From NCBI RefSeq assembly GCF_024362485.1, contig NZ_CP101456.1:2480001-2544000 (forward strand): 64,000 bases of DNA. The letters are read 5' to 3'. Of the stretch, positions 1 through 64,000 are shown piece by piece. The translations under genes were made by a program, and so were the position numbers. The notes under the pieces were generated by a model. That model had not been told where the DNA came from, searched no databases, and worked only from the letters and a program-made list of their open reading frames with translations. Within the stretch, counting starts at the first letter, position 1; each line of letters begins with the position of its first letter. This DNA is from Natronobeatus ordinarius (lineage in GTDB: Archaea > Halobacteriota > Halobacteria > Halobacteriales > Natrialbaceae).

Positions 1-439
1 TGGCCCGCTCTCGATCGCCGACGTCGGAGACGGCGATCGTCGGCCCCTCCCGTCGGTCGAAGTACGCGAGGAAGTCCTCGATCGCGAAGTCGAAGACGTT
101 GTCGCCGGCGAGCACCAGCAGGTCATCGTCGATCCCTTCGCGGTCGATCAGCTGGGCGAGCCCGCCGACGACGCCGAGCTTCTCGTCTTCCTCGCGCGTC
201 TCCTCGATCGACAGCCGTGGCTTGTCGTAGGTGCTGTCTTCCAGGTGGGTCTGGAAGTCGGGCGCGAAGCGTTCGTTCGTGCTGACGTAGACCGTCTCGA
301 TCCGATCGGCCGCCTCGAGTTCGGCGTAGAGTCGATCGAGGACGGTGGTCTCCCCGAGCGGGAGGAACATCTTCGGCCGGTGTCTCGTGATCGGCCACAG
401 CCGGGTCGCGTAGCCGCCAGCGAGGACGACGGCGTTCAT
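1..439 (-). CDS. Sugar-phosphate nucleotidyltransferase, partial (C-terminus beyond the window)
   Basis: The reverse strand reads from an ATG at 439 into MNAVVLAGGYATRLWP, the N-terminal nucleotide-binding signature of the NTP_transferase family, followed by the PK of the signature in RPKMFLPLG. A second hallmark, LLVLAGDNVF, gives the metal-binding Asp. These enzymes join a sugar-1-phosphate to an NTP, making an activated sugar such as dTDP-glucose, UDP-sugar or GDP-mannose in the cytoplasm. The gene is open to the window edge, so about 146 residues are visible and the product cannot be specified. It is divergent from the ADP-dependent kinase gene. A role in surface-glycan precursor supply is an inference from the family. 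Confidence 0.88.
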   Translation of the reverse strand, partial: MNAVVLAGGYATRLWPITRHRPKMFLPLGETTVLDRLYAELEAADRIETVYVSTNERFAPDFQTHLEDSTYDKPRLSIEETREEDEKLGVVGGLAQLIDREGIDDDLLVLAGDNVFDFAIEDFLAYFDRREGPTIAVSDVGDRERA

Positions 440-616
440 CGGTACCCCTCGGCGGTCTGTCGATCGGTGGTCACTCCCATCGGTCGACTCCGGCGTTCGG
501 TTTCGAGCCGTCCGATTCGGTTCGATTTGCGTCCGTCACTCGATTCGTGTCCGTCGAACGATCGGTGTACACGCATGCGTATCCGGGCGGTTCCCGTCCG
601 AACTCCCACGGGCCGG

Positions 617-626
617 TCCATAACCC
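617..626 (+). promoter_or_regulatory. TATA-like element for the ADP-dependent kinase gene
   Basis: CCATAACCC lies about 22-27 nt before the ATG at 645. This is the spacing expected of a haloarchaeal leaderless promoter and favours 645 as the start over the in-frame ATG at 675. Confidence 0.45.
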
Positions 627-644
627 TTTCACAGCTACACCATT

Positions 645-2072
645 ATGGCGCTCGGTCTGGGAGTAGCCGACGGGATGGACGACGCACACGCACGGCTCGA
701 GGCCGACGTCGCCGCGCTCGAGGAGTTGCCGGTGTTCGTCGCGTACAACGCGAACGTCGACGCGATCGTCCGGGTCGACGAAGAACTGGCGTCGTACCTC
801 GACCGACCGCCGGAGCCGGGTGCGCACCCGCCGCCGAGTCCGCTCGCGTCGAAGCGAGAGCTCGCGACGGCGATTACCCACACGATGGCGGCCGGCCACG
901 GCGACGAGGCGGCGATGACGGACGAGTTCGCCGCCACGCTCGAGTCGGAGTTGAGGCCGGACAGCCAGCAGCTGGGCGGCCAGGCCGGGATCATGACGAA
1001 CCTGCTGACCGCGCTCGGGGCGGCGCCGATCACGTTCACGTACCTGGTCTCAGAGCGCCAGCGGTCGATGTTCGAGCACCCCGACGCGGTTCGCTATCCG
1101 ATCGTCGAGGACGGGAAGGTCAGCTACGTTCCCCTCGAGGCGTTCACCAACGCGGACCGAACCAAGATCAACTGGGTGTTCGAGTTCCGGGCCGGGGACG
1201 AACTCTTCGGCGTGCGTGCCGCGGCGGACACCCGGTTCATCGCTGCCTCGAGACCGCCGGAGTTCGATCTGGTCGCCGGCGACCTCGACGAAACCATCGA
1301 CCAGGTCGGTGCGGTCGTCGACGGGGCGTTGCTCGCGGGCTATCACAACCTCACGCCCGACCACGTCGAGGAGGGCTACGAGGAGGCACACCGTCACGCG
1401 CGGGACGTCCTGCGCCGGCTTCGATCCGGCGACGACCTCGACGTGCATATCGAGTACGCCGTGACCCAAGACGAGGAGCTCAGAGCGAGCATGTACGAGT
1501 GGATCTTACCCGAGGCAGACGTCATCGGCGTGGACACCCACGAGCTCACCCTGCTCCACGAGGACGCGGGACTCGAGGTGGCGGACGAGGAACCGACCGA
1601 GGAGACGCCGTTCGAGGTGAGCGAGATCCTCACTCACTACCGAATGCTCGCAGCGCTTCGTGAAGAACTCGGCGTCGACGCCATCCAGCTCCACGCGATG
1701 GCGTACCACCTCGCCGTGATGGACGCCCACCCCGAGCCGGAGGCAGCCCGGCGCGGACTCGAGTTTGCCGCCGTCACCGCCGCGACGAAGGCGGCCCGCG
1801 GGGAGATCACGGCCCCCGAAGACCTCGAGACGGGACTCGAATACGAGCCGTCGACGCAGGGCCGCGAGGCGATCGAGTTGCTCGCCGACCACGTCGAGAA
1901 ATCAGCCGAGGACGGCACGCTCTATACGCCGACGGTCGCCGCCTGTCCGAACCGCGTCGTCGACGAGCCGGCGGGGACGGTCGGCATCGGCGACATCGTC
2001 TCGTGCTCGAGTTTTATCCTCGAACTCGCCCTCCTCACGGACCGCGATCCCGGTAGCGAGGAACTCGGCTGA
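645..2072 (+). CDS. ADP-dependent glucokinase/phosphofructokinase family kinase
   Basis: The 475-aa protein has the length and motif order of the archaeal ADP-dependent sugar kinases (ribokinase-like fold). N-terminal YNANVDAI (about residues 34-41) contacts the sugar, GGQAGIMTNLL follows near residue 108, and the catalytic GxGD loop appears as VGIGDIVSC near residue 446. The family transfers phosphate from ADP to glucose or fructose-6-phosphate. Haloarchaea mainly degrade glucose by a modified Entner-Doudoroff route, so the true substrate here is uncertain. The ATG at 645 is preferred because of the TATA-like element upstream; the ATG at 675 (MDDAHARL) is the alternative. Family assignment is firm, substrate is not. 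Confidence 0.85.
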   Translation: MALGLGVADGMDDAHARLEADVAALEELPVFVAYNANVDAIVRVDEELASYLDRPPEPGAHPPPSPLASKRELATAITHTMAAGHGDEAAMTDEFAATLESELRPDSQQLGGQAGIMTNLLTALGAAPITFTYLVSERQRSMFEHPDAVRYPIVEDGKVSYVPLEAFTNADRTKINWVFEFRAGDELFGVRAAADTRFIAASRPPEFDLVAGDLDETIDQVGAVVDGALLAGYHNLTPDHVEEGYEEAHRHARDVLRRLRSGDDLDVHIEYAVTQDEELRASMYEWILPEADVIGVDTHELTLLHEDAGLEVADEEPTEETPFEVSEILTHYRMLAALREELGVDAIQLHAMAYHLAVMDAHPEPEAARRGLEFAAVTAATKAARGEITAPEDLETGLEYEPSTQGREAIELLADHVEKSAEDGTLYTPTVAACPNRVVDEPAGTVGIGDIVSCSSFILELALLTDRDPGSEELG

Positions 2073-2161
2073 GCGATTGCCCAGTGGCGGGTCGTCGATG
2101 CCGTATCGGTTCGGCTCGCAGAGTGTCTCACGGGTCGAACGGTTCGGAACGCCTGTACGGG

Positions 2162-2169
2162 AATTTTAC
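2162..2169 (+). promoter_or_regulatory. TATA-like element before the flavin-binding gene
   Basis: AATTTTAC lies about 25-32 nt before the ATG at 2194, the usual spacing for a leaderless haloarchaeal transcript. Confidence 0.45.
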
Positions 2170-2193
2170 TGGCCTCGAGACGTCCGCTCGACC

Positions 2194-2655
2194 ATGCACG
2201 AACTTCGATGGCTGCAGCTCCCGAAAGACGAACTGGACGACTTTCTCGGCGACGGTGGAACGGGCATCCTCTCGTTTTCGACGCCGGGCGACGAGCCCCC
2301 GATCACGGTTCCAGTGTCCTACGGCTACTTCGCGGACGCCGAGAGGTTCTACTTTCGGCTCGCGATCACCGACGAGAGCGAGAAGGCGTCAGTCGTCGAC
2401 AGACCGGTTTCGTTCGTCACGTTCGAGGAAACCGACGAGGGGTGGAAAAGCGTCGTCGCGACGGGCTCCCTCGAGGAGGTCGACGAGTTACCGTACGAGT
2501 CGGCCGTCGTCCAGGGGCTGTGGGCGGTCCAGATGCCACGGGTCGACATCTTCGAGCGGCCGCGTGATGAGGTACCGTTCGTGGACTTCTGTCTCGACCC
2601 CGACAATCTGACGGGACGGACCGAGATCGTGGCACATGGACGCGACGGCGAGTGA
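2194..2655 (+). CDS. Pyridoxamine 5'-phosphate oxidase family (FMN-binding split barrel) protein
   Basis: The 153-aa product starts MHELRWLQLPKDEL and contains the split-barrel core: a strand with TGILSF, then PVSYGYF and YFRLA. This is the arrangement of small haloarchaeal FMN- or F420-binding reductases annotated as pyridoxamine 5'-phosphate oxidase family. The ATG at 2194 is chosen because a TATA-like element sits 25-32 nt upstream. The same frame stays open far upstream but overlaps the kinase gene with implausible composition. A paralogue with the same core (TGVLTL, PISYGY, FYLRL) lies at 43865. Substrate and cofactor are unknown. Confidence 0.82.
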   Translation: MHELRWLQLPKDELDDFLGDGGTGILSFSTPGDEPPITVPVSYGYFADAERFYFRLAITDESEKASVVDRPVSFVTFEETDEGWKSVVATGSLEEVDELPYESAVVQGLWAVQMPRVDIFERPRDEVPFVDFCLDPDNLTGRTEIVAHGRDGE

Positions 2656-2810
2656 TCCGATCGCCGAACGTTTGCCAACGCTATTTCTGTGACGAACCGA
2701 TGCGATTTCTCCTCAAAAGCCTCCGATTAGAGATCTTAATCACTGATCTGGAAACGAATGGGAAGAAATATACGCCAGTAGGAGAAACATCTGTAGTACG
2801 GTAGATTACA

Positions 2811-3011
2811 ATGGCCACGACGCCACACTCGCCGCTGTCCGGCTCTGACGGTCCCGACGTCGCCGTTGGGTTCGAACACGTGACTGTCGACCGCGACGGA
2901 AGGCCGACCGAGTGTACGATCTTTCCCCGCGACTGTGACGAGGACGAGATCCTCACTCACTGGATCACGGCGAGTGAGGGCTCGTTCGTCTCGCTCGAGG
3001 AGATGCGATAA
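2811..3011 (+). CDS. Small DUF7511-like haloarchaeal protein
   Basis: A 66-aa acidic protein with the pattern VTVDRDGRPTECTIFP, then DEILTHWITA and a closing SFVSLEEMR. Short haloarchaeal proteins with this layout are grouped as DUF7511. No catalytic residues are evident and the function is unknown. It stands alone between the flavin-binding gene and the convergent EamA gene. An AT-richer stretch (about 2700-2800) precedes it and probably carries its promoter. The family name is recalled from resemblance, so it is held loosely. Confidence 0.62.
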   Translation: MATTPHSPLSGSDGPDVAVGFEHVTVDRDGRPTECTIFPRDCDEDEILTHWITASEGSFVSLEEMR

Positions 3012-3032
3012 CGCGGCGCACGTTTTCCCGTT

Positions 3033-3959
3033 TTAGCCCCTCGAGCGCAGCCGCCGGACGTGAACGAACTCCTCGCGCAGCGCCCGGCGTTTGACCAGGA
3101 CGAAGCCGGTAGCGATGACGAGAAAGCCCACGGCGGTCGCCAGGTCGATGACTTCACCCAGGTAGAGCCAGCCGAAGATGGCGGCGAAGATCGGCGCGAC
3201 GTAAGAGACCATGTTGATCTCGACGGCACCGAGGCGCTCGAGCAGGTCGAAGTAGAGCAGGAAGCCGAAGGCGCTGGCGGCGATCGCGAGGTACAAAAGC
3301 GAGGCGACCGCCTCGGGATGAGTCCACGCCGCGACGTCGACGGGTTCCCGGAGGGCGAGGCTGAGGAGGTGCATCAGGAGCGCGCCACCGAGCATCGACC
3401 AGGCTTCCATCGTCTCGATCTCGATCGAGGCGCCGATCCGACGGGTGAGGACGCCGCCGAGGGCGAAGGAGGCGGCTGCGAGGAAGATGAGGACGGTGGC
3501 GACGAACGAGGTCGAGAGCAGGTTCGACGGGTCGGGCTGGCTGATGATGACGACGCCGACGAGGCCGAGGAGGACGCCGACGACACCCACCGGCGAGAGG
3601 GCGTCCGACGGCGTGAGTACGCGCGCAAAACCGGTCGTCAGGATCGGCGAGAGACCGACCAGGATGGAGGCGACGGCGGCCAGCGTGTGCTGTTGACCGA
3701 CGAACAGGAACGCGTGGTAGGCGGCGATCATCAACGACGCGCCGACGGCGACCACTGTCCACTGATCGCGGCCCTGTGGTAGCCAGTCGTCGGCTGCGTA
3801 CACGGCGTAGGCGAGCATCACCACGCCTGCGATGTCGTAGCGCAACGCGGCGAACAGGACGGGTGGGAAGTGGTTCAGCCCTGCACTGATCGCGACGAAC
3901 GCCGTTCCCCAGACCGCAGCGAGCACCAGAAAGAGGACGAGGCTTCGATACCGGCTCAC
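3033..3959 (-). CDS. EamA/DMT family transporter
   Basis: A 308-aa hydrophobic protein with about ten transmembrane segments in two repeated EamA halves. The first half opens with LFLVLAAVWGTAFVAISAG and the second begins near FVATVLIFLAAASFALGG. Family members export metabolites such as amino acids or carry nucleotide sugars across the cytoplasmic membrane; the substrate cannot be read here. The C-terminus is Arg-rich (HVRRLRSRG), as is usual for a cytoplasmic tail. It is transcribed towards the small protein at 2811 and separated from mqo by about 80 bp. Confidence 0.9.
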   Translation of the reverse strand: MSRYRSLVLFLVLAAVWGTAFVAISAGLNHFPPVLFAALRYDIAGVVMLAYAVYAADDWLPQGRDQWTVVAVGASLMIAAYHAFLFVGQQHTLAAVASILVGLSPILTTGFARVLTPSDALSPVGVVGVLLGLVGVVIISQPDPSNLLSTSFVATVLIFLAAASFALGGVLTRRIGASIEIETMEAWSMLGGALLMHLLSLALREPVDVAAWTHPEAVASLLYLAIAASAFGFLLYFDLLERLGAVEINMVSYVAPIFAAIFGWLYLGEVIDLATAVGFLVIATGFVLVKRRALREEFVHVRRLRSRG

Positions 3960-4040
3960 GGTCGCTCAGTGACGCCAGGCGGCCCTATGTGTTTCGCTTC
4001 GAAACAATAGTCCGGCGGAGGCGGGCGGTGACGGATTCGA

Positions 4041-5540
4041 TCAGTCGTCTGCAGCAGGAATGTCGCCGACGGTGTCTGCGTCGGAGTCGTCGGAGTCGTC
4101 GGAGTCGTCGGAGTCGTCACCGTCAGCGTCCGAAGCGTCGTCGGTGGTCTCCGTCTCGAAGAGTTCGTCGTCGGTCTCCGCGGTGGGGACGGTCCCGTCG
4201 GCGCTCGCACGCGGGAAGTTGTCGATGGTGTCCGCACGGAACGCCTCCTCGTCGAACTCGTACTCGTCGTCGAAGAACTCCATCAGGGTGTGGGTGTCCT
4301 GCATCGCGTTCTTGAGACACGTCGAGGCGCCCGGCGAGGGCGTGATGTTGAAGATGATGTCGTCGCCGAGGATCTTCGCCTCGCCCATGTCGAGCGACCG
4401 GCGCTTCGTGTCGACGATCTGCGGGCGGACGCCGCCGTAGCCCTTCGCCCGCTCGATGTCCTCGAGTTCGACCGTCGGGACGACCTTCTGGACGTGCGGC
4501 AGGAAGGCCTTCGGACCGACTTTCGGGAGGTCGTAGACGAGGTTCTTGAGGACGTAGGGGAGGAGGATCCGGTCCGCCAAGATGTTCCCGTAGCTGAGGA
4601 ACGAGGCGGCGTTCAGCCCGAAGACGTCGAAGAAGTCCTTCGTCGTCGAGAGCCGGCCACGCTCGAGCGCGGGCACGAGCTTCGCGGTCGGGCCAAAGCG
4701 CGTGACGCCGGCGTCGTGGACGTCCGCGTCGCCGTGAACGGCGGCGAACGGGAGTTTCTTCATCTGGAGCGTGTACACCTTGCCGTTCAGCAGGTCCCGG
4801 GCGAGGAAGAAACTGCCCGCGACCGGGAGTAACACCTTGTCCTGGCCGTAGCCGAGCTCCTGGGCGAGCTGGAGGCTGTGGGAGCCGGCGGCGACGACGG
4901 TTGCGTCACAGTCGAAGCGGCCACGAGTCGTCTCGATGGTGTAGCCGTCGAGCGTGGGCGTGACGTCCGTGACCTCGGTCCCAGTGTAGACGTCGACGCC
5001 GTCGACCTCCTCGGCCTGCTCGACGAACGACTTCGAGGCCTCGCCGTAGTCGACGACGTAGCCGTCGGGCGTCTGCAGGGCGAGCATCTCCGTCCCCGGA
5101 TCGCGCCCCTCGACGACCTTCGGCTCGAGTTCGGCGATTTCCTCGCGGCCGATCGCCCGCAGTTTCGGGAAGAGGTCGCCAAAGCCCTCCTCCTCGTAGC
5201 GGCGCTCGAGTTTGGCGACTTCCTCGTCGCCGACGCCGAGGACCATCTTCGAGCGCTTGTCGTGCATCTTGCGGTCGGCGTCGTAGTTCTCCAGGTAGCC
5301 CGCCAGCAGCTCTGCACCCTCTTTGACCTCCTCGGCCTTCTCGAGCGTGTAGTTGGTCTCGATGTCCCCGAAGTGTAGCGTCTGGGAGTTGTTCGTACAG
5401 TGAGAGTTGATCGCGGCGAGTTCCGGTTCCTTCTCGATCAGCGCGATGGAGTCGATGTCGGTGAACTTCGCAGTCGTGTACAGGAGTGACGCACCACTGA
5501 TACCGCCACCGACGATAACGAGGTCGTACTTGCCAGACAT
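4041..5540 (-). CDS. mqo: Malate:quinone oxidoreductase (FAD-dependent)
   Basis: The 499-aa protein starts MSGKYDLVIVGGGISGAS, an FAD-binding Rossmann loop (GGGISG about residues 11-16). Then come NSHCTNNSQTLHFGDIE and NYTLEKA, which resemble the Mqo group of membrane-peripheral dehydrogenases passing electrons from malate to the quinone pool. Usual length is about 450-500 aa. The ATG at 5540 fits the Rossmann start better than one 27 nt upstream. The last 40 residues are a low-complexity tail of DDS repeats, probably a halophilic extension. The Mqo call rests on motif memory; another 2-hydroxyacid or amino-acid oxidase of the DAO superfamily is the alternative. Confidence 0.78.
   Translation of the reverse strand: MSGKYDLVIVGGGISGASLLYTTAKFTDIDSIALIEKEPELAAINSHCTNNSQTLHFGDIETNYTLEKAEEVKEGAELLAGYLENYDADRKMHDKRSKMVLGVGDEEVAKLERRYEEEGFGDLFPKLRAIGREEIAELEPKVVEGRDPGTEMLALQTPDGYVVDYGEASKSFVEQAEEVDGVDVYTGTEVTDVTPTLDGYTIETTRGRFDCDATVVAAGSHSLQLAQELGYGQDKVLLPVAGSFFLARDLLNGKVYTLQMKKLPFAAVHGDADVHDAGVTRFGPTAKLVPALERGRLSTTKDFFDVFGLNAASFLSYGNILADRILLPYVLKNLVYDLPKVGPKAFLPHVQKVVPTVELEDIERAKGYGGVRPQIVDTKRRSLDMGEAKILGDDIIFNITPSPGASTCLKNAMQDTHTLMEFFDDEYEFDEEAFRADTIDNFPRASADGTVPTAETDDELFETETTDDASDADGDDSDDSDDSDDSDADTVGDIPAADD
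4077..4118 (-). repeat. Short tandem repeat coding the DDS tail of Mqo
   Basis: The 9-bp unit TCGGAGTCG is repeated about four times and encodes consecutive Asp-Asp-Ser triplets near the Mqo C-terminus. It is an in-frame minisatellite, so the tail length could vary between strains. Confidence 0.8.
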
Positions 5541-5659
5541 TGTTGATCTGTAGGTCGCTATCGTCACCTATCGACTTCAGATAGATAACTCATCTTCTTT
5601 CGATCGACGTTTTAGTAATCGACGAACTGGCTATCGACGATCGGACAGCCACCTGCCAG

Positions 5660-6976
5660 TCAGCGCGACCGGACGTGAGTCCGTTCTGCCTTTTCAACAC
5701 GATGGAGGTGGCAGGCGGCCGGATGTTCGCCGCCACCGAGCTCCGGGTTCTCGCGTTCGCAGACGCTCCCATACTCCTCGCTGAGCGTCGCTGTCGCCTC
5801 GTCCCAGTTCTCCGCGGCGAGTTCCGCGAGCGCCTCGTCGACGACGGCCTCGTGACGGGCCGGGAGGTCGTCGGTGAACAGGCGTGCTTTGGTCGTCTCG
5901 ACGAACGTAGAGACGTCGCCCGCGTCGAGGTCGTCCTCGCCGACCGCGTACGTTTCGTCTTCGCCCACCGCCTCGAGCGCGAGCTCTCTCGATTCGATCC
6001 GCTCGCGGAGATCCATGAGTTCGCGGTAGGTCTGTTGGTCGATCTCGACCCCCTCGGGCGGGATCACCATCGGACACCGGGTTCGGAACCGGCATCCGGA
6101 TGGAGGATCCCGTGGCGAGGGCACGTCGCCCGTGATCGGCTCGCGATCCCGCTCCTTTTCGGCCGTCGTCGCCCGGGGAACGCTCTCGAGCAGCGCCTGC
6201 GTGTAGGGGTGTTTCGGCTCGGCGAACAGCGCCTCGACCGGCCCGACCTCGACGATCTCACCGAGGTACATCACCGCGACGCGGTCGCAGACGTGGCGGA
6301 TAACCGAGAGGTCGTGACTGATCAGCAGGTAGGTCAGGTCGAACTCGTCCTGGAGGTCGTCGAGTAAGTTCAGCACCTGCGCCTGCACGGAGACGTCGAG
6401 CGCGCTCGTCGGCTCGTCGAGCACGAGAAACTCCGGCTCGAGCGCGAGCGCTCGCGCGATGCCGATGCGCTGGCGCTGGCCGCCGGAGAACTCGTGGGGG
6501 TATCGGTCGAACTGATCCGCAGAGAGCCCGACGCGCTCGAGCAGGTCGCGCACCCGCTCGTCGCGCTCTGGTTTCGTTCCGACGTCGTGGACGTCGAGCG
6601 GTTGTCTGACGATCTGACCGATCGTCATTCGGGGATCGAGACTCGAGAACGGATCCTGGAAGACGACCTGAGCGTCTCGGCGGAACGACGTGAGCTGCTC
6701 GCCCGTGAGTTCGTAGACGTTCTGGCCGTCGAACTCGACGACGCCGTCGGTCGGCTCCTGCAGACGCAGCAGGGTCTCACCCGTCGTCGACTTGCCACAG
6801 CCGGATTCGCCGACGAGGCCGAGCGTTTCGCCGCGGTGGACGTCGAAACTGATGCCGTCGACGGCGCGAACCGCGACAGGGTCGTCACCCAGGAGGCGAT
6901 CGACGATGGAGTCTCGTTCGTAGAAGTACTTCGTCAGGCCCTCGACGTGTACGAGCGGCTCGTCCGTCACCGTCAT
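5660..6976 (-). CDS. Oligopeptide/dipeptide-type ABC transporter ATP-binding protein (DppF/OppF-like)
   Basis: A 438-aa ATPase. Walker A is GESGCGKST (about residues 56-64), the signature is [15 protein letters not shown] and Walker B is LVLDEP. An oligopeptide-transporter C-terminal segment, GCRFRTRCP, follows. It energises peptide or nickel uptake with its partner ATPase. Its start codon overlaps the stop of the upstream ATPase gene by 4 nt (ATGA at 6973-6976), so translation is probably coupled. The C-terminal region, roughly residues 320-438, is longer than in bacterial DppF and ends with a Cys/His cluster (CEREN, ACHLH). It is the last gene of a five-gene operon. The actual substrate is unknown. 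Confidence 0.92.
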
Positions 6977-8241
6977 CGACGATCACCCCGGTCGGCCGCC
7001 TCCGTTCCTCCGTCCGAGTGTGGCCGACTCGCTCGCTCCGGCTCCAGGTCGTGAGTGCCAGCCGGCTCGGAAGCGTCCCCGAAGTAGTCGTCGGGGAGCG
7101 CCGTTGACTCGTCGTAGGCGACCTCCGCGAGGTAACACTTCGTCGCATGTTCGTCGCTTCCCGCAGCGTCGAAGTCGGGCGGCTTCTCGAGACACTCTTC
7201 CATCGCCTTCGGACACCGATCGGCGAAGTAACACCGATCGGGCATCTCGTGGTCGAGCAGGCTCGGAACGTTGCCCGGGATCGGCTGCAGCCGGTCGGCA
7301 GCCCCCTCGAGATCCGGGATGCTACCGAGCAGCCCTTCTGTGTAGGGGTGGACGTACTCGTCGAAGACGTCCTCGAGCGTGCCGCGTTCGACGATCTCGC
7401 CGGCGTACATGACGCCGACGCGATCGCACATCCGGGCGACGACTCCCAGGTTGTGCGTGATCAGCAGGATCGTCATGCCAGTCTCCTCCTTGAGGTCGTC
7501 GAGGAGGTCCAGGATCTGAGCCTGGATGGTCACGTCGAGCGCCGTCGTCGGTTCGTCGGCGATCAACACGTCCGGTTCGCCGGCCAGAGCCTGGGCGATC
7601 ATCGCTCGCTGGAGCATCCCGCCGGAGTACTCGTGGGGGTACTCGTCGGCGCGCTCGACGGGGTCGGGGATGCCGACCAGCTCGAGCAACTCGATCGCGC
7701 GCTCGCGACTCGCTTTCGTCACGTACCGTTTCGACGGGAGGACCGTCCCGAGCGCCATCGAGCCCAGCGTGTACTCCCTCGAGCGCGCCCGGGTCGACCG
7801 GGGGTTCGCGGTCGCACGTCGCTGGACCTCCACCGCCTCGGCGATCTGCTCGCCCACGGTGATACTCGGATTGAAGCTGCTCTGAGGGTCCTGGAAGATC
7901 ATGCTGAAGTGGGTTCCGCGCAGCGACCGTCGGACCGGTCGCGGAACCCGGAGGAGGTCGACGCGGTCGCCGGAAACGGCGTCCGGGTAGTCGTCGGCGA
8001 TCGATGCGGCGAGTTCGGCGTTGTGGTACCAGACCTCGCCGTCGGTGATCTCCCCCGGCGGCTCGATCAGGTCCATGATCGAGCGGGCGGTGACGCTCTT
8101 TCCGCTGCCGCTCTCGCCGACGATGCCGTACGTCTCGCCGCGCTCGATAGAGAGGTCGACGCCGTGGACGGCGTTCACCTGCCCCTCGTCGGTGAAAAAG
8201 CGGGTCTTCAGCCCCTCGACTCGAAGGAGTTCCTCGGTCAT
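6973..8241 (-). CDS. Oligopeptide/dipeptide-type ABC transporter ATP-binding protein (DppD/OppD-like)
   Basis: A 422-aa ATPase starting [16 protein letters not shown] at 8241. Walker A is [11 protein letters not shown], the signature [16 protein letters not shown], and Walker B VLIADEP with the D-loop TTALD. The C-terminal peptide-transporter segment appears as [15 protein letters not shown]. An insertion between the Q-loop and the signature (about residues 145-185, rich in Arg/Ser) is longer than in bacterial homologues. The gene follows the permease gene with a 1-2 nt gap and overlaps the next ATPase by 4 nt. It forms the nucleotide-binding heterodimer with the DppF-like protein. Confidence 0.92.
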
Positions 8242-8242
8242 A

Positions 8243-9250
8243 TTAGCCAGCACCTCCGGCACCTTCGCCCTCGATGTTCGGATCGAGGGCATCCCGTAGC
8301 CAGTCGCCCAGCAGGTTGATACCGATCACGGCGAGGACGATGCCGATCCCCGGGATGGTAGCGATCCACCACTGCGTGCGCAGCCGATCCTGTCCGTTCT
8401 GGATCTCGAAGCCCCACGAGAGCGTCGTCCCGGAGAACCCGAGATACGAGAGGGCACTCTCGAGGATGATGATCGCCGCGACCTGAATCGTCGCGAGTAC
8501 GATGATCGGCGTGAGGCTGTTGGGCAGGACGTGTCGGAGCAAGATCGTCCGGTGGCTCGCGCCGATCGAACGTGCGGCCTTGACGTATGCCTCGTTTCGG
8601 ATCGAGATCGCTTCGCCGCGTGCGACGCGGGCAAACCAGACCCAGGTCACGAGCGCGACCACGACCGCCACCATCCCCGGGAACGTCATCGTCTCCGGCA
8701 TTCCCTCGGCGAAGCCGGCCATCACGATCGGATCGGGGATGCCAATCGTCCCGCGGCCGAACGCGCCCATCAACGCGAGCGCGAGGACGAGCGACGGGAA
8801 CGCCAGCATGACGTCCGCGATTCGCATGAGTCCGTCGTCGACCCGGCCCCCGAAGTAGCCAGCAGCCAGGCCGACGGGCACGCCGATCGCGGCCGCGAGC
8901 AACGTCCCGGAGATGCCGACGAGTAACGAGGTCCGGGCACCGTAGAGGAACCGCGAGTAGATGTCCTGGCCGAGGTTGTTCGTTCCGAGGACGTGTTCGC
9001 CGGTTCCTTCGACGGTGTGTGTCACTCGCTCACCCTCCTGGGCGACCGTCGTGTCGTAGCTCAACCCGAGCGGCGGATACGAGGCACCGTTGTCATCGGT
9101 GTACCCCTGCGCGTGCGGGTTGTGCGTCGCCAGCACCGGTGCGAAGATGCCCATGAGGAGGATCGCGACGATGATCGTGACCCCAACTCTGGCCATCAGG
9201 CTCTGTTTGAACTCCGTTTTCAGGCTCGATCTGATGCGATCAGAAATCAT
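8243..9250 (-). CDS. ABC transporter permease (DppC-like)
   Basis: A 335-aa inner-membrane permease. The first transmembrane segment is near residues 20-42 (VGVTIIVAILLMGIFAPVLA). An extracytoplasmic loop of about 60 residues follows, then the binding-protein-dependent transport domain with the EAA-type loop RSIGASHRTILLRHVLPN. An N-terminal hydrophobic segment plus long loop is typical of DppC/OppC. It overlaps the DppB-like gene by 4 nt (9247-9250). With DppB it forms the transmembrane channel. Confidence 0.91.
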   Translation of the reverse strand: MISDRIRSSLKTEFKQSLMARVGVTIIVAILLMGIFAPVLATHNPHAQGYTDDNGASYPPLGLSYDTTVAQEGERVTHTVEGTGEHVLGTNNLGQDIYSRFLYGARTSLLVGISGTLLAAAIGVPVGLAAGYFGGRVDDGLMRIADVMLAFPSLVLALALMGAFGRGTIGIPDPIVMAGFAEGMPETMTFPGMVAVVVALVTWVWFARVARGEAISIRNEAYVKAARSIGASHRTILLRHVLPNSLTPIIVLATIQVAAIIILESALSYLGFSGTTLSWGFEIQNGQDRLRTQWWIATIPGIGIVLAVIGINLLGDWLRDALDPNIEGEGAGGAG

Positions 9251-10236
9251 TCGTCCATCACCTGCGGATCCAGCCGTGCGTAGAGCGCGTCGACGAAGAT
9301 GTTGATCACCACGAACGCGACTGCGATGAACAGGACGATTCCCTGGACGACCGGCCAGTCACCGTTCCGGAGCGAGGTGATGAACATCTGTCCCAGTCCG
9401 GGCCAGTTGAACACCTCCTCCGTGATCACCGCGCCGCCCATCAGCGTCCCGAGCTGCAGCCCGAGTACCGTGACGATCGGGATCAGCGTGTTTCGAAGCA
9501 CGTGTTTGTAGCGAATCAGGACGTTCGGTAATCCTTTGGCCTCCGTCGCGGCCACGTACGGTTTCCCGAGTTCGTCGATCATCCCGCTTCGCGTCAGGCG
9601 CGTGATCAGCGCCGTGAAGTACGTCCCGAGTGTGACCGCTGGCAGGATAATGTACCTGAGCCACTCGAGCAGGTCGCTCGGACTCCCGGTCGTGACGAGC
9701 GAGATCACTCCCTCGTGGAAGGCGACGCTCCGGCCGGAGGTTGGAAAGAGGCCGGCACCCTCGGCGAGCAGCAGGATCAGCATGAGGCCGAGCCAGAAGT
9801 TCGGCGTGCTGATCCCCACGAGCGACCCGAGCGTGGCCCCGTAATCTGCGGGCTGGTTGCGTCGGGTCGCGCTGACGACGCCGAGCGGGATCGCGATGAC
9901 GATCGCGACGATCGTCGCCGCGACGGCGAGTTCGACGGTCGCGGCGAAGTGCTGGACCACGATGTCGTTCACCGCCCGTCGCTGATTGTACGAGTAGCCC
10001 AGACTCCCCGTCAGCAGGTCGCCCAGGTAGTCCAGGTACTGGACGTACATCGGTTGATCGAGTCCGAGATCCTGACGGATCTGGTCACGCGTCGCCTGGT
10101 CTGGAACCTGTCCGGCGATCAGGTTCACCGGATCCCCGGGGGAGAGTGCCCGGAGCCCAAACATGACCGTGACGACGCCCCAGAGGACGAAAATTCCCTG
10201 GAAGAACCGCCTGAGCAGAAACTTTGCGAGAGACAT
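9247..10236 (-). CDS. ABC transporter permease (DppB-like)
   Basis: A 329-aa permease with six predicted transmembrane helices. The first is FFQGIFVLWGVVTVMFGL and the DppB hallmark SPGDPVNLIAG follows it. The EAA loop reads EAKGLPNVLIRYKHVLRNTL. It is the second gene of the operon, separated by about 90 nt from the substrate-binding protein gene and overlapping the DppC-like gene by 4 nt. Confidence 0.91.
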   Translation of the reverse strand: MSLAKFLLRRFFQGIFVLWGVVTVMFGLRALSPGDPVNLIAGQVPDQATRDQIRQDLGLDQPMYVQYLDYLGDLLTGSLGYSYNQRRAVNDIVVQHFAATVELAVAATIVAIVIAIPLGVVSATRRNQPADYGATLGSLVGISTPNFWLGLMLILLLAEGAGLFPTSGRSVAFHEGVISLVTTGSPSDLLEWLRYIILPAVTLGTYFTALITRLTRSGMIDELGKPYVAATEAKGLPNVLIRYKHVLRNTLIPIVTVLGLQLGTLMGGAVITEEVFNWPGLGQMFITSLRNGDWPVVQGIVLFIAVAFVVINIFVDALYARLDPQVMDE

Positions 10237-10324
10237 TCCGACTGTAGTGTGGCTTAGCGTTCGTGAGTAAGATAGTTTCGGTGTTCAGTGCCGCGACACC
10301 CGATCGGGTGAAAGCCCCGCCCGA

Positions 10325-11956
10325 TCAGTCCATCTCCCAGACGTAGATGCTCTCGTCTTCGCGAGCATCCCACTGGATGTCTTCGTCGAGGCCGTAAATG
10401 CTCTCCTGCAGGTGCAGGAAGACCCACGGCGCCTTCTCGCGAGCCAACTCGTTGACGTCCTGGAGCATCGCCTCCCGGGTGTCGGGGTCCTCTTCGACCT
10501 GGGTGGCCTCGAGTTCGCTCTGGAGTTCCTCGTCCTGGAAGGTCTGGACACCGCCGTCCTCGTGGAAGAAGCCGACCATTCCGTAGTCGGCGTCGCCGGT
10601 GATGACACCCCATCCGATCAGGAAGAACGGGATCTCCTCGTCGTCTGGGCCGGCAGAGGCGGCGTCGGAGACGACGTCGAACGGGACGATGTCGACGTCA
10701 CACTCGACGTTCGGGAGCTGGTCGATCTGGTCGGCGGCACGCCGGCCGACGTCGGCGTCGTTGAGGTACCGGCCCTCGGGCGCGGTGAGTGTGATCTCGG
10801 CCGGGTCGTCCTCGGTGTAGCCGGCCTCCTCGACGAGCGCCTCGGCCTCTTCTAAGTCGTGCGGGTACGGATCGAGGTCCGGGTTGTAGCCGTTGATTCC
10901 CGGCGGGACCGGCTGGGACATCGCTTCGCCGAATCCGCTCAGGACCTCGTCGATGATCTCCTGATTGTCGACGGCGTAGTTCATCGCCTGCCGGAACTCC
11001 TGGCTGTCGAACGGTTCGACCTCGTTTTTCATCGGTAGGAAGATGTTCCGGAACGAGGTCACCTGTTCGATCCGCGCGTCACCGCTTGCCTCGACTTCGC
11101 CGACGTCGTCCGGGAGGACGTTGTCGATGAGGTTGGTTTCGTCCGCCAGCAGCGAACTCACGCGACCCGAGTCGGAGGTTTCGCCCTCGAAGATCAGTTC
11201 GTTGATGCTCGGGACCTCGCCCCAGTAGTCGTCGAACGGCTCCATGACGATCCGGTTCTGTGCTGGGTTGTACTCGACGACCTGGAACGGACCCGTCCCG
11301 TTGAACGCCTCCTCGTCGTCGCCGGAGATGACGCCGTCGACGGTCGGTGCGTCCGACTCGTACCACTCCTGGCTGAGCGCCCGAAGGTAGTTACCGAACT
11401 CGAACTCCGCGAGTTGGGGCGCACCGCTGTAAGACAGCTCGAGCGTCGTCTCGTCGATCGCTTCCGCACCCTCGATCGAGCCGAGGCCCGCGACCTGGTC
11501 GGAGACCGGCGGCACTTCGGGATCGATCTGTCGCTCGAGCGTGAAGGCGATGTCCTCGGCCACCAGCTGCTGGCCCTGGTGGAAGACGACGTCGTCGCGG
11601 ATCGTCAGCTCGACCGTGCCGTCGTCGCCGTGATCCCAGGATTCGACGACACGGGGGTTGGGTTCTTCACCCGGCGTGACGTCGAACAACGGCTCGTACA
11701 CGTGGTCGTACACGTTGAAGTACGGCCCCGTGATGTGGTCGTTCGGGTCCTCGACGTCCGGGAACTCACCCTGCGTGATGGTGAGCGAATCCATCTCGAT
11801 GTCGCCACCCTCGCCGTCTCCGGTATCGTCATCGTCGTCGCCGTTGCCGATGCAACCGGCGAACGATGCGAGTCCTGCAGTGGTCACCGCAGCACCTGTG
11901 TACCGTAGTACGTCTCGGCGGTCTACCGTATCCTTGTAGGCGCCACACATACTCAT
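10325..11956 (-). CDS. ABC transporter substrate-binding lipoprotein (family 5, peptide/nickel type)
   Basis: A 543-aa extracytoplasmic solute receptor. The N-terminus carries a twin-arginine motif (DRRDVLRYTG) and a lipobox (FAGC) at about residues 32-35. An Asp-rich linker typical of haloarchaeal lipoproteins follows. The family-5 fold shows in PYFNVYDHVYEPLFD, VFHQGQQLVAEDIAFTL and FRQAMNYAVD. The start at 11956 fits a leaderless transcript with a TATA box 20-29 nt upstream; 11950 (MCGAYK) is an alternative. As first gene it is likely the most abundantly made component. Confidence 0.93.
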   Translation of the reverse strand: MSMCGAYKDTVDRRDVLRYTGAAVTTAGLASFAGCIGNGDDDDDTGDGEGGDIEMDSLTITQGEFPDVEDPNDHITGPYFNVYDHVYEPLFDVTPGEEPNPRVVESWDHGDDGTVELTIRDDVVFHQGQQLVAEDIAFTLERQIDPEVPPVSDQVAGLGSIEGAEAIDETTLELSYSGAPQLAEFEFGNYLRALSQEWYESDAPTVDGVISGDDEEAFNGTGPFQVVEYNPAQNRIVMEPFDDYWGEVPSINELIFEGETSDSGRVSSLLADETNLIDNVLPDDVGEVEASGDARIEQVTSFRNIFLPMKNEVEPFDSQEFRQAMNYAVDNQEIIDEVLSGFGEAMSQPVPPGINGYNPDLDPYPHDLEEAEALVEEAGYTEDDPAEITLTAPEGRYLNDADVGRRAADQIDQLPNVECDVDIVPFDVVSDAASAGPDDEEIPFFLIGWGVITGDADYGMVGFFHEDGGVQTFQDEELQSELEATQVEEDPDTREAMLQDVNELAREKAPWVFLHLQESIYGLDEDIQWDAREDESIYVWEMD

Positions 11957-11975
11957 ACGATTGACGAGTACACTA

Positions 11976-11985
11976 CTTATAAATA
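11976..11985 (-). promoter_or_regulatory. TATA box of the peptide ABC transporter operon
   Basis: On the minus strand the sequence TATTTATAAG lies 20-29 nt before the ATG at 11956. It is close to the haloarchaeal TATA consensus and points to a leaderless operon mRNA. Confidence 0.65.
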
Positions 11986-12097
11986 CTGGATTATACAGGC
12001 TCCAGGACTGGTCAGTCGGGAGCAGGTGTGGGGTGTTACGTGCTAACTTGCACAGCTCTCACGTTCCGGAGCGCAACTCGCTCGCGAGGCGCCCGTA

Positions 12098-12107
12098 CAT
12101 TTAAGTT
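12098..12107 (+). promoter_or_regulatory. TATA box of the RNase HI gene
   Basis: CATTTAAGTT lies 23-32 nt before the ATG at 12130, consistent with a leaderless transcript, and the surrounding stretch is AT-richer than its neighbours. Confidence 0.55.
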
Positions 12108-12129
12108 TGCCAACGATCTCTGCTAAAAC

Positions 12130-12765
12130 ATGGCCGCTCACGGCCGCCCCGCGCTGCGGGACCTGTTCGACGAGTCGCCGACTCCTCACATCGCCCATCC
12201 TCCGCGCACCCACCACCGTGACTTCTACGTCGCTACCGACGGATCGTTCCGCGAGTCGGGTGGCGGGCTTGGCGCCGTGATCGAGACGCGTGACGGTACC
12301 CGCGTCGCCCGCGTCGCGACGCCGGATACGCCGCCGGACAACAACGTCGCCGAGTATCGGGCGCTGCACCTCGGACTCGACGTCCTCGCCGCCCGCGCGC
12401 CACCGGACGCACGGGTCGGCGTCCTCGTCGACCACGACGACCTCGCCAGTAACGTGAACAACGCCGTCCTCGCGGCGAATCACCCCAACAGGAGGCCGCC
12501 CCGCCCGTTCTCGATCCCCTCCGCGAGTGCCAACCACTGGCGAGGGATCCAGGCCCGGGTCAACGGCTTCGGCGAACTCCGCGCCGCTCGTATCGACAGC
12601 GGTCAGAACCCCGCGCACCCACTCGCGAACGCCCCCACCCAGTACGAACACGTCAACCGCGAACTCGACCGGTGCGTCCTCCCCGAGCCGCCCGAACGGA
12701 CCGTCGCAGGCGTCCCGCCACCGTCCCGAGCCAACCGCAACGGCGGCAGTCGGGCATCGGACTGA
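12130..12765 (+). CDS. rnhA: Ribonuclease HI family protein
   Basis: A 211-aa protein with an RNase H fold. The first catalytic Asp is in FYVATDGSF (about residue 37), the Glu in NNVAEYRAL (about 75), and further Asp residues in LVDHDDLASN (about 101-104). A late DSGQNPAHPLANA replaces the usual His/Asp loop. The enzyme cleaves the RNA strand of RNA:DNA hybrids. An N-terminal extension of about 30 residues precedes the catalytic core, as in several haloarchaeal RNases HI. The basic C-terminal tail (SRANRNGGSRASD) is unusual for such an acidic proteome and may bind nucleic acid. Confidence 0.85.
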   Translation: MAAHGRPALRDLFDESPTPHIAHPPRTHHRDFYVATDGSFRESGGGLGAVIETRDGTRVARVATPDTPPDNNVAEYRALHLGLDVLAARAPPDARVGVLVDHDDLASNVNNAVLAANHPNRRPPRPFSIPSASANHWRGIQARVNGFGELRAARIDSGQNPAHPLANAPTQYEHVNRELDRCVLPEPPERTVAGVPPPSRANRNGGSRASD

Positions 12766-12826
12766 TCTCCCCGCGCGAGCCGCCGCTTCCCGAAGGATTA
12801 GGCTCCGTCGGCACACCCGTCGGAGT

Positions 12827-14143
12827 ATGGTATCCTGGATCGGGCAGACGTTCACCAGCGACGTCGGATGGACCCACCTCGAGCGACTCGTCGACCTCGG
12901 CAACCGAATGGCCGGTAGCGAGGGCGAGCGCGAGGGGGCCGAACTGACCCGCGACGCGCTCGACGAAGCCGGCGCGCGAAACGCCCGTCTCGAGCCCTTC
13001 GAGATTCAGGGCTGGACGCGCGGGGCGAGTTCGATCGCGGCCGACGACCTCGAACTCGACTGTATCGCCCTGCCACGGAGCCCGTCGGGGACCGCCTCGG
13101 CGGAGCTGGTCGACCTCGGCTACGGCCTCCCCGAGGACTTCGAAGCCGCCGACGTCGAGGGCGCCGTCGTGATGGTTCGCAGCGACATTCCCTCCTACTA
13201 CGACCGATACGTCCACCGACGGGAGAAGTACTACCACGCCGTCGAGGCCGGCGCCGCCGCGTTCGTCTACCGGAACCACGTCGAGGGCTGTCTCCCCCCG
13301 ACGGGCTCGGTGGGGACGCCGGACGATCCGATCGGCGAAATTCCCGCCGTCGGCGTCTCGAGCGAAGTCGGCGCCCGGCTGGCCCGCCGGTTCGAGGGCG
13401 AGCCGGTCGAGGTGTCGGTCGAGGCCGACGTCCACGACGCCGAGAGCCAGAACGTCCACGCCGAACTCGGCCCCGATACCGACGAGCGCGTCCTCGTGAC
13501 GAGCCACGTCGACGCCCACGACATCGCCGAAGGAGCGATGGACAACGGCGCGGGCACCGCGATGGTCGTCGAACTCGCGAACGCCCTCGCGGCCCGCGAG
13601 GACGAGCTCGACACCCGCGTGGAGGTCGTCGCCTACGGCGCCGAGGAGGTCGGCCTCGTCGGTTCGAGCTACCACGCCGAACGGACAGCCCACGAGACGA
13701 TCAAAGCGATCGTCAACAACGACGGCGTCGTCCGCGCCCGGACGCTCGAGTTCACCACCCACGGCTTCGACGACCTCGAGGCCGCCGTCGAAGAGATCGC
13801 CGACCGTCACGGCCACCCGGTGGAGACGATCCCGAGGCTCGGCCCCCACAGCGACCACTGGCCGTTCGTCGCCCACGGCGTCCCGGGCTACCACGTGATG
13901 AGCACTGCAGACGAGGTGGGCCGTGGCTGGGGACACACCTTCGCCGACACGCTCGACAAGATCGAAAAGCGTGATCTCCGCGAACAGGCGATTCTCCTGA
14001 CCGATCTCGTCGTCCACCTCGCGAGCGACGACGTCGAGATCGACCGTCGATCGCCCGCCGAGATCGCCGCCGACCTCGAGGCACAGGATCTCGCCGAGGG
14101 GATGCAGATTACCGGCGACTGGCCCTACGACGACCTCGAGTAG
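12827..14143 (+). CDS. M28 family zinc metallopeptidase
   Basis: A 438-aa aminopeptidase-type protein. Zinc ligands appear in order: TSHVDAHD, GAMDNGAGTA, the catalytic YGAEEVGLVGS, VNNDGV, and the final His in WGHTFADTLDK. A PA-like inserted domain (about residues 95-215) contains AAAFVYRNHVEG and GEIPAVGVSSE. No signal peptide is visible, so it may be cytoplasmic. The ATG at 12827 is chosen because coding composition changes there; the frame is open upstream only as an overlap with the RNase HI gene. A T-run (14162-14167) just after it may terminate the transcript. Confidence 0.9.
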   Translation: MVSWIGQTFTSDVGWTHLERLVDLGNRMAGSEGEREGAELTRDALDEAGARNARLEPFEIQGWTRGASSIAADDLELDCIALPRSPSGTASAELVDLGYGLPEDFEAADVEGAVVMVRSDIPSYYDRYVHRREKYYHAVEAGAAAFVYRNHVEGCLPPTGSVGTPDDPIGEIPAVGVSSEVGARLARRFEGEPVEVSVEADVHDAESQNVHAELGPDTDERVLVTSHVDAHDIAEGAMDNGAGTAMVVELANALAAREDELDTRVEVVAYGAEEVGLVGSSYHAERTAHETIKAIVNNDGVVRARTLEFTTHGFDDLEAAVEEIADRHGHPVETIPRLGPHSDHWPFVAHGVPGYHVMSTADEVGRGWGHTFADTLDKIEKRDLREQAILLTDLVVHLASDDVEIDRRSPAEIAADLEAQDLAEGMQITGDWPYDDLE

Positions 14144-14161
14144 CGCCGGTCTCCCGGAACG

Positions 14162-14167
14162 TTTTTT
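14162..14167 (+). terminator. T-run terminator after the M28 peptidase gene
   Basis: Six consecutive T residues follow the peptidase stop codon by about 18 nt. Archaeal RNA polymerase commonly terminates at such T-tracts. It also lies just before the next gene, so read-through is possible. Confidence 0.4.
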
Positions 14168-14191
14168 CCCGCCGGCTCGAACCCACGGGCG

Positions 14192-14542
14192 ATGATGGAT
14201 CTCCTCGGACCCGCCCTCGTCGGGGGTGCACTGGTCGTCGGCCTCTCGGCGTTCGTCTACCGTGACGCCCGCCGGGTCGACGTGGGCCGGCCGCGGCTGT
14301 GGGCAGCGATCGTCTTCGGCTCCTGCGGCGCGGCGTTGCTGACGTATCTGTTCGTCCCGGCGGCGCCGGTCCCCGGCTTGCTCGCGCTCGCCGTCGCCGG
14401 GCCGGTGCTGTACGCACTCGAGCGGGACGACGCGAAACACGGCGACGAGCCGGCCGATCCCCACACGCTCGCCGACGGCCCGGGGCCAGACTCCCATCGT
14501 GAATCGGCCGTGTCCGAGCGAACGGACGACTCGAGGGATTGA
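14192..14542 (+). CDS. Small membrane protein of unknown function
   Basis: A 116-aa protein with three hydrophobic segments: LLGPALVGGALVVGLSAFVY, LWAAIVFGSCGAALLTYLFV and a segment around GLLALAVAGPVLYAL. A charged C-terminal tail of about 45 residues follows. The order resembles small haloarchaeal integral membrane proteins; no motif suggests a reaction. It lies between the M28 peptidase and msrA on the same strand. Confidence 0.7.
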   Translation: MMDLLGPALVGGALVVGLSAFVYRDARRVDVGRPRLWAAIVFGSCGAALLTYLFVPAAPVPGLLALAVAGPVLYALERDDAKHGDEPADPHTLADGPGPDSHRESAVSERTDDSRD

Positions 14543-14650
14543 TCGACGTGGCGAGCAGCCGGCCGACTCGAACCAGCGATCGATAATCCGGATACCGGCG
14601 TTCGAACCGGTGCCGTCACATCTTTCCTCACCGGGCACCTCAGCTACGGT

Positions 14651-15187
14651 ATGGAACGAGCCACGTTCGGTGGCGGCTGTTTCTGGTGCGTCGAAGCGGC
14701 GCTCAAGGAGCTCGAGGGCGTCGACGAGGTGACCTCCGGCTACGCCGGCGGGCACACGGAGGGTCCGACCTACGAGGCGGTCTGCACCGGTGAGACGGGC
14801 CACGCCGAGGTAGTCCAGCTTGCCTACGACCCCGACGTCGTCGGCTACGACGACCTGCTCGAGGTCTTCTTCACGATCCACGACCCGACCCAGGTGAACC
14901 GGCAGGGGCCCGACGTCGGCAGCCAGTACCGGTCGGCGATCTACGCCCACGACGGTCGCCAGCTCGAACTCGCCGAGGCGTTCGTCGAAGAACTCGAGGC
15001 CGCCGACGTCTACGACGATCCGATCGCGACGGAGATCGAGCCGCTCGAAACGTTCTACGAGGCCGAGGCGTACCACCAGGACTACTTCGAGAAAAATCCC
15101 ACGGACGCCTACTGCCGGATGCACGCGGCGCCGAAGATCGACAAAGTCCGCGAGCGGTTCACCGAGAAGGTGCGCGTCGACGACTGA
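14651..15187 (+). CDS. msrA: Peptide-methionine (S)-S-oxide reductase MsrA
   Basis: A 178-aa enzyme beginning MERATFGGGCFWCVEA, where Cys10 in GGCFWC is the catalytic residue. SGYAGGHTEGPTYE and DPTQVNRQGPDVGSQYRS are MsrA family signatures. It repairs S-epimers of oxidised methionine in proteins using a thiol reductant. Length is standard. It is a single gene, with the deacetylase-like gene convergent downstream. Confidence 0.96.
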   Translation: MERATFGGGCFWCVEAALKELEGVDEVTSGYAGGHTEGPTYEAVCTGETGHAEVVQLAYDPDVVGYDDLLEVFFTIHDPTQVNRQGPDVGSQYRSAIYAHDGRQLELAEAFVEELEAADVYDDPIATEIEPLETFYEAEAYHQDYFEKNPTDAYCRMHAAPKIDKVRERFTEKVRVDD

Positions 15188-15223
15188 CGGTCGACTGTCG
15201 CGCACGACCGCAGCGTGAGAGGA

Positions 15224-16480
15224 TCACGGGAGGTACGCCGACTCCACGTCGGCCAGGGTGAGCACCTCGAGATCGCCGCTCGACTCGAGGTCGCTTATCG
15301 CGGCCATCGTCTGCTCGAACGTCGCGAGTCCGTCGTCCTCGAGTTGGTAGTAGGTCAACGACGTGAGTCCGCCCCAGTGGATGGTCTGTGCGAGGAGGTG
15401 GCGCGCCTCCGCGGCTGCGGGTGACGAGACGCGCGAACAGAGGTGGGGGTTCGTCGCCTGCCCCTGGGCCGGGTAGCTGCCAGCGAAACCGAGGTCGTGG
15501 TGTTCGGCGACGAGTTCGAGGCTCGTCTCGTCGTACCTGCCGGCGGGGTACGAGAAGTAGCGGGCCCCGTCCTCGTAGCCGTGCTCTTCGAGCCACGTGC
15601 TGGCCTCGCGAATCTCCGCTTCCTGCTCGGCTTCGTCTACGTTCGTGAGGATCGAATCGTGGGCCGTGTGGCTGCCGACCGTCCAGCCGGCGTCGGCGAG
15701 CTCCGCGAGCTGGGCTTCGGTGAGCCGATTCCCATCGTGTGAGTCGTCCCCACGAATCCGTCCCGGCGTGACGAACGTCGCCGCGGGGAGGTCGTACTCC
15801 TCGAGTATCGGCCGCGCCATCGTGTAGTCCGTCTCGTAGCCGCCGGCGAACTGGATCGTCACCGCGCCGGTGCTCGGCCGGGAGACGAAGTGGAAGTCGT
15901 CGACCCACAGCCGACCCGACGCCCCCTCACCCAGCCAGAGTATAATCTCGATCTTGGTCACGGCGCTCATGTCCGGCTCGCCGATGACGCCATCGATTCC
16001 GAAGTTGTGGTGGACGAGCGGGAGGCCGCCCTCGACCCGCTGGCGGAAGACGACCTTGTTCCCGCTGGCGTCAGAGAGGTGGATCACCGGATCGACCGTC
16101 CGATCGGTGGCGACCGCCAGCCCCGGGCTCGAGTTCGTACAGTCGAGCGGTTCCTCGAGGTGGCGGACGATCCGCACCTGGTCGGCCGAACCGTCGCTCT
16201 CGAGGCGGGCCGATTGCGTGCCGAGGATCGACCGACGCTCGTCCGCCGAGAGCGATCCCCGCGCGACCTCCCAGGGCGAGAGGTCTTCGAAGTCGTCGAA
16301 CGTCACGTCTTCCTCCGGGGGCTCGGGATCGGGGAGTGGACCGCCGTTGCTCGAGCCACCACCGGAATCGGTGTCGGCGCCGGTATCGTCATCGTCGTCT
16401 CCGTTTGGATCGTCGTCCGCGCCCGTGCAACCAGCGAGAGCCAGTGCGGTCGCCGTTGCGAGGTACGTGCGTCGCTTCAT
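15224..16480 (-). CDS. Polysaccharide-deacetylase-like (NodB fold) lipoprotein, catalytic Asp pair missing
   Basis: A 418-aa lipoprotein: MKRRTYLATATALALAGC gives a leader with lipobox, followed by an Asp/Ser/Gly linker. Residues about 60-200 form a beta-rich, carbohydrate-binding-like domain (FDDFEDLSPWEV to GRLWVDDFHFVSR). A NodB-like domain then runs from VTIQFAGGYETD. The second NodB motif is present as VGSHTAHDS and later motifs as YFSYPAGRYD. However, the first motif, normally TFDDG, reads QFAGG, so both Asp residues (catalytic base and metal ligand) are absent. It is probably a cell-surface glycan binder or pseudo-deacetylase; this is inference from residue loss. Confidence 0.82.
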   Translation of the reverse strand: MKRRTYLATATALALAGCTGADDDPNGDDDDDTGADTDSGGGSSNGGPLPDPEPPEEDVTFDDFEDLSPWEVARGSLSADERRSILGTQSARLESDGSADQVRIVRHLEEPLDCTNSSPGLAVATDRTVDPVIHLSDASGNKVVFRQRVEGGLPLVHHNFGIDGVIGEPDMSAVTKIEIILWLGEGASGRLWVDDFHFVSRPSTGAVTIQFAGGYETDYTMARPILEEYDLPAATFVTPGRIRGDDSHDGNRLTEAQLAELADAGWTVGSHTAHDSILTNVDEAEQEAEIREASTWLEEHGYEDGARYFSYPAGRYDETSLELVAEHHDLGFAGSYPAQGQATNPHLCSRVSSPAAAEARHLLAQTIHWGGLTSLTYYQLEDDGLATFEQTMAAISDLESSGDLEVLTLADVESAYLP

Positions 16481-16785
16481 CGGTCTGCAGACGACAGTCC
16501 GACCGGACTATTAGTTATAGAGTACTGGACAGTCATCGGGGGACGACAGTCGGGGCTTTCTTTGGCGACGTCGACCGCAACGAGACACAGGACGCTCGAT
16601 TCCGGAGCGTGCGCCCGGCGGCGCGCCCGGGTCGCGGTAGCTGGTTACTTCGTCGAGTTATCAACCGTGTACCGGCTGGAATGGAGCGATTACCGCCGTT
16701 CGGAGACGCCGAACTGGCTCGGATTCCGACCGTAGGGAACTCACCTCCGAGCTGTCGGTTCGGACGAACGGAGCCGACGTACGCG
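16481..16785. other. Gene-free interval between the deacetylase-like and HalOD1 genes
   Basis: No convincing gene was seen. The left part holds the minus-strand TATA-like element (about 16508-16520) of the deacetylase-like gene. The remainder has ordinary GC content without repeats that I could recognise. Confidence 0.5.
16508..16520 (-). promoter_or_regulatory. TATA-like element of the deacetylase-like gene
   Basis: The minus strand reads CTATAACTAATAG about 28-40 nt before the ATG at 16480, in a locally AT-rich patch. Confidence 0.5.
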
Positions 16786-17073
16786 TCACTCAGAAGGCGT
16801 CGGCTCGAGCGTAACCGACCCGTCGGGTTCGATCGTCACCACGTAGTCGCAGAATTCGAACGTGACCCGACCCAGGTTCCGTTCGATGCCGTTTGCTTTC
16901 GGAGCGAAGAGATCGTCGAGCGCCTGCGGATCGACGACGTCGTGTAGCGTCTCGTACTCCGGTGGGCAGAGCGCTTCCGGTGAAACGCCTTCCGCGTCCG
17001 CGACGGCCTCGACGACCGCCTGGCTCGGTGGCGTTCGGTACGAGACGTCGATTCGGTCTCCCCCCTCTTCCAT
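16786..17073 (-). CDS. HalOD1 output-domain protein
   Basis: A 95-aa protein starting MEEGGDRIDVSYRTPPSQAV. It shows the HalOD1 layout: a beta/alpha start with VVEAVADAEGVSPEAL, PPEYETLHDVVDPQALDDLF, and a terminal VTFEFCDYVVTIEPDGSV strand pair. HalOD1 is a haloarchaeal output domain often found alone or attached to signalling proteins; its biochemical role is unknown. The frame is open for 22 more codons upstream, but the ATG at 17073 matches the usual family start. It lies just downstream of leuS in the opposite reading direction's shadow and on the same strand. Confidence 0.82.
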   Translation of the reverse strand: MEEGGDRIDVSYRTPPSQAVVEAVADAEGVSPEALCPPEYETLHDVVDPQALDDLFAPKANGIERNLGRVTFEFCDYVVTIEPDGSVTLEPTPSE

Positions 17074-17178
17074 CGTTTGCACTACGTACCAATGCGTGCA
17101 AAATAAGTGTGTCCTTCTCGGTTCAACCAGTTGGTTCATTCGTCGAATCTAGCACGTTTGGGCTCGAACGTCGCCCAC

Positions 17179-19800
17179 TCAGCTTATTCGAATCGCCGGT
17201 TTGCCGGGTTTCGCCCGCCCAGCCAGTTCGCCGTCGTCGATCGCCTGTCGAACCGTCACGTCGGCGTCGAACTCGTCGTGTACGAGCCAGGACGCCTGCT
17301 CGAGCAGCGCCCGTTCTCGTTCTCCGTCGAGGACCGGATCGAGCTCTGCGCGCCGTCGGGCCAGGTCCGCGGCGAACGTCGACGCCGCAGCGTTCGGTGC
17401 GTCGACCCCTTCGGCGCGCACCCGCTCGACTTCGGAACCGGGTTCTGCGTTCCGAACGAGCTCGTGAACCCGATACTTCCACGAGGCGGCGACGACCAGC
17501 TCGATCCGTGTCGGATCGTCGATCGTCACGACGTCGACGATGTCGCGAACGTCCTCGAGCGTCGTCTCGACGAGGCGTCGCTCTTCCTGGTAGCGAGGCG
17601 CGTCTTCGGCCGGGTCGGGCCACGCCGTCTCAGCGACGAGCCCGTCGCCGCCGAGGCGGTTCCACAGTTCCTCCGCCAGATGCGGTGCAACGGGGGCGAC
17701 GAGCGCCGAAAGCGTCAGCAAGCCACGCCGGTACGTCTCGTCGTGGGGCGTTCCGTACTCGCGATAGCGCCGAAGCAGCCGCGCGAGTCCGGCGATCTCG
17801 GAGACGACGCGGTGGAACCGAAACCGCTCGAACTCCGCCGTGACGGCCGTGATCGTCCGATCGATCTCGCGCTCGAGGTACTCGTCTCGCTGCACTCGCT
17901 CGTCACGGCCGTCGTCGGCCGCGAGGAACGAGGTAACCATCTCGAACAGCGTCTCCTGGAGGTCGTAGGCCCCGCGAACGTCGTTGGCCGTCCACTCGAA
18001 GTCCTGTTCGGGATGCGCGGCCGAGAGGACGAACAGTCGGGTCGTCTCCGCGCCGTACTCCTGTGGGGCGACGACGTTGCCCTTCGAGGTGGACATCTTC
18101 TCGCCGTCGTAGAGGATCGTTCCCTGGTTGAGAAGGCGCTCGATCGGTTCGCGGACCTCGAGCAGTCCGAGGTCGGCCAGTGCCTTCGTGAAGAAGCGGA
18201 CGTAGAGCAGATGCAAGGTGGCGTGTTCGTCGCCGCCGACGTAGAGGTCCACCGGCAGCCACTCGTTCGCCCGTTCGGCGTCGAACGGCGCTTCGGTGAG
18301 ATCGGGCGACAGAAAGCGAAGGAAGTACCACGAGGAATCGACGAACGTGTCCATCGTGTCCGTCTCCCGGCGAGCCGGTCCGCCGCAGTCGGGACAGGTC
18401 GTCTCGACGAACGATTCCTGGGCCTCGAGCGGATTGCCGGTGGTCCGGACGAACTCGGGTAACTCGACGGGCAGCTCCTCGTCCGGGACGGGAACGTGAC
18501 CACACCGGTCGCAGTGAACCATCGGGATCGGCGTCCCCCAGTAGCGCTGCCGGGAGATGAGCCAGTCCCGGAGCCGGTAGTTGACGTGTGGCTCGATCTC
18601 TTCGACCGCCTCAAGCAGCTGCTCGCGTGCCACGGCGCTCTCGAGACCACTGTACTCTCCACTGGCTTTCAGGATCCCCTCACCGGTGTACGGCTCCGTC
18701 GGAACGGGCGACGCGCCAGCATCGGGTTCGACCACCGCCACGATCGGCAGGTCGTTCTCGCGGGCGAACGCGTGGTCGCGCTCGTTGTGGGCTGGAACGC
18801 CCATCACCGCACCGGTGCCGACGTCCTCGAGAACGTACGGCGCGACGTAGATCGGCACCGCCTCGCCAGTTAGCGGGTGAACCGCCTCGGCCCCCGTCTC
18901 GACGCCGGCGTACCCGGCCTCGCCCGCCCGTCCCTCGCGGACGGCGTCGACGGCGTCGGCGAGATCGCGGTCGGCCGCCGTCAACTCGGCAACGAGCTCG
19001 TGGCCGGGCGAGAGCGCGAGGAACGTCGCGCCGTAGACGATGTCCGGACGGGTGGTGAAGACGCCCACCTCGCCGTGGTCCGGCACCGAGAACGCGATCC
19101 GGGCGCCCTCCTGACGACCGATCCAGTTGCGCTGGATCTCGCGCACACCGTCGGGCCAGCCCTCGAGGTCGTCGAGCCCGTCGTAGAGCTCTTCGGCGTA
19201 CTCGGTGATCTTGAAGAACCACTGGTCGAGCTCGCGCCGCTCGACGGGGGTCTCACACCGCCAGCAGACGGGGTCGCCGTCGTAGTCGTCAACCTGCGCG
19301 TCGGCGAGCACCGTCTCGCAGTCCGGACACCAGTTGACCATCGCCGAGCCGTATTCGACGAGTCCCGCGTCGTACAGCCGCGTGAACAGCCACTGGTTCC
19401 ACCGATAGTACGCCGGCTCGCAGGTCGTAATCTCGCGAGACCAGTCGTAGCCAAACCCCATCGACTCGAGTTCCTCGCGCATCCGTTCGATACACGCCCG
19501 GGTCCACCACTCCGGGTCCGTGTCGCGCTCGAACGCGGCGTTCTCCGCCGGGAGCCCGAAGGCGTCCCACCCCATCGGATGGAGGACGTCGTCGCCACGC
19601 ATGCGGCGGTAGCGGGCGTAGGCATCCGTGATCGCATAGTTTCGAACGTGCCCCATGTGAAGCGTCCCGGACGTGTACGGAAACATCCCGAGCACGTACG
19701 TGGGATCGTCGGCGTCCTCGGGAAGCGTGTAGACGCCGTCCTCTCGCCAGACGTACTGCCAGAACTCCTGAATTTGAGCGTGATCGTAGTGGTTCGTCAT
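17179..19800 (-). CDS. leuS: Leucyl-tRNA synthetase
   Basis: An 873-aa class I synthetase. The HIGH-type motif appears in FPYTSGTLHMGHVRNY (about residues 40-55) and the KMSKS-type motif in GEKMSTSKGNV. The editing domain includes TRPDIVYGATF and VMGVPAHNERDHAF. A zinc-binding pair, NWCPDCETVL and CWRCETPV, lies in the N-terminal half. Length fits bacterial-type LeuRS, which many haloarchaea carry. The start at 19800 (MTNHYDHAQIQ) is chosen because upstream in-frame residues are not synthetase-like; an ATG at 19842 is possible. It charges tRNA-Leu in the cytoplasm. Confidence 0.95.
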   Translation of the reverse strand: MTNHYDHAQIQEFWQYVWREDGVYTLPEDADDPTYVLGMFPYTSGTLHMGHVRNYAITDAYARYRRMRGDDVLHPMGWDAFGLPAENAAFERDTDPEWWTRACIERMREELESMGFGYDWSREITTCEPAYYRWNQWLFTRLYDAGLVEYGSAMVNWCPDCETVLADAQVDDYDGDPVCWRCETPVERRELDQWFFKITEYAEELYDGLDDLEGWPDGVREIQRNWIGRQEGARIAFSVPDHGEVGVFTTRPDIVYGATFLALSPGHELVAELTAADRDLADAVDAVREGRAGEAGYAGVETGAEAVHPLTGEAVPIYVAPYVLEDVGTGAVMGVPAHNERDHAFARENDLPIVAVVEPDAGASPVPTEPYTGEGILKASGEYSGLESAVAREQLLEAVEEIEPHVNYRLRDWLISRQRYWGTPIPMVHCDRCGHVPVPDEELPVELPEFVRTTGNPLEAQESFVETTCPDCGGPARRETDTMDTFVDSSWYFLRFLSPDLTEAPFDAERANEWLPVDLYVGGDEHATLHLLYVRFFTKALADLGLLEVREPIERLLNQGTILYDGEKMSTSKGNVVAPQEYGAETTRLFVLSAAHPEQDFEWTANDVRGAYDLQETLFEMVTSFLAADDGRDERVQRDEYLEREIDRTITAVTAEFERFRFHRVVSEIAGLARLLRRYREYGTPHDETYRRGLLTLSALVAPVAPHLAEELWNRLGGDGLVAETAWPDPAEDAPRYQEERRLVETTLEDVRDIVDVVTIDDPTRIELVVAASWKYRVHELVRNAEPGSEVERVRAEGVDAPNAAASTFAADLARRRAELDPVLDGERERALLEQASWLVHDEFDADVTVRQAIDDGELAGRAKPGKPAIRIS

Positions 19801-19945
19801 CGTTCTGTTCGTTCTCGTGCGTTTCCTGTGCGTGCTGGCCATATCACTGTTCGGCCGCTCGGTCACGCCACTCGAGCGGCCGCCGGTCGAATCGGGCGGC
19901 GTCGATTCTGTAAACGTTAAGAGGGCCCGGCACACACCGCCGAAC

Positions 19946-20065
19946 ATGAGTGAACTGACGCACGCCGTCCTCGAGACCGCGTTCCCGATAGCGATCGCCG
20001 GATGGGGGGTCCTGATCCTGAGTCTGCTGCTCGTCGCCGCCTGGCTGGCGGTTCTGTACCGCTAG
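19946..20065 (+). CDS. 39-aa single-pass membrane peptide
   Basis: An ATG at 19946 opens a 39-codon frame: MSELTHAVLETAFPIAIAGW followed by a hydrophobic span ending AAWLAVLYR. One transmembrane helix with a short polar N-terminus and a positive C-terminus is predicted. A TATA-like GTTAAGAG lies about 25 nt upstream (19915-19922). Its stop overlaps the stop of the convergent molybdopterin-binding gene (CTAG at 20062-20065). It is divergent from leuS. The function is unknown. Small size lowers certainty, but the promoter and the compact fit between genes support it. Confidence 0.62.
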   Translation: MSELTHAVLETAFPIAIAGWGVLILSLLLVAAWLAVLYR

Positions 20066-20754
20066 TCGTCTCTCCTCTCGGTCCGTTCGCTGAGCCACGC
20101 AGCCGCCGCTTCGGTCTGCGCTTCGTTCTCACTCTGAATCGAGATCCGGACCGCGTCGCCGGGGTAACTCCCGACGGTGACGTCGAACTGCGATCGAAGC
20201 GCCTCGAGTCGATCGAGTAGCGCACTCTCCGGTTCGTCCGCGACCACGACCTCGCGATAGATCAGCTCGCCGTGGAACTCGTCGGCGATCGTCTCGAACA
20301 TCCCGCGCATCTCCGTCGGAACGCCCGGGAGCACGTAGACGCCTTCGAGAGCGGCCCCCGGCGCGACGCCGACCTCGTTGTGTAACGCCCGAGCCCCCTT
20401 CGGCAGGTGCGCCGTCCCTTCGGTGAGGTCCTCGCGCGCGTAGCCTCGCTCCTCCTCGAGCCACCGGAGGGCCTCGGGGTGTTCCTCGAGCGGCCGGCCG
20501 AGCGCAGCGGCGACGCCGTCCATCGTGACGTCGTCGTGGGTCGGCCCGACGCCACCGGTCACGACGACGGCGTCGTACTCCGCGCGATACTCGTTGACGA
20601 CCCGCGCGATGTCTGCTACCCTGTCGGGAAGCGTCGTGACGCGCTCGACGCGCACGCCACGTTCGTCGAATCGCTCACAGAGCCACGTCGCGTTCGTGTT
20701 CGTCGTCCGTCCGGCGAGCAGTTCGTCTCCGACCGTCACGATCGCTACCTCCAT
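20062..20754 (-). CDS. Molybdopterin-binding (MoCF/CinA-like) protein
   Basis: A 230-aa protein beginning MEVAIVTVGDELLAGRTTNTN, the MoaB/MogA/CinA nucleotide-binding start. VVVTGGVGPTHDDVT is the family's glycine-rich active loop, and VYVLPGVPTEMRGMFE is typical of CinA N-terminal domains. Family members bind molybdopterin or hydrolyse NMN/ADP-ribose-type nucleotides. The C-terminal CinA deamidase domain is absent, so this is the stand-alone archaeal form. The start at 20754 fits the Rossmann strand; upstream codons are not family-like. Confidence 0.88.
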   Translation of the reverse strand: MEVAIVTVGDELLAGRTTNTNATWLCERFDERGVRVERVTTLPDRVADIARVVNEYRAEYDAVVVTGGVGPTHDDVTMDGVAAALGRPLEEHPEALRWLEEERGYAREDLTEGTAHLPKGARALHNEVGVAPGAALEGVYVLPGVPTEMRGMFETIADEFHGELIYREVVVADEPESALLDRLEALRSQFDVTVGSYPGDAVRISIQSENEAQTEAAAAWLSERTERRDD

Positions 20755-20898
20755 AGCCCGCCGTACGCGTTCCCGTGTAAAACCCGTGTCGTCCTCGTCC
20801 CAGATCAGTTCACCGATCAACTCACGTGAGTGTCACGAAACGCAGGCACTCACGATAACCGTAAGGTTCACTTCTGATAATTGGCTACTACGCGTATC

Positions 20899-21255
20899 AT
20901 GGCACGTGGAGGTTGGACTGACGGACAGGACGTCGACTCGAGAGCCGTACTCTCGGCGCTCGGAAACAAGTACAGCGCCGAAATCCTCTGTGCTGCCGGA
21001 ACGCCAAAGTCCGCACAGGCACTGAGCGAAGACATCGAAATTCCGATCGCAACCTGCTACCGACGCATCGAAGAGCTCGTCGACGCCGGGTTGCTCGAGT
21101 GTGAAGGGCGACAGCTCTCCGAAGAGGGGCGCCGAACCAACATCTACCGTCGGACGGTCGACGAACTCGAGATCGACTTCGGTGACGAGCAGCCACGGCT
21201 CGCGCACAAACGTCGAACCGAGGCGAAAAACCGGCTGGAAGAACAGCGCGGCTGA
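20899..21255 (+). CDS. Winged-helix DNA-binding regulator
   Basis: A 118-aa protein. ALGNKYSAEILCAAGTPKSA, then LSEDIEIPIATCYRRIEELV and a wing (LLECEGRQLSEEGRRTNIYRR), form an ArsR/TrmB-like winged helix. The C-terminal helix is Lys/Arg-rich. A similar architecture (ATVYRRINNL) occurs in the 58293 gene, suggesting one haloarchaeal regulator family. The ATG at 20899 is preferred over one at 20881 because the family starts just before the DNA-binding core. It lies about 190 bp upstream of queD on the same strand; regulation of queDEC is possible but unproven. Confidence 0.82.
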   Translation: MARGGWTDGQDVDSRAVLSALGNKYSAEILCAAGTPKSAQALSEDIEIPIATCYRRIEELVDAGLLECEGRQLSEEGRRTNIYRRTVDELEIDFGDEQPRLAHKRRTEAKNRLEEQRG

Positions 21256-21424
21256 CCGAACACACGTTTCGTCGGTCCAGACCCGTTCGACCGTCCCGGA
21301 CGTCCTCGAGTGCTCACGCGTCGCGATTTGGAGACCACACTGCCTGACTGCCGTGTCTCAGTCGCCGATGCTGATCAGTAACTACTGACGTACGGTAACA
21401 CACCGATAGTCAGAGCTAAGTAAT

Positions 21425-21442
21425 CTCTGGAGAATACCAGAG
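21425..21442 (+). promoter_or_regulatory. Small inverted repeat abutting the queD start codon
   Basis: CTCTGG and CCAGAG flank a 6-nt AT-rich loop and end two bases before the queD ATG at 21444. It could be a transcription-factor site or a hairpin masking translation. Short length makes chance occurrence possible. Confidence 0.35.
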
Positions 21443-21443
21443 T

Positions 21444-21932
21444 ATGACTCAGGAACTCGAGAGCGTCCGTCCCGACGACCTGGCCGACGCACAACCGAGT
21501 GGCGAGGACGTGATCGGGAGCCGTCGCATCCTCCACGTCGGCCGTGACCGACCCATCCGAATCAGCACCGGACACCGGCTACTCCACCACGAGGGCAAAT
21601 GCGCCCGACCCCACGGGCACAACTACGAGATCTCGGTTACCGTCGTCGGCGACCTGACCGACGAGGGGTGGGTCGTGGACAAAGGCGATATTACTGACGT
21701 ACTCTCCGAGTGGGATCACATGTTCCTCCTCGAGGCGGGTGACCCGCTGATCGAGGCCTTCGAAGCCACGGGTGACGGGGACGCCGTCGTCGTCCTCGAG
21801 CACCCGCCGACGGCGGAGGTCATGAGCGTCGTGCTCGAGCAAAAGCTCACGACAGCACTCGGAGAGAACGTCGCCGACGTCGCCGTCTCCGTGCGCGAGA
21901 CGAGCGAACTCTGCGGCGGTGGCCTTCACTGA
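21444..21932 (+). CDS. queD: 6-carboxy/6-pyruvoyl-tetrahydropterin synthase family protein QueD
   Basis: A 162-aa enzyme. STGHRLLHHEGKCARPHGHN holds the zinc-binding His residues and the catalytic Cys, and WVVDKGDITDVLSEWDHMFL is the family's dimer-core segment. CGGGLH closes the protein. It makes 6-carboxy-tetrahydropterin on the pathway from GTP to preQ0, used for archaeosine at tRNA position 15. Its stop is 2 nt from the queE start, showing an operon. Confidence 0.93.
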   Translation: MTQELESVRPDDLADAQPSGEDVIGSRRILHVGRDRPIRISTGHRLLHHEGKCARPHGHNYEISVTVVGDLTDEGWVVDKGDITDVLSEWDHMFLLEAGDPLIEAFEATGDGDAVVVLEHPPTAEVMSVVLEQKLTTALGENVADVAVSVRETSELCGGGLH

Positions 21933-21934
21933 CG

Positions 21935-22708
21935 ATGCCCGTCACCGACACCGTCGATCGCGAGGACGTCACCACCGACGACCCCGCACTCCCGATCAAC
22001 GAGCTGTTCGCCTCGCTTCAGGGTGAGGGCAAACTCGTCGGCGTCCCCTCGACGTTCGTCCGCACGAGCGGCTGTAACCTCCGCTGTTGGTTCTGTGACT
22101 CCTATCACACCTCCTGGGAGCCGACCCACGCCTGGCAGCCTCTCGAGTCGATCCTCGCTGACGTCGACGCCAACGAACCTGACCACGTCGTGGTCACCGG
22201 GGGCGAGCCGCTAATTCACGACGCGACCGTCGACTTACTCGAGCGGCTCGACGAACGGGGCTATCACGTCACCGTCGAGACGAACGGGACGATCTACCGC
22301 GACGCTCCAATCGACCTCGCGTCGATTAGCCCCAAACTCGAGAGTTCGACGCCGACGCCCGACCGACGGCCGGACGAGGATGGGGGCGGCGGGTGGGCCG
22401 AGCGACACGAGCGCGACCGGATCGATCTCGAGCCTCTCTGTCAGCTCGTCGAACGCTACCGCTTCCAGCTGAAGTTCGTCGTCACGGACGGAGACGAGCT
22501 CCCGGAGATCGTCGAGCTCCTCGAGCGACTTCGCGCCGCCGCCTCGGTCACGATCCGGAACGAGGACGTCCTGCTCATGCCCGAGGGTGCCACCCGCGAA
22601 CGGCTCGCCGAGACCCGCAGTCGGGTTGCCAACCTCGCGCTGGAGTACGGATTCAGGTATACTCCGCGCGTCCACGTCGATCTCTGGAACGATGCCCCCG
22701 AAACGTAA
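21935..22708 (+). CDS. queE: 7-carboxy-7-deazaguanine synthase (radical SAM) QueE
   Basis: A 257-aa radical SAM enzyme. The cluster motif is SGCNLRCWFCDSYHTSW (Cx3Cx2C), preceded by NELFASLQGEGKLVGVPSTF, the QueE substrate-binding start. VVVTGGEPLIH and YHVTVETNGTIY are the following conserved loops. It converts carboxy-tetrahydropterin to 7-carboxy-7-deazaguanine. An Asp/Gly-rich insertion (about residues 140-160, PDEDGGGGWAER) is a halophile-style loop. It lies between queD and queC with gaps of 2 and 4 nt. Confidence 0.95.
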   Translation: MPVTDTVDREDVTTDDPALPINELFASLQGEGKLVGVPSTFVRTSGCNLRCWFCDSYHTSWEPTHAWQPLESILADVDANEPDHVVVTGGEPLIHDATVDLLERLDERGYHVTVETNGTIYRDAPIDLASISPKLESSTPTPDRRPDEDGGGGWAERHERDRIDLEPLCQLVERYRFQLKFVVTDGDELPEIVELLERLRAAASVTIRNEDVLLMPEGATRERLAETRSRVANLALEYGFRYTPRVHVDLWNDAPET

Positions 22709-22712
22709 CCTC

Positions 22713-23450
22713 ATGACGACTGGTACTACCCCCCACGATGAATCGTCCGCTCGTCGCGCCGTCGTCCTCCTCTCCGGCGGGATGGACAGCGCTACCGCCG
22801 CCTACGAGGCTCGCGAGCGCGGCTACGAGCTGTACGCCCTGCACACCTCCTACGGCCAGCGAACGGAGGATCGTGAACTCGAGTGCGCCCGTCGGCTGGC
22901 CGACGACCTCGACGTTCGGGCGTTCTGCCGCGTCGAAACGGCTCATCTGACCCAGGTCGGTGCCTCGAGTCTCACCGACGACGAGCTGGCGGTGGCCGAC
23001 GCCGACCTCGAGCGCGAGGAGATTCCCGATACCTACGTTCCGTTCCGGAACGCGAACCTGCTCGCGATGGCAGTCTCCTACGCCGAGGCAAACGACTGTG
23101 AGGCGGTGTTCATCGGCGCCCACAGCGAGGATTTCTCGGGCTATCCCGATTGCCGCCCGGCGTTCTTCGAGGCCTTCGAACGGGTCGTCGAGGTTGGGAC
23201 GAGGCCGGAGACGAAGATTTCGATCGAGGCGCCGTTCGTCGAGGCCTCGAAGACCGACATTGCCCGCCGCGGGATCGAACTCGAGGTGCCGTTCGAGCAC
23301 ACCTGGAGCTGTTATCGCGCGGAGGTTCCCGCCTGCGGAACCTGCGATTCGTGTGCGTTCCGACTGCAAGCGTTCCAGCGCGTCGGCGTTCGCGACCCGA
23401 TCGAGTACGCCGAGCGGCCGGAGTACGTCGAGGATGGGACGAGCGACTGA
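22713..23450 (+). CDS. queC: 7-cyano-7-deazaguanine synthase QueC
   Basis: A 245-aa ATP-dependent enzyme. The PP-loop is VVLLSGGMDSATAAYEA, and the zinc-binding Cys set is CYRAEVPACGTCDSC near the C-terminus. YVPFRNANLLAMAVSYAE is a QueC signature. It converts carboxy-deazaguanine with ammonia and ATP to preQ0. The ATG at 22713 is 4 nt after queE, and about 15 polar residues precede the PP-loop. With queD and queE it completes preQ0 synthesis except for the GTP cyclohydrolase step, which is not in the window. Confidence 0.95.
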   Translation: MTTGTTPHDESSARRAVVLLSGGMDSATAAYEARERGYELYALHTSYGQRTEDRELECARRLADDLDVRAFCRVETAHLTQVGASSLTDDELAVADADLEREEIPDTYVPFRNANLLAMAVSYAEANDCEAVFIGAHSEDFSGYPDCRPAFFEAFERVVEVGTRPETKISIEAPFVEASKTDIARRGIELEVPFEHTWSCYRAEVPACGTCDSCAFRLQAFQRVGVRDPIEYAERPEYVEDGTSD

Positions 23451-23635
23451 CGGGGGCGCGTTGTAGCGAACTGGCGACGCGTTCGATACCGTGACGACGT
23501 GCGTCGCGCTCCACTGTCGTCGCCACGGCTGCGGTCACGGCATACCGGGTGTGGCCTCGCCATCGTATTTGAACCTGTGGCGGTTCCTGCACCAACCCTG
23601 CACCGATAAGTGTGCGCGCCACCGAAGGGTGGTCA

Positions 23636-24787
23636 ATGAACGGTAACCGTTTCGGTCGCCTCTTCCAGGTGACCACGTTCGGCGAGAGTCATGGGGAGGC
23701 GATGGGCTGTACGGTTTCGGGGTGTCCTGCCGGCATCGAGCTCTCCGAGGAAGACATTCAGGAGGACCTCGACCGCAGAAAGCCGGGCCAGTCGATGATC
23801 ACGACCAGCCGCGGTGAACCCGATGCGGTCACGATCAACTCCGGGGTTCAGGACGGCTACACGACGGGCACGCCGATCGGGATGGTGATCCAGAACAAAG
23901 ACGCTCGATCCGGCAAGTACGAGCCGTTCATCACCGCGCCGCGGCCGAGCCACGGCGACTTCACCTACTCGGCGAAGTTTGGCACACGCAACTGGGGTGG
24001 TGGCGGCCGTTCGTCGGCGCGGGAAACCGTAAACTGGGTCGCCGCGGGCGCGATCGCCAAGAAGCTGCTCGCCCTCGAGGGAATCGAACTCAAAGCCCAC
24101 GTCAACTCCATCGGCGAGATCGAAGCGCCGGAGGTGAGCTTCGAAGAGCTGCTCGAGCACTCGGAGGAAAACGACGTTCGGTGTGCCCACCCCGAGACGG
24201 CCGAGAAGATGCAGGAGCTAATCGAGGGGTATCAGGAAGAAGGCGACTCCATCGGTGGCAGCATCGAGTTCGAGGCTCGAGGCGTTCCCGTCGGGCTCGG
24301 TGCGCCCCGTTTCGATTCGCTCTCGGCGCGGCTCGGCCAGGCGATGATGGCGATCCCTGCGACGACGGCCTTCGAGTTCGGCCTCGGGCGTGAGGCTCGC
24401 GAGTACACGGGGAAAGAGCGCAACGACGGCTGGGAGTTCGGTCCCGATGGCGACCCGAAACCGGTCGAGAACGACCACGGCGGAATCCAGGGCGGAATCT
24501 CGAGCGGCGAGCCGATCTACGGCGAGGTGACCCTCCACGCACCCACCTCGATCCCGAAGTCCCAGACCACGGTCGACTGGGAGACCGGCGAGGTCAAAGA
24601 AGAGCAGGTGCTGGGTCGTCACGACCCCGTCTTGCCGCCTCGCGGTGTGCCCGTCGTCGAGGCGATGCTCGCGCTGACGCTCGTTGACTTTATGCTCCTC
24701 TCTGGGCGGATCAACCCCGACCGCGTCGACGGGAAGCCGGGTGAGTACGACACCGACTACCACCCGAGCAACCCCCGCAACGAGTAA
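23636..24787 (+). CDS. aroC: Chorismate synthase
   Basis: A 383-aa enzyme. All three family signatures are visible: GESHGEAMGCTVSGCPAG near the N-terminus, RPSHGDFTYSAKFG with GGGGRSSARET in the middle, and RHDPVLPPRGVPVVEAML near the C-terminus. It converts EPSP to chorismate with reduced FMN in the shikimate pathway. The ATG at 23636 (MNGNRFGRLFQVTTFGES) matches the family start; one 24 nt upstream is less likely. It is a single gene after the que operon with a 185-bp gap. Confidence 0.97.
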   Translation: MNGNRFGRLFQVTTFGESHGEAMGCTVSGCPAGIELSEEDIQEDLDRRKPGQSMITTSRGEPDAVTINSGVQDGYTTGTPIGMVIQNKDARSGKYEPFITAPRPSHGDFTYSAKFGTRNWGGGGRSSARETVNWVAAGAIAKKLLALEGIELKAHVNSIGEIEAPEVSFEELLEHSEENDVRCAHPETAEKMQELIEGYQEEGDSIGGSIEFEARGVPVGLGAPRFDSLSARLGQAMMAIPATTAFEFGLGREAREYTGKERNDGWEFGPDGDPKPVENDHGGIQGGISSGEPIYGEVTLHAPTSIPKSQTTVDWETGEVKEEQVLGRHDPVLPPRGVPVVEAMLALTLVDFMLLSGRINPDRVDGKPGEYDTDYHPSNPRNE

Positions 24788-25029
24788 CCCGTTCTCACCG
24801 CTCGAGTCGATTCCCCGGCTGTCGGTGTCCCTCTCGGTCAATTAGATAGCGCGTGTACGATAGTGTACGTTTTCACCCTGATTCGTCGGATACCTGCGTT
24901 ATTATCATGATAAAATGGTACAAGGGCGCACATTCTTCACGATAGATCCTTGTTAATGTATAGCAAAGGCTTTAGGTTCGGTAGGGACAAGATTCGAATA
25001 CCGCTGGTCTACAGGGCCAGGACCTTACT

Positions 25030-26937
25030 ATGAGCGACGACGAACTCATCTGGCGAATCGCGGGCGGTTCCGGAGACGGGATCGACTCGACGAGTCAGAA
25101 CTTCGCGAAAGCGCTGATGCGTTCGGGTCTGGACGTCTTTACCCACCGGCACTATCCGTCACGGATCCGGGGGGGTCACACGTACGTCGAGATCCGCGCA
25201 GCAGGCCACGAGGTACAGTCACGAGGAGACGGCTACAACTTCCTGCTCGCGCTGGGCGATTCGTTCGCCCGGAACCCGCAGGAAGAGAGCGTCTACGGGA
25301 ACGAGGAGCTCAAGCCGCTCTCAGAGAACTTAGACGAACTCCGCGAGGGAGGGGTCATCGTCTACGACGAGGGCCTCCTCAGCGAGGAGGACGTCGCGGA
25401 ACTCGATCTCGAGGAGCGTGCCGAGGAGAACGACTGGCACGTCTATCCCCTCGACCTTCGCGAGATTGCGAAAGAACACGGTCGCGAGGTCATGCGCAAC
25501 ACCGCGGGCGTGGGAGTCACCGCGGCGTTGCTCGAGATGGACCTCGAGCACATCGAGGACCTGATGGAGGACGCGATGCCGGAGAAGATTCTCGAGCCCA
25601 ACCTCGAGATCCTCCACGAGACCTACGAGATGGTCCGCGACGAGTACGAGTTCACCCACGACCTGCGGATTCCCGAGGGTGAACACGACGAGGAGCAGGC
25701 GCTGCTGTCGGGCTCGAACGCGATCGCCTACGGTGCGATCGACGCTGGCTGTCGCTTTATCGCCGGCTACCCGATGACGCCGTGGACGGACGTCTTCACC
25801 ATCCTCAGCCAGAACTTCCCCGACATGGGTGGGATCTCCGAGCAGGTCGAAGACGAGATCGCCGCAGCGGCGCTCGCGCTGGGTGCCAGCCACGCCGGCG
25901 CGAAGGCCATGTCCGGCTCTTCGGGCGGTGGCTTCGCCCTGATGAGTGAGCCACTCGGCCTCGCCGAGATGACCGAGACGCCGGTCGTCCTGGTCGAGTC
26001 GATGCGTGCAGGGCCGTCGACGGGGATGCCCACGAAACCCGAGCAGGGCGACCTCGAGTTCGTCCTCTACACGAGCCAGGGCGATTCGTCGAGAGTGGTC
26101 TTCGCGCCGGGTGACATCGAGGAGGCCTACGAGCAGACCCGGCTCGCGTTCCACATCGCCTACGAGTACCAGCTGCCGGCGATCGTGATCTACGACCAGA
26201 AGCTCAGCGGCGAGAACAAGAACGTCCCGGTGAGCTTCTTCGACCGCGAGCCAGAGCCGACGCTGGGCTCGACGCTCACCGAGGAGGAGCTGGCGGAGGC
26301 GGCCCACGACGCCTCGGGCAAGTTCCTGCGCTTCCAGCACGATCCGGACAACGACGCCGGCGTCAGCCCGCGCTCGCTGCCGGGCCAGGAGGGTGGTCGC
26401 TACCTCGCGACGGGTAACGAACACACCCCGGCCGGCCACATCGAGGAAGACCCGACGAACCGAGTCATCCAGATGGAGCGTCGGATGGAGAAGCTCACCC
26501 ACATCCGTGAGGAACTCGACGAGGAACACCCCTCGAACCAGACCTACTACGGCGACGAGGAAGCCGACTACGGCATCATCACCTGGGGATCCTCCCACGG
26601 TGCCGTCGCCGAGGCAGTCGAGCGGCTAAACGAGGACGGTCACTCCGTCAAAGGCGTCACCGTCTCCGATATGATGCCGTTCCCCGAGAAGGAGATGACC
26701 GAATTCCTCGAGAGCGTCGACGAGGCGATGGTCGTCGAGATGAACGCCACCGCCCAGTTCCGTGGCCTGATCCAGAAGGAACTCGGCCGCTACGGCGACA
26801 AGATGACCAGTCTTCTCAAGTACAACGGCAACCCGTTCGAACCCGCCGAGGTCGTCGAGGGCTACGAGGTCAACGTCGCCGAGACGGACGAGGAGCCGAG
26901 CGCACAGGTACGCATCGAACCCGCAGCAGGTGACTAG
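25030..26937 (+). CDS. porA: 2-oxoacid:ferredoxin oxidoreductase alpha (gamma-alpha fused), probably pyruvate type
   Basis: A 635-aa subunit with two fused domains. The gamma domain (about residues 1-200) starts WRIAGGSGDGIDSTSQNF with FTHRHYPSRIRGGHTYVE. The pyrimidine-binding alpha domain contains GSNAIAYGAIDAGCRFIAGY and SEPLGLAEMTETPVVLVES. Length and layout fit haloarchaeal PorA (about 630 aa) better than KorA (under 600 aa). With PorB it oxidises pyruvate to acetyl-CoA, reducing ferredoxin. Substrate choice between pyruvate and 2-oxoglutarate is inferred from length. The 240 bp upstream are AT-rich and probably hold the promoter. Confidence 0.88.
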   Translation: MSDDELIWRIAGGSGDGIDSTSQNFAKALMRSGLDVFTHRHYPSRIRGGHTYVEIRAAGHEVQSRGDGYNFLLALGDSFARNPQEESVYGNEELKPLSENLDELREGGVIVYDEGLLSEEDVAELDLEERAEENDWHVYPLDLREIAKEHGREVMRNTAGVGVTAALLEMDLEHIEDLMEDAMPEKILEPNLEILHETYEMVRDEYEFTHDLRIPEGEHDEEQALLSGSNAIAYGAIDAGCRFIAGYPMTPWTDVFTILSQNFPDMGGISEQVEDEIAAAALALGASHAGAKAMSGSSGGGFALMSEPLGLAEMTETPVVLVESMRAGPSTGMPTKPEQGDLEFVLYTSQGDSSRVVFAPGDIEEAYEQTRLAFHIAYEYQLPAIVIYDQKLSGENKNVPVSFFDREPEPTLGSTLTEEELAEAAHDASGKFLRFQHDPDNDAGVSPRSLPGQEGGRYLATGNEHTPAGHIEEDPTNRVIQMERRMEKLTHIREELDEEHPSNQTYYGDEEADYGIITWGSSHGAVAEAVERLNEDGHSVKGVTVSDMMPFPEKEMTEFLESVDEAMVVEMNATAQFRGLIQKELGRYGDKMTSLLKYNGNPFEPAEVVEGYEVNVAETDEEPSAQVRIEPAAGD

Positions 26938-26940
26938 ACC

Positions 26941-27876
26941 ATGAGTGCATTCAACGCAATCGGAGCAGAACGCGAGATCGACCGTGACGAGTTCACGCCC
27001 GGTCTCGAGCCCCAGCCGACCTGGTGTCCGGGCTGTGGTGACTTCGGTGTCCTCAAGGCGCTGAAGCAGGCCCTCCCGGAGGTCGGGAAGAACCCCGACG
27101 AAGTCCTGACCGTGACCGGGATCGGCTGTTCGGGCAAGCTGAACAGCTATCTCGACACCTACGGCTTCCACACGATCCACGGCCGCTCGCTGCCCGTGGC
27201 CCGTGCAGCCAAGCTCGCCAACCCCGACCTCGAGGTCATCGCCGCAGGTGGCGACGGCGACGGCTACGGCATCGGTGGAAACCACTTCATCCACACGGCC
27301 CGGGAGAACCACGACATGACCTACATCGTGTTCAACAACGAGGTCTTCGGCCTGACGAAAGGCCAGACCTCGCCCACGAGCCCGAAAGGTCACAAGTCCA
27401 ATACGCAGCCCTCGGGCAGCGCGAAGTCGCCACTTCGACCGCTGTCGATGTCGCTGAACGCCGGGGCGACCTACATCGCCCGCACCGCGGCCGTGAACCC
27501 GAACCAGGCCAAAGAGATCATCAAGGAGGCGATCGAGCACGACGGCTTCGCCCACATCGACTTCCTCACCCAGTGTCCGACCTGGAACAAGGATGCGCGC
27601 CAGTACGTCCCGTACGTCGACGTCCAGGAGTCCGACGACTACGACTTCGACGTCACCGATCGGCGCGAGGCCGCCGAGATGATGTTCGAGACCGAGGACG
27701 CCCTCCACGAGGGCACCGTCCTCACCGGCCGCTACTACGTCGACGAGGAGAGCCCCTCCTACCAGGAAGAGAAGCTGGCCAACGGCGAGCTACCCGAGAC
27801 GCCACTGGCCGAGCGCTACTTCGACGACGACTACGAGTGGGAGCGCAGCTACGACCTCCTCGAGCGACACACGTAG
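26941..27876 (+). CDS. porB: 2-oxoacid:ferredoxin oxidoreductase beta, probably pyruvate type
   Basis: A 311-aa thiamine-diphosphate subunit. PTWCPGCGDFGVLKAL and TGIGCSGKLNSY supply Cys residues for the single iron-sulfur cluster of the halophilic enzyme. The ThDP/metal site is GGDGDGYGIGGNHFIHTARE with IVFNNEVFGLTKGQTSPTS. It begins 3 nt after porA, so both are one transcript. No separate delta ferredoxin-like subunit is present, as known for haloarchaeal enzymes. A T-run follows at 27902. Confidence 0.9.
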   Translation: MSAFNAIGAEREIDRDEFTPGLEPQPTWCPGCGDFGVLKALKQALPEVGKNPDEVLTVTGIGCSGKLNSYLDTYGFHTIHGRSLPVARAAKLANPDLEVIAAGGDGDGYGIGGNHFIHTARENHDMTYIVFNNEVFGLTKGQTSPTSPKGHKSNTQPSGSAKSPLRPLSMSLNAGATYIARTAAVNPNQAKEIIKEAIEHDGFAHIDFLTQCPTWNKDARQYVPYVDVQESDDYDFDVTDRREAAEMMFETEDALHEGTVLTGRYYVDEESPSYQEEKLANGELPETPLAERYFDDDYEWERSYDLLERHT

Positions 27877-27901
27877 CCCGGCAGACCCCGATTACCGACC
27901 G

Positions 27902-27906
27902 TTTTT
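27902..27906 (+). terminator. T-run terminator after porB
   Basis: Five T residues about 25 nt past the porB stop, in a GC-rich setting, match the simple T-tract terminators of archaea. Confidence 0.4.
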
Positions 27907-27947
27907 CCCGATCCGATCACGACGAGCGCGCCCGTCACGAGACGAGT

Positions 27948-28259
27948 TCACGCCGCGCCCCAGCCCTGCGCGAACCGTTTGGTGAGCTGGCTCAGGACGA
28001 GCAGCGCGGCGAGCAAGCCTCCAAACGCCGCCGGATAGAAGCCGTACAGCGCCTGGTGGACCCCGTAACCGACGACGAGCAGTCCCATGAGGAGCGCGGT
28101 CGACCCAGCCCGTCGCGAGACGTAGTCGGGGTCGACGTCCTCGTCGTAGTGAACGTGGAGGTCCGCCCGTCCGCGAAATGCGATCAGGAAGGCAGGAATC
28201 AGGATCACCAGCCCGCAGAGGACCCAGAAGAGGCCAAGCACGAGGTTGGCGTCGACCAT
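27948..28259 (-). CDS. Small membrane protein of unknown function
   Basis: A 103-aa protein beginning MVDANLVLGLFWVLCGLVIL. Hydrophobic segments lie near residues 5-28, 52-68 (ALLMGLLVVGYGVHQALYG) and 73-90 (AAFGGLLAALLVLSQLT), with an acidic loop HVHYDEDVDPDYVSRRAG between them. No family is recognised with confidence. It lies between porB (convergent) and the Lrp-type regulator (divergent). The ATG at 28259 is chosen because upstream codons are Arg/Ser-rich and not membrane-like. Confidence 0.72.
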   Translation of the reverse strand: MVDANLVLGLFWVLCGLVILIPAFLIAFRGRADLHVHYDEDVDPDYVSRRAGSTALLMGLLVVGYGVHQALYGFYPAAFGGLLAALLVLSQLTKRFAQGWGAA

Positions 28260-28406
28260 CGGTGGTCGTCGGTTGGGGGAGCGAATAAGTCCGACGGTTG
28301 CCCCTCGAGCGTCGACTCTACTCCGTCCGTCAATATTCCTGACCGTCAGTCGTGAATCGACCGACGGCGCCCACATTCCGCTGGCAGTCCGTTGTTTTCG
28401 AATACA

Positions 28407-28417
28407 AAAGATATTTT
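28407..28417 (+). promoter_or_regulatory. TATA-like element of the Lrp/AsnC gene
   Basis: AAAGATATTTT, followed by a GC-rich spacer, lies 25-35 nt before the ATG at 28442. Spacing fits a leaderless transcript. Confidence 0.55.
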
Positions 28418-28441
28418 CCCGCGCGAGCAAAATAGTACGAC

Positions 28442-28870
28442 ATGAGTACCCAATCGACGGCGAACCGGATCCTCGAGGTGCTCGAGGAAGACGCCCAGGC
28501 GTCGTACGCGGAGATCGCCGACCGCGCAGGCGTCTCGAAGCCAACCGTGCGAAAGTACATCAAACAGCTCGAGGACGACGGCGTCATCGTCGGCTACTCG
28601 GCCGACGTCGACCCGAAGAAGCTCTCGAGCCAGACGATCGCGCTGGTCGGGATGGACGTCGCCAGCGAACGCTACGTCGAGGCGACGAAAGCGCTCAAAG
28701 AACTCGAGGACGTCGAGTCGCTGTACACCTCGAGCGGCGACCACATGCTGATGGCCGAAGTCCGGGCGAGCGACGGCGACGAGCTCGGCGAGATCATCTC
28801 CGAGGAGATCCTCGAGATCGAGGGCGTCACGGCTGCCCACCCGTCGTTCCTGCAGGAACGGCTGAAGTAA
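28442..28870 (+). CDS. Lrp/AsnC family transcriptional regulator
   Basis: A 142-aa regulator. The N-terminal HTH reads RILEVLEEDAQASYAEIADR with GVSKPTVRKYIKQLEDDG, followed by the hinge VIVGYSADVDPKKL. The C-terminal RAM domain spans ALVGMDVASERYVEATKAL to VTAAHPSF. These proteins sense amino acids or related metabolites and bind DNA as dimers or octamers. The target cannot be inferred from sequence; it is monocistronic. Confidence 0.92.
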   Translation: MSTQSTANRILEVLEEDAQASYAEIADRAGVSKPTVRKYIKQLEDDGVIVGYSADVDPKKLSSQTIALVGMDVASERYVEATKALKELEDVESLYTSSGDHMLMAEVRASDGDELGEIISEEILEIEGVTAAHPSFLQERLK

Positions 28871-28957
28871 CGTCCGCCGAGACGTCGAGTGACGCCGCTC
28901 GATTGGCCGACGTGAGGAGGGGAGTGAGTTTTCACCGACGGACGCGTCTTTCGGAGT

Positions 28958-29443
28958 ATGCCGAGTTACGAGCGCGTCACACGCGTCGACGCCCCGCTCG
29001 AGGAGGTCTGGCAGTTTCACTCCCGCGTGGAGGGACTCGAGACGCTCACGCCGGACTGGATGCAACTTCGCGTCGAGGGGGTGATCGGCCCCGACGGCGA
29101 GCCGGAACCAGCAGTTCTGGAGGAGGGAGCGGAGATCGAGCTGTCGATGCGGCCGTTCGGCGTCGGGCCGCGCCAGTCCTGGACCTCGCTGATCACCGCC
29201 CGCGAGCGCCGCAACGGCACGGCGTACTTTCGCGACGAGATGGTCGACGGCCCGTTCGACCGGTGGGAACACACCCACGCCTTCTACGCCGACGGACCGG
29301 AGACGATCGTTCGCGATCGGGTCGAGTTCGAACTCCCGCTGGGTGGCCTCGGCGACGTGCTCGAGCCGTTCTCGCGGATCGGGTTCGAGCCAATGTTTCG
29401 CCACCGCCACCGACGGACGCGACGCGTGCTCGAGAGCCAGTAA
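28958..29443 (+). CDS. SRPBCC family protein
   Basis: A 161-aa protein starting MPSYERVTRVDAPLEEVWQF, the first strand and helix of the START/SRPBCC ligand-binding fold. WTSLITARERRNGTAYFRDE and DGPFDRWEHTHAFY follow in the positions of the central sheet. VEFELPLGGLGDVLEPFSRI is the long C-terminal helix. Members bind hydrophobic ligands or act as cyclases/dehydratases; the ligand here is unknown. It precedes the NosL cluster on the same strand by about 100 bp. Confidence 0.85.
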   Translation: MPSYERVTRVDAPLEEVWQFHSRVEGLETLTPDWMQLRVEGVIGPDGEPEPAVLEEGAEIELSMRPFGVGPRQSWTSLITARERRNGTAYFRDEMVDGPFDRWEHTHAFYADGPETIVRDRVEFELPLGGLGDVLEPFSRIGFEPMFRHRHRRTRRVLESQ

Positions 29444-29490
29444 GACCGACCGGCCAGGACCGGGCACCAATGGTTCGATCGTCGAAACTG

Positions 29491-29519
29491 TTCGACGGCT
29501 GAACCAAACGGGCTTTTGC
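29491..29519 (+). promoter_or_regulatory. Promoter box of the first NosL-like gene
   Basis: TTCGACGGCTGAACCAAACG followed by GGCTTTTGC ends about 23 nt before the ATG at 29542. An 18-of-20 match to the same box lies before the second NosL-like gene at identical distance, and a weaker match before the third. The T-rich part is in TATA position. Confidence 0.65.
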
Positions 29520-29541
29520 AGCTGTCGGTCAACGTGGAAGT

Positions 29542-30246
29542 ATGTCCAGATTCGACGACCGGACAGTCGACAGGCGATGGGTGCTCGGAACGATCGGTGC
29601 TGGGACGGCGGTCGGGCTCGCCGGCTGTCTGGGTGGTGATGATGAGGACGACGACGGTGGAACTGACGACGGTGCGGACGGCGACGACGCGAACGGCGAC
29701 GCCGACGACACGAACGGCGAGGGGGAGCTCGCGTTCGACGAGGCCGACTTCCCCGAGGGGCGTGAGTGTGCCGTCTGTAGCATGGTCGCCAGGGAGTATC
29801 CCGACTGGAACGCCCAGCTCGTCCACGAGGACGGTCACCGGGAGTACTTCTGCTCTGCCGGCTGTCTCTCGGCGTACTACGCCGCACCCGAGGAGTTCGG
29901 CGGTCCCGATTCGGAGATCGTCGGCGTCTGGGTCACCGACTACGAGACCGGAGACCTCGTCGACGGCACCGACGCCTACTACGTCCGGGTGACCGATCCG
30001 GATCACGTCGACGACATCATGATGCGCAACCCGACGCCGTTCGCCGACCGCGACGACGCGGTGGCGTTCGTCGAGGCGTTCGACGAGTACGACGAAGCGG
30101 ACATCATCACGCTCGAGGACTTTGACATGGACCTGGCGATGCTGTATCGCAGTCGGTTCTTCGAGGACGGTGACGACGGCCACGGCCACGGCGACGACGG
30201 CCACGGCCACGGCCACGGCGACGACGGCCACGGCCACGATCACTGA
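29542..30246 (+). CDS. NosL-like lipoprotein 1 with His-rich tail
   Basis: A 234-aa lipoprotein. DRRWVLGTIGAGTAVGLAGC gives a Tat-type twin Arg and lipobox; an Asp/Asn-rich linker follows. The NosL-type core contains CAVCSMVAREYPDWNAQLVH and YFCSAGCLSAYY. NosL is a copper-binding accessory lipoprotein of nitrous oxide reductase maturation, using Cys and Met in a CxxCxM-like motif. The tail has repeated HGHGDDGHGH, about ten His in 21 residues, a likely extra metal site. No nosZ or nosDFY is present, so a broader copper or metal-delivery role is inferred. Two paralogues follow. Confidence 0.88.
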   Translation: MSRFDDRTVDRRWVLGTIGAGTAVGLAGCLGGDDEDDDGGTDDGADGDDANGDADDTNGEGELAFDEADFPEGRECAVCSMVAREYPDWNAQLVHEDGHREYFCSAGCLSAYYAAPEEFGGPDSEIVGVWVTDYETGDLVDGTDAYYVRVTDPDHVDDIMMRNPTPFADRDDAVAFVEAFDEYDEADIITLEDFDMDLAMLYRSRFFEDGDDGHGHGDDGHGHGHGDDGHGHDH

Positions 30247-30344
30247 TCGAATCGGGGACGGTCGACGATCCACGTCGACCGACGCGTGCCAGCCTCGACA
30301 TCGAACCGTTCGACCGGACGTACTCTCGAACTACCCAAAACACA

Positions 30345-31103
30345 GTGAGAGTAGATCGCCTCCGCGAATGTAGCTTCACGCTGGCCTACGAACCCGGCAC
30401 CGGCCCGGTCGTAGACTACTTTTTCGACCAGCCACAGCTTCGGCTGTCGGTGGTTGACGTCACGACCGGCCGTCGGTCGGCCGTACGCTTCGTTCGACTC
30501 ACCGGCCCGCCGGAAGCGGTCGATCGACTGCAGACGGTTCTCGAGGAGCGCGAGTACCTCCCACGGGCGATCGGTGACGGACGGTGTCGTGGATGGAGTT
30601 CGTACTCGCCCCTCGAGTGTGCCCCGGGACGGCGGCTGGTATACGTCGCCGTCGACGAACTCTCGGGGGAGCCGTCCGTTCTTTCGCTCGTGTCGACACA
30701 TTTGCGCCGAGGGACGGTCACCGAGCACAGCCAGCAGGGTGGTCGGGAACGGTGGCGGCTACTGGTTCGGGCTGCCGAGCCAGTCCGTGAGGTGTACGAT
30801 CGCATCGACGCGGCCTGTGGGGACGGCGTGACGGTCGACGTCGGACACGTCGGGACACCGAGGGAGTGGGACGAAGACTGGATCGCTGCACCCGAGTTGG
30901 CTGGCCCGCAACAACAGGCGATCGTACAGGCAGCTGCGAACGGCTACTACGAGCGACCCCGGGAGATCACGCTCGAGGAGCTCGCTGACGAACTCGACGT
31001 GCCAGCATCGACGCTGTCCTATCGCCTTCGAGTAGCCGAATCGACGCTCGTCGAACGGTACCTGGATCGGTGTGCCGGGGCGGGCGCCCCTTCACACATC
31101 TGA
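30345..31103 (+). CDS. Bacterio-opsin activator-type HTH regulator
   Basis: A 252-aa protein starting with GTG at 30345 (read MRVDRLRECSF). The N-terminal 180 residues form the haloarchaeal sensor-like region (RLSVVDVTTGRRSAVRFVRL and SLVSTHLRRG). The C-terminus has the HTH_10 domain: LAGPQQQAIVQAAANGYYER, then ITLEELADELDVPASTLSYR. It is similar in layout to Bat-type activators but lacks PAS/GAF sensors. It lies between the first and second NosL-like genes, suggesting it regulates them. No better upstream ATG exists in frame. Confidence 0.87.
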   Translation: MRVDRLRECSFTLAYEPGTGPVVDYFFDQPQLRLSVVDVTTGRRSAVRFVRLTGPPEAVDRLQTVLEEREYLPRAIGDGRCRGWSSYSPLECAPGRRLVYVAVDELSGEPSVLSLVSTHLRRGTVTEHSQQGGRERWRLLVRAAEPVREVYDRIDAACGDGVTVDVGHVGTPREWDEDWIAAPELAGPQQQAIVQAAANGYYERPREITLEELADELDVPASTLSYRLRVAESTLVERYLDRCAGAGAPSHI

Positions 31104-31152
31104 CCGCGGAAATGCGCCACTCCGAAGGCGGCGATGGGTCCCGACGGACCGG

Positions 31153-31179
31153 TTCGACGGCTGGACCAGACGCGTTTTG
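31153..31179 (+). promoter_or_regulatory. Promoter box of the second NosL-like gene
   Basis: TTCGACGGCTGGACCAGACG followed by CGTTTTG is positioned as in the first NosL-like gene: the 20-bp box ends 32 nt before the ATG at 31204. Confidence 0.65.
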
Positions 31180-31203
31180 ACTGGTGCGGACCAACTGTCG
31201 GTC

Positions 31204-31875
31204 ATGTCCAGACCCGACCAGCGATCGGTCGATAGACGGTGGGTGCTCAGCACGATCGGCGCGGGAACGGCGATCGGCCTTGCCGGCTGTCTCGGTGACG
31301 AGGCGGACGACGAACCGGTCGACGAGGGAGACGACGAATCCGATGCGGCCGACGACGAAACCGGGGAGGCAGAACTCGCGATCGACGAACCGGCTGACTT
31401 CCCCGACGATCGGCAGTGTGCCGTCTGCAGCATGACCGCCGCGGAGTACCCCGACTGGAACGGGCAGGTCGTCCACGAAGACGAACACCGGGAGTACTTC
31501 TGTTCGACGGGCTGTCTCGTCGCGTACTACTTCGCCCCCGAGAAGTTCACGTCCGGCGATCCGGACGAGCCGATCGTCGGCGTCTGGGCGACGAGCTTCG
31601 AGAGCGGCGATCTCGTCGACGCCACCGAGGGCTACTTCGTCTACGAACAGGACCGCGAGCGTCAGGACTTCCCGATGCCGATGGGCAGTCCACTCGCGTT
31701 CGAGGATCGGGACGACGCCGTTTCCTACGTCGAGACGTACGACGACCTGAACGAGGACGACCACGTGATCGTGCTCGAGGACGTCGACCGCGAAATCGCG
31801 GAGTTCTACCGGGCCCCGCGACTCGAGGACGAACGCGACGACGGCGACGGAGCGGACGACGACCACGGCCACTGA
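31204..31875 (+). CDS. NosL-like lipoprotein 2
   Basis: A 223-aa lipoprotein. DRRWVLSTIGAGTAIGLAGC is nearly the leader of the first paralogue. The core has CAVCSMTAAEYPDWNGQVVH and YFCSTGCLVAYYF, with the CxxCxM copper-type motif intact. Residues 150-200 continue with MPMGSPLAFEDRDDAVSYVE. The His-rich tail is reduced to a terminal DDDHGH. It is 328 nt downstream of the first paralogue's regulator start region and has its own copy of the promoter box. Tandem duplication from paralogue 1 is the simplest origin. Confidence 0.88.
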   Translation: MSRPDQRSVDRRWVLSTIGAGTAIGLAGCLGDEADDEPVDEGDDESDAADDETGEAELAIDEPADFPDDRQCAVCSMTAAEYPDWNGQVVHEDEHREYFCSTGCLVAYYFAPEKFTSGDPDEPIVGVWATSFESGDLVDATEGYFVYEQDRERQDFPMPMGSPLAFEDRDDAVSYVETYDDLNEDDHVIVLEDVDREIAEFYRAPRLEDERDDGDGADDDHGH

Positions 31876-31929
31876 CGATCACTGAATATCGTCTCCACGG
31901 CCCACGAGGGCGGCCACGCCTCGAGTAGT

Positions 31930-31957
31930 TTCGAGTCCTGTACCGGACGGGTTTTTC
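31930..31957 (+). promoter_or_regulatory. Promoter box of the third NosL-like gene
   Basis: TTCGAGTCCTGTACCGGACG followed by GGTTTTTCC. It matches the first box at 14 of 20 positions and ends 33 nt before the ATG at 31982. Confidence 0.55.
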
Positions 31958-31981
31958 CGTTCGCGAACCGAGGGATACTCC

Positions 31982-32581
31982 ATGAGCAGAGATTCGACCG
32001 GTGACACACCGGTCGGCCGACGAGCGCTCCTCGGGACGATCGGCGTCGGTTCTGTCGCCGCGTTCGCGGGCTGTTTCGGTGACGACGACGAGCTGTCCCA
32101 GCCGGACGGCGGTACCGCCGGGAACACGCCCGCCCAGTCGTACGACGACGTCCCGATCGACGAACTCGCCGACTTTCCGGACGATAGCTGTGAAGTCTGT
32201 GCGATGCTTCCGGCGAACTTCCCCGAGTGGAACGCCCAGCTCGTTCACGAGAACGGCGACCGCGGCTTTTGCTGTACGCCTGGCTGTGCGGTCGCCTACT
32301 TCGCCAAGCCCGAGGCGTTCGGCGGTCCCGACGCGCCGGTCGCCAGCTTCTGGATGACCGAGTTCGAGACGGCCGAGTTCATCGACGCCTTCGAGGCGAC
32401 GTACGTCTTAGAGTACGAGACGGGACACATCGACCAGCCGATGGGACGAAATCCCTACCCGTTCGAGAACGAGGACGACGCGTACGGGCTCGTCGCCGAC
32501 TACGACCATCTCGAGGACGAACACGTCGTGACGTTTGAGGAGATCGACGAAGAGATCGCGAGAGAGTACCGCCACTTTTAG
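31982..32581 (+). CDS. NosL-like lipoprotein 3
   Basis: A 199-aa lipoprotein with GRRALLGTIGVGSVAAFAGC as leader and lipobox. The core is more divergent: CEVCAMLPANFPEWNAQLVH and GFCCTPGCAVAYF, keeping CxxCxM but altering the second Cys cluster to CCTPGC. It lacks a His tail. It is the most diverged of the three paralogues, both in protein and promoter. A strong palindrome follows the stop codon. Confidence 0.86.
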   Translation: MSRDSTGDTPVGRRALLGTIGVGSVAAFAGCFGDDDELSQPDGGTAGNTPAQSYDDVPIDELADFPDDSCEVCAMLPANFPEWNAQLVHENGDRGFCCTPGCAVAYFAKPEAFGGPDAPVASFWMTEFETAEFIDAFEATYVLEYETGHIDQPMGRNPYPFENEDDAYGLVADYDHLEDEHVVTFEEIDEEIAREYRHF

Positions 32582-32587
32582 TGCTTT

Positions 32588-32655
32588 GCCAAGCCTGCTC
32601 TGCAGGGTCGAATTCGTCGCCGAAGGCCGGTTCGACCCTGCAGTCGACGCTTGGC
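32588..32655. terminator. Large hairpin between convergent genes
   Basis: A two-part palindrome: GCCAAGC (32588-32594) pairs with GCTTGGC (32649-32655), and CTGCAGGGTCGAA (32600-32612) pairs with TTCGACCCTGCAG (32631-32643), with an 18-nt loop. It starts 7 nt after the third NosL-like gene. A bidirectional terminator is likely; a small mobile palindromic repeat is the alternative. Confidence 0.6.
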
Positions 32656-32723
32656 GGAGTACTAGGCCCGAGCTCGACGATCCGGGCGCCGGGTCCCGAC
32701 GGGTCGAACCCTCGACGGCGGCG

Positions 32724-34919
32724 TCAATCGCTTCCGCGAAGGGTCGCGTCCGAGCGTTCTACCCGCCGTCGCTGGTCCGCTGAGAGCGTCGACGACTGGA
32801 ACGTCGCCCCGGAGATCGTGACCGCGTCCAGTTCGACCCCCGAGAGATCGGCACCGGTCAGCGTGGCCCGCGAGAGGTCTGCCCCGTCCAAGAGACAGTC
32901 GCGTAGCGTCGCGTCCCGGAGATCGCCTCCGGAGAACGTGGCCGCGGTGGCGTAGCCGCTCGAGAGGTCGGCGCCGACCAGCGCCGCGTCCTCGAGTGAC
33001 GCCTTCTTCAGGCTCGCGCGCGAGAGGTCGGCACCCCGCGCAATCGCCCCCGAGAGCGTCGCCTTCTCGAGCGTGGCCTCCGAGAGATCGGTCCCGGAGA
33101 GGTCGGCGTCGGCGAGGTCCGCGCCCACCAGGTCGGCTTCCCGTAGATCGGCTGCCGAGAGGTCCGCGCCCACGAGCGTCGCCCGGCGCAGGCTCGTCTC
33201 CTCGAGGTCGAACCCCGAGAGATCGGCGGAGGGGAGGACGGCACCGCGCAGGTTCGCGTCCCGAAGGTCCACCTCGCGCAGGTCGGCGACCGAGGGAAAC
33301 GGGTGTAACAGCACGCCCTCGATCTCCGGCTCGTCGCCGAGTCTGGCGGCCGTCAGGTCGACCTCCCAGCAGTACGAACCGCCGTACGCCGCACCGCGGA
33401 GGTCGGCGTCGGTCAACTCGGCGTTCGCGAGGGTCGCCTCGTTCAGGTTCGCGTCCGTGAGGTCCGCCCTCGTCAGCACGGCGTCGGTCAGCGTCGCTCG
33501 CCACAGGTCCGCACCTTCGAGCGCGGCCTCCGAGAGGGTCGCCCCGGCAAGCGTGGCGTTTCGAAGCGTTGCCCCCGGGAGATGCGCCCCTCCCAGATCG
33601 GCGTCGGTCGCCGTCGCACCCGAGAGGTCGGCGCCCGAGAGGGTCGCTCGCCGCAGGGACGCCTCCGCGAGCGTCGCGTCCGCCAGGGTCGCGTCGGAGA
33701 GGTCGGCGTCGGTCAACGCCGCTCCCGACAGGTCGGCACCCCGCAGGTCCGCGCCCGAGAGGTCCGCCCCGCGCAGGTCCGCAGCCGAGAGGTCGGCGCC
33801 CGAGAGGGTCGCCCCGGAGAGGTCCTCGCCGGCCAGATCGGCACCGGCAAGGTCCGCAGCCGGCAGCGTGGCGTCAACGAACTCGACCGCGAGCAGGTCG
33901 GCCCTCGACGGGTCGGGGCCCAAGAGCCACTCGTCCGACCGGTCAGTCCCCCCGAGGTCCGCGCCCGAGAGATCCGCCCCGCGGACGTTGGCGTCGGTCA
34001 GGTCCGTCTCGGCGAGGTCGACGTCCGCGAGCGTCGCCTCGAACAGCGTGGCGCCGGCGAGGGTCGCGTCCGTCAGGGTCGCCCCCGACAGGTCTGCGTC
34101 GGCCAGGGTCGCCCCCGAGAGGTCTGCGCCCTCGAGGTCGGCACCCGCGAGGGTCGCTTCCCGGAGGTCGGTGTTCGAGAGGTCGGCGCCCCGAAGGTCG
34201 GCGTCCGAGAGAGTCGCCCGCCACAGACTCGCTCCCGCGAGCCGCGCGGAACGGAGGTCGCCACCGGAGAGCGTCGCGTTGTCGAACGTGGCGTCGGCGA
34301 AGTCCCCGCGGGCGAGGACGGCCTCGGTAAACGTCGCCCACTGGCAGTCGACACCGACGGCGTCGGCGTCCGCCAGGGTCGCGCCGGCGAGGTCCGACTC
34401 GGCGAGCGAGCCCGCGGCGAGCGTGGTCCCCCGCAGGTCGGCCTCGGAGAGGTCCGCCTCCCGGAACGTCACCCTGAAGAGGTCCAGGCCGCGAAGGTCG
34501 GCGCCCGGGAGCGACGCGCCCCGGAGTTCGGCGCCGTCGAGCCGCGCCTCGACCAGCCGGTCGATCGAATACGTCGCCCACCCGAGGGACGCCCCTGACA
34601 GCGCCGCGTCGTGGAGGTCCGCTCCCCGGAGGTCTGCACAGTCCAGCCGCGCGTCCGTGAGGGTCGCCTCGCGCACCGTGGCGTCCGAGAGGTCCGCCTC
34701 GAACAGGTCGGCACCGGCGAGGTCGGCCCGCTCGAGCCTGGCGTCTGCCAGCGTCGCGCGATTCAACGCGGCGTCCGAGAGGTCGGCGCCCCGGAGGTCA
34801 GCCTCGGAGAGGTCGACGCCGTGCAGCCCGACCCCCGAGAGGTCCGCCCCGGCCAGGTGCGCACCCGACCGGAGCCGGTCGGGGTCGATCTCCGGATCCG
34901 ACTCGTTACCGTCGATCAT
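32724..34919 (-). CDS. Large pentapeptide-repeat protein
   Basis: A 731-aa protein composed almost entirely of A(D/T)L-x-x pentapeptides, such as GADLSGADLRGADLS and ADATLAGATLFEA. This predicts a right-handed quadrilateral beta-helix of over thirty coils. Two breaks interrupt the pattern: around GTDRSDEWLLGPDPSRADL (about residue 330) and GGSYCWEVDLTAARLGDEPE (about 515). No signal peptide or membrane segment is visible, so it is probably cytoplasmic. Shorter relatives (MfpA/Qnr) mimic DNA and bind gyrase; whether that applies here is unknown. The highly repetitive DNA makes assembly error or length variation possible. Confidence 0.9.
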   Translation of the reverse strand: MIDGNESDPEIDPDRLRSGAHLAGADLSGVGLHGVDLSEADLRGADLSDAALNRATLADARLERADLAGADLFEADLSDATVREATLTDARLDCADLRGADLHDAALSGASLGWATYSIDRLVEARLDGAELRGASLPGADLRGLDLFRVTFREADLSEADLRGTTLAAGSLAESDLAGATLADADAVGVDCQWATFTEAVLARGDFADATFDNATLSGGDLRSARLAGASLWRATLSDADLRGADLSNTDLREATLAGADLEGADLSGATLADADLSGATLTDATLAGATLFEATLADVDLAETDLTDANVRGADLSGADLGGTDRSDEWLLGPDPSRADLLAVEFVDATLPAADLAGADLAGEDLSGATLSGADLSAADLRGADLSGADLRGADLSGAALTDADLSDATLADATLAEASLRRATLSGADLSGATATDADLGGAHLPGATLRNATLAGATLSEAALEGADLWRATLTDAVLTRADLTDANLNEATLANAELTDADLRGAAYGGSYCWEVDLTAARLGDEPEIEGVLLHPFPSVADLREVDLRDANLRGAVLPSADLSGFDLEETSLRRATLVGADLSAADLREADLVGADLADADLSGTDLSEATLEKATLSGAIARGADLSRASLKKASLEDAALVGADLSSGYATAATFSGGDLRDATLRDCLLDGADLSRATLTGADLSGVELDAVTISGATFQSSTLSADQRRRVERSDATLRGSD

Positions 34920-34966
34920 CAGTTCCGTTGCTCGAGCGTGGGCCCGTAACGGTTTCGGATCGAGTA

Positions 34967-36076
34967 CTACCGGTTCCCGAGCCGCGGCGCCGCCTCGCGT
35001 TCGGTGAGTTGGACTGCCTGTCCCGTCTCACTCGAGCGATAGATCGCGTCGATGACTCGCTGGACGACCAGCGCCTCCTCGAGTGTGTTCGTCTCTGGTG
35101 GTTCTCCGGCGAGGACGGCCTCGAGGAAGGTCGCGTCCTGTTCTTTGTACCCCGTCTGGGTGGCGTCGCCGGTGAGTTCGACGTCGGCGTAGTGATCGCC
35201 GCCGGCGGTGCCGGCCTCGAGGATGGTGAGGGAGGTGTCACCGACGTCGAACCGAGCGCCGGCGTCGGTGCCGTGGACGACGAACTCGGCGGTGGGCTCG
35301 CGGTTGGTCGCCCAGGCGGCCTCGAGGACGATCGTTCGGCCGCCGGCGAGCCTGAGGAATGCGGTGACCGAGTCGTCGACGCCGTAGGTCTCGGCCTGGG
35401 CGTCCCACTTGGCGCCGAAACCGTCGGGGTCGGCGTACTCCTCGCGCGTGCCGAACGTGGTTCGGGTGACGCCCGAGACCTCTTCGACGGCGGGGAACTC
35501 GAGCACGTGGAGGGCGAGGTCGAGCGCGTGGACGCCAATGTCGATCAGTGCGCCGCCGCCGGCGAGGTCGTCGTTCGTAAACCACGAGCCAGGACCGGGA
35601 ACGCCGCGCCGGCGGACGTAGTTCGCCTCGACGTGGGTCAGGTCGCCGAACCGGCCGCGCTCTCGCTGGGCGTCGAACAGCGCCGTCGAGGCGGCGTGAC
35701 GGTTGTGAAAGCCGACCATACAGATGGCGTCGGATTCGGCTTCCGCCTCGGCGATCCGTTCTGCGCTCTCGAGGGTGTGGGCGAGGGGTTTCTCCACCAG
35801 TACGTCCCGGCCGGCCTCGAGCGCCGCGATGGCGATGGGTTCGTGAAATCGGTTGGGCGTCGTGACGACGACGGCGTCGACGGCGTCGTCAGTCACGAGC
35901 GCTTCGTGGTCGTCGTACGTTCGGGCACCGAACTCGTCGGCGAACGCACGCTGCTGTTCGGGAACGAGGTCCGCACCTGCGACGACGTCGGCGCCGAGTT
36001 CGCGGAGATTCTGGGCGTGGAGATGACCCATCCCACCGAGTCCGACGATACCGACGCCGACGCCCGCGCCGATCAT
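34967..36076 (-). CDS. Gfo/Idh/MocA family oxidoreductase
   Basis: A 369-aa NAD(P)-dependent oxidoreductase. VGIVGLGGMGHLHAQNL is the Rossmann loop, EKPLAHTLESAERI contains the catalytic-region EKP motif, and GGALIDIGVHALDLALHVL is the C-terminal domain signature. Members oxidise sugars or inositols. The ATG at 36076 (MIGAGVGVGIVG) fits the fold; a start 27 nt upstream is possible. It is divergent from the ThuA-like gene, and such pairs often act on the same sugar; that link is an inference. Confidence 0.92.
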   Translation of the reverse strand: MIGAGVGVGIVGLGGMGHLHAQNLRELGADVVAGADLVPEQQRAFADEFGARTYDDHEALVTDDAVDAVVVTTPNRFHEPIAIAALEAGRDVLVEKPLAHTLESAERIAEAEAESDAICMVGFHNRHAASTALFDAQRERGRFGDLTHVEANYVRRRGVPGPGSWFTNDDLAGGGALIDIGVHALDLALHVLEFPAVEEVSGVTRTTFGTREEYADPDGFGAKWDAQAETYGVDDSVTAFLRLAGGRTIVLEAAWATNREPTAEFVVHGTDAGARFDVGDTSLTILEAGTAGGDHYADVELTGDATQTGYKEQDATFLEAVLAGEPPETNTLEEALVVQRVIDAIYRSSETGQAVQLTEREAAPRLGNR

Positions 36077-36255
36077 CGAGAAACCCCCGATTGACGCCAA
36101 CAACGGCCGATGAGCGGGCGGTCAATCTCCTCTTTCGAAGTCGTTCGCGTACGGTGCCGAGAATTCATTACTAGAGGGGGAGCGGGCGATCGAAATAAGG
36201 ATTGTGACCTACTAATCGCCTCTTCTTGACGAATGTCATAAAATCTTGTATGTTT

Positions 36256-36278
36256 ATCGCAGTCTGTAACACTGCGAT
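36256..36278. repeat. Short perfect stem-loop between divergent genes
   Basis: ATCGCAGT and ACTGCGAT flank a 7-nt loop (CTGTAAC) in the AT-rich interval between the Gfo/Idh and ThuA-like genes. It may be an operator shared by both promoters. Confidence 0.45.
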
Positions 36279-36367
36279 CGGTGTCGGATCCGACGGGGAG
36301 AGCCGTAATCACGAATTAGGAGCCGTTCGATCGGCCGAGTTTTTACGCTCGAGGTGGCGGTCCTCCT

Positions 36368-37069
36368 ATGGCTGCCGTCACGATCTGGAACGAGTACCGT
36401 CACGAGCGCGAGGACGAGGCCGTCGCCGCAGTCTATCCCGACGGCATCCACGCGACCATCGCGGACGCACTCGCCGACGAACACGACGTACAGACGGCGA
36501 CTCTCGACGACCCCGAACACGGCCTCACCGTGGACGTCCTCGAGTCGACCGACGTCCTCTGCTGGTGGGGACACGACGCCCACGACGAGGTCGACGACGC
36601 GGTCGTCGAACGGGTTCACGAGCGGGTGCTCGAGGGAATGGGCCTGCTCGTGCTCCACTCGGCACACTACTCGAAGCTCTTCAAGCGACTCATGGGAACG
36701 AGCTGTAGCCTGCAGTGGCGCGAGGACGGCGGCCTCGAGCGGCTGTGGGTCGTCGATCCCGGCCACCCCATCGCCGACGGGCTCGGTGCGTGGTTCGAAC
36801 TCCCGGAGACGGAGATGTACGGCGAGCCGTTCGACGTCCCCGAACCCGACCGGCTCGTCTTCACGAGCTGGTTCGAGGGCGGCGAGGTGTTCCGAAGCGG
36901 CTGCTGTTATCGTCGGGGGAGCGGCCGGATCTTCTACTTCCGGCCCGGCCACGAGACGTATCCGATCTACGAGCACGAGACCGTCAGGCGGGTACTCAGA
37001 AACGCCGTCGACTGGGCGACACCGGTCGACGGCTCGCCGCGAACGTTCGGCCACCGGGAGCGGTCCTGA
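36368..37069 (+). CDS. ThuA-like domain protein
   Basis: A 233-aa protein. [10 protein letters not shown] opens a flavodoxin-like/glutamine-amidotransferase-like fold, [14 protein letters not shown] and [19 protein letters not shown] are the ThuA core loops, and [14 protein letters not shown] is its C-terminal signature. ThuA proteins are involved in trehalose or related sugar oxidation pathways with Gfo/Idh oxidoreductases. The neighbouring divergent Gfo/Idh gene supports this. A TATA-like GTTTTTACG sits about 20-30 nt upstream of the ATG. Confidence 0.88.
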
Positions 37070-37072
37070 CGG

Positions 37073-37924
37073 TCAGAACGTCTGTTGCCCTTCGTCGGTG
37101 ATCACGCTCTCGAGCAGCGTGATTGGCGTCGCGTCGTACGCGGGATTCAGGACGTCGAACCCTTCGGCGGGTTCGGGCATCACCTCGCTGCCCGGCCGGT
37201 AGTCGTTCTCGAAGACGAACCCGTCGGCGATGATCTTCGAGGCGGAGCCGACGACGGTGACCGGGACGTCGAGTTCGTTGGCTGCCGCAGCGAGCGAAAA
37301 GGTGCCAACGCGATTGTAGAGCGTCTCGCCGACGATCGACGTCATCCCGACGACGATCCGGTCACACTCCTCGAGATAGTACCCTCCCGCGCTGTCGGTG
37401 ATCAGCGTGACCTCGACGCCGTCCATCTCGGCCAGGGTCCGGGCAGTCTTTCGGCCGATGTACCGTGGCCTGGCCTCAGTGACGTAGACCTCGAACGTTC
37501 GACCCTCGTCGGTAGCGAGCTCGAGCGCCTCGATGACGGTCGAGGAGTAGTCGTGGGTGAGCAGCGTCGTGCCGTCCTCGAGAACCTCGAGTGCGTGTTC
37601 TGCGGCCAGGCGCTTCGCGGATTCGACGCGAGCGACGACTCGGTCGATCGCTTCGGCGGTGTGTGCTTTCGCTTCGGCGACGTCCGCGGCGTCGGCCGTT
37701 TCGACCTCGTCGACGACGTTCCGGATGGCGTTCTGGAGCGACGCGTGCGACGGGTTGGCCCGCCTGAGCGCCGTCCCGTTTCGTTCGAGGTCACGAACGT
37801 ACTCCTCGGCGGTGGCGAACTCCCGATCGAGTAGCTCCTCGAGCGCGCGCGTCGCCTTCACGGCGACTACCGAGGAGCTGTGCGTCTGCATTTCCTTGAT
37901 CTCCTCGACCGTCTCGTCGATCAT
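37073..37924 (-). CDS. eIF2B alpha/R15P-isomerase-like protein
   Basis: A 283-aa member of the eIF2B/MtnA/ribose-1,5-bisphosphate isomerase superfamily. THSSSVVAVKATRALEEL gives the helical N-terminus; LLTHDYSSTVIEAL, VYVTEARPRYIGRKTAR and ITDSAGGYYLEECDRIVVGM are the Rossmann-like core. In R15P isomerase a Cys follows TH and an Asp lies in a GADAI-like loop; here these read THDYSS and GMTSI. The isomerase reaction is therefore doubtful and a regulatory eIF2B-like role is more likely. The ATG at 37924 fits the family start. Confidence 0.82.
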   Translation of the reverse strand: MIDETVEEIKEMQTHSSSVVAVKATRALEELLDREFATAEEYVRDLERNGTALRRANPSHASLQNAIRNVVDEVETADAADVAEAKAHTAEAIDRVVARVESAKRLAAEHALEVLEDGTTLLTHDYSSTVIEALELATDEGRTFEVYVTEARPRYIGRKTARTLAEMDGVEVTLITDSAGGYYLEECDRIVVGMTSIVGETLYNRVGTFSLAAAANELDVPVTVVGSASKIIADGFVFENDYRPGSEVMPEPAEGFDVLNPAYDATPITLLESVITDEGQQTF

Positions 37925-37963
37925 ACTCGAGTGGACTCTCGACCGGCCCAAAGAGCTTCCGGG

Positions 37964-37980
37964 TATAGTACTCGTTACAA
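37964..37980 (+). repeat. Terminal-repeat-like motif at the left edge of the IS region
   Basis: TATAGTACTCGTTACAA begins right after the eIF2B-like gene's upstream region. Inverted relatives occur at 40178-40195 and at 43724-43738 (CTATAGTACCCGTTG when reversed). It most likely marks the outer end of the ISH3-like element. Confidence 0.55.
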
Positions 37981-38241
37981 CCGCTCGAAACCCGCTTGTG
38001 AGGGCACCCCTCTATCATTTGCGTGGACTTGACGCGGGCGCGGTCGACGACCAGTTCGACCGCGTCCGCGATGCAATCCTCGACGAGGCAGCTCGCAACC
38101 GCGTGTTTACTCGGCCAGTCGATGTCGCAATCGGCGTTCACGACTGGCTCTATTACGGGGACGAAGAGACTCCTCACGTCTGTACAACGGATCCAGCGGA
38201 GAGAACCGACCGCGCGTACAATTTCATACCGCCTGTATTGT

Positions 38242-38272
38242 CGATCCAAGCGTCCGATTCACGCTTGGATCG
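38242..38272. repeat. Perfect 12-bp inverted repeat inside the ISH3-like remnant
   Basis: CGATCCAAGCGT (38242-38253) and ACGCTTGGATCG (38261-38272) flank a 7-nt loop. It lies within the degraded coding part, close to the frameshift. It may be an accident of coding sequence or a structured site. Confidence 0.6.
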
Positions 38273-38313
38273 GTAGCCCCGGAGGGGAGCGATACCGACG
38301 AGTTGGCGGAGGT

Positions 38314-39426
38314 GAGTGATTAGCGCAACAGATGAATACGTAGCCAGCGTATTCTTCGTGATAGCGGGAGCACGTCGGTTTGAGGTCGTTGAGCATCTGT
38401 CGAACGCGGAATTAAACCAGGCAATTGAGGAGGCCCAGAAGGCGGACGAGACCCGTCTCGTCCGGCGACTTTGTTTCGTTAAGAATCTCTACGCCGGAAA
38501 GACTCAATAGCAGACGGGTGTGGCTGTTGGCGTTTCTCAACCAACGAGTAGTCGCTGGACACGCGTATGGAATGAAAAGGCTGTCGAGGGCCTACGCCCA
38601 CGCTTCGGCGGCGGCCGGCCGCCGAAGCATACCCCCACGCAGTGGGCTGAAATCTGTACCACGCTTGAGGACGGCCAGCCGTGGACACCACGCGAGATTC
38701 ACGCACTCATCGAAGATCACTACGACGTTACTTACCACCCGACCCATCTCGCCCGGAAGCTCCGGGACTCAGGAATGCACTACGCGAAGCCACGGCCGAT
38801 GGATCCTCGAAGTCCTGCCGACGCTGAGGAGATTCTCGCCGAGCGCCTGATCGAGGCGCTCGGCGAGAACAATCGAGACACCTCGGAGGATGATCCAGTT
38901 GTCTTCGGGTTCTTTCGATGGGTCGTGACCACAACCGTTCGAGAACTCCCAGCGAATGTGGTCGTACGATCGCACCGTCCAGATAAAGAAACCGTTAGTA
39001 GCAGTGCCGTGGCGGTCGATCGGCTTCTACGCGTTGACTGGGAACGGCGTGATCACGTACAAAGAGCGGCTGGTCAAGGAGACGATCGTCGAGGCACTCG
39101 AAGAGATCCGCGAGCAGAATACGCGGGGCAGGATTCTGCTCGTGGCCGACAATTTCGGCTCTCATCACGCCAAACTCACCCAGGAACGGGACGATGAACT
39201 CGGTATCGAGTTCGTCTTCATTCCACCGTACTCGCCAACGTTGAACGCGATCGAACCGCTGTGGAAAGATCTCAAACGCGATATCTCACCAACTATCTTC
39301 GGGGGCAAAGACCACTTCCGTGAGTTTCTCACCGAGACGTTTCTCCGGTTGAGTCAACGACTCAGCTTCGCTGTTGACTGGATTGAGATCTTCCTTCCCG
39401 ATATTCAGGTGTTACAGTGATCACTC
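38314..39426 (+). mobile_element. IS630-family insertion sequence, decayed, nested in an ISH3-like element
   Basis: The ends are imperfect inverted repeats of about 27 bp: GAGTGAT at 38314-38320 and ATCACTC at 39420-39426, with further matches inside (AACA, TGAATA). The right flank begins TA (39427-39428), the usual IS630 target; the left flank ends in T with the A apparently lost. Length is about 1.1 kb, normal for IS630. The transposase reading frame inside is broken at three places. Confidence 0.75.
38316..39420 (+). pseudogene. IS630-family transposase with two stop codons and a frameshift
   Basis: From a GTG at 38316 the frame encodes a helix-turn-helix half (FEVVEHLSNAELNQAIEEA). A TAG at 38508-38510 interrupts it. 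The frame continues VGVSQPTSSRWTRVWNEKAV, GGGRPPKHTPTQWAEI and YHPTHLARKLRDSGMHY. An extra base near 38914 shifts the frame, and a TGA at 38926-38928 replaces a Trp in the expected DGSWPQPFENSQ. The last part, intact, has LLVADNFGSHHAK and FIPPYSPTLNAIEPLW, the DDE catalytic motifs. It cannot make a full transposase. Confidence 0.88.
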
Positions 39427-40071
39427 TACTCTGCCAACTCATCTCAGACGTCCGCAAGTACGTCGAAATCAACCGACTCTATCTCGATCGTGGCTTCTAC
39501 CATGTTCACCTCGCCCTGACACTCGAGGAACTCGACGTTGAGTTCCTGATGCGTGCACCGCAAACGCGAAAGGTGCAGCAGTTCATTGACGAGCACGATA
39601 ACGACACGTTCATCGCAGAGTACGAGATGGCTCGGTCAAACCCGCCGACGGGCCGGACGACAGTCCGGCTCGTCGTCGTGCCGCATTGAACACGAGGAGA
39701 CGACTATTTCTGTCTGATCACCAACCGCGATCTTAACGTCAGTGCCGACGTCGAGATCGCTTGTCCACTCACCGGAGCATATCGCCGTCGCTGGGGTATT
39801 GAGACGTCCTACCGGAAGATCACGGAGTTTTTACCGAGAACGTCTTCACCGACGTTCACGGTGCGGTTGTTCTACTTTCTGTTCGCCGTCGCACTGTACA
39901 ATCTGCGGGTATTGACGAATCTGCTCGTTACCTCATCTCGGACTGTCGGGACAGACCCAGTCGTCCCGACCGCCTTGTTTCGAGCGTTTCTCGGCCAAAT
40001 ACCATACGGATAGCGGTTATTTCGGCGACAAACTCGGGCTGATTCGCCCGAGTCAGTACGCCTTCTCAGTA

Positions 40072-40195
40072 CTATAGTACTCATTGAAACGATTTACACC
40101 CGGTCACAGCCGAGCGGTCAGCCTCGATCCTCTCGACGAGGCTGACCGCCAACGGTCGTGACCGGGTGTGCAATGACTTTCAACGGTTACTATAG
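40072..40195. mobile_element. Palindromic MITE-like element
   Basis: A 124-bp near-palindrome running CTATAGTACTCATTGAAAC to GTTACTATAG. Matching arms include ACACCCGGTCAC against its complement, and a perfect GCGGTCAGCCTCG (40114-40126) with CGAGGCTGACCGC (40137-40149). It has no coding capacity. The ends resemble the terminal motif at 37964, so it may be mobilised by the same transposase family. Confidence 0.68.
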
Positions 40196-40824
40196 CAAGA
40201 CCGGGAGAACACCGGCTAATGGGATGCTTCAACAGCTGTTGTACTCTCTGGCCAGCACTGAGTACGGTTTCACAAAGCCGGAGCCGATACGAGACTTCAA
40301 TCATCACGGATTTCCTGATCGAATCAGCAACTGCTGTTCAGTCGTGGGTAGCTGACTCGGTGTCAGCCCATGTACTGCGGCGAACTTGACGGCAAGATCT
40401 CAGGCACGAGCGGCGAGTTCGGGTTCTGCGTCACGAGACTCGCGCTCAAAGCGGCGAAGACCATCACAATCAAGGGGCCGTCTTGTAGATGTCGTCGTAC
40501 ATCAGCAACACTGGACGCGCGACCATATCGAAAGCCGAGTGTACGAACAATGTGATGGGTGGAGAACAGCGGAGTCGATAGAGGTGGGCTTTGGCGTCTG
40601 TGGTGGTAGGCGGGGCTGTTGTGCGGTCTACTTCTCTTGGGGTGCAGGTCTTCGGGCAGTTTCCGAACCGCTGATACTGATAGATGTGAACTGTTGGGTG
40701 GACAAAACTGTCCGCTTCGTTCTGGACCAACTATCTTCGATTTCAGAGTAACAACTGTATAGAATTGACAACCATCCAGGTAGACCGAGCATTTTATATT
40801 GATGCGTGTTGAAGTCATGACTGC
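40196..40824. other. Degenerate AT-richer stretch without an intact gene
   Basis: No intact gene was found. On the minus strand, around 40340-40480, short blocks such as DGLRRFERESRDAEPELAAR and DLAVKFAAVHG look protein-like but are interrupted by stops. This suggests a decayed gene that I cannot identify. A TATA-like ATTTTATATTG (about 40789-40799) at the right end probably serves the small membrane protein gene. Confidence 0.45.
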
Positions 40825-41076
40825 ATGGCAACAAGTCACGCTGAAGGCAATCACTCGCTGGTACTGCCCAGTGTGGTGTATTTCGGTTCCGCTTTTGTAA
40901 TTGGTCTACCCGTGATGTACGTCGTTTACGCGGTTCTCGTAATGATACTCAATCTCTTTCTACTCAACTGGATTGTTACCTCTGCTGTAGGAATAACAGT
41001 CGTTGCTGCAGCATTTTTAGTCGGTATGTGGGTCGCTGGGAAAGTAGCAACCCACCTTTTGAATAGACTTTATTGA
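40825..41076 (+). CDS. Small two-pass membrane protein, orphan
   Basis: An 83-aa protein with two long hydrophobic segments: VVYFGSAFVIGLPVMYVVYA and IVTSAVGITVVAAAFLVGMW. The charge is near neutral and codon use is AT-richer than the core genome, so it is likely a recently acquired gene. A TATA-like element about 25-35 nt upstream fits a leaderless start at 40825. No family is recognised. It lies among IS remnants; function unknown. Confidence 0.6.
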   Translation: MATSHAEGNHSLVLPSVVYFGSAFVIGLPVMYVVYAVLVMILNLFLLNWIVTSAVGITVVAAAFLVGMWVAGKVATHLLNRLY

Positions 41077-41109
41077 GTGTGTGAAGCGATCTAGGATTAT
41101 TTTGTGCTG

Positions 41110-41575
41110 AACGTCCAGCCTACGCAAATTGAGCTGAATCTCGTGTGTCATTTATGTATAACTGCCCAGAGTGACCCGTTGACGGTGGAGTCGTCGTAAT
41201 TGACAAGAAACAGATCGAGGAAGACGGAGAAAAGAAGTAGTTGTGCTCCGCGATTGACACAGAATCGAAATTCCTACCCGAGATCGTTGTATTCGGCCGC
41301 CGGGGAGTCCGATCCCGCGGCGGCCCCCTCTCTCGGCTTGAAGAAAAACACGAGCTCATCAAGACCGAAGTTCTGATTGATGTTGGCAGCCATTTTCTTC
41401 TCTTGTCCGTCGCAAGTTGAGCAGTTAATTCAACTACCATGAACGGAACCCCATCGAAAAACGGTTTGAGACGGTCTTGGTGCAGATTAACTGCTTTCTC
41501 GTTCTGGTGGGGCGATCAAGCCAGCGGCGAGCACTGTCTGGCCATATCGCCTACTACGGCTACTTCCTGAGTATC
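41110..41575 (+). pseudogene. IS6-family transposase remnant
   Basis: Three-frame reading gives pieces in IS6 (IS240-like) order: AQSDPLTVESS, then DKKQIEEDGEKK, a stop, and LCSAIDTESKFLPEIVVFGR. After a shift come SDPAAA, LEEKHELIKTEVLIDVG, and finally ELNYHERNPIEKRFETV and FWWG. Intact IS6 enzymes have DEKQIEVDGEKKWLYAAIDT and ERNHIEKWFQTV at these places. At least one stop and several frameshifts are present, and both ends are lost. It is a dead fragment. Confidence 0.7.
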
Positions 41576-41697
41576 AAACCCTCTGAAGTCATCACCTATC
41601 CAAAAACTCAAGAAGAGAAATGTGAATTATAGCTACTATCTCAAAAGATGTATAATAAGCAAAGCTTATTACTATAGGTGTTGAACATGTAGTTGCA

Positions 41698-42477
41698 ATG
41701 CGCAGAAGAAATGTCATAACCTCGGCTGGCGCACTGTTCGCACTAGGCGGAATTTCCACCGTCTCTGGAAGACCAGATAATCAACCGGTACCGGCAGAGG
41801 ATGCTGGTGTTGAAAAGGCAGTTAAGAAACTTCTAAGGAAAGGACAACACAAACAGGTGAAGGAGCTTCTCGACAGACATAACGTGAACTATGTGATGGA
41901 GTCCCAATCAGTAGCGTCTGACGACGAAGCGAGTACTGAGGGTCGGTATTCAGAGTCGTCCTCGGAACTTTACCTAACTGTTGTTGAAATGAGTGGAGAT
42001 GATCGGTGGTTGGCAACAGGTGCGGGCACCTTATCTAACCGGAGGACCAGAGTCAGAGATGCTGCCATTATCGAAGATGCCTGTGGTATAACCGTGGACA
42101 CCAATGAATGGACACTGCTAGGATCCGACCACATTTGGTACAACGCAGATAGCGACGGGTATAATGGGGCGGATATGGAAATAACAGACGTTGACCCGAA
42201 TGCCGGAGTCTCAGCAGAAGTGACTCTACCGCAACTTCTAGATGACAAAACTACTGTTAATTTACAAGTAGAACTCGAAAAGACCGGCAGCGTAGACGAG
42301 GCTCCGATATTTTTCGATTACGAGCATACATGGGCGTATTTGGACGTCGCCCCATCCATACAGACGTATATAGAGACGGAGTCTGACAATGGAATCTTGA
42401 TGGTTCTCCTTGATTATGCTAGTACGGCATGGGATGTGAATCTAGACGCTGCACCAGGTGGTAGCGACACGTCATGA
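41698..42477 (+). CDS. Secreted protein of unknown function, orphan
   Basis: A 259-aa protein starting MRRRNVITSAGALFALGGIS, a Tat-like or Sec leader with three Arg. A basic helical part follows (AVKKLLRKGQHKQVKELLDR), then an acidic beta-rich region with WLATGAGTLSNRRTRVRDAA, ACGITVDTNEWTLLGSDHIW and a Gly/Ser-poor C-terminus. Isoleucine and asparagine content and AT-rich codons differ from neighbours, suggesting transfer. It lies between an IS6 remnant and the SWIM gene. No domain is recognised. A TATA-like TTATTACTATAG is about 25-35 nt upstream. Confidence 0.65.
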   Translation: MRRRNVITSAGALFALGGISTVSGRPDNQPVPAEDAGVEKAVKKLLRKGQHKQVKELLDRHNVNYVMESQSVASDDEASTEGRYSESSSELYLTVVEMSGDDRWLATGAGTLSNRRTRVRDAAIIEDACGITVDTNEWTLLGSDHIWYNADSDGYNGADMEITDVDPNAGVSAEVTLPQLLDDKTTVNLQVELEKTGSVDEAPIFFDYEHTWAYLDVAPSIQTYIETESDNGILMVLLDYASTAWDVNLDAAPGGSDTS

Positions 42478-42863
42478 ATAAATAACCTCACTAAAGAACT
42501 CACGGGTGTGTCAATCTTAGCGTGAGGGAGACGGTTGAGCTAAGCTACATTGGTGCCTTGAGAATGCTCGACCGTATGGTTGAGAAGATTTATCAGTAGA
42601 AAGCACATAGTTGTGAGAACGGACTGCTCTATCGTCTTGTCACCATGGCGACACCATACTGGACTGTTACCGCCAGATCAAACAACTTGATCGATCATAC
42701 GAAGTGATCTGATTATAACCTCACCACATTTGATTCCTAATAGAAGGCGATCGACTGAGTCGACATAAAGTCACCGCCAACGAGACGAACGTTGGAGTCG
42801 ACTACGAGGAGATTTACAGGTAGACGGGCGATCGGTTCACTGTCGGATGTCGTGGGAAGTGCG
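42478..42863. other. AT-rich gene-free interval
   Basis: No coding region was recognised. Fragments such as VEKIYQ and ENGLLYRLVTMATPYW hint at a decayed gene, but none can be assigned. The composition is AT-rich like the rest of the IS region. Confidence 0.4.
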
Positions 42864-43232
42864 TCACTCATCGGGATTACCCACGGGATCGCGGTCGTTG
42901 GTGGGGTACTCCAAGATCGGTTCACCGGAAACGTGGAGTGCAAGCTGCGGGTCGATCCCTATCGGGATCGGCTCGGCGCCGATCACGAACGCCACGCGCC
43001 GGATGTACTTACAGCGCCGGTTGCGGTACTGGTGGTCCGGGCACTCGCACGCACCGAGGCGCGCGTCGACGAAGTACACCCGACCGGACTGGGAGACAAC
43101 CATGTATAAGCCGTCGACGCCGCGAGCGCGGTCGTAGTCCTCGAGGACGGTCAAATACTGAGTGAGCGCTCGCTCGTTGAGCTCGTCGACGGTCTCCTGG
43201 GCGTCTCCGTCGGCGGTGGTCGCGACCGCCAT
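42864..43232 (-). CDS. SWIM zinc-finger-like protein with altered last ligand
   Basis: A 122-aa protein starting MAVATTADGDAQETVDELNE. The central part DGLYMVVSQSGRVYFVDA leads into ACECPDHQYRNRRCKYIRRV. SWIM fingers have CxC...CxH; here the two first Cys and third Cys are present, but the final His is Tyr (CKY). Typical haloarchaeal relatives have CKH at this site. The stop of the upstream broken gene overlaps its start (TGATG), so they were an operon. Such pairs are common on haloarchaeal plasmids and proviruses. The substitution suggests decay or a non-zinc variant. Confidence 0.72.
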   Translation of the reverse strand: MAVATTADGDAQETVDELNERALTQYLTVLEDYDRARGVDGLYMVVSQSGRVYFVDARLGACECPDHQYRNRRCKYIRRVAFVIGAEPIPIGIDPQLALHVSGEPILEYPTNDRDPVGNPDE

Positions 43233-43689
43233 CACTGCTCACCTCCGCCGTCGGCGTCACCGTACTGATCACGATCATGGGTCGACTGCTCGAGCTTCAG
43301 CCGTGATCGTGGGAACGAGTACCGCTCGAGTGGTTCGACGGTAACGTCGGTCTACTTCGAGAACACCACCAAGACGACATCGTCGTCCGCAGGGTAGTCG
43401 AGGTTCACATCCGCGATGATGGTGTTCTTCTTGAACTCGTACTCGGCGGCGCTCTTAGTCGGTAGTTCGACGACGAGCATCGTCGTCCCGGCGACCTCAC
43501 GGTCTCGATGACGTGGTCACCGACGTGCAGCGCCGGGGTTTTCGCGTCGGTCGGCTGCTCACCGCCAGGGCAGATCGGCTGGACCGTCGCGCGGGCCCGC
43601 TCGGCCTCGAGGGTCTCTGCCTCGTACCCGTCTTCCGGCCAGGGCTCGCGACCAGTGGTGCGGACGTCAGCAGCGGTGATGATCGTCAT
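43232..43689 (-). pseudogene. Broken partner gene of the SWIM protein
   Basis: It begins MTIITAADVRTTGREPWPED at 43689 and continues to ALHVGDHVIETVR. A frameshift near 43505 moves the frame to VAGTTMLVVELPTKSAAEYE and DDDVVLVVFSK. A TAG at 43352-43354 interrupts it, after which the same frame runs TDVTVEPLERYSFPRSRLKL to a TGA overlapping the SWIM start. Rejoined, it would encode about 150 residues with a beta-rich core. The function of the intact family is unknown. Two lesions show it is no longer expressed as one protein. Confidence 0.72.
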
Positions 43690-43721
43690 CGTTACGCGCG
43701 GACTGCCTCAAGGTCGAACTC

Positions 43722-43738
43722 TTCAACGGGTACTATAG
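43722..43738 (-). repeat. Terminal-repeat-like motif at the right edge of the IS region
   Basis: TTCAACGGGTACTATAG; reversed it reads CTATAGTACCCGTTGAA. It shares TATAGTAC, one variable base, then CGTT with the left-edge motif at 37964 in inverted orientation. It also resembles the right end of the MITE at 40180-40195. Confidence 0.55.
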
Positions 43739-43864
43739 CGACTCGACACACGACGGGGCGACGAGCAGCCCCACCCTCGTCCGGACGGTGAAGTCGAGTC
43801 GATCGGACCAAGTACCATATAAGACAGTTTTAAGCGTAGGCGAACGTTCTGGACGTATACGACC

Positions 43865-44332
43865 ATGACACTCGCCGAGGAGACCGAAATGACCGACGGG
43901 GAGATCGACGAGTTCCTCGGACGTAGAGAAACCGGGGTGTTGACCCTCGCTCGAGGGGACGAACCGTACGCGATTCCGATCTCGTACGGCTACGACGCCA
44001 CCGGTCGAACGTTCTACCTTCGGCTGGTGTCGACGCCGGAAAGCGAGAAGCGCCAGTTTCTCGGTTCGTCACCGCAGGCGCGCCTCGTCGTGTACGACGA
44101 GGCGCCCGAATCGACCTACCTGAGCGTCGTCGCGACCGGCACGCTCACGGCGATCGATCCGGCGGAGCTGACCGTCGACCGGATCGAGCAGTACGGGGCT
44201 GCCAAACGCCCGCTGTTCGAGATCTGGGGGGCGGAGAAATCGAATCTCGACATCGTCCTCTACGAGCTCGAGCCGGACGGGCTGAACGGTCGACGGACGG
44301 ACGTCGACCGCGAGGCTGTCAGCGCAGAGTAG
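43865..44332 (+). CDS. Pyridoxamine 5'-phosphate oxidase family (FMN-binding split barrel) protein
   Basis: A 155-aa protein with MTDGEIDEFLGRRETGVLTL, then YAIPISYGYDATGRTFYLRL. This is the same core as the 2194 gene, though the rest has diverged. The split barrel binds FMN or F420. It is the first chromosomal-type gene after the IS region and has normal GC content. A TATA-like AGTTTTAAGC (about 43827-43836) lies roughly 30 nt upstream. The specific reaction is unknown. Confidence 0.85.
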   Translation: MTLAEETEMTDGEIDEFLGRRETGVLTLARGDEPYAIPISYGYDATGRTFYLRLVSTPESEKRQFLGSSPQARLVVYDEAPESTYLSVVATGTLTAIDPAELTVDRIEQYGAAKRPLFEIWGAEKSNLDIVLYELEPDGLNGRRTDVDREAVSAE

Positions 44333-44448
44333 GGCACTGCGCTGCACAGTGGTGGGTCGTCGATCGCCAGCACATCCTGTCTGTCGGAACTGAGTACCGG
44401 ATCGCGGGCCGACTTGCGGTTTTCGGGAATGCCTGACAACAGCCGGTA

Positions 44449-44748
44449 TCAGAGCCGGGCGAGGTGCGCAGAGGAGTGGCTCAACAGCGGCCCGAGTTCC
44501 CTCAGTCGCGGTCCCGGTTCGACCTCGTTCGCCGTCCGATCCCACCGAACGACCGCCAGGTCGTCGAGCAGCGGCAAGTGGACGTGATGCATGCGGATCA
44601 TCGTGCTCGAGTCGTCGTCGACGTCGAGTCGCGAACAGAGCGTGGCGACGTCGATCGGCCGCGCCGGCCCTGCCTCGGCGAGCGCGATCAGTATCTGTCG
44701 CCGCGTCTCGTTCGCGATCGCGGCGATCAGCGCATCGGTTTCGATCAT
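44449..44748 (-). CDS. Winged-helix (ArsR-like) regulator
   Basis: A 99-aa protein beginning MIETDALIAAIANETRRQIL, the first helix of an ArsR-like winged helix. ARPIDVATLCSRLDVDDDSS is the recognition region, and HHVHLPLLDDLAVVRWDRTA the wing and dimer strand. A C-terminal helix, LRELGPLLSHSSAHLARL, follows. Small haloarchaeal regulators with HHxHLPxL are common. It lies just downstream of the last gene of the glycan locus, on the same strand. Confidence 0.8.
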   Translation of the reverse strand: MIETDALIAAIANETRRQILIALAEAGPARPIDVATLCSRLDVDDDSSTMIRMHHVHLPLLDDLAVVRWDRTANEVEPGPRLRELGPLLSHSSAHLARL

Positions 44749-44938
44749 TGTACCCCAGGTGGTGTTGCCGTCGTGATAGACATCGGTCCTCGATATACAG
44801 GGCTCTTAGAAGGGGGGCAGTACCGTTCACGAACGCTGTCCAATCCCTGCGGGCCGGGAGCCGATGCCCTGTCAGGTTCCTGCTGGTCGGGGCACGATGC
44901 GCGTTTCGGACCCGACGCACGAGCCGCGACGGGATTCG

Positions 44939-46489
44939 TCAGAGGTATCCTGCGTCCTCGAGTCGGCTTCCCACGTCGCCGTCGTCGAAGAGCGGGTCCG
45001 TCGCCGCCGCGCCGTAGACGAGGTCGTCGTAGCGAGCCCGGACCGCCGGATCGACGAGCAGCCCGTCGGGAACCGAACCGGTCATCAGCGAGGGGACGGG
45101 ACGACCGAGCAACGCCATCGTAATGGGCGCGACGTCGACGAGCGAGAGTCGGCGTGTGGGGGCCGTCCCCGTGAATCCGGGCCCCGTGCCCACGAACACC
45201 CCTTCGAACCCGAGTCCAACGGTGTCGATCGATTCGAACCGCCGACCGGACAGTGCCGCCGAGACGGTGTGGTTCATCCCCTTCGGCAAGAAGCAGACGT
45301 CCGGAGCGCCTTCGAAAAAGTGCCCCTCGTGGAGGTGGTCGCGTCGGCAGACGAACTCGAACGCCGGCTCGCCGTCTGGCGTCTCGAGGGCCGTGAGGAG
45401 CTCGACGAGTTCGTCACAGACTGATTCGTATCTCGACGGCGGCACGTTCCCGTACGGTTCGCGGCCGGCGAGATTGATTCGAACGCCCATGCAGGTCTCG
45501 TCGGGACAGTACGCGATCGACGAGTACCAGTCGATCCGGTCGTTGGTCGAATCGGACGACCCGTCGACGAACTCGGCGAGTGTGGACTCGAGTCCGAATC
45601 TGGCCATCACGCGGTCGCCGGCCCGGAGCGCCCGTTCGATCGGCCCGCGGTGCTCGCGACCGTCACCCTGGCCGATCTGAAACGAGGGCGTCGGCGGCTC
45701 GCCGCCGTCGGTCGGCTCGAGAAAGCCGACCTCGCGGAGGATTTCGTTGATGGCGATGCGATAGCCGGCGACGGGAGAGACACCGCGTGTCGAACAGCAG
45801 ACGACGTTGGTTTCCTCGCCGACGGTCTCGAGGACGCCACCGACGAACGCATCGACGGCCTGGTAAAGCGGCTCGAGTTCGCTCGCGTCGTCGGCCTCAC
45901 CGACGGCAGTCTCGAGTTCGTCGAGCCGGACGACGGCGAGTTCCCAGTCGGTTCGCTCGAGGAGCGAGCTGACCGCACGACGACGCCGGTCGACCGAGTC
46001 GACGAGTGTCTCGACGCCTGTCCGTTCGTCTGTTGGCGGTTCGGTGAACGGATCACCACGTTCGTCGGCGAGTTCGTCCCGGATCCCCATCGGGTGGGCC
46101 GGTTCGGTTCCAGCCGGCGAGTCTCCGGGGACGAGCACGCCGTTCATCGGATCAGCCGGTTGTGTCACGGGGACGTTCAACACCACCGAGGACGTCCCCT
46201 CACTCGAGAGGTAGTCCCACATGGCGGGCCGACGGACGTCGATGCGAGAGGCAGGCTGTGGGTCGCTCGGGTAGGCGTCGTACGTGAGCGAGCCGTAGAC
46301 GCCGTGGTGGCTGGGCTCGCATCCCGTGTACAGCGATGGCCAGGCACAGCCGACAGAGGGCGGGTGGGTGGACTCGAGCCGTGCCTCGATTCCCCGGTCG
46401 CACAACCCGGTGATGGTCGGCATCGACGACGCGTCCCGATCGAGGTGGCGAACGCCGAGTCCGTCGATACCGATGACGACCGTCCTCAT
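44939..46489 (-). CDS. Type I phosphodiesterase-like protein lacking key metal ligands
   Basis: A 516-aa alkaline-phosphatase-superfamily protein. VIGIDGLGVRHLDRDASSMP holds the first metal Asp, and CAWPSLYTGCEPSHHGVYGS surrounds the nucleophile region. In the 48762 paralogue the second site has TDAVFHNF and SDHGIGPVTGY. Here the matching places read LDELETAVG and STRGVSPVAGY, so the Asp/His ligands are gone. A late His (GMNHTVSAAL) is kept. Catalysis is therefore doubtful. It is the distal gene of the glycan locus and carries the CTTTGTTATC element 103 nt upstream. Confidence 0.85.
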   Translation of the reverse strand: MRTVVIGIDGLGVRHLDRDASSMPTITGLCDRGIEARLESTHPPSVGCAWPSLYTGCEPSHHGVYGSLTYDAYPSDPQPASRIDVRRPAMWDYLSSEGTSSVVLNVPVTQPADPMNGVLVPGDSPAGTEPAHPMGIRDELADERGDPFTEPPTDERTGVETLVDSVDRRRRAVSSLLERTDWELAVVRLDELETAVGEADDASELEPLYQAVDAFVGGVLETVGEETNVVCCSTRGVSPVAGYRIAINEILREVGFLEPTDGGEPPTPSFQIGQGDGREHRGPIERALRAGDRVMARFGLESTLAEFVDGSSDSTNDRIDWYSSIAYCPDETCMGVRINLAGREPYGNVPPSRYESVCDELVELLTALETPDGEPAFEFVCRRDHLHEGHFFEGAPDVCFLPKGMNHTVSAALSGRRFESIDTVGLGFEGVFVGTGPGFTGTAPTRRLSLVDVAPITMALLGRPVPSLMTGSVPDGLLVDPAVRARYDDLVYGAAATDPLFDDGDVGSRLEDAGYL

Positions 46490-46591
46490 TCGTGCCTCGT
46501 CGTGTTCGGTCGGCGCAGTACGCGTCCATCGTCGGCCGCTGCGATCCCACCCTCGAGTCGGGTCATCGATCGAGGAGTGTGCGCCCCGTTC

Positions 46592-46602
46592 CTTTGTTAT
46601 CG
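46592..46602 (-). promoter_or_regulatory. CTTTGTTATC element before the second phosphodiesterase-like gene
   Basis: CTTTGTTATCG on the plus strand (CGATAACAAAG in the gene's direction) about 103 nt before the ATG at 46489. It is one of five such copies between 46.6 and 57.8 kb. Confidence 0.55.
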
Positions 46603-46719
46603 ACGTGTTTCTGGCGTCGACGACGGGTTCAGCCCCCGCTTAGCGGTATTTCGGGGGGCCGCTACCAGCAGGTATCGTCTCCGTTCTCCACCGTCGAGGA
46701 CGGCGACTGTGACGAGGGC

Positions 46720-48762
46720 TCACCGGTCACGCCAGCGCTCGAGGTCCGCCAACACTCGCTCTTTGAGGTAGCCGAGGTCGGCAGCGAGCCGCTCTCGCGT
46801 CCGCTCGAGAGCCACCGCCAGAACCCGTTTCGTGCGGTAGCAGGCGTCGGCCAGTTGCGCACGGGCGTACCCGAGACCGATCGAGAGTCGTTCGCCCGCG
46901 TGCTGGAGGCGAGGGACGAGCCACGCCCGCGAGCGCTCGAGCCCGTCTGAGAGCCGTTTGCCCGCGTGCCGGAGACGAGGGACGAGCCACGCCCTCGAGC
47001 GCTCGAGATCGGCGGAGAGACGGTCGCCGAGGCGATCGCGGTCGAGTTCGAGTCGATCTCCGAGCCGGTTCGCGGCGCTCGAGAGACCGACCGCCGCCAG
47101 CGTTACCACGACGAGCAACAGCGTCGCCGATCGATCGACGCCCGTCGAGAGCCGCTCTCTCAGGTGCTCGAGTCCGGTCGTGAGATACTCGGATCCGGTC
47201 GAGAGGTGTGCTCGCACGCTGGCGAGGAGCGGTTCGGTCTCCCGTGAGTCGGGGATCCAGTGGCGGACGTACGGGAACTCGAATCCGGCGGCCTCCTCGA
47301 GTAGGTCGAGGACGACCACGTCGTCGGGCTCGAGGCCCCCGGCAAGGCCGACGACGGCGAGAGAGGCGAGTCCGGCCACGACCAGGAACGGAACGAGGGT
47401 GAGTATCGAGACCGAGAGCCACGGCGAGAGGAGGACGGCGGCGGGGAGCAAGACGACGGGGAGAGAGAGGTACGCCCGCGTGGCGGCCGGCGAGAGGGGC
47501 GTGATGTCATAGCGGATCGCGAGGATGGCGCAGATGACGCCGTGGAGGGCGATCAGCGACGTCACCGAGGCGACCGCCGCGCCGACGTAGCCATAGCGGG
47601 GGATCAAGAGGAGGTTGACGACGACGTTGAGCGTCAGGCCGACGACGTTGCCGACGGCGATCCAGGTGGTTGCGCCGACGGCCGAGAGCGTTTCTCGATC
47701 TCTTCCGGCGGCGGCCGAGAGGAAAAAACCGGTCGCGAGGATCGGCAACACGAGCGCGGCGTCGGTGTAGGCGGGGCCGAAAAAGAGGTGAATCACGTCT
47801 CGAGGGAAGACGACGAACAGACAGAACGCCGGGAAGGTGAGCACGTACACCCACTTCGTCGTCGTGGCGTAGATGTCGTCGACGGCGTCGCGGTCGTCGT
47901 CGGCGTCGAGCCGAGAGGCGATCGGCAGGTAGAGGAAGCCGAAGGCGGTGAGCGCGACGAGCAGCCCGTTCGCGAGCGGATAGGCGGCGTCGTAGATGCC
48001 GACTTCGTAAGAGCTGCGGAAGTAGCCGAGCATGAGCGTGTCCGTCCGGGTGAGCATGACGCCCACGACGGTGGAGACGACGAGCGGCGCGGAGAAGCGA
48101 ACGAGTTCTCGCGTGTGCGTACGGAACGGGCCGCGAAGCGGCATGAGCCGCGCGAACAGCAGGTGAGCGACGAGGAACGTCGCCACGGCCGCGAGCAGGT
48201 AGGCGACGCCGGCGGCGACGATCCCCATCCCGGCGAGCAACAGGAGGCCGATCAGACCGATTCGCAGGAAGGGATCGACGAAGTCCTCCGCGACGGTCCG
48301 AAACACGGTGTTCTCATAGCCCCTGATCCCCGCGACAGCGATCCGGAAGCCGACGGTGAACGGCAGCGCGAGCGCGAGCAGCCGGACGAACGTCACCGCT
48401 TCGGCCGTTTCGAAAAAGGTCGCGGCGAGCCACTCGGCCGCGAGGAACAGCCCCAGCGCGCCCACCAGAGCGAGCGTCCCCGCCACCAGCAGGCCGCTGA
48501 CCCAGACGCCCCGCTGATCCGTCCGATCCTCGTATCGCGGGACGTACCGGGAGACACCCTGGGTAGTCCCCGCGAGCGCGAACGTCACCGTGAACGTGAG
48601 CAGCGCGAGTCCGACGCTCACCTCGCCGTAGGCGTCGGGCGAGAGCAGCCGACCGATCACCACCCGCTCGCCGAGTTTCGCCACCGAGGCGATGATCCCG
48701 CCGACCAGCACCAAGGCGGCACTCGAGAGCAGCGCCGACAGCTCGCGCGTGCGATCCGCCAT
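46720..48762 (-). CDS. Oligosaccharide flippase (Wzx-type) with long C-terminal helical tail
   Basis: A 680-aa membrane protein. The first about 490 residues carry some 14 transmembrane helices in MATE/MOP-flippase order: LVGGIIASVAKLGERVVIGR, GTTQGVSRYVPRYEDRTDQR and SAPLVVSTVVGVMLTRTDTL. This part flips lipid-linked glycans across the membrane. Residues about 490-680 are an added tail with one hydrophobic span (LLLVVVTLAAVGLSSAA) and Arg-rich amphipathic repeats. LERSRAWLVPRL occurs twice 22 residues apart. Its start overlaps the upstream phosphodiesterase stop (TGATG), so the two are translated together. Confidence 0.9.
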   Translation of the reverse strand: MADRTRELSALLSSAALVLVGGIIASVAKLGERVVIGRLLSPDAYGEVSVGLALLTFTVTFALAGTTQGVSRYVPRYEDRTDQRGVWVSGLLVAGTLALVGALGLFLAAEWLAATFFETAEAVTFVRLLALALPFTVGFRIAVAGIRGYENTVFRTVAEDFVDPFLRIGLIGLLLLAGMGIVAAGVAYLLAAVATFLVAHLLFARLMPLRGPFRTHTRELVRFSAPLVVSTVVGVMLTRTDTLMLGYFRSSYEVGIYDAAYPLANGLLVALTAFGFLYLPIASRLDADDDRDAVDDIYATTTKWVYVLTFPAFCLFVVFPRDVIHLFFGPAYTDAALVLPILATGFFLSAAAGRDRETLSAVGATTWIAVGNVVGLTLNVVVNLLLIPRYGYVGAAVASVTSLIALHGVICAILAIRYDITPLSPAATRAYLSLPVVLLPAAVLLSPWLSVSILTLVPFLVVAGLASLAVVGLAGGLEPDDVVVLDLLEEAAGFEFPYVRHWIPDSRETEPLLASVRAHLSTGSEYLTTGLEHLRERLSTGVDRSATLLLVVVTLAAVGLSSAANRLGDRLELDRDRLGDRLSADLERSRAWLVPRLRHAGKRLSDGLERSRAWLVPRLQHAGERLSIGLGYARAQLADACYRTKRVLAVALERTRERLAADLGYLKERVLADLERWRDR
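46883..47014 (-). repeat. Two 66-bp direct repeats in the flippase tail
   Basis: Two 66-bp units (from about 46883 and 46949) encode LERSRAWLVPRL followed by (R/Q)HAG(K/E)RLS. They differ at only a few bases, pointing to a recent in-frame duplication. Confidence 0.7.
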
Positions 48763-50405
48763 CAGAGGTAGCCGAGGTCCTCGAGTCGCTCGGTGACGTC
48801 GTCCTCGTCGTCCTCGGGGGCGGCGCCGGTCGCGTAGGGGACGTCACCGTACTCGGCCCGGTCTACCGGCTCGTCGAGCAGCCCGTCGGGAACCGTCCCC
48901 GTCATCCGAGATGGTACCGGCCGGCCGAGCAGCGCCATCGTCACGGGCGCGACGTCGGTCAGCGAGAGCCGGTCCGCTTCGTACCCGTCCGCGAAGCCGG
49001 GCCCGACCCCCAGGAACACGCCGTCGACCTGGTGATCGTGATCGTCGACGGGGACGAATCGCTGGCCGTAGAGCTTCGTCGAGACGGTGTGGACCATTCC
49101 GGCGGGTCGGAACAGGACGTCTGGGGCGTCCTCGGCGTACGGCCCGTCGAAGACCGCCTCGCGCCGGCAGACGAACTCGAACGCCGGCTCGCCGTCGGGC
49201 GTCTCGAGGCCAGCGAGGAGCTCGATCACGTCGTCGCGGACGGCCTCGTACTCGTCGGGGGAGACGATACCCTCCGGTTCGCGGCCGGCGAGGTTGATCC
49301 GGACGCCCAGCTGGGTCTTGCTCGGGCAGTACGCCCGGGAGGCTCGCCAGTCGACGCTCTTGCCTGCCACCTCCCGGACGACGTCGGGGGCGAGTCGGAC
49401 GAGCGCGGACTCGAGGCCGAACCGCTCTGCGACCCCGTAGACGTGGCCCGGCTCGATCCCGAGCCCCGACGCGACGCGACTGCCGGCCAGGACCGTACGC
49501 TCGAGTGGGCTTCGCCCCGCCGAATCGGGTTCCGTCTCGGTGTCGGCCCCCGTCTCACCCATCAGGGCCGCTTTTTCGGGGCCGAGCCAGAGGCCATCGT
49601 CAGTCTCGTCGGTCGCCTCGACGAGCCCGTGCTCGGCGAGCACCTCGTTCACGTGGATCTGATAGCCCGTGACGGGGCCGATCCCGTGATCGGAGCAGAC
49701 GATCACGTTCGTCTCCTCGTCGACGACCTCGAGGACGTCGCCGACGAGGCGGTCGGCGGCCTCGTATATCACCCGGAAGTGGTCGTCGTCGTCGAAGTTG
49801 TGGAAGACGGCGTCGGTCTTCTGGAGCTGGAAGAAGGCGAACTCCCAGTCGTGGCTCTCGAGCAGCCAGCGGGCCGCCCGTCGCCGGCGATCGAGCAACT
49901 CGAGGTAGCCCGCGAACTTCTCATCGGAGTCGCTGCTGAGTTCGCCGCTCGAGTAGACGGTGTACGCCTCGCCGATCGCCGAAGAGAGTTCGTCGCGAAT
50001 CCCTTCGGGGTGGCCCGGCTCGTCCTCCGCGGCGAGGTAGCCGGGGACGAGCACGCCCTCGATCGGCTCTGCGGGGTGGGTTATGGGGACGTTCGACACG
50101 ATCGAGGCGATTCCCTCGGCCGAGAGGTAGTTCCAGATGGCGGGTTGACGGACGTCGGCCCGCGAGACGAGCCGTCCCTCGTCCGGATAGCCGTCGTAGT
50201 CGAAGAAGTCGTAGACGCCGTGATAGCTCGGATCGACCCCGGTGTACATCGACGGCCAGGCGCTCCCGGTCCACGGCGGGTGGGTGGACTCGAGCGGAGC
50301 CTCGATCCCTCGGTCACGAAGCGCGGTGAGGTTCGGAAGCGAGGAGGCGTACCGATCCAGATACCGAACGTCGAGCGCGTCGAAGCCGAGGACGACGGTC
50401 TTCAT
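48762..50405 (-). CDS. Type I phosphodiesterase/nucleotide pyrophosphatase family protein
   Basis: A 547-aa alkaline-phosphatase-superfamily enzyme. The first metal Asp is in VLGFDALDVRYLDR and the nucleophile region is GSAWPSMYTGVDPSYHGVYD. The second site is complete: LQKTDAVFHNFDDDDHF and IVCSDHGIGPVTGYQIHVNE. Family members hydrolyse phosphodiesters or nucleotide sugars and are frequent in haloarchaeal glycosylation loci. It shares architecture with the 44939 paralogue but keeps all ligands. A copy of the CTTTGTTATC element is 84 nt upstream. Its substrate is unknown; a lipid-phosphate glycan intermediate is an inference. Confidence 0.88.
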   Translation of the reverse strand: MKTVVLGFDALDVRYLDRYASSLPNLTALRDRGIEAPLESTHPPWTGSAWPSMYTGVDPSYHGVYDFFDYDGYPDEGRLVSRADVRQPAIWNYLSAEGIASIVSNVPITHPAEPIEGVLVPGYLAAEDEPGHPEGIRDELSSAIGEAYTVYSSGELSSDSDEKFAGYLELLDRRRRAARWLLESHDWEFAFFQLQKTDAVFHNFDDDDHFRVIYEAADRLVGDVLEVVDEETNVIVCSDHGIGPVTGYQIHVNEVLAEHGLVEATDETDDGLWLGPEKAALMGETGADTETEPDSAGRSPLERTVLAGSRVASGLGIEPGHVYGVAERFGLESALVRLAPDVVREVAGKSVDWRASRAYCPSKTQLGVRINLAGREPEGIVSPDEYEAVRDDVIELLAGLETPDGEPAFEFVCRREAVFDGPYAEDAPDVLFRPAGMVHTVSTKLYGQRFVPVDDHDHQVDGVFLGVGPGFADGYEADRLSLTDVAPVTMALLGRPVPSRMTGTVPDGLLDEPVDRAEYGDVPYATGAAPEDDEDDVTERLEDLGYL

Positions 50406-50488
50406 CGGCTCACCACCGATCCCTCGAGTTCAGAAATCGCTTACCGTCGGTCGTACCGTTCATCGGGTGAGGGGTGGACGGATTCACC

Positions 50489-50499
50489 CTTTGTTATCG
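50489..50499 (-). promoter_or_regulatory. CTTTGTTATC element before the first phosphodiesterase gene
   Basis: CTTTGTTATCG on the plus strand, 84 nt before the ATG at 50405. The surrounding 15 bp also resemble the 46592 copy. Confidence 0.55.
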
Positions 50500-50585
50500 A
50501 GCGGCTTCAGTCGACGACGGGTGGGACGGCGTCGACCGCGTTCCTGTTGGGGGTGCCTACTCGACGGGAGCCGCAGATAACCGCG

Positions 50586-52049
50586 TCACTGGCGGCGGTC
50601 CGGTTCCGCCTCCGACTCGGCCCCACCGTCCGTGCGCTCCAGCGCGACGGGGCGTTCGTGGTCGGGCTTCAGGACGCGCGGCCGGTTCCCCGCCGAGCCG
50701 CCGAGGGTCGTGAGTCGGTCGTCGTCCTTGCGCTCGAGGGCGTCCCGCCCGTCGAGGATCAGGGCGGGCTCGAGGGCGTCCCAGTCGATCGAGTCGAACG
50801 CCTCGTGGGCGGTGACGAGGACGATTCCGTCGAACGAACGGTGGGCGGCGGTGAGTTCGGCTACGTCGACGGGTTCTGCGCCGTAGTCGGCCGGATCGAC
50901 GAGCGGGTCGGTCGCGTACACGTCCGCACCCCGTTCGCGAAGCGTTTCGACGATCTCGAGAGCGGGCGACGCGCGGGTTTCCTCGACGCCAGCCCGGTAG
51001 GTGAGTCCGAGGACGAGCACGGAGGCGTCGGCGAGCTCGAGGCCCGCCGTGGCGAGTGCGTCGGCGAGAACCTCGACGGTGTAGGCGGGCATCCCCTCGT
51101 TTACGTCCCGTGCCGTTCGCGTGAGCGCCATGGGCTCGTTGGTCCGGAAAAACAGGAAGTACGGGTAGTACGGGATGCAGTGGCCGCCGACGCCGGGCCC
51201 CGGCTCGTGGACGTGACAGTACTCGACTCGGTTCGCGGTTTCGATGGCCTCCCGTGCCGAGAAGCCACGGTCGTCCCCGAATCGGGCGAACTCGTTAGCG
51301 AGCGCGATGTTGACGTCGCGGTAGACGCCCTCGAACACCTTCACCGCCTCCGCGGTCGTCGCATCAGAGACGACGTGGACCTCGTTGTGCGTGAGTTCAC
51401 CGTAGACGAGCGACGCGGCGCGAGCACTCTCCGCGTCGACGCCGCCGACGACTTTTGGGTACTGCCCACGGATGTCCCGTAACGCAGAGCCCGTGGCCGT
51501 CCGCTCGGGGCAGAACGCGACGCCGAACGAGCCGCGCTCGAGTCCGCTTTGCTCCTCGAGAACCGGCCGGATTACCTCCCGGCAGGTGCCGGGCGGGAGC
51601 GTCGACTCGGCGATCACGAGGTCACCCGGCGAGAGACCGGCAGCAATATCCCGAACGACGGACTCGACCGTCGAGAGGTCTGGTTCGCGCGTGTCGGTGA
51701 GCAACGTCGGGACGATGATCACGTGCACGCTCGCCTCGGTCGCGGCCGCCACCCCGTCGGTCGTCGCGCGGAGTCGACCGCGCCGGACCTGCTCCTCGAC
51801 GAGGTCGGGCAGGCCGGGTTCGCCGACCACGCGACACTCCCCGGCGTTCACCGCCTCGACGACGGCCGGATCGACGTCGACGCCCGTCACCCGGCCCGTC
51901 ACTTCGGCGTAGACGGCCGACAGGGGAAGCCCCATCTTCCCGAGACCGTAGACGGCGACGGGAACCGTACCCGACGTGAACGCCGCCCGCTGGCGGGCGT
52001 CGGAGGCGTTCGATCCGTACAGCCGTACGGGAGCCTCGCCGTCCGTCAT
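50586..52049 (-). CDS. Nucleotide-sugar 6-dehydrogenase (UDP-GlcNAc dehydrogenase type, WbpA-like)
   Basis: A 487-aa NAD-dependent dehydrogenase. VAVYGLGKMGLPLSAVYAE is the N-terminal Rossmann loop; IAESTLPPGTCREV and KVFEGVYRDVNIALANEFAR are core signatures. The catalytic Cys lies in GPGVGGHCIPYYPYF. It oxidises a UDP-hexose or UDP-N-acetylhexosamine C6 to the uronic acid. Context with WbpB-, WbpE- and WbpD-like genes suggests UDP-GlcNAc as substrate. The ATG at 52049 overlaps the upstream stop by 4 nt (ATGA). About 25 extra N-terminal residues precede the Rossmann strand. Confidence 0.88.
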   Translation of the reverse strand: MTDGEAPVRLYGSNASDARQRAAFTSGTVPVAVYGLGKMGLPLSAVYAEVTGRVTGVDVDPAVVEAVNAGECRVVGEPGLPDLVEEQVRRGRLRATTDGVAAATEASVHVIIVPTLLTDTREPDLSTVESVVRDIAAGLSPGDLVIAESTLPPGTCREVIRPVLEEQSGLERGSFGVAFCPERTATGSALRDIRGQYPKVVGGVDAESARAASLVYGELTHNEVHVVSDATTAEAVKVFEGVYRDVNIALANEFARFGDDRGFSAREAIETANRVEYCHVHEPGPGVGGHCIPYYPYFLFFRTNEPMALTRTARDVNEGMPAYTVEVLADALATAGLELADASVLVLGLTYRAGVEETRASPALEIVETLRERGADVYATDPLVDPADYGAEPVDVAELTAAHRSFDGIVLVTAHEAFDSIDWDALEPALILDGRDALERKDDDRLTTLGGSAGNRPRVLKPDHERPVALERTDGGAESEAEPDRRQ

Positions 52050-53065
52050 CGCGAACGCACCTCGAGTTCGGTCCCCGAGGCGACGTGCGTTCGATCGGCC
52101 GCGACGAGTCGATCGATCGCCTGGGCCGTCTCGAGCGCGCGGATGCCGTCCACCGCTGGAACGGCCGGCTCGGCCCCCGTTCTCGCTGCCTCGAGGAACG
52201 ACTCGAGCTCCCGGCGTAGCGGCTCGCCGTTGTCGACGCGCGGGCGCTCGACGACGCTCTCGTGGCGGTACCGGTTTCGGCCGTCGTCGGTGACGTACGC
52301 GGGGAACGAGTCGCGATGGATGAGTACCGACCCGTCGAGGTAGTCGACCTCGACGAGGCACTCGCGGGCGGTGACCGTCAGTCGGCGGATCTTCTTCTGG
52401 GTGACGCGGCTCGCCGTGAACGACGCGATCACGCCGCCGGGGTACTGGAGTTTCGCAGTCGCGTACTCGCCGTCGTCGGTACCCATGGCGGCAATCGATT
52501 CGGGATCGGCGCCGAGCAGCGACCGGACGACGTCGACGTCGTGGATCATCAGATCGAGGACGACGCCGTCGTCTCCACAGCGGTCGACGGGCGGACCGAG
52601 TCGCTCGGCCTCGACGGCGATCACGTCGAGGTCGTCGACCAGCGCCGCGAGCGTCTCGACGGCGGGGTTGAACCGCTCGATGTGGCCCACCTGGAGCACC
52701 ACTCCCGCCTCGTGCGCGCGGCGCTCGAGGTCACGGGCCGCCTCGAGCGTGTCGGCGATGGGCTTCTCGACGAGGACGTGGACGCCAGCGTCGAGACAGG
52801 CCCCGACCGTCTCGTGGTGGGCCGCCGTCGGGACGGCGACGGTGACGACGTCACAGGTCTCGAGCAGTCGGTCGAACGAGTGGGCTTCGGTTCCGTACTC
52901 GCGTGCGACGCGTTCGGCCTGTTCCTCGTCGAGGTCGGCCACGCCGACGAGATCCGCCGTTCTGAGTTCGCTGTACACCCGCGCGTGGTTTTCACCCATC
53001 GAGCCGACGCCGACGACGCCGGCGCGGAGCGAGGACGAGTGAGTCGAGGACTGATCAGGGTTCAT
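52046..53065 (-). CDS. Gfo/Idh/MocA oxidoreductase (WbpB-like UDP-sugar 3-dehydrogenase)
   Basis: A 339-aa oxidoreductase. AGVVGVGSMGENHARVYSEL is the Rossmann loop, HVLVEKPIADTLEAARDLE carries the EKP motif, and IHDVDVVRSLLGADPESIAA the C-terminal domain. In the Wbp pathway this enzyme oxidises C3 of UDP-GlcNAcA. It overlaps the aminotransferase gene by 11 nt and the dehydrogenase gene by 4 nt. WbpB identity is inferred from the gene set rather than from unique residues. Confidence 0.86.
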   Translation of the reverse strand: MNPDQSSTHSSSLRAGVVGVGSMGENHARVYSELRTADLVGVADLDEEQAERVAREYGTEAHSFDRLLETCDVVTVAVPTAAHHETVGACLDAGVHVLVEKPIADTLEAARDLERRAHEAGVVLQVGHIERFNPAVETLAALVDDLDVIAVEAERLGPPVDRCGDDGVVLDLMIHDVDVVRSLLGADPESIAAMGTDDGEYATAKLQYPGGVIASFTASRVTQKKIRRLTVTARECLVEVDYLDGSVLIHRDSFPAYVTDDGRNRYRHESVVERPRVDNGEPLRRELESFLEAARTGAEPAVPAVDGIRALETAQAIDRLVAADRTHVASGTELEVRSR

Positions 53066-54167
53066 CGTCGTAGTGGTCGGTGATCGCTGAGACGACCGTG
53101 TGGCGGTCGTCGGTGGTGAGATTCGGATGGACGGGAATCGACAGCACCGTCTCGGCGGCGCGTTCGGCTCGCGGCAGCTCCGTCGCGGCCGCGCTCACGC
53201 TCTCGTAGGCCGGCTGCCTGTGGATCGGCGTCGGGTAGTAGACCGCCGAGTCGACGCCGCGCTCGGCGAGCGACTCGCGGAGGGCATCCCGATCCTCGAC
53301 CCGGAGCGTGTACTGGTGATAGACGTGTCGATACCCCTCGGGAACGGTCGGCGTCTCGACCGGTAGCCCGGCGAGGTGCTCGTCGTAGTAGGCGGCCGTT
53401 TCGCGCCGGGCGGCGTTGAACGACCGCAGTCGCTCGAGTTGCGTTCGGCCAATGGCAGCGGCGACGTTGGTCATCCGGTGGTTGTGCCCGAGTTCGACGT
53501 GCTCGTAGCCGCCGTCGCCGTTCGCGTCGCGGCCGTGATTGATGTAGCCCGCCGCACGGTCGGCGACGGCCTCATGGTCGGTCGTGACCATTCCACCCTC
53601 GCCGGTCGTCATGTTCTTCGTCGGGTAAAAGGAGAAACAGGCCGCGTCGCCGAAGCTCCCGACGCGCCGACCGTCGATCGCCGCGCCGTGGGACTGACAG
53701 GCGTCCTCGAGGACGAACAGGTCGTGCTCGCGGGCAATCTCGAGTAGTTCGGGCATCGGCGCCGCCAGTCCGTAGAGGTGGACGGGCAAGAGCCCGACGA
53801 CGTCGTCGCGACGGGCGACGATCGCCTCGACGTGCTCGGGATCGAGCGCGTACGTCTCGAGACCGACGTCGGCGAACACGGGTGTCCCACCCGCCAGACG
53901 GATCGCGTTCGCGCTCGCGACGAACGAGAACGGTGAGGTGACGACCGCGTCGCCCTCCTCGACGCCGAGGGCTTCGAGGGCCGTCTGCAGCGCCGTCGTT
54001 CCGTTCGACGTCGCCACGGCGTGTTCCGTCCCACAGTAGTCGGCGAACGCCGTCTCGAAGCGTCTGACCTCGGGGCCGTCGGCCAGATAGCCGCTCTCGA
54101 GGACCGCGTCGACCCGCTCACGGGCCCGATCGCTCACCTCGGGATCGGCGATTGGAACGTCGGTCAT
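53055..54167 (-). CDS. DegT/DnrJ/EryC1/StrS aminotransferase (WbpE-like)
   Basis: A 370-aa PLP enzyme. GTEHAVATSNGTTALQTALE is the cofactor phosphate region, VLEDACQSHGAAIDGRRVGS the PLP ring contact, and CFSFYPTKNMTTGEGGMVTT contains the Schiff-base Lys. NPLVRRV-type loops appear as YEHVELGHNHRMTNVAAAIG. It transfers an amino group, usually from glutamate, to a keto sugar; in context, C3 of UDP-3-keto-GlcNAcA. It overlaps the acyltransferase gene by 4 nt. Confidence 0.91.
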   Translation of the reverse strand: MTDVPIADPEVSDRARERVDAVLESGYLADGPEVRRFETAFADYCGTEHAVATSNGTTALQTALEALGVEEGDAVVTSPFSFVASANAIRLAGGTPVFADVGLETYALDPEHVEAIVARRDDVVGLLPVHLYGLAAPMPELLEIAREHDLFVLEDACQSHGAAIDGRRVGSFGDAACFSFYPTKNMTTGEGGMVTTDHEAVADRAAGYINHGRDANGDGGYEHVELGHNHRMTNVAAAIGRTQLERLRSFNAARRETAAYYDEHLAGLPVETPTVPEGYRHVYHQYTLRVEDRDALRESLAERGVDSAVYYPTPIHRQPAYESVSAAATELPRAERAAETVLSIPVHPNLTTDDRHTVVSAITDHYDDEP

Positions 54168-54742
54168 GCGAGCTGGTTGGGTCCCTCGAGCGGTTCCGGA
54201 AGCGGTCGCGTCCGTGCTGGTGTGCCGACGGCGAGCGTCTCCGGCGGCACGTCGTCGGTGACGACGGCGCCGGCGGCGACGAAGGCGTTCTCGCCGATTC
54301 GAACGCCGGGGAGGATCGTCGCGTTCGCCGCGATCGATGCCCCGTCCTCGACCGTCGGTCCGACGAGGTCGGCTTCGGTGCGGATGGGATACTCGTCGTT
54401 CGTGAGGACGGCTCCGGGGCCGAGGAAGACGTTGTCCCCGATGGTCGTCTCGGTGGGGACGTAGACGTTCGTCTGGAGGCTGACGTTCGAGCCGATCGTC
54501 GTCCGCCCGTCGATGACGGTTTTAGTCCCGACGAGCACGTCGTCACCGACCGTGGTCTCTTCGCGGACGAGCACGTCGTGACCGGTAGTGAAGTCGTCGC
54601 CGATCGTCACGTTCCCGTAGACGATCGACCCCGAACGGATCGTCGCGTCGTCGCCGATCCGCGTCGGTTCCTCGAAGTCGCCGTAGCCAACCGTCGCGCC
54701 GTCGTCGATCGCCGGCCGTTCGCCGCAGACGACGTCGGTCAT
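54164..54742 (-). CDS. Hexapeptide-repeat acyltransferase (WbpD-like)
   Basis: A 192-aa left-handed beta-helix protein. Hexapeptide repeats are clear: IGDDATIRSGSIVYGNVTIG, ETTVGDDVLVGTKTVIDG and NVSLQTNVYVPTETTIGDN. The catalytic His of this family may lie in the TTGHDVLV turn. It would N-acetylate the new C3 amine with acetyl-CoA. It is the first gene of the minus-strand operon, overlapping the aminotransferase by 4 nt, and a CTTTGTTATC element lies 115 nt upstream. Confidence 0.9.
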   Translation of the reverse strand: MTDVVCGERPAIDDGATVGYGDFEEPTRIGDDATIRSGSIVYGNVTIGDDFTTGHDVLVREETTVGDDVLVGTKTVIDGRTTIGSNVSLQTNVYVPTETTIGDNVFLGPGAVLTNDEYPIRTEADLVGPTVEDGASIAANATILPGVRIGENAFVAAGAVVTDDVPPETLAVGTPARTRPLPEPLEGPNQLA

Positions 54743-55120
54743 CGACGATCACCTCGAGTGACGAGGTCAGCAGGTTCGTCGTGAATCCGTGTCCGTTGAG
54801 TCATGGCAAATCGATACCCAGAGGGGGCAATCGTGCTGATACATCCGGTAACGGCGCTTTGTTATCCCCGACCTGATTGGCCAGTAGCATCGAATTACAT
54901 CGACGATCCAGTCACCACCGCCAGGCGGCGGTCCCCTGGAACCGACTCGTCGTTATCCTCCTGAATCGTTGGATCTCGAGTCCTTCATTGCGTCTAACTG
55001 GTATAACGTCCTTGCGCAGGGGTAGCTGGCCGATAGTAAAGTGCGTATCCCGCACAGTCGGTTGTGTGAGATATCGATGATTGCCGCCACGGGGACGCTC
55101 ACAGGAAGTCGAGGGGACCG
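54743..55120. other. Divergent promoter interval of the glycan operon
   Basis: No gene is supported. The interval holds the minus-strand CTTTGTTATC element and the upstream region of the DUF7344-like gene on the plus strand. A leader of about 90 nt would precede the acyltransferase gene if the element is the promoter. Confidence 0.5.
54857..54867 (-). promoter_or_regulatory. CTTTGTTATC element before the glycan operon
   Basis: CTTTGTTATCC on the plus strand, 115 nt before the ATG at 54742. Confidence 0.55.
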
Positions 55121-55657
55121 ATGACCGACGAGAATCTCACTCAGGCGGAGCTGTTCGACGTCTTCAGCAACGCCCGTCGTCGACGGACGGTGCAGTATCT
55201 GAAACAACGAGGTGGAACGTGTGACCTCTCACCGCTCGTCGAACAGGTCGCGGCGTGGGAGAACGACGTCGACGCCGACGACGTGACGCGGGCACAACGT
55301 CGGCGCGTCTACATCTCGCTGTACCAGACGCACCTCCCGATGCTCGAGGATCACGGTATCGTCGACTGGGACCCCGACGGTCACCGGATCGAGTTGCTGC
55401 CCAACGTGAAGACGTTCGAACCGTACCTCGATCGAAGCCCTGACCGGCAACGGCCCTGGCACACCCTGTACGCGTCGCTCTCGGTCGCTGGCGCGCTCGC
55501 ACTCGGACTGACTGCCCTTTCGATCGGGCCGCTCTCGGCCGCGGCCGCCCCGATCGTCGCCCTCTTGTTGAGCCTGGCCGTTCTGGCCGTCGCCGCTGCC
55601 CAGCACGCCGCTCGCCGACCTGGCCTTGGGCTGCCCCGCTCCACCTCACGACGGTAA
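55121..55657 (+). CDS. DUF7344-like winged-helix membrane regulator
   Basis: A 178-aa protein. LFDVFSNARRRRTVQYLKQR is an N-terminal winged-helix start, and RVYISLYQTHLPMLEDHGIV matches the haloarchaeal DUF7344 signature. Two hydrophobic segments close the protein (ASLSVAGALALGLTALSIGP and VALLLSLAVLAVAAAQ). A DNA-binding domain tethered to the membrane suggests a surface-sensing regulator. The 61274 protein has the same plan. It is divergent from the glycan operon and may regulate it. Confidence 0.8.
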   Translation: MTDENLTQAELFDVFSNARRRRTVQYLKQRGGTCDLSPLVEQVAAWENDVDADDVTRAQRRRVYISLYQTHLPMLEDHGIVDWDPDGHRIELLPNVKTFEPYLDRSPDRQRPWHTLYASLSVAGALALGLTALSIGPLSAAAAPIVALLLSLAVLAVAAAQHAARRPGLGLPRSTSRR

Positions 55658-55990
55658 GTCAGCAGGCCGTGGGCGCGCTCGAGCGGCGGTCGAATCGACG
55701 TGGTTCTCGTTTCTCGTCAGTAGTCGACGACCGATTCCACAGCGTTGTGACGGACGAGTTCGTCCCTCTCAGCGCTGGCTCCCAGGTGAATCCGACTGAC
55801 TGCTACCGAGTGTACCTACTCGTTCAGGCCTGACGAGCCACGAGCAGCTGCGTGCCGCTTCGTCCGCCAACGTGGCGAGTAAGCGGGCGAAACCAACCGA
55901 GGGGCCAAACGACCCACAGGGACTGGAACCAGAACGAACTGAAACAGAGCCTCGAGAAACGGAGTGCGCGATCCTGCCACTCGAGCGGTA
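55658..55990. other. Gene-free interval between convergent genes
   Basis: No coding region or strong repeat was recognised between the DUF7344-like gene and the DUF1616 gene, which converge here. Confidence 0.5.
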
Positions 55991-57331
55991 TCAGTCGTCC
56001 TCGTCGTCACCGAACAGTGACCCGATGAGGTCGTCCAGACCTCCACCCCCATCGTCGTCCTCGTCCTCCTCGACGTCGTCAGTCTCGTCCTCCTCGACGT
56101 CATCAGTCTCGTCCTCCTCGACGTCATCAGTCTCGTCCACGTCATCACCATCGACCTCGTCTCCATCGGCCCCGTCTTCACCGACGCCATCGGCTTCGTC
56201 TTCGCCACCGTCGACATCCGCAGTTCCGTCATCGTCGACGTCCGCGTCGGTAGCCTCGTCGGGGTCGCCGTCAGCCTCAGCACCAGCGTCTGCATCGCCC
56301 GTTTCTTCGCCGATATCGATCGCGTCCGCCAGTTCGTCGACGTCCTCTCCGACCGTCACCCAGAAGTAGACGTCTTCGTCGGCGTTCGCTCTCGTCGGGT
56401 CGGCCGGTGCGTCCTCCTCGTAGAGGAGGACGGCGATCCGGACCGTTCCCTCGTCCACCGTCGGCGTGACGTTGCGGTCAGCTTTTACGACGCCCCCGTC
56501 CCAGCTCCACGCACCGAACTCCGTGAGGTGGTTCCGTTCTACCACCTCGCCGTCCTCAATCACCTCTTCCTGGATCACCACGGTGTAGTTTACCGTCTCA
56601 CCCTCGTTGCTCTCGATGACGACGGTGAGCGGAATCTCCTCACCCGGCCCGACGGTCGACGGAAGGTCGCCAGCGATCAGTTCGCCATCTTCGTCTTCCG
56701 TGTAGAGACCGAGTTCGGTGAACCCCGTCGCCGAGTTCGGTGCTGCGAACGCGCCCGCCATCGCGACGCCGGCGACGACGATCGCGAGCGCGAGCACCAC
56801 CGACGACGCCGCCTCGAGCGTCCCTTCCTCACGCCTGCGCTGGAATCGCTCGAGGGCGGCAAGCGGTGAGACGGTGTACCGTTCGGGCTCTGGAACGAGC
56901 AGCCGGCGAACGACGCCGAGTTGCGCAAAGCCGACGGTGACGGCCGTGAACGCGGCTGCGGCCGGCTCTGCGTGCAGCCCCCACTCGGTGAGCGCGAGCG
57001 GGATCACGATCATCGGAACTAGCGCGAGCGAGAGCGCCACCGCGAGCGCGAGCCGCTCTACCGTGTCGATCCCGCCGGGTCGTCCCTCGGCGTCACTGTG
57101 CGCGTTCTCTCGGGCTGGCCTGGCCGTCGCTGGGAACAGAAACGAAACGAGCGCGTACCCGGGGAGAAACAGGACGAGCGGAAACGTCACCAGGAGACGG
57201 AGCGTGCTCCCGGAACCGTACGTCGTCACGAGGAAGTAGGCGGCGACCGCCGCGAGCGACACCGTCGCGAGGTCCACCGGATAGAGCCGAACGTAGCCGA
57301 GTCGCGTCCGCGTCGCTGACCGGAGACTCAT
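55991..57331 (-). CDS. DUF1616 membrane protein with acidic repeat tail
   Basis: A 446-aa protein starting MSLRSATRTRLGYVRLYPVD. The first about 135 residues hold four transmembrane segments (LATVSLAAVAAYFLV, LVTFPLVLFLPGYALVSFLF), the DUF1616 pattern, with another span near residue 185. An extracytoplasmic domain follows (YTEDEDGELIAGDLPSTVGP, NYTVVIQEEVIEDG). The last about 100 residues are Asp/Glu repeats containing DETDDVEE units. DUF1616 proteins often lie in haloarchaeal glycosylation loci; function is unknown. The ATG at 57331 is preferred over one 21 nt upstream. Confidence 0.85.
   Translation of the reverse strand: MSLRSATRTRLGYVRLYPVDLATVSLAAVAAYFLVTTYGSGSTLRLLVTFPLVLFLPGYALVSFLFPATARPARENAHSDAEGRPGGIDTVERLALAVALSLALVPMIVIPLALTEWGLHAEPAAAAFTAVTVGFAQLGVVRRLLVPEPERYTVSPLAALERFQRRREEGTLEAASSVVLALAIVVAGVAMAGAFAAPNSATGFTELGLYTEDEDGELIAGDLPSTVGPGEEIPLTVVIESNEGETVNYTVVIQEEVIEDGEVVERNHLTEFGAWSWDGGVVKADRNVTPTVDEGTVRIAVLLYEEDAPADPTRANADEDVYFWVTVGEDVDELADAIDIGEETGDADAGAEADGDPDEATDADVDDDGTADVDGGEDEADGVGEDGADGDEVDGDDVDETDDVEEDETDDVEEDETDDVEEDEDDDGGGGLDDLIGSLFGDDEDD
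56080..56140 (-). repeat. 24-bp tandem repeat coding the acidic tail of the DUF1616 protein
   Basis: The unit GTCTCGTCCTCCTCGACGTC is repeated about three times with small changes, encoding ETDDVEED blocks. Confidence 0.75.
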
Positions 57332-57432
57332 CGCCGGATCACCGCCAGCCACACGGCTCGACGTCGGCTCGCTCTCCCACCGGACGGAGTATCAGACATT
57401 CTCGAATCGTTGGAGCGATCACTCGTCACCGG

Positions 57433-57442
57433 CTTTGTTATG
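57433..57442 (-). promoter_or_regulatory. CTTTGTTATC-like element before the DUF1616 gene
   Basis: CTTTGTTATG on the plus strand, 102 nt before the ATG at 57331; differs from the other copies at its last base. Confidence 0.5.
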
Positions 57443-57522
57443 TCTCTGTTACTGGGACAACGACCAGTAACCGGAGATCGACGTCCACACCGCTCGAGCG
57501 GACGCCACGCACGACTTCCGGG

Positions 57523-57798
57523 TTAGAACTCGACGTACTGCTCTTCCCACTCGCGTCGCTCGTCGATCCGCTGCTCACCTGCCTCGGTGATCGCGTAGTA
57601 GTTCGTCCGTCTGTCGAGCTGTCCCTTCTCGACCAGCTCCTTGTTCACGAGCGTGTCGAGGTTCGGATACAGCCGGCCGTGGTTGATCTCCGAACTGTAG
57701 TACTTCTCGACTTCTTCTTTGACTGACTGCCCGGACGGGCGGTCTGCGCCGGCGATCACGTACAGCAGGTCACGCTGGAACCCAGTGAGGTCGTGCAT
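57523..57798 (-). CDS. PadR family transcriptional regulator
   Basis: A 91-aa regulator. LTGFQRDLLYVIAGADRPSG and VEKYYSSEINHGRLYPNLDT form the PadR HTH, and KGQLDRRTNYYAITEAGEQR the wing. The C-terminal helix is short, so this is the small PadR type. It lies upstream of the DUF1616 gene on the same strand. A CTTTGTTATC-like element sits only about 35 nt before its start, in TATA position. Confidence 0.9.
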   Translation of the reverse strand: MHDLTGFQRDLLYVIAGADRPSGQSVKEEVEKYYSSEINHGRLYPNLDTLVNKELVEKGQLDRRTNYYAITEAGEQRIDERREWEEQYVEF

Positions 57799-58292
57799 TG
57801 CTCAATCACGTGGACCGTTCCGCTGACTGGATATTTGTTATCCGCTTCATACAGGGATTTTACGGCTCATTTCACGACTGTTTCGTCGAATGAATCAGGT
57901 CGTTTCGATGAGTGACACCAAAACCAACACGATCGCCCAGAGGGAGAACACGACACATCGAACGTGGATCGTCGAATGCCTCGTTTTCATCGGTTACAGC
58001 GCGTCGGAGTGGGGAGTTCGATTTCCGCAACCGATCGACTCGGCGGCTCACAATCCGTTCCGAACAGTCGAAAACTGGGAACGTGTCGGCACAGTCGAAC
58101 GTTCTCGTCGGTCGGTTCGCTCGTGTGTGATCCGACGGGTGCTCGAGCGTCGACGAGAGCGGCACCGTTGAACGGCAGTGCACACTCCGGCCACGAACGT
58201 CGGCGACCAGCCTCGGCAACGGGGTCGAGGGCGCCACCTGTCTGTGATCGGGTGAACGCTGTCTCACGAGAACGATATCACGGCCGACGTCG
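57799..58292. other. Gene-free interval
   Basis: No gene is supported over about 490 bp. It contains the promoter element of the PadR gene at its left end and otherwise ordinary sequence without clear repeats. Confidence 0.45.
57833..57843 (-). promoter_or_regulatory. TTTGTTATCC element before the PadR gene
   Basis: ATTTGTTATCC on the plus strand, about 35 nt before the ATG at 57798. In the gene's direction GGATAACAAAT is at TATA distance, which suggests the motif is the core promoter. Confidence 0.55.
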
Positions 58293-58619
58293 CTACTCGT
58301 CCGATCGGACCGGGGTCACGTCTATCCCCCCGGTATCGATGTCGACACGGAGGTGGTCGACGGTTGCCTCGTAGGCCGTCGTGTGAGAGCCGTCTTCTTC
58401 GAACCGGATACACTCGGCGATGAGGTCACTTTCGAGGAGGTTGTTGATCCGCCGATAGACCGTCGCCGACGAACTGTCGGTTCGTGCGGTTAGTTCTTTG
58501 GCGGTTCGTGGTCCCTCGCTCGTCGCGACGAGGATGATCCGTGCGCATTCATCACCGAGGGCATCGAGTGCGAGAGCCGAATTCGATTCCGTCGCGGCGT
58601 CATTTGCTTGACTTGACAT
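58293..58619 (-). CDS. Winged-helix DNA-binding regulator
   Basis: A 108-aa protein starting MSSQANDAATESNSALALDA. ALGDECARIILVATSEGPRT, then KELTARTDSSSATVYRRINN and the wing DLIAECIRFEEDGSHTTAYE, form a winged helix. The C-terminal strands read ATVDHLRVDIDTGGIDVT. The 20899 protein shares this layout, including the (A/P)TxYRRI segment. A GTG 12 nt upstream is an alternative start. It is isolated, with about 500-640 bp of gene-free DNA on both sides. Confidence 0.82.
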   Translation of the reverse strand: MSSQANDAATESNSALALDALGDECARIILVATSEGPRTAKELTARTDSSSATVYRRINNLLESDLIAECIRFEEDGSHTTAYEATVDHLRVDIDTGGIDVTPVRSDE

Positions 58620-59260
58620 GTTCACATTCACCCATCACAGCGGGGATTCGGAGAGAGCTGATCTCGGTACTCCGAGCACAATCGGGTCCAGTACGGGGTC
58701 TTGCTCCGATCGGTTCGGTTGCCATAGGCGTGCTCCAACGATGGTACTGGTAACCCGACATGGTATTTTATAACGCCGTACCTTACATCGGGAAAGGCGG
58801 TCGTACACCGACGAAATATACTATTTCGAGGGAGAAACGCGGTGTTTCGGTGGGGAGCATTCATTCTAACGGATCGTTTGGCGGCCGAATCTCAGAACAA
58901 AGCGACTGAATTCACGTTTACGTCGACGAACGCCTGAAGACGTTAAACCCCGCCGAAACGGGAACTCCAGTCCGAACACGACGGGAAACGGCTAATTTAC
59001 CAGGCGTCTTGAACCACCGCTCGGGTGAACAGTCTACGTCCTTTATTCACGTCTGACGTCCCCGGTAGCATGATGTCCGACCGACCGACGTGCCGTCGCC
59101 GTTCTCCCGGCGAATCACGCAACCGAGGGAGACGACATCTCCCCTCGAGTGCGTTCGACAGGGCGCGTTCGCCAGCGGACAGAACCCACACGCGCGATCG
59201 ACCACGGCACTCGCTCGTTTCACTCGAGTGTCGCGCACTGACCAGCTTCACCGACAACCC
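58620..59260. other. Gene-free interval with an isolated TATA-like site
   Basis: No gene is supported across about 640 bp. TATTTTATAA at 58764-58773 is a good TATA-like sequence in either direction and could start an unseen small RNA or a long leader for the 58293 gene. Confidence 0.4.
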
Positions 59261-59452
59261 ATGACACCAACCCACCACAACTGGACACCGATGGAAGAGT
59301 CGACAGCGGGCGCTCGCTGCCGTAACTGCGGAACGCACGTGACCCAGCAATTTGCGCGCGTCTTCGGGGATAACGGCGACGTAGTCCACGGCTGTCCCGC
59401 GTGCACCACGTATCGAGAGATGCAATCTGGCGGACACCTCCCGGGAGATTGA
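59261..59452 (+). CDS. Small zinc-ribbon protein (DUF7563-like)
   Basis: A 63-aa protein. ARCRNCGTHVTQQFARVFGD and VHGCPACTTYREM give two CxxC knuckles (CRNC and CPAC) about 26 residues apart, a zinc-ribbon layout shared with haloarchaeal DUF7563. The ATG at 59261 (MTPTHHNWTPMEES) or the one at 59291 (MEESTAG) may be the start. The function is unknown; DNA or protein binding is usual for such knuckles. Confidence 0.75.
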   Translation: MTPTHHNWTPMEESTAGARCRNCGTHVTQQFARVFGDNGDVVHGCPACTTYREMQSGGHLPGD

Positions 59453-59650
59453 GCCCGCAACTGTCACAGTTCGAACTCACGACCACTCGATTTGTCCTGT
59501 TCCTGGGCGTCGGGCACCGTCCTATCCGACGCTGGTCGCGTCGACTCCCGTCGTCTCACCGAACAGTTTAAACCACCATTAATGGTCATGCACTAGCTTC
59601 ATATGTTCTGTTCCAGAAACAACGTACGTCTATGACGGTAGGTGGTGGAG

Positions 59651-59658
59651 AACGAGTC
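59651..59658. repeat. Left 8-bp target-site duplication of the IS66 element
   Basis: AACGAGTC immediately precedes the left inverted repeat and is repeated exactly at 61236-61243. Confidence 0.92.
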
Positions 59659-61235
59659 GTAGTTGGATAGCGACTTGCTGCCAGACCGATTTCGTAGCAG
59701 TCTCATGAATGGTCTCTCAATGGTAAATCAAGTGTGTCGCTGGGGATTGGCGGATCGCCGGAATCGACAGATTCCGCGATCCGCGCTGAGGACAGTACGC
59801 ATCTCCGCCAGCAGCTCGTAGTCAAAGAGTTCGAGAACCGTCTTCTCCGTCGTCAACTCACAGCACAGCAACAGCAGATCGAGAATCTGCAAGCACGCCT
59901 CAAGTGGTACGAAAACCCAAACACACCACCCAGTAAGCAGGGTGGCGCGGCTGGATCACCTGGCAACGATGACAGCGACGAGGAAGAGAACGAAGACCAA
60001 GGGGACGACGCTGGCGGCGACGCTGACGCCGCCAGCGACTCCTCTCCAGGACGTGACGAAGGTCACGAGGGAACAACTCGACCGCCTCCGGAACCAGAGG
60101 AGACTATTCGAGTTGATCGGGGATATTGCCCAGACTGTGAGCAGACACTCTCTAACCCGGACAGCTACGTCTCACGGACGATTATCGATATACCACTCCC
60201 CATTCCAACCACTGTCACCGAGTACGAACTCGGCAAACACCACTGTTCCTGTGGAAACGAGGTCGTTGCTGAACATCCTGACTGCCCGGAAACCGGGCGG
60301 TTTGGGCCAAATATCATGGCCCAAACCGCCCTTGGAAGGTTCCATCAGCGACTTCCAAACCGAAAGCAGGCAGAGTTGTTTGAGTGGGAGCTCGATCTCC
60401 CCATCTCCCACCGGACAATCTACAACCTGACCAAGCGGGTCGCAGACCGGCTGCGACCCGCGTATGAAGACGTCAAAGCCAGTGTTCGGGAGAGTGACGT
60501 CGTCTATTGTGATGAGACGGGCTTTCCTGTTGATGGAGAGCAACACTGGGCGTGGACGTTTGTTACTGACGAAGAGGTGCTGTTCTGGGTTGATGAGAGT
60601 CGTGGAAGCCAGGTGTTAGAGGACGTCCTCGGCGAGGAATTCGCCGAGGACTCGACGCTCAGCTGTGACGGCTGGTCGGCGTACCGGAGCTACCACACGA
60701 AACTCCAGCGATGCTGGGCGCATCTGTTACGGGAGGCAGAGTACGTTGCTGAGCGGTATGAGGAAGCAGAGTGGCTTTCTGCGGAGTTGCACGATCTCCA
60801 CGATGACTTAACGGCGTTCGACGAAGAGGACCCGTCTGCCTCCGCCCGCGAGCAGATGCGGGCGGAGGCGTCGTTACACTTGGAAGGGCTGATCAGGGAG
60901 GAGTATGAGTCACAGGAGGTTCAGAAACTGATCGAGAAGATCAGGAACGGGTTAGGCCACTGGCTGACGTTCGTGACAGAGCCAGACGTCGATTCGACGA
61001 ATAATCGCGCAGAGCGCGCTCTGCGCGAGCAAGTGGTGCTGCGGAAGATGTTCCGGACCCTCCGCTCAGCCGAAGGGGTCCAGATTCACGAGACGATCAC
61101 GACCATGTTAGCCACGTGGAAACGACGAGGACTTGATCCACCTGAACAGCTCCAGTCCATCCTCGGTGGGCAAGAACTCAGATTAGGATGAGAGGCATCA
61201 CTAACCGGTGAGTCCTGATCACGCTATCCAACTAC
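59659..61235 (+). mobile_element. Intact IS66-family insertion sequence
   Basis: The 1577-bp element starts GTAGTTGGATAGCG (59659-59672) and ends with its exact complement CGCTATCCAACTAC (61222-61235). It is flanked by an 8-bp direct duplication, AACGAGTC, the size typical for IS66. It carries one uninterrupted transposase gene. Exact repeats and an unbroken gene point to a recent insertion. It lies 38 bp before the start of the DUF7344-like gene at 61274. Confidence 0.93.
59734..61191 (+). CDS. IS66-family transposase
   Basis: A 485-aa enzyme starting with GTG at 59734. A leucine-zipper-like region (RQQLVVKEFENRLLRRQLTA) and NPNTPPSKQGG lead to a zinc knuckle (GYCPDCEQTL and HHCSCGNEVV). 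The DDE core has VVYCDETGFPVDGEQHW, SCDGWSAYRSYH and STNNRAERALREQ, supplying the two Asp and the Glu. An acidic insertion of about 35 residues follows residue 70. Bacterial IS66 elements need accessory TnpA/TnpB; here only this gene is present, as in haloarchaeal and minimal IS66 types. It appears functional. Confidence 0.94.
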   Translation: MSLGIGGSPESTDSAIRAEDSTHLRQQLVVKEFENRLLRRQLTAQQQQIENLQARLKWYENPNTPPSKQGGAAGSPGNDDSDEEENEDQGDDAGGDADAASDSSPGRDEGHEGTTRPPPEPEETIRVDRGYCPDCEQTLSNPDSYVSRTIIDIPLPIPTTVTEYELGKHHCSCGNEVVAEHPDCPETGRFGPNIMAQTALGRFHQRLPNRKQAELFEWELDLPISHRTIYNLTKRVADRLRPAYEDVKASVRESDVVYCDETGFPVDGEQHWAWTFVTDEEVLFWVDESRGSQVLEDVLGEEFAEDSTLSCDGWSAYRSYHTKLQRCWAHLLREAEYVAERYEEAEWLSAELHDLHDDLTAFDEEDPSASAREQMRAEASLHLEGLIREEYESQEVQKLIEKIRNGLGHWLTFVTEPDVDSTNNRAERALREQVVLRKMFRTLRSAEGVQIHETITTMLATWKRRGLDPPEQLQSILGGQELRLG

Positions 61236-61243
61236 AACGAGTC
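61236..61243. repeat. Right 8-bp target-site duplication of the IS66 element
   Basis: AACGAGTC directly follows the right inverted repeat, identical to the copy at 59651-59658. Confidence 0.92.
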
Positions 61244-61273
61244 AACGAGCAGGGCGACCCTCCTTCTTGACGT

Positions 61274-61777
61274 ATGTCTGTACAGACGAGTCGATCGGGA
61301 TCACTCGCTGAAAGCGAGATTTTCCACATTCTCGGCAACGACAGGCGACGGGCGATCGTCCAGCTACTCGCAGAACATCAAGAGCGAGTCGACGTTTCCG
61401 ACGTCGCGACGACGATCGCCGAGGGTGAAACCGACACCACACCGGTCCCCAACAACCTCTATAAGAGCGTCTACGTCTCGCTCCAGCAGACACACCTCCC
61501 ACAGCTCGAGGAGGACGCCGTGATCGAGTACGACCCGGAGGTCAAGACGATCCAGCCCGGACCGCACTTCGACGAGGTCTACCAGTACGTCGACGGCGAC
61601 ACCGATGGTCAAGAGACGATTTTGCAGCTCCACCTCGGTCTCTGTGTGCTCGGCCTCGTGCTGATCGTCCTCGCCGCAACGACTGTCCCACTCGTCTCGA
61701 GCGTCGATCCCGTCATGTGGAGCGTACTCGTGTTACTGGCCGTCGCCGCGAGCAGTCTCTACAGTCTGTTGAGCTAA
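61274..61777 (+). CDS. DUF7344-like winged-helix membrane regulator
   Basis: A 167-aa protein. EIFHILGNDRRRAIVQLLAE opens a winged helix, and SVYVSLQQTHLPQLEEDAVI is the DUF7344 signature also present in the 55121 protein (RVYISLYQTHLPMLEDHG). Two transmembrane segments end the protein (LGLCVLGLVLIVLAATTVPL and MWSVLVLLAVAASSLYSLLS). The start codon lies 30 nt after the IS66 target duplication, and no TATA-like sequence remains in that gap. Its native promoter has probably been displaced. Confidence 0.82.
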   Translation: MSVQTSRSGSLAESEIFHILGNDRRRAIVQLLAEHQERVDVSDVATTIAEGETDTTPVPNNLYKSVYVSLQQTHLPQLEEDAVIEYDPEVKTIQPGPHFDEVYQYVDGDTDGQETILQLHLGLCVLGLVLIVLAATTVPLVSSVDPVMWSVLVLLAVAASSLYSLLS

Positions 61778-62068
61778 CTGACGAGAGTGACCGTCGCGTC
61801 CCCTGGACCCGTTGGACCCGCGGTGACAACTGACCGCCTCCAGAACGACGGTCGCCGAGGCTCCGGAGCAACGGTCGCCGAATAGTCGAACAGGCGTTCT
61901 CGAGGACGCGAGTTCCCGCTCGTCGTCGTCGGCTCCCGACCCGCCGTTTCGTGCCCGGAGTTTACTGACAAGCCCCGGGGACAAGCCCCGAGGCGGTTGA
62001 CGTGACCACGCCGACTGCTAATCGCCGTGATAGACCAAAAAAGACCGCGGTAGTCGGGTTCGGCGTAG

Positions 62069-63451
62069 TTACAGCAGGTGCAGGGCAGCCTGCTCGTCGT
62101 CCTCGTCGTCCACTACGTCGTCCTCGTCGTCCACTACGTCGTCCTCGTCGTCCACTACGTCGTCCTCGTCGTCCACTACGTCGTCCTCGTCGTCCACTAC
62201 GTCGTCCTCGTCGTCCACTACGTCGTCCTCGTCGTCCACTACGTCGTCCTCGTCGTCAACTTCGTCATCCACGATCTCGTCCTCTTCGGTCAGTTCAATG
62301 AACGCGACCTGACCGAACTCGTCGGTGAGCACCATGTGGACGAACTCGCCGGCCTCGAGTCCGGTCGTGTCGACCTCGAACGTCACGTCGTCAGTCTCAC
62401 CGGCGTCCAGCGTCACCGACTGGGAGTCGATGAGATCCCCCTCGAGCCGGAATTGAACGTCCTGGGTTGCCTCTTCGTCACCGGGATTCGTCACGGTCGC
62501 AGTGACGTCGATCGTCTCCCCGAGCTCTGCGGTCTCAGGTGCATCGAGTTCATCGACGGTGAACGACTCTGCTGGCTCCTCGTCGGGTTCTTCAGGTTCC
62601 TCCTCGTCGGGGACCTCAGGCTCCTCTTCGTCGGGGACTTCAGGTTCCTCATCGGGTTCTTCAGGCTCCTCTTCGTCGGGGACTTCAGGTTCCTCCTCGT
62701 CGGGGACCTCAGGCTCCTCCTCGTCGGGGACCTCAGGCTCCTCCTCGTCGGGGACCTCAGGCTCCTCCTCGTCGGGGACCTCAGGCTCCTCCTCAACGGG
62801 CGGCTCTTCGGGCGCCACGTCATCGAGGACCACGAAGACAGTGACCCGCTCGATGGTAACCTGGACCGTGGCATCATCGTCGACCGGCATTTCCTCGTCA
62901 TCGACGTCGTTCTCGACCGGCATTTCCTCGTCATCGACGTCGTTCTCGAGGGGTTCTTCCTCCTCGTTATTGTCGACCGGCATCTCTTCGTCATCGTCGA
63001 CCGGCATCTCTTCGTCGATGATCTCGTCTAGATCGTCGAGGAATACGACGACGCTGACGTGCTCGATCGTGATCCCGTCACGGTCGTCGATGTGTTCCTC
63101 CTCAACGTCGTCCTCCTCGTCGGGGTACTCTTCGTCATCCTCGACCGGCATCTCCTCGTCGACCATCTCGTGGCCGTCGATCAGGAAGACGTTCAGCTCT
63201 TCGATGTGGACGGTTATCGTGACCTCCTCTATCGGCGCTTCTTCGGTTGGTTCGTCGATCGGTTCCTCTTCGGGCTCGTCAACTTCCTCGTCCGGTGTGT
63301 CGGGTTCGTCCTCGCCGGGTGCGTCGGGGTCGTCGTCGTGCTCGTCTACGCTCGTGGCTGCTGGCGCTGCCGTCGCCGCCATCGCCACCCCACTCGAGCA
63401 CACGAGCATCAGCGAAATGACCACGACGAGTAGCTGATTGCGTGCGTTCAT
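62069..63451 (-). CDS. Hyper-acidic secreted repeat protein with CARDB-like domain
   Basis: A 460-aa protein with a Sec signal (MNARNQLLVVVISLMLVCSS to AMA). Three similar beta-segments follow: VTITVHIEELNVFLID, ITIEHVSVVVFLDDLD and VQVTIERVTVFVVLDD, each followed by EEMPV-type linkers. Next are PEVPDEEE repeats, then a CARDB-like immunoglobulin domain (LDAPETAELGETIDVTATVT, GETDDVTFEVDTTGLEAGEF). The tail has about seven EDDVVDD repeats. Net charge is extremely negative. No membrane anchor or sorting motif is visible, so it is released or held by charge. Function unknown; cation binding or surface matrix is an inference. Confidence 0.85.
   Translation of the reverse strand: MNARNQLLVVVISLMLVCSSGVAMAATAAPAATSVDEHDDDPDAPGEDEPDTPDEEVDEPEEEPIDEPTEEAPIEEVTITVHIEELNVFLIDGHEMVDEEMPVEDDEEYPDEEDDVEEEHIDDRDGITIEHVSVVVFLDDLDEIIDEEMPVDDDEEMPVDNNEEEEPLENDVDDEEMPVENDVDDEEMPVDDDATVQVTIERVTVFVVLDDVAPEEPPVEEEPEVPDEEEPEVPDEEEPEVPDEEEPEVPDEEEPEVPDEEEPEEPDEEPEVPDEEEPEVPDEEEPEEPDEEPAESFTVDELDAPETAELGETIDVTATVTNPGDEEATQDVQFRLEGDLIDSQSVTLDAGETDDVTFEVDTTGLEAGEFVHMVLTDEFGQVAFIELTEEDEIVDDEVDDEDDVVDDEDDVVDDEDDVVDDEDDVVDDEDDVVDDEDDVVDDEDDVVDDEDDEQAALHLL
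62104..62262 (-). repeat. 21-bp tandem repeat coding EDDVVDD
   Basis: The unit TCGTCCTCGTCGTCCACTAC plus one base recurs about seven times with almost no variation, encoding the acidic heptad tail of the secreted protein. Confidence 0.9.
62575..62800 (-). repeat. 24-bp tandem repeat coding PEVPDEEE
   Basis: Units of the type TCGTCGGGGACCTCAGGCTC plus CTCC recur some eight to ten times with variants (EVPD, EEPD). Confidence 0.85.
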
Positions 63452-63611
63452 GTTGTGCCGTGAAGGCATAGGCTCATCGTGGTTTTGGCGCATAAACCGA
63501 CACAACCATTACGGAGAGAAAGGAAATAATGCCACTCACTGAAGACGATTACAGTCGTTCGTTCGGATCCGTAAACGTCTATTGGCGATCACTCACCAAC
63601 ACGAAAACAGG

Positions 63612-64000
63612 TCACTCGCTTTCCGCCCCATCCGAGGACTTCGACGCCGGCGGTTCCTGTCCCTGGAGACAGATTAGATTCTCACGTCCCAGTCGTAACT
63701 TCGTGATCTCACCGTCGTCCTCTAAATCAGCTAACAACCGGCTCACCTTGGCCTTTGACCAGTCGACTGAGTCGACGATTGCCGACTGTTTCATCCGCCC
63801 GCCGTTCGACCTGACGAGGTGTCGTATCTTCTCCTGATCCGTCATGAACTCTTCGCGAGCCACCGACTGCGTTTCCGCTATCGACGAGCTCGACTCGTCG
63901 AACCGATTTCGAATCAGTAACCCACCGCCGAGGAGGGCGAGCGCGACAATGCCGAGGAGGGCAACCAGGTGCGGACCTAACTCGAGCGCGAGGATCGAAC
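63612..64000 (-). CDS. Membrane-anchored winged-helix protein (DUF7343-like), partial
   Basis: The minus-strand frame is open to the window edge. The visible 129 residues begin in a membrane span (HLVALLGIVALALLGGGLLI), followed by a linker and the winged helix REEFMTDQEKIRHLVRSNGG, RMKQSAIVDSVDWSKAKVSR and LLADLEDDGEITKLRLGREN. Haloarchaeal DUF7343 proteins have this order: an extracellular N-domain, one transmembrane helix and a cytoplasmic MarR-like domain. The upstream sensor part lies outside the window. It is just upstream of the acidic secreted protein on the same strand, suggesting sensing of the envelope. Confidence 0.84.
   Translation of the reverse strand, partial: SILALELGPHLVALLGIVALALLGGGLLIRNRFDESSSSIAETQSVAREEFMTDQEKIRHLVRSNGGRMKQSAIVDSVDWSKAKVSRLLADLEDDGEITKLRLGRENLICLQGQEPPASKSSDGAESE

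Follow-up and report, generated by a model that had tools for sequence, protein, structure and literature searches.

The window, the whole 64,000-nt stretch of Natronobeatus ordinarius DNA analysed here, contains three NosL-type lipoprotein genes (NosL1–3), each preceded by a promoter box, and a Bat-type regulator gene (REG). The features of this locus, all on the + strand, are as follows.

28442..28870, +: Lrp/AsnC-family regulator, a neighbour of NosL with synteny kept in relatives (L153, L157, L118)
28958..29443, +: Polyketide_cyc/SRPBCC protein, a neighbour of NosL with synteny kept in relatives
29471..29506, +: extended inverted repeat TGGTTCGATCGTCGAA-ACTG-TTCGACGGCTGAACCA, of which Box 1 is the right half
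29490..29509, +: Box 1, GTTCGACGGCTGAACCAAAC, with the half-site TTCGA-N6-AACCAAA; 32 nt to the NosL1 ATG
29514..29517, +: TATA-like TTTT at -28 to -25 of the NosL1 ATG; predicted leaderless-type promoter
29542..30246, +: NosL1, 234 aa, Tat/lipobox NosL lipoprotein with CAVCSM, FCSAGC and a His-rich tail (GHGHGDDGHGHGHGDDGHGHDH); PF05573, 54.6 bits
30345..31103, +: REG, 252-aa Bat-type regulator with HVO_2928_N (PF24281, 152.9 bits) and HTH_10 (PF04967, 53.8 bits)
31152..31171, +: Box 2, GTTCGACGGCTGGACCAGAC; 32 nt to the NosL2 ATG
31175..31178, +: TATA-like TTTT at -29 to -26 of the NosL2 ATG
31204..31875, +: NosL2, 223-aa NosL lipoprotein with CAVCSM; PF05573, 52.4 bits
31929..31948, +: Box 3, TTTCGAGTCCTGTACCGGAC; 33 nt to the NosL3 ATG, one mismatch to TTCGA-N7-ACCARA
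31952..31956, +: TATA-like TTTTT at -30 to -26 of the NosL3 ATG
31982..32581, +: NosL3, 199-aa NosL lipoprotein with CEVCAM and FCCTPGC; PF05573, 46.4 bits

All three NosL proteins scored above the curated PF05573 cut-off of 24 bits and each has both the lipobox Cys and a CxxCxM motif, confirming the initial annotation, which had also correctly placed a Bat-like regulator between the first two copies. NosL1 and NosL2 are 64% identical, and the nearest relative of NosL2, found in genome G101, shares 75% identity with it. Across 17 aligned sequences of the NosL family (alignment A1), C29, C76, C79, M81 and M160 were invariant; a C-X-M copper motif and a second invariant Met have been described for NosL (PMC6530538). 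The PDB sequence relatives of NosL1 are the NosL entries 7znq and 7osf. Genome-wide, we counted 11 NosL domains.

The box consists of a half-site, TTCGA-N6-[R/T]ACC(ARA), that abuts the TATA element, and the TATA-to-start spacing at NosL1 matches that of established haloarchaeal promoters. Boxes 1 and 2 agree at 18/20 positions, as the initial annotation had reported together with the distances of 32, 32 and 33 nt to the ATGs; its figure of 14/20 for the third copy applies to Box 3 against Box 2, with 13/20 against Box 1. Box 3 retains only the half-site TTCGA-N6-TACC, at the same spacing as Boxes 1 and 2. The combined pattern matched twice in the window compared with 0.10 ± 0.30 times in shuffled sequences, and Boxes 1 and 2 are beyond chance. 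The dyad seen at NosL1 also occurs 5′ of several NosL1/2 orthologs in relatives.

In the 4.2-Mb genome, TTCGA-N7-ACCARA has five exact matches. Because 158 matches were found when one mismatch was allowed, a count of five is close to chance expectation (a reversed-pattern control was too lenient for this motif); we therefore dropped the count as evidence and relied on box position. Four of the five exact boxes lie 32–33 nt before a start codon, namely those of NosL1, NosL2, nosD and a YgaP-like gene for a small membrane protein. The fifth is located 5′ of an SCO1/SenC chaperone gene, with a distance of 34 nt to one possible start and 25 nt to another, and this gene is followed by one for a DsbD_2 membrane protein. 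Assuming 4,300 genes, we roughly estimate the probability that four or more of the five boxes fall at 32–34 nt to be about 3e-11. Among 25 one-mismatch boxes examined, one was located 33 nt before a membrane protein gene without a Pfam match (L232) and another 32 nt before an enoyl-CoA-hydratase-like gene; most one-mismatch boxes are due to chance. Random occurrence before unrelated genes, which the initial annotation had named as grounds for rejecting its proposal, does not describe the exact boxes, given their fixed spacing before nosD, SCO1 and other NosLs.

The box and its spacing are also kept in relatives, before NosL1/2 orthologs, NosD and SCO-like genes as well as before genes for P19-like (DUF7350/Iron_transport) and beta-propeller lipoproteins, and CopC-type genes adjoin box genes in some of these genomes. 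Looking for the box upstream of NosL in other genomes, as had been suggested, we found it in 19 of 31 NosL upstream regions compared with 26 of 618 for other genes (Fisher 1e-16), and NosD, SCO and additional NosL genes account for many of these 26. The half-site was similarly enriched upstream of cydA (12/14 versus the same 26/618; Fisher 3e-14), where it is in reverse orientation; the two exceptions are cydA paralogs.

The absence of nosZ, nosD, nosF and nosY noted in the initial annotation holds within the stretch, whereas genome-wide it holds for NosZ only: nosD, nosF and nosY are present at C1:1855613-1859186, at a distance of about 650 kb from the genes of the window. TIGR04246 gave only CuA-domain matches of at most 54.5 bits in this genome, compared with 520–546 bits in relatives with NosZ. 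Because this genome has nosDFY and NosL but not NosZ, which 40 of 125 family genomes do encode, the NosLs might be remnants of a denitrification (nos) system after the loss of NosZ. We consider this very unlikely, given the expanded copy number, the intact ligands, the conserved promoters and the neighbouring SCO1 and DsbD_2 genes. NosZ is also missing from 15 of the 18 relatives with the NosL1/2 clade, although this proportion does not differ significantly from the rest (Fisher p 0.18). In five relatives (G098, G100, G101, G106 and G108), only a few kb separate the NosL1 ortholog from NosD and other NosLs. This partly matches the counterexample that the initial annotation had envisaged, but no NosZ was seen near these orthologs. 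Its proposal of copper handling separate from denitrification is thus supported by the lack of NosZ here and in those 15 relatives, and by the copper-assembly genes that the box precedes. Tandem duplication of a NosL gene with its promoter, with no regulon behind the boxes, would account for the similarity of NosL1 to NosL2 and of their promoters. This is hardly credible and is contradicted by the unrelated genes that carry the box, since the element stands at like spacing before nosD, SCO1 and the YgaP-like gene in the same genome; it also precedes copper genes in many genera, while the bases between its conserved blocks vary freely.

The position of REG between two box-bearing genes, together with the cydA promoters, suggested REG as the box factor. 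REG orthologs adjoin cydAB in 14 relatives, and with the reversed half-site in 12 of 14 cydA promoters, REG could bind the boxes and control the three NosLs and cydAB as a respiratory or redox-linked copper switch. However, box-bearing NosD, SCO, P19 or NosL promoters occur in four genomes without a REG ortholog (G003, G004, G049 and G050; for G003 and G004, no match at E <= 1e-20), and conversely G008, which has a REG-type gene, lacks any box at promoter spacing. In the other genomes, no REG ortholog was found near NosL; REG lies beside NosL in the N. ordinarius genome only and is paralogous to the regulator that is linked to cydAB in relatives. Moreover, several cydA promoters contain a separate palindrome, TTGGC-TATA-GCCAA, which the NosL promoters lack and which may itself be the site of REG. 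The inverted repeat of NarO is TGTTCG-N4-CGAACA. Since box promoters and REG each occur in the absence of the other, we down-weighted REG, which is probably not the box-binding controller. Such a REG-driven switch is accordingly unlikely, and the self-contained three-gene system under a Bat-like regulator that had been proposed was not upheld. It is also rather improbable that the regulon responds to oxygen limitation and not to copper. The half-site in cydA promoters would fit such a response, and two haloarchaeal Bat-type proteins, NarO and DmsR, are anaerobic regulators (PMC11218638), but most targets belong to copper-binding or copper-delivery families (NosL, NosD, SCO1, CopC-adjacent lipoproteins and P19-like proteins), and target sets vary between genomes yet stay copper-related.

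A better candidate than REG for the trans-factor of the box is probably the tandem winged-helix protein PF24266 (HVO_0163-like), which occurs in 118 of 125 family genomes. This genome encodes three copies, among them wHTH-B, immediately upstream of nosDFY and outside the window, and wHTH-A, whose neighbour is a small membrane protein (DUF7471) bearing an invariant HHLVEH motif. By hand count in the first genomes listed, 13 of 37 PF24266 genes, spanning five genera, lie less than 3 kb from an exact box. Boxes at promoter spacing amounted to 0/27 in seven genomes without PF24266 and 16/39 in six genomes with it (Fisher 4e-5); the genomes compared are related, and the 0/27 partly reflects missing targets, because loss of the winged-helix gene tends to go along with loss of the target genes. 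Within genus g24, the corresponding values were 0/14 without the winged-helix gene and 3/14 with it. In many genomes the gene is not near a box. Examination of the protein sequence revealed neither a conserved Cys nor an obvious metal site, and its AlphaFold model, with a mean pLDDT of 66 that is too low to support a fold search, comprises two winged-helix-like halves. We found no function for PF24266 in the literature searched, and its putative role in a copper regulon is a new assignment.

The observed element stands at a fixed distance before its target genes, is conserved in relatives and occurs in a genome that lacks NosZ. On this basis we propose, with a probability of roughly 0.62, that NosL1–3 are membrane-anchored copper chaperones in a genome-wide copper-supply regulon with PF24266 as the candidate factor. 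In predicted leaderless promoters, TTCGA-N6-[R/T]ACC(ARA) directly 5′ of BRE/TATA would place NosL1, NosL2, nosD (which precedes the ABC genes nosFY), SCO1/SenC and the YgaP-like gene under one control, and NosL3 more weakly so. Under copper scarcity, the PF24266 protein would switch these genes on, and NosL, NosDFY and SCO would load copper into the CuA site of heme-copper oxidase and into halocyanin-type proteins, not NosZ. Through its reversed half-site, cydAB, encoding the copper-free bd oxidase, may be co-controlled, and REG may add a respiratory input without being the main controller. More tentatively, and at somewhat less than even odds, haloarchaea of this family may have a dedicated copper-starvation regulon, in which PF24266, paired with the DUF7471 protein, would act via TTCGA-N6-RACC(ARA) to turn on the extracytoplasmic copper chaperones NosL, NosDFY, SCO1 and P19-like proteins, and via the reversed half-site the bd oxidase.

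Annotation usually labels NosL, NosD, NosF and NosY as accessory proteins of nitrous oxide reductase. Because they are expanded here without NosZ and share an element with SCO1, a heme-copper-oxidase assembly gene, such annotations overstate haloarchaeal denitrification. If the proposed copper-starvation regulon is real, it decouples NosL and NosDFY from nitrous oxide reductase, and the link to cydAB would constitute a copper-sparing respiration switch. No haloarchaeal copper-supply regulator was described in the literature searched, and the candidate metal regulators in a Haloferax mediterranei survey were inferred to serve metals other than copper (PMC9240420). Since the motif is short, its spacing exact, the candidate factor named and the target list defined, the proposal is directly testable in genetically tractable haloarchaea.

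Compared with known systems, the NosLs described here belong, by profile and PDB sequence match, to the same family as those of the NosL/NosDFY system of nitrous oxide reductase (clade II; PDB 7osf, 7znq). Their CxxCxM is that of clade II NosL, they have the second invariant Met described for NosL (PMC6530538), and NosD, NosF and NosY homologs are likewise found in this genome. In contrast to that system, the genome combines eleven NosL domains with no NosZ, NosL1 and NosL2 are unlinked to nosDFY, and their promoter element is common to SCO1 (followed by DsbD_2). The YcnK/CsoR-regulated copper-acquisition operon ycnKJI of Bacillus subtilis (PMC12154828) similarly places copper genes under one dedicated control, and CopC-type genes beside box genes in some relatives add to the resemblance; the present system is archaeal, its promoters are numerous, single and scattered and do not form one operon, and the tandem winged helix that is its candidate regulator has no sensor domain of a known kind. 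REG shares HTH_10 with the Bat/NarO/DmsR regulators of haloarchaea and gave no PAS or GAF match in a profile search; it differs in that its orthologs are linked to cydAB and the box does not track it. The HVO_0163-type tandem winged-helix proteins (PF24266), finally, are near-universal in the family and present in three copies here.

The window sequence is haloarchaeal in character, with very acidic proteins and GC-rich genes. Profile searches recovered the three NosL genes of the initial annotation with a Bat-type regulator (REG) between copies 1 and 2, and the 20-bp boxes reported before the NosL start codons were reproduced in both position and identity:

NosL1, NosL2 and NosL3, starts 29542, 31204 and 31982: PF05573 matches well above cut-off
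REG, 30345-31103, between copies 1 and 2: profile matches to HVO_2928_N (PF24281) and HTH_10 (Bat-type HTH)
Box 1, 29490-29509: 32 nt to the NosL1 ATG, 18/20 identical to box 2
Box 2, 31152-31171: 32 nt to the NosL2 ATG
Box 3, 31929-31948: 33 nt to the NosL3 ATG, 14/20 identical to box 2

Directly downstream of NosL3, on the opposite strand (window 32724-34919, minus), lies a gene for a 731-aa pentapeptide-repeat protein (PF00805) that consists almost entirely of repeats.

The genome (4.21 Mb, 99% complete) contains 11 NosL-domain matches, among them NosD proteins bearing an N-terminal NosL-like domain. A NosD-NosF-NosY-NosL cluster followed by an SCO1/SenC gene and a DsbD_2 gene occupies C1:1855613-1863260, and a genome-wide search found no NosZ. 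Within the family, NosZ (520-546 bits) occurs in 40 of 125 genomes and in only 3 of the 18 carrying the NosL1/2 clade, a depletion that is not significant (p = 0.18). Because NosZ is absent here and from most NosL1/2-clade genomes, the NosLs do not depend on its presence. The proposal of copper handling distinct from denitrification was supported, as the genome lacks NosZ. A locus elsewhere (L010:10022-14133; C1:3433021-3437132) encodes, beside NosL and NosD, three large lipoprotein-like proteins in a row, each with a long N-terminal region followed by a NosL domain (WCPVCNM or LCPVCNM).

The combined box pattern was observed twice in the window against 0.10 expected. Genome-wide, the 20-bp box occurs six times with up to three mismatches; for one two-mismatch occurrence, 31 nt separate its end from the start of nosD. 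Trimmed to TTCGA-N7-ACCARA, the box has five exact matches, four of them 32-33 nt from the start codon (NosL1, NosL2, nosD and a YgaP-like small membrane protein gene); the fifth, at the SCO1 gene, lies at 34 or 25 nt, according to which of two ATGs serves. This number is not unusual, since 158 one-mismatch matches imply about five by chance, but the positions are (P ~3e-11, assuming 4,300 genes). In all three window NosL promoters, a TATA-like T-run lies some 25 to 30 nt upstream of the ATG; their transcripts are therefore probably leaderless, with the half-site abutting the BRE. A one-mismatch box also lies 33 nt before a gene for a 208-aa membrane protein without a Pfam match (L232:1552-2175, near C1:62137), a possible further regulon member.

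In relatives, the half-site precedes NosL1/2 orthologs with unchanged spacing, and in several of these promoters, as at window copy 1, it is widened to the inverted repeat TGGTTCGA-N2-GTCGAA-N4-TTCGAC-N5-[R/T]ACCA. Among upstream regions of genes in the loci fetched for analysis, TTCGA-N7-ACC was found at 19/31 NosL, 12/14 cydA and 26/618 other genes, many of the latter being NosD, SCO or additional NosL. Further box genes in relatives encode NosD, SCO-like, P19-like (DUF7350/Iron_transport) and beta-propeller lipoproteins, the last adjoining CopC. By eye, a DyP/EfeB-like Tat peroxidase adjoins the box-bearing P19-like lipoprotein in three loci (L136, L139, L141), and such a peroxidase also adjoins nosD in this genome (L011); the arrangement resembles metal uptake genes of the EfeO/EfeB type.

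REG was first suspected as the box factor because the half-site, in reverse orientation, occurs in promoters of REG-linked cydA. Its orthologs in 14 relatives (48-58% identity) adjoin or lie very near cydAB in the relatives examined, with no NosL nearby, and Pfam-confirmed CydA and CydB lie beside the second REG-type copy of this genome. The cydA promoters in L054:8085 and L056-L068 share TGGTTTAnCnATCGAA, often followed by the palindrome TTGGC-TATA-GCCAA, which is absent before NosLs and is a candidate site for the HVO_2928-type regulator linked to cydAB. In two relatives (G003, G004) no REG match reached E <= 1e-20, yet the box stands at promoter spacing in 3/6 matches each, whereas a third (G008) has a REG-type gene and 0/5 such boxes. 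REG is therefore disfavoured as the box factor, and its presumed control of the NosLs was not borne out, given the cydAB linkage of its orthologs. The gene at 30345, seen beside NosL in this genome only, may bring respiratory input to the locus.

Box occurrence instead follows the PF24266 (HVO_0163-like) tandem winged-helix proteins, which are present in 118 of 125 family genomes; one copy lies directly upstream of the nosD box in this genome. By hand count from the listed matches, an exact box lies within 3 kb of 13/37 PF24266 genes, in five genera. Boxes at promoter spacing numbered 0/27 in seven genomes without PF24266 versus 16/39 in six genomes with it, and 0/14 versus 3/14 within one genus, counts that reflect co-occurrence of regulon and factor and not binding, since PF24266-less genomes often lack the target genes too. 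The three within-genus boxes precede SCO (one) and NosD (two); a fourth, before DsbD_2, lies at 35 nt. Another copy, wHTH-A, forms a divergent pair:

DUF7471 / wHTH-A, L186:5744-6869 (C1:499743-500868)

In the small membrane protein DUF7471, the motif PM..HHLVEH is invariant; the pair is kept across genera, and DUF7471 also occurs beside NosL1 orthologs. A third copy (L187:6941-10836; C1:1217940-1221835) precedes what by eye appears to be a 2-hydroxyacyl-CoA dehydratase/benzoyl-CoA-reductase gene set, so use of the family may extend beyond copper.

The box element, its spacing, target genes and conservation, and the absence of NosZ, are established. NosL binds Cu(I) via CxxCxM (PMC6530538), and the window NosLs would do the same. 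Judging from family knowledge, NosDFY and SCO/DsbD_2 would aid copper delivery, with CuA-type oxidases and halocyanin-like proteins as likely clients. Control would be by activation when copper is scarce, because the targets are of acquisition type and the site lies just upstream of the BRE; alternatively, copper may repress the box genes.

The open-licence literature searched contained no description of the box motif or of PF24266 function. The three lipoproteins belong to the NosL family; their locus does not qualify as a denitrification (nos) cluster. The box regulon can be likened to the copper-acquisition regulon ycnKJI of Bacillus (PMC12154828), although the regulator family and the promoter layout differ.

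Follow-up and report, generated by a model that had tools for sequence, protein, structure and literature searches.

The question raised by this locus is how an IS630-type insertion sequence came to lie inside the gene of another insertion sequence with a complete TA dinucleotide on only one of its sides. Transposases of the IS630/Tc1/mariner group are TA-specific integrators, and a reading made from the sequence alone had proposed insertion at TA, duplication of the dinucleotide and later loss of the left A. Coordinates below refer to a 64,000-nt stretch of Natronobeatus ordinarius NZ_CP101456.1 (the window), and L-numbers denote comparison loci.

Organization of the nested elements

The inner element and its target comprise the following features.

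38300..38313, + strand: left side of the target hairpin, comprising arm GAGTTGGCGGAG and the loop bases GT
38314..39426, + strand: decayed IS630-type insertion sequence, 1113 bp, identified by IS630 profile matches and full-length relatives
38314..38338, + strand: left terminal inverted repeat of the IS630-type element, 19 of 25 positions matching the right end
38508..38510, + strand: stop codon (TAG) in the IS630 transposase gene, first frame
38602..38628, no strand: palindrome within the IS630 gene
38833..38869, no strand: 16-bp perfect palindrome within the IS630 gene
38910..38928, + strand: conserved +1 frame change site (TTC TTT CGA TGR), from comparison with relatives
39402..39426, − strand: right terminal inverted repeat of the IS630-type element
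39427..39440, + strand: right side of the target hairpin, comprising the loop bases TA and arm CTCTGCCAACTC; RNAfold places the junction 2:2 at the apex

The boundaries of the insert are exactly 38314 and 39426, and its ends GAGTGATTAGCGCAACAGATGAATA and GAGTGATCACTGTAACACCTGAATA, whose matching positions were counted by eye, are the imperfect inverted repeats proposed earlier, starting GAGTGAT/ATCACTC. Pieces of its gene score 85.8 and 99.9 bits against the IS630 transposase model of NCBIfam and also match Pfam DDE_3, and an intact relative (L036) scores 233.8 bits against NF033545, for which the cut-off is 100. The catalytic residues D6, D83 and E118 are invariant in six relatives, with 34 intervening residues counted by hand, giving the D-D-34-E spacing. 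Terminal inverted repeats of the form GAGTGRT...AYCACTC recur, with small variants, in 33 located copies. The nesting had been held to depend on intact relatives having the proposed ends; they share them, and the nesting therefore stands. Of 125 genomes of the host family, 53 contain whole or partial matches to the IS630 part at E ≤ 0.001; in addition to the window copy, these include two full-length relatives (86 and 89% identity) and one that is nearly full-length (84%). A scan of viral contigs returned no relative of the element, and no solved structure matched it by sequence.

The surrounding element comprises the following features.

37964..37976, no strand: 13 bp that match the MITE end exactly, directly next to the point where the outer element is truncated on the left
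37978..40336, + strand: outer ISH3-like element, which lacks its left end but retains its right end ...CAACTGCTG; relatives align rightwards from 37978
40073..40194, no strand: MITE of about 122 bp (TATAG...CTATA) within the outer element, at its right end; relatives lack a MITE here
40337..40348, + strand: TTCAGTCGTGGG, right half of the palindrome hit by the outer element; the same motif lies beside intact ISH3-like relatives

The outer element is thus broken by two inserts, the IS630-type element and the MITE. Both flanks match the ISH3 model as expected from the sequence-only reading, albeit weakly and as fragments (E 0.0016 and 6.7e-6). The 376-residue protein of an intact relative (L087) scores best by far against ISH3, at 150.8 bits; this is under the curated NCBIfam cut-off of 225, and the element is therefore termed ISH3-like. 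The right outer flank is matched in 45 of the 125 genomes. The two outer flanks adjoin each other in the closest relatives, and empty homologues with 78–89% identity cross the site uninterrupted. Together with the profile matches, these uninterrupted relatives confirm that the IS630-type element is nested in the ISH3-like element, and the order first proposed (ISH3-like element first, IS630-type element second, then decay) is supported. The outer gene is without its N-terminus; its left piece has a frameshift near 38228, before DELAEV, and its right piece contains a stop at 39687–39689.

Target site in the window

Empty relatives of the outer gene carry, at the position of the insert, a hairpin GACGAGTTGGCGGAG-N3-CTCCGCCAACTCGTC or close variants of it, with a 3-base loop such as GCG. 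The loop has three bases in the intact gene and four in the window, a gain of exactly one base. Removal of the insert together with one base restores the continuous frame DELAEV/LCQLISDV, and the target is thus reconstructible in frame, as had been claimed. The simplest account is a loop GTA whose central T was duplicated to give GT-insert-TA, with no base missing. The sequence-only reading was correct that TA is present on the right and T only on the left; the supposed loss of the left A gives way to a hairpin tip with a one-base duplication.

Insertion sites of close relatives

Copies of close relatives were found via their terminal sequences, and both ends were located in 33. Two (L035 and L110) were left out since neither has a credible right end; after correction of the right end of L119, 31 close-group sites from across haloarchaea remained. 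As a control, left and right flanks from different sites were combined, excluding pairs with homologous targets (912 pairs). Empty homologues were obtained for 10 of the 33 sites queried.

Palindrome arms with a score of at least 7 flank the element at 21 of the 31 sites, compared with 9 of the 912 mismatched flank pairs; an earlier version of this test gave 20/33. When the joined flanks were folded, the junction split the tip 2:2 beneath at least eight enclosing pairs at 17/31 sites, a result obtained for 35/912 mismatched pairs and for only 2/186 junctions shifted by 5, 7 or 9 bases. The junction lies within some hairpin loop (RNAfold) at 26/31 sites versus 387/930 mismatched pairs, which is a weak test alone. 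The MITE family of the same genome, subjected to the same palindrome test, gave no copy above a score of 4 (0/13; one of the 14 copies has no recognisable end). No strong palindrome is present at the remaining 10/31 sites (L020, L021, L022, L024, L025, L026, L027, L028, L034 and L156), some of which fold weakly.

The palindrome precedes the insertion. It is present in the empty relatives at ten sites (the window, L102, L104, L105, L106, L107, L108, L121, L126 and L146), and the idea that palindromes are made by the insertion itself was rejected on this ground. The same comparison shows that the duplication depends on the loop: all six even loops (L102, L104, L105, L106, L107 and L126) were entered without duplication, and all four 3-base loops (the window, L108, L121 and L146) gained one base. 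Reading frames are concordant at four further sites, indicating one base at L122, L133 and L019 and none at L023; the exception is L119, where a 3-base loop shows no duplication as judged from the reading frame.

The insertion is central regardless of the sequence of the arms, which share nothing between sites. At 17 of the 21 palindromic sites the target is a transposase gene (15 by profile match and two by homology), distributed as follows.

IS110: L102
IS5: L104, L108
IS4: L107, L128
IS701: L122, L119 (by homology)
IS6: L146, L121 (by homology)
IS1/IS1595 zinc-domain gene: L133
IS1634: L153
IS66: L019, L023
IS630: L105
ISH3-like: L126, L106, the window

At two of the other palindromic sites (L140 and L158) the flank proteins have no match, and two (L036 and L124) were left out of the scan. 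The same IS6-type palindrome has been struck twice, in opposite orientations and in different genera (L121 and L146), and appears by eye to have been entered also by a small element (L206).

Mode of target selection

Taken together, it is probable that this haloarchaeal IS630-type (DD34E) group inserts at the tips of hairpin-forming palindromes. Insertion would then be guided by structure, with the transposase recognising a cruciform or hairpin and not a sequence. The palindrome might extrude as a cruciform, or a hairpin might form during replication, and the two transposon 3' ends would attack both hairpins near their tips, so that the stagger would be set by the length of the loop. In the window, an ISH3-like element would first have entered a palindrome of the IS605/TnpB-end type, the IS630-type element would then have entered the hairpin tip in the ISH3-like gene, converting the loop GTA to GT-insert-TA, and the MITE would have inserted further to the right before everything decayed. 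More tentatively, though it is a plausible extension, the group may represent a DDE lineage that chooses its targets by shape, with loop-set duplication, that also moves the small mobile repeats found in palindromes of other mobile elements and that lives as a specialised parasite of other insertion sequences.

Among the alternatives, a symmetric transposase dimer that reads the two-fold symmetry of a double-stranded target, with no extruded hairpin, fares best but is unlikely. A symmetric complex would equally give insertion at the centre of the dyad, but a dimer of fixed stagger would not be expected to give a duplication that varies with the size of the loop. Furthermore, the arms have no sequence in common between sites, and such a dimer would therefore have to sense symmetry itself, 8–17 bp out from the centre. 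Slightly less likely again is that the element enters a hairpin in single-stranded DNA, such as one on the template of the lagging strand in replication. The absence of duplication at even loops agrees with insertion into one strand, but the one-base duplication at 3-base loops requires a staggered double-strand event, and DDE transposases normally use double-stranded targets.

Ordinary IS630 insertion at TA, with duplication of TA and subsequent loss of the left A, now appears very improbable. It is in keeping with the TA to the right of the window copy and with TA on both sides of a bacterial IS630 copy (L198, described below), and IS630 and ISY100 are reported to insert at and duplicate TA (PMC2170065). 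Nevertheless, no such insertion is seen either in the flanks of the 33 located copies (0/33 have TA on both sides) or in the empty sites, whose lengths agree with a duplication of zero or one base and not two, and the window is accounted for without any loss. Least credible is a passive association in which copies survive in harmless places within palindrome-rich insertion-sequence genes, since, although most targets are such genes and the window IS630 gene itself contains three of the listed window palindromes, this explains neither the exact centring (2/186 shifted junctions) nor the MITE result (0/13).

Distant group, small elements and other taxa

A more distant group of about 50% identity, with ends TAGT...ACTA, includes elements annotated as ISHti6 and ISNpe13. 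Of 32 candidates, seven without recognisable ends and one duplicate were set aside, leaving 24 sites. At 13/24 of these the element lies between palindrome arms (score of at least 8), compared with 4/552 mismatched pairs; an asymmetric search revealed further palindromes, outside the 13/24, at L160, L182, L183 and L190. The TA of this group belongs to the element, the empty sites of L164, L165 and L202 being without it. Two sites follow the loop relationship (L165, with a 3-base loop and one base; L202, with a 4-base loop and none) and L164 is an exception, having a 3-base loop and no duplication relative to a 99.5% identical empty site. Seven others (L160, L173, L177, L180, L182, L183 and L190) show differences of another size from their empty relatives, and the duplication rule is therefore clean only in the close group.

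Five small elements of 107–109 bp with the ends of the close group were found in 5 of 293 genomes (L203–L207), and the reversed control pattern was found in none of the 293. Three of the five lie at palindrome centres. Their shared ends suggest that they might be non-autonomous partners of the IS630 group and possibly kin of the SMR-A repeats of Haloquadratum walsbyi. According to PMC3119063, SMR-A repeats are about 110 bp in length, have terminal inverted repeats, make no target duplication and sit in palindromes of other mobile elements, and their mobiliser is called enigmatic there. The likeness is one of description, and a link between the five small elements and SMR-A would be hypothetical.

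Four IS630 copies from bacteria or methanogens (L195–L198) served as comparators; L199, which is cut at the start of its record, was excluded. L196 and L197 are flanked by TA and have no palindrome, and L195 has no credible ends. L198, an Aliarcobacter IS630 element, has TA on both sides with palindrome arms TTATTACTCC and GGAGTAATAA outside, so a preference for palindromes may extend beyond haloarchaea.

Relation to known systems

The elements share with the IS630 family (ISY100, IS630, ISHti6 and ISNpe13) the transposase profile, the D-D-34-E spacing, terminal inverted repeats and a length of about 1.1 kb, but differ in lying at hairpin tips with zero or one base duplicated and no TA duplication. 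ISHti6 and ISNpe13 are annotated plainly as IS630, yet they too are found in palindromes. In vitro, ISY100 is reported to insert almost exclusively at TA (PMC2170065), and a title cited in that article names CTAG, itself a tiny palindrome, as the preferred IS630 target. The literature searched yielded no description of IS630 elements that target hairpin tips, although the two classical papers on IS630 target choice (Tenzen 1990 and 1991) and a review of archaeal insertion sequences may hold hints.

IS1272 is a member of the IS1182 family and thus differs in transposase family, and also in domain of life, from the group described here. It replaces the hairpin, whereas the present group keeps both arms around the insert with the element at the tip. 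The two are alike in being DDE elements with inverted-repeat targets of unrelated sequence and without target duplication, and a cruciform scheme has been proposed for the inverted-repeat-replacing transposition of IS1272 (PMC5678879). That article gives the IS630 target as NTAN and describes inverted-repeat targets as not identified before. Insertion sequences that target REP/BIME sequences, namely IS1397 and ISKpn1 (IS3), IS621 (IS110) and ISRm22 (IS4), also enter palindromes (PMC1525189), but these are particular repeated palindromes, whereas the arms in the present group differ at each site. Five families are listed in PMC1525189, and IS630 does not appear among them.

If insertion at hairpin tips is correct, a DD34E transposase can take DNA structure as its target. 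This would account for the frequent nesting of haloarchaeal insertion sequences, would suggest what might mobilise the small mobile repeats, for which no mover had been named, and would provide a natural probe of cruciform extrusion in living cells.

Frame change in the IS630 gene

The sequence-only reading took the inner element to be decayed. The stops TAG 38508–38510 and TGA 38926–38928 are real and constitute the true damage to the window gene; the frame break at GGGTTCTTTCGATGR was rejected as decay because intact relatives have the same break. In 16 of the 22 copies listed, the first open reading frame stops at ...GFF(R) and the DDE part resumes one frame on, the DNA at this point being TTY TTT CGA TGA with few variants. 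In the window copy (38910..38928) the 0-frame TGA is now TGG, and the +1 frame carries the TGA at 38926–38928. The change separates the DNA-binding half of the gene from the DDE half. Two copies of a 1100-bp subgroup (L034 and L036) instead have a single open reading frame of 350 residues. The conserved motif looks like a candidate programmed +1 frameshift in archaea, with slippage on TTT-C; frameshifting in the IS630 family is noted in PMC5009743.

Palindromes associated with other elements

Haloarchaeal insertion-sequence genes contain long palindromes within the coding sequence, the arms of which change in step across relatives (L164 and L176; by eye), and certain of these palindromes are insertion targets for related elements. 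The target of L164 is a palindrome in what appears by eye to be the same stretch, in relatives, as 38833–38869 of the window.

The ISH3-like element targets a palindrome of one kind. Eleven distinct intact copies (1344–1388 bp, ends CAGTAGTTGCTGA) were found among L083–L097, and eight of the 11 have a 4-base target duplication, corresponding to the four central bases of the palindrome; these copies thus combine short inverted ends with a short duplication. In all 11, by eye, the left and right flanks form the halves of a CCCACGGC...GCCGTGGG-type palindrome (ungapped score 4 to 12), which we take to be the end region of IS605/TnpB elements; at L087 a TnpB-like gene, named by eye, adjoins it. 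The target duplication of ISH3 elements is usually 5 bases. The outer element resembles this family in its best transposase score but differs both in duplication length and in falling under the cut-off.

The MITE (TATAGTACTC...GTTACTATA), of which the genome has at least 40 copies, itself forms a long hairpin and is not inserted in palindromes. The fragment of its end at 37964–37976 suggests that the left end of the outer element was lost through a deletion that began within a second MITE copy.
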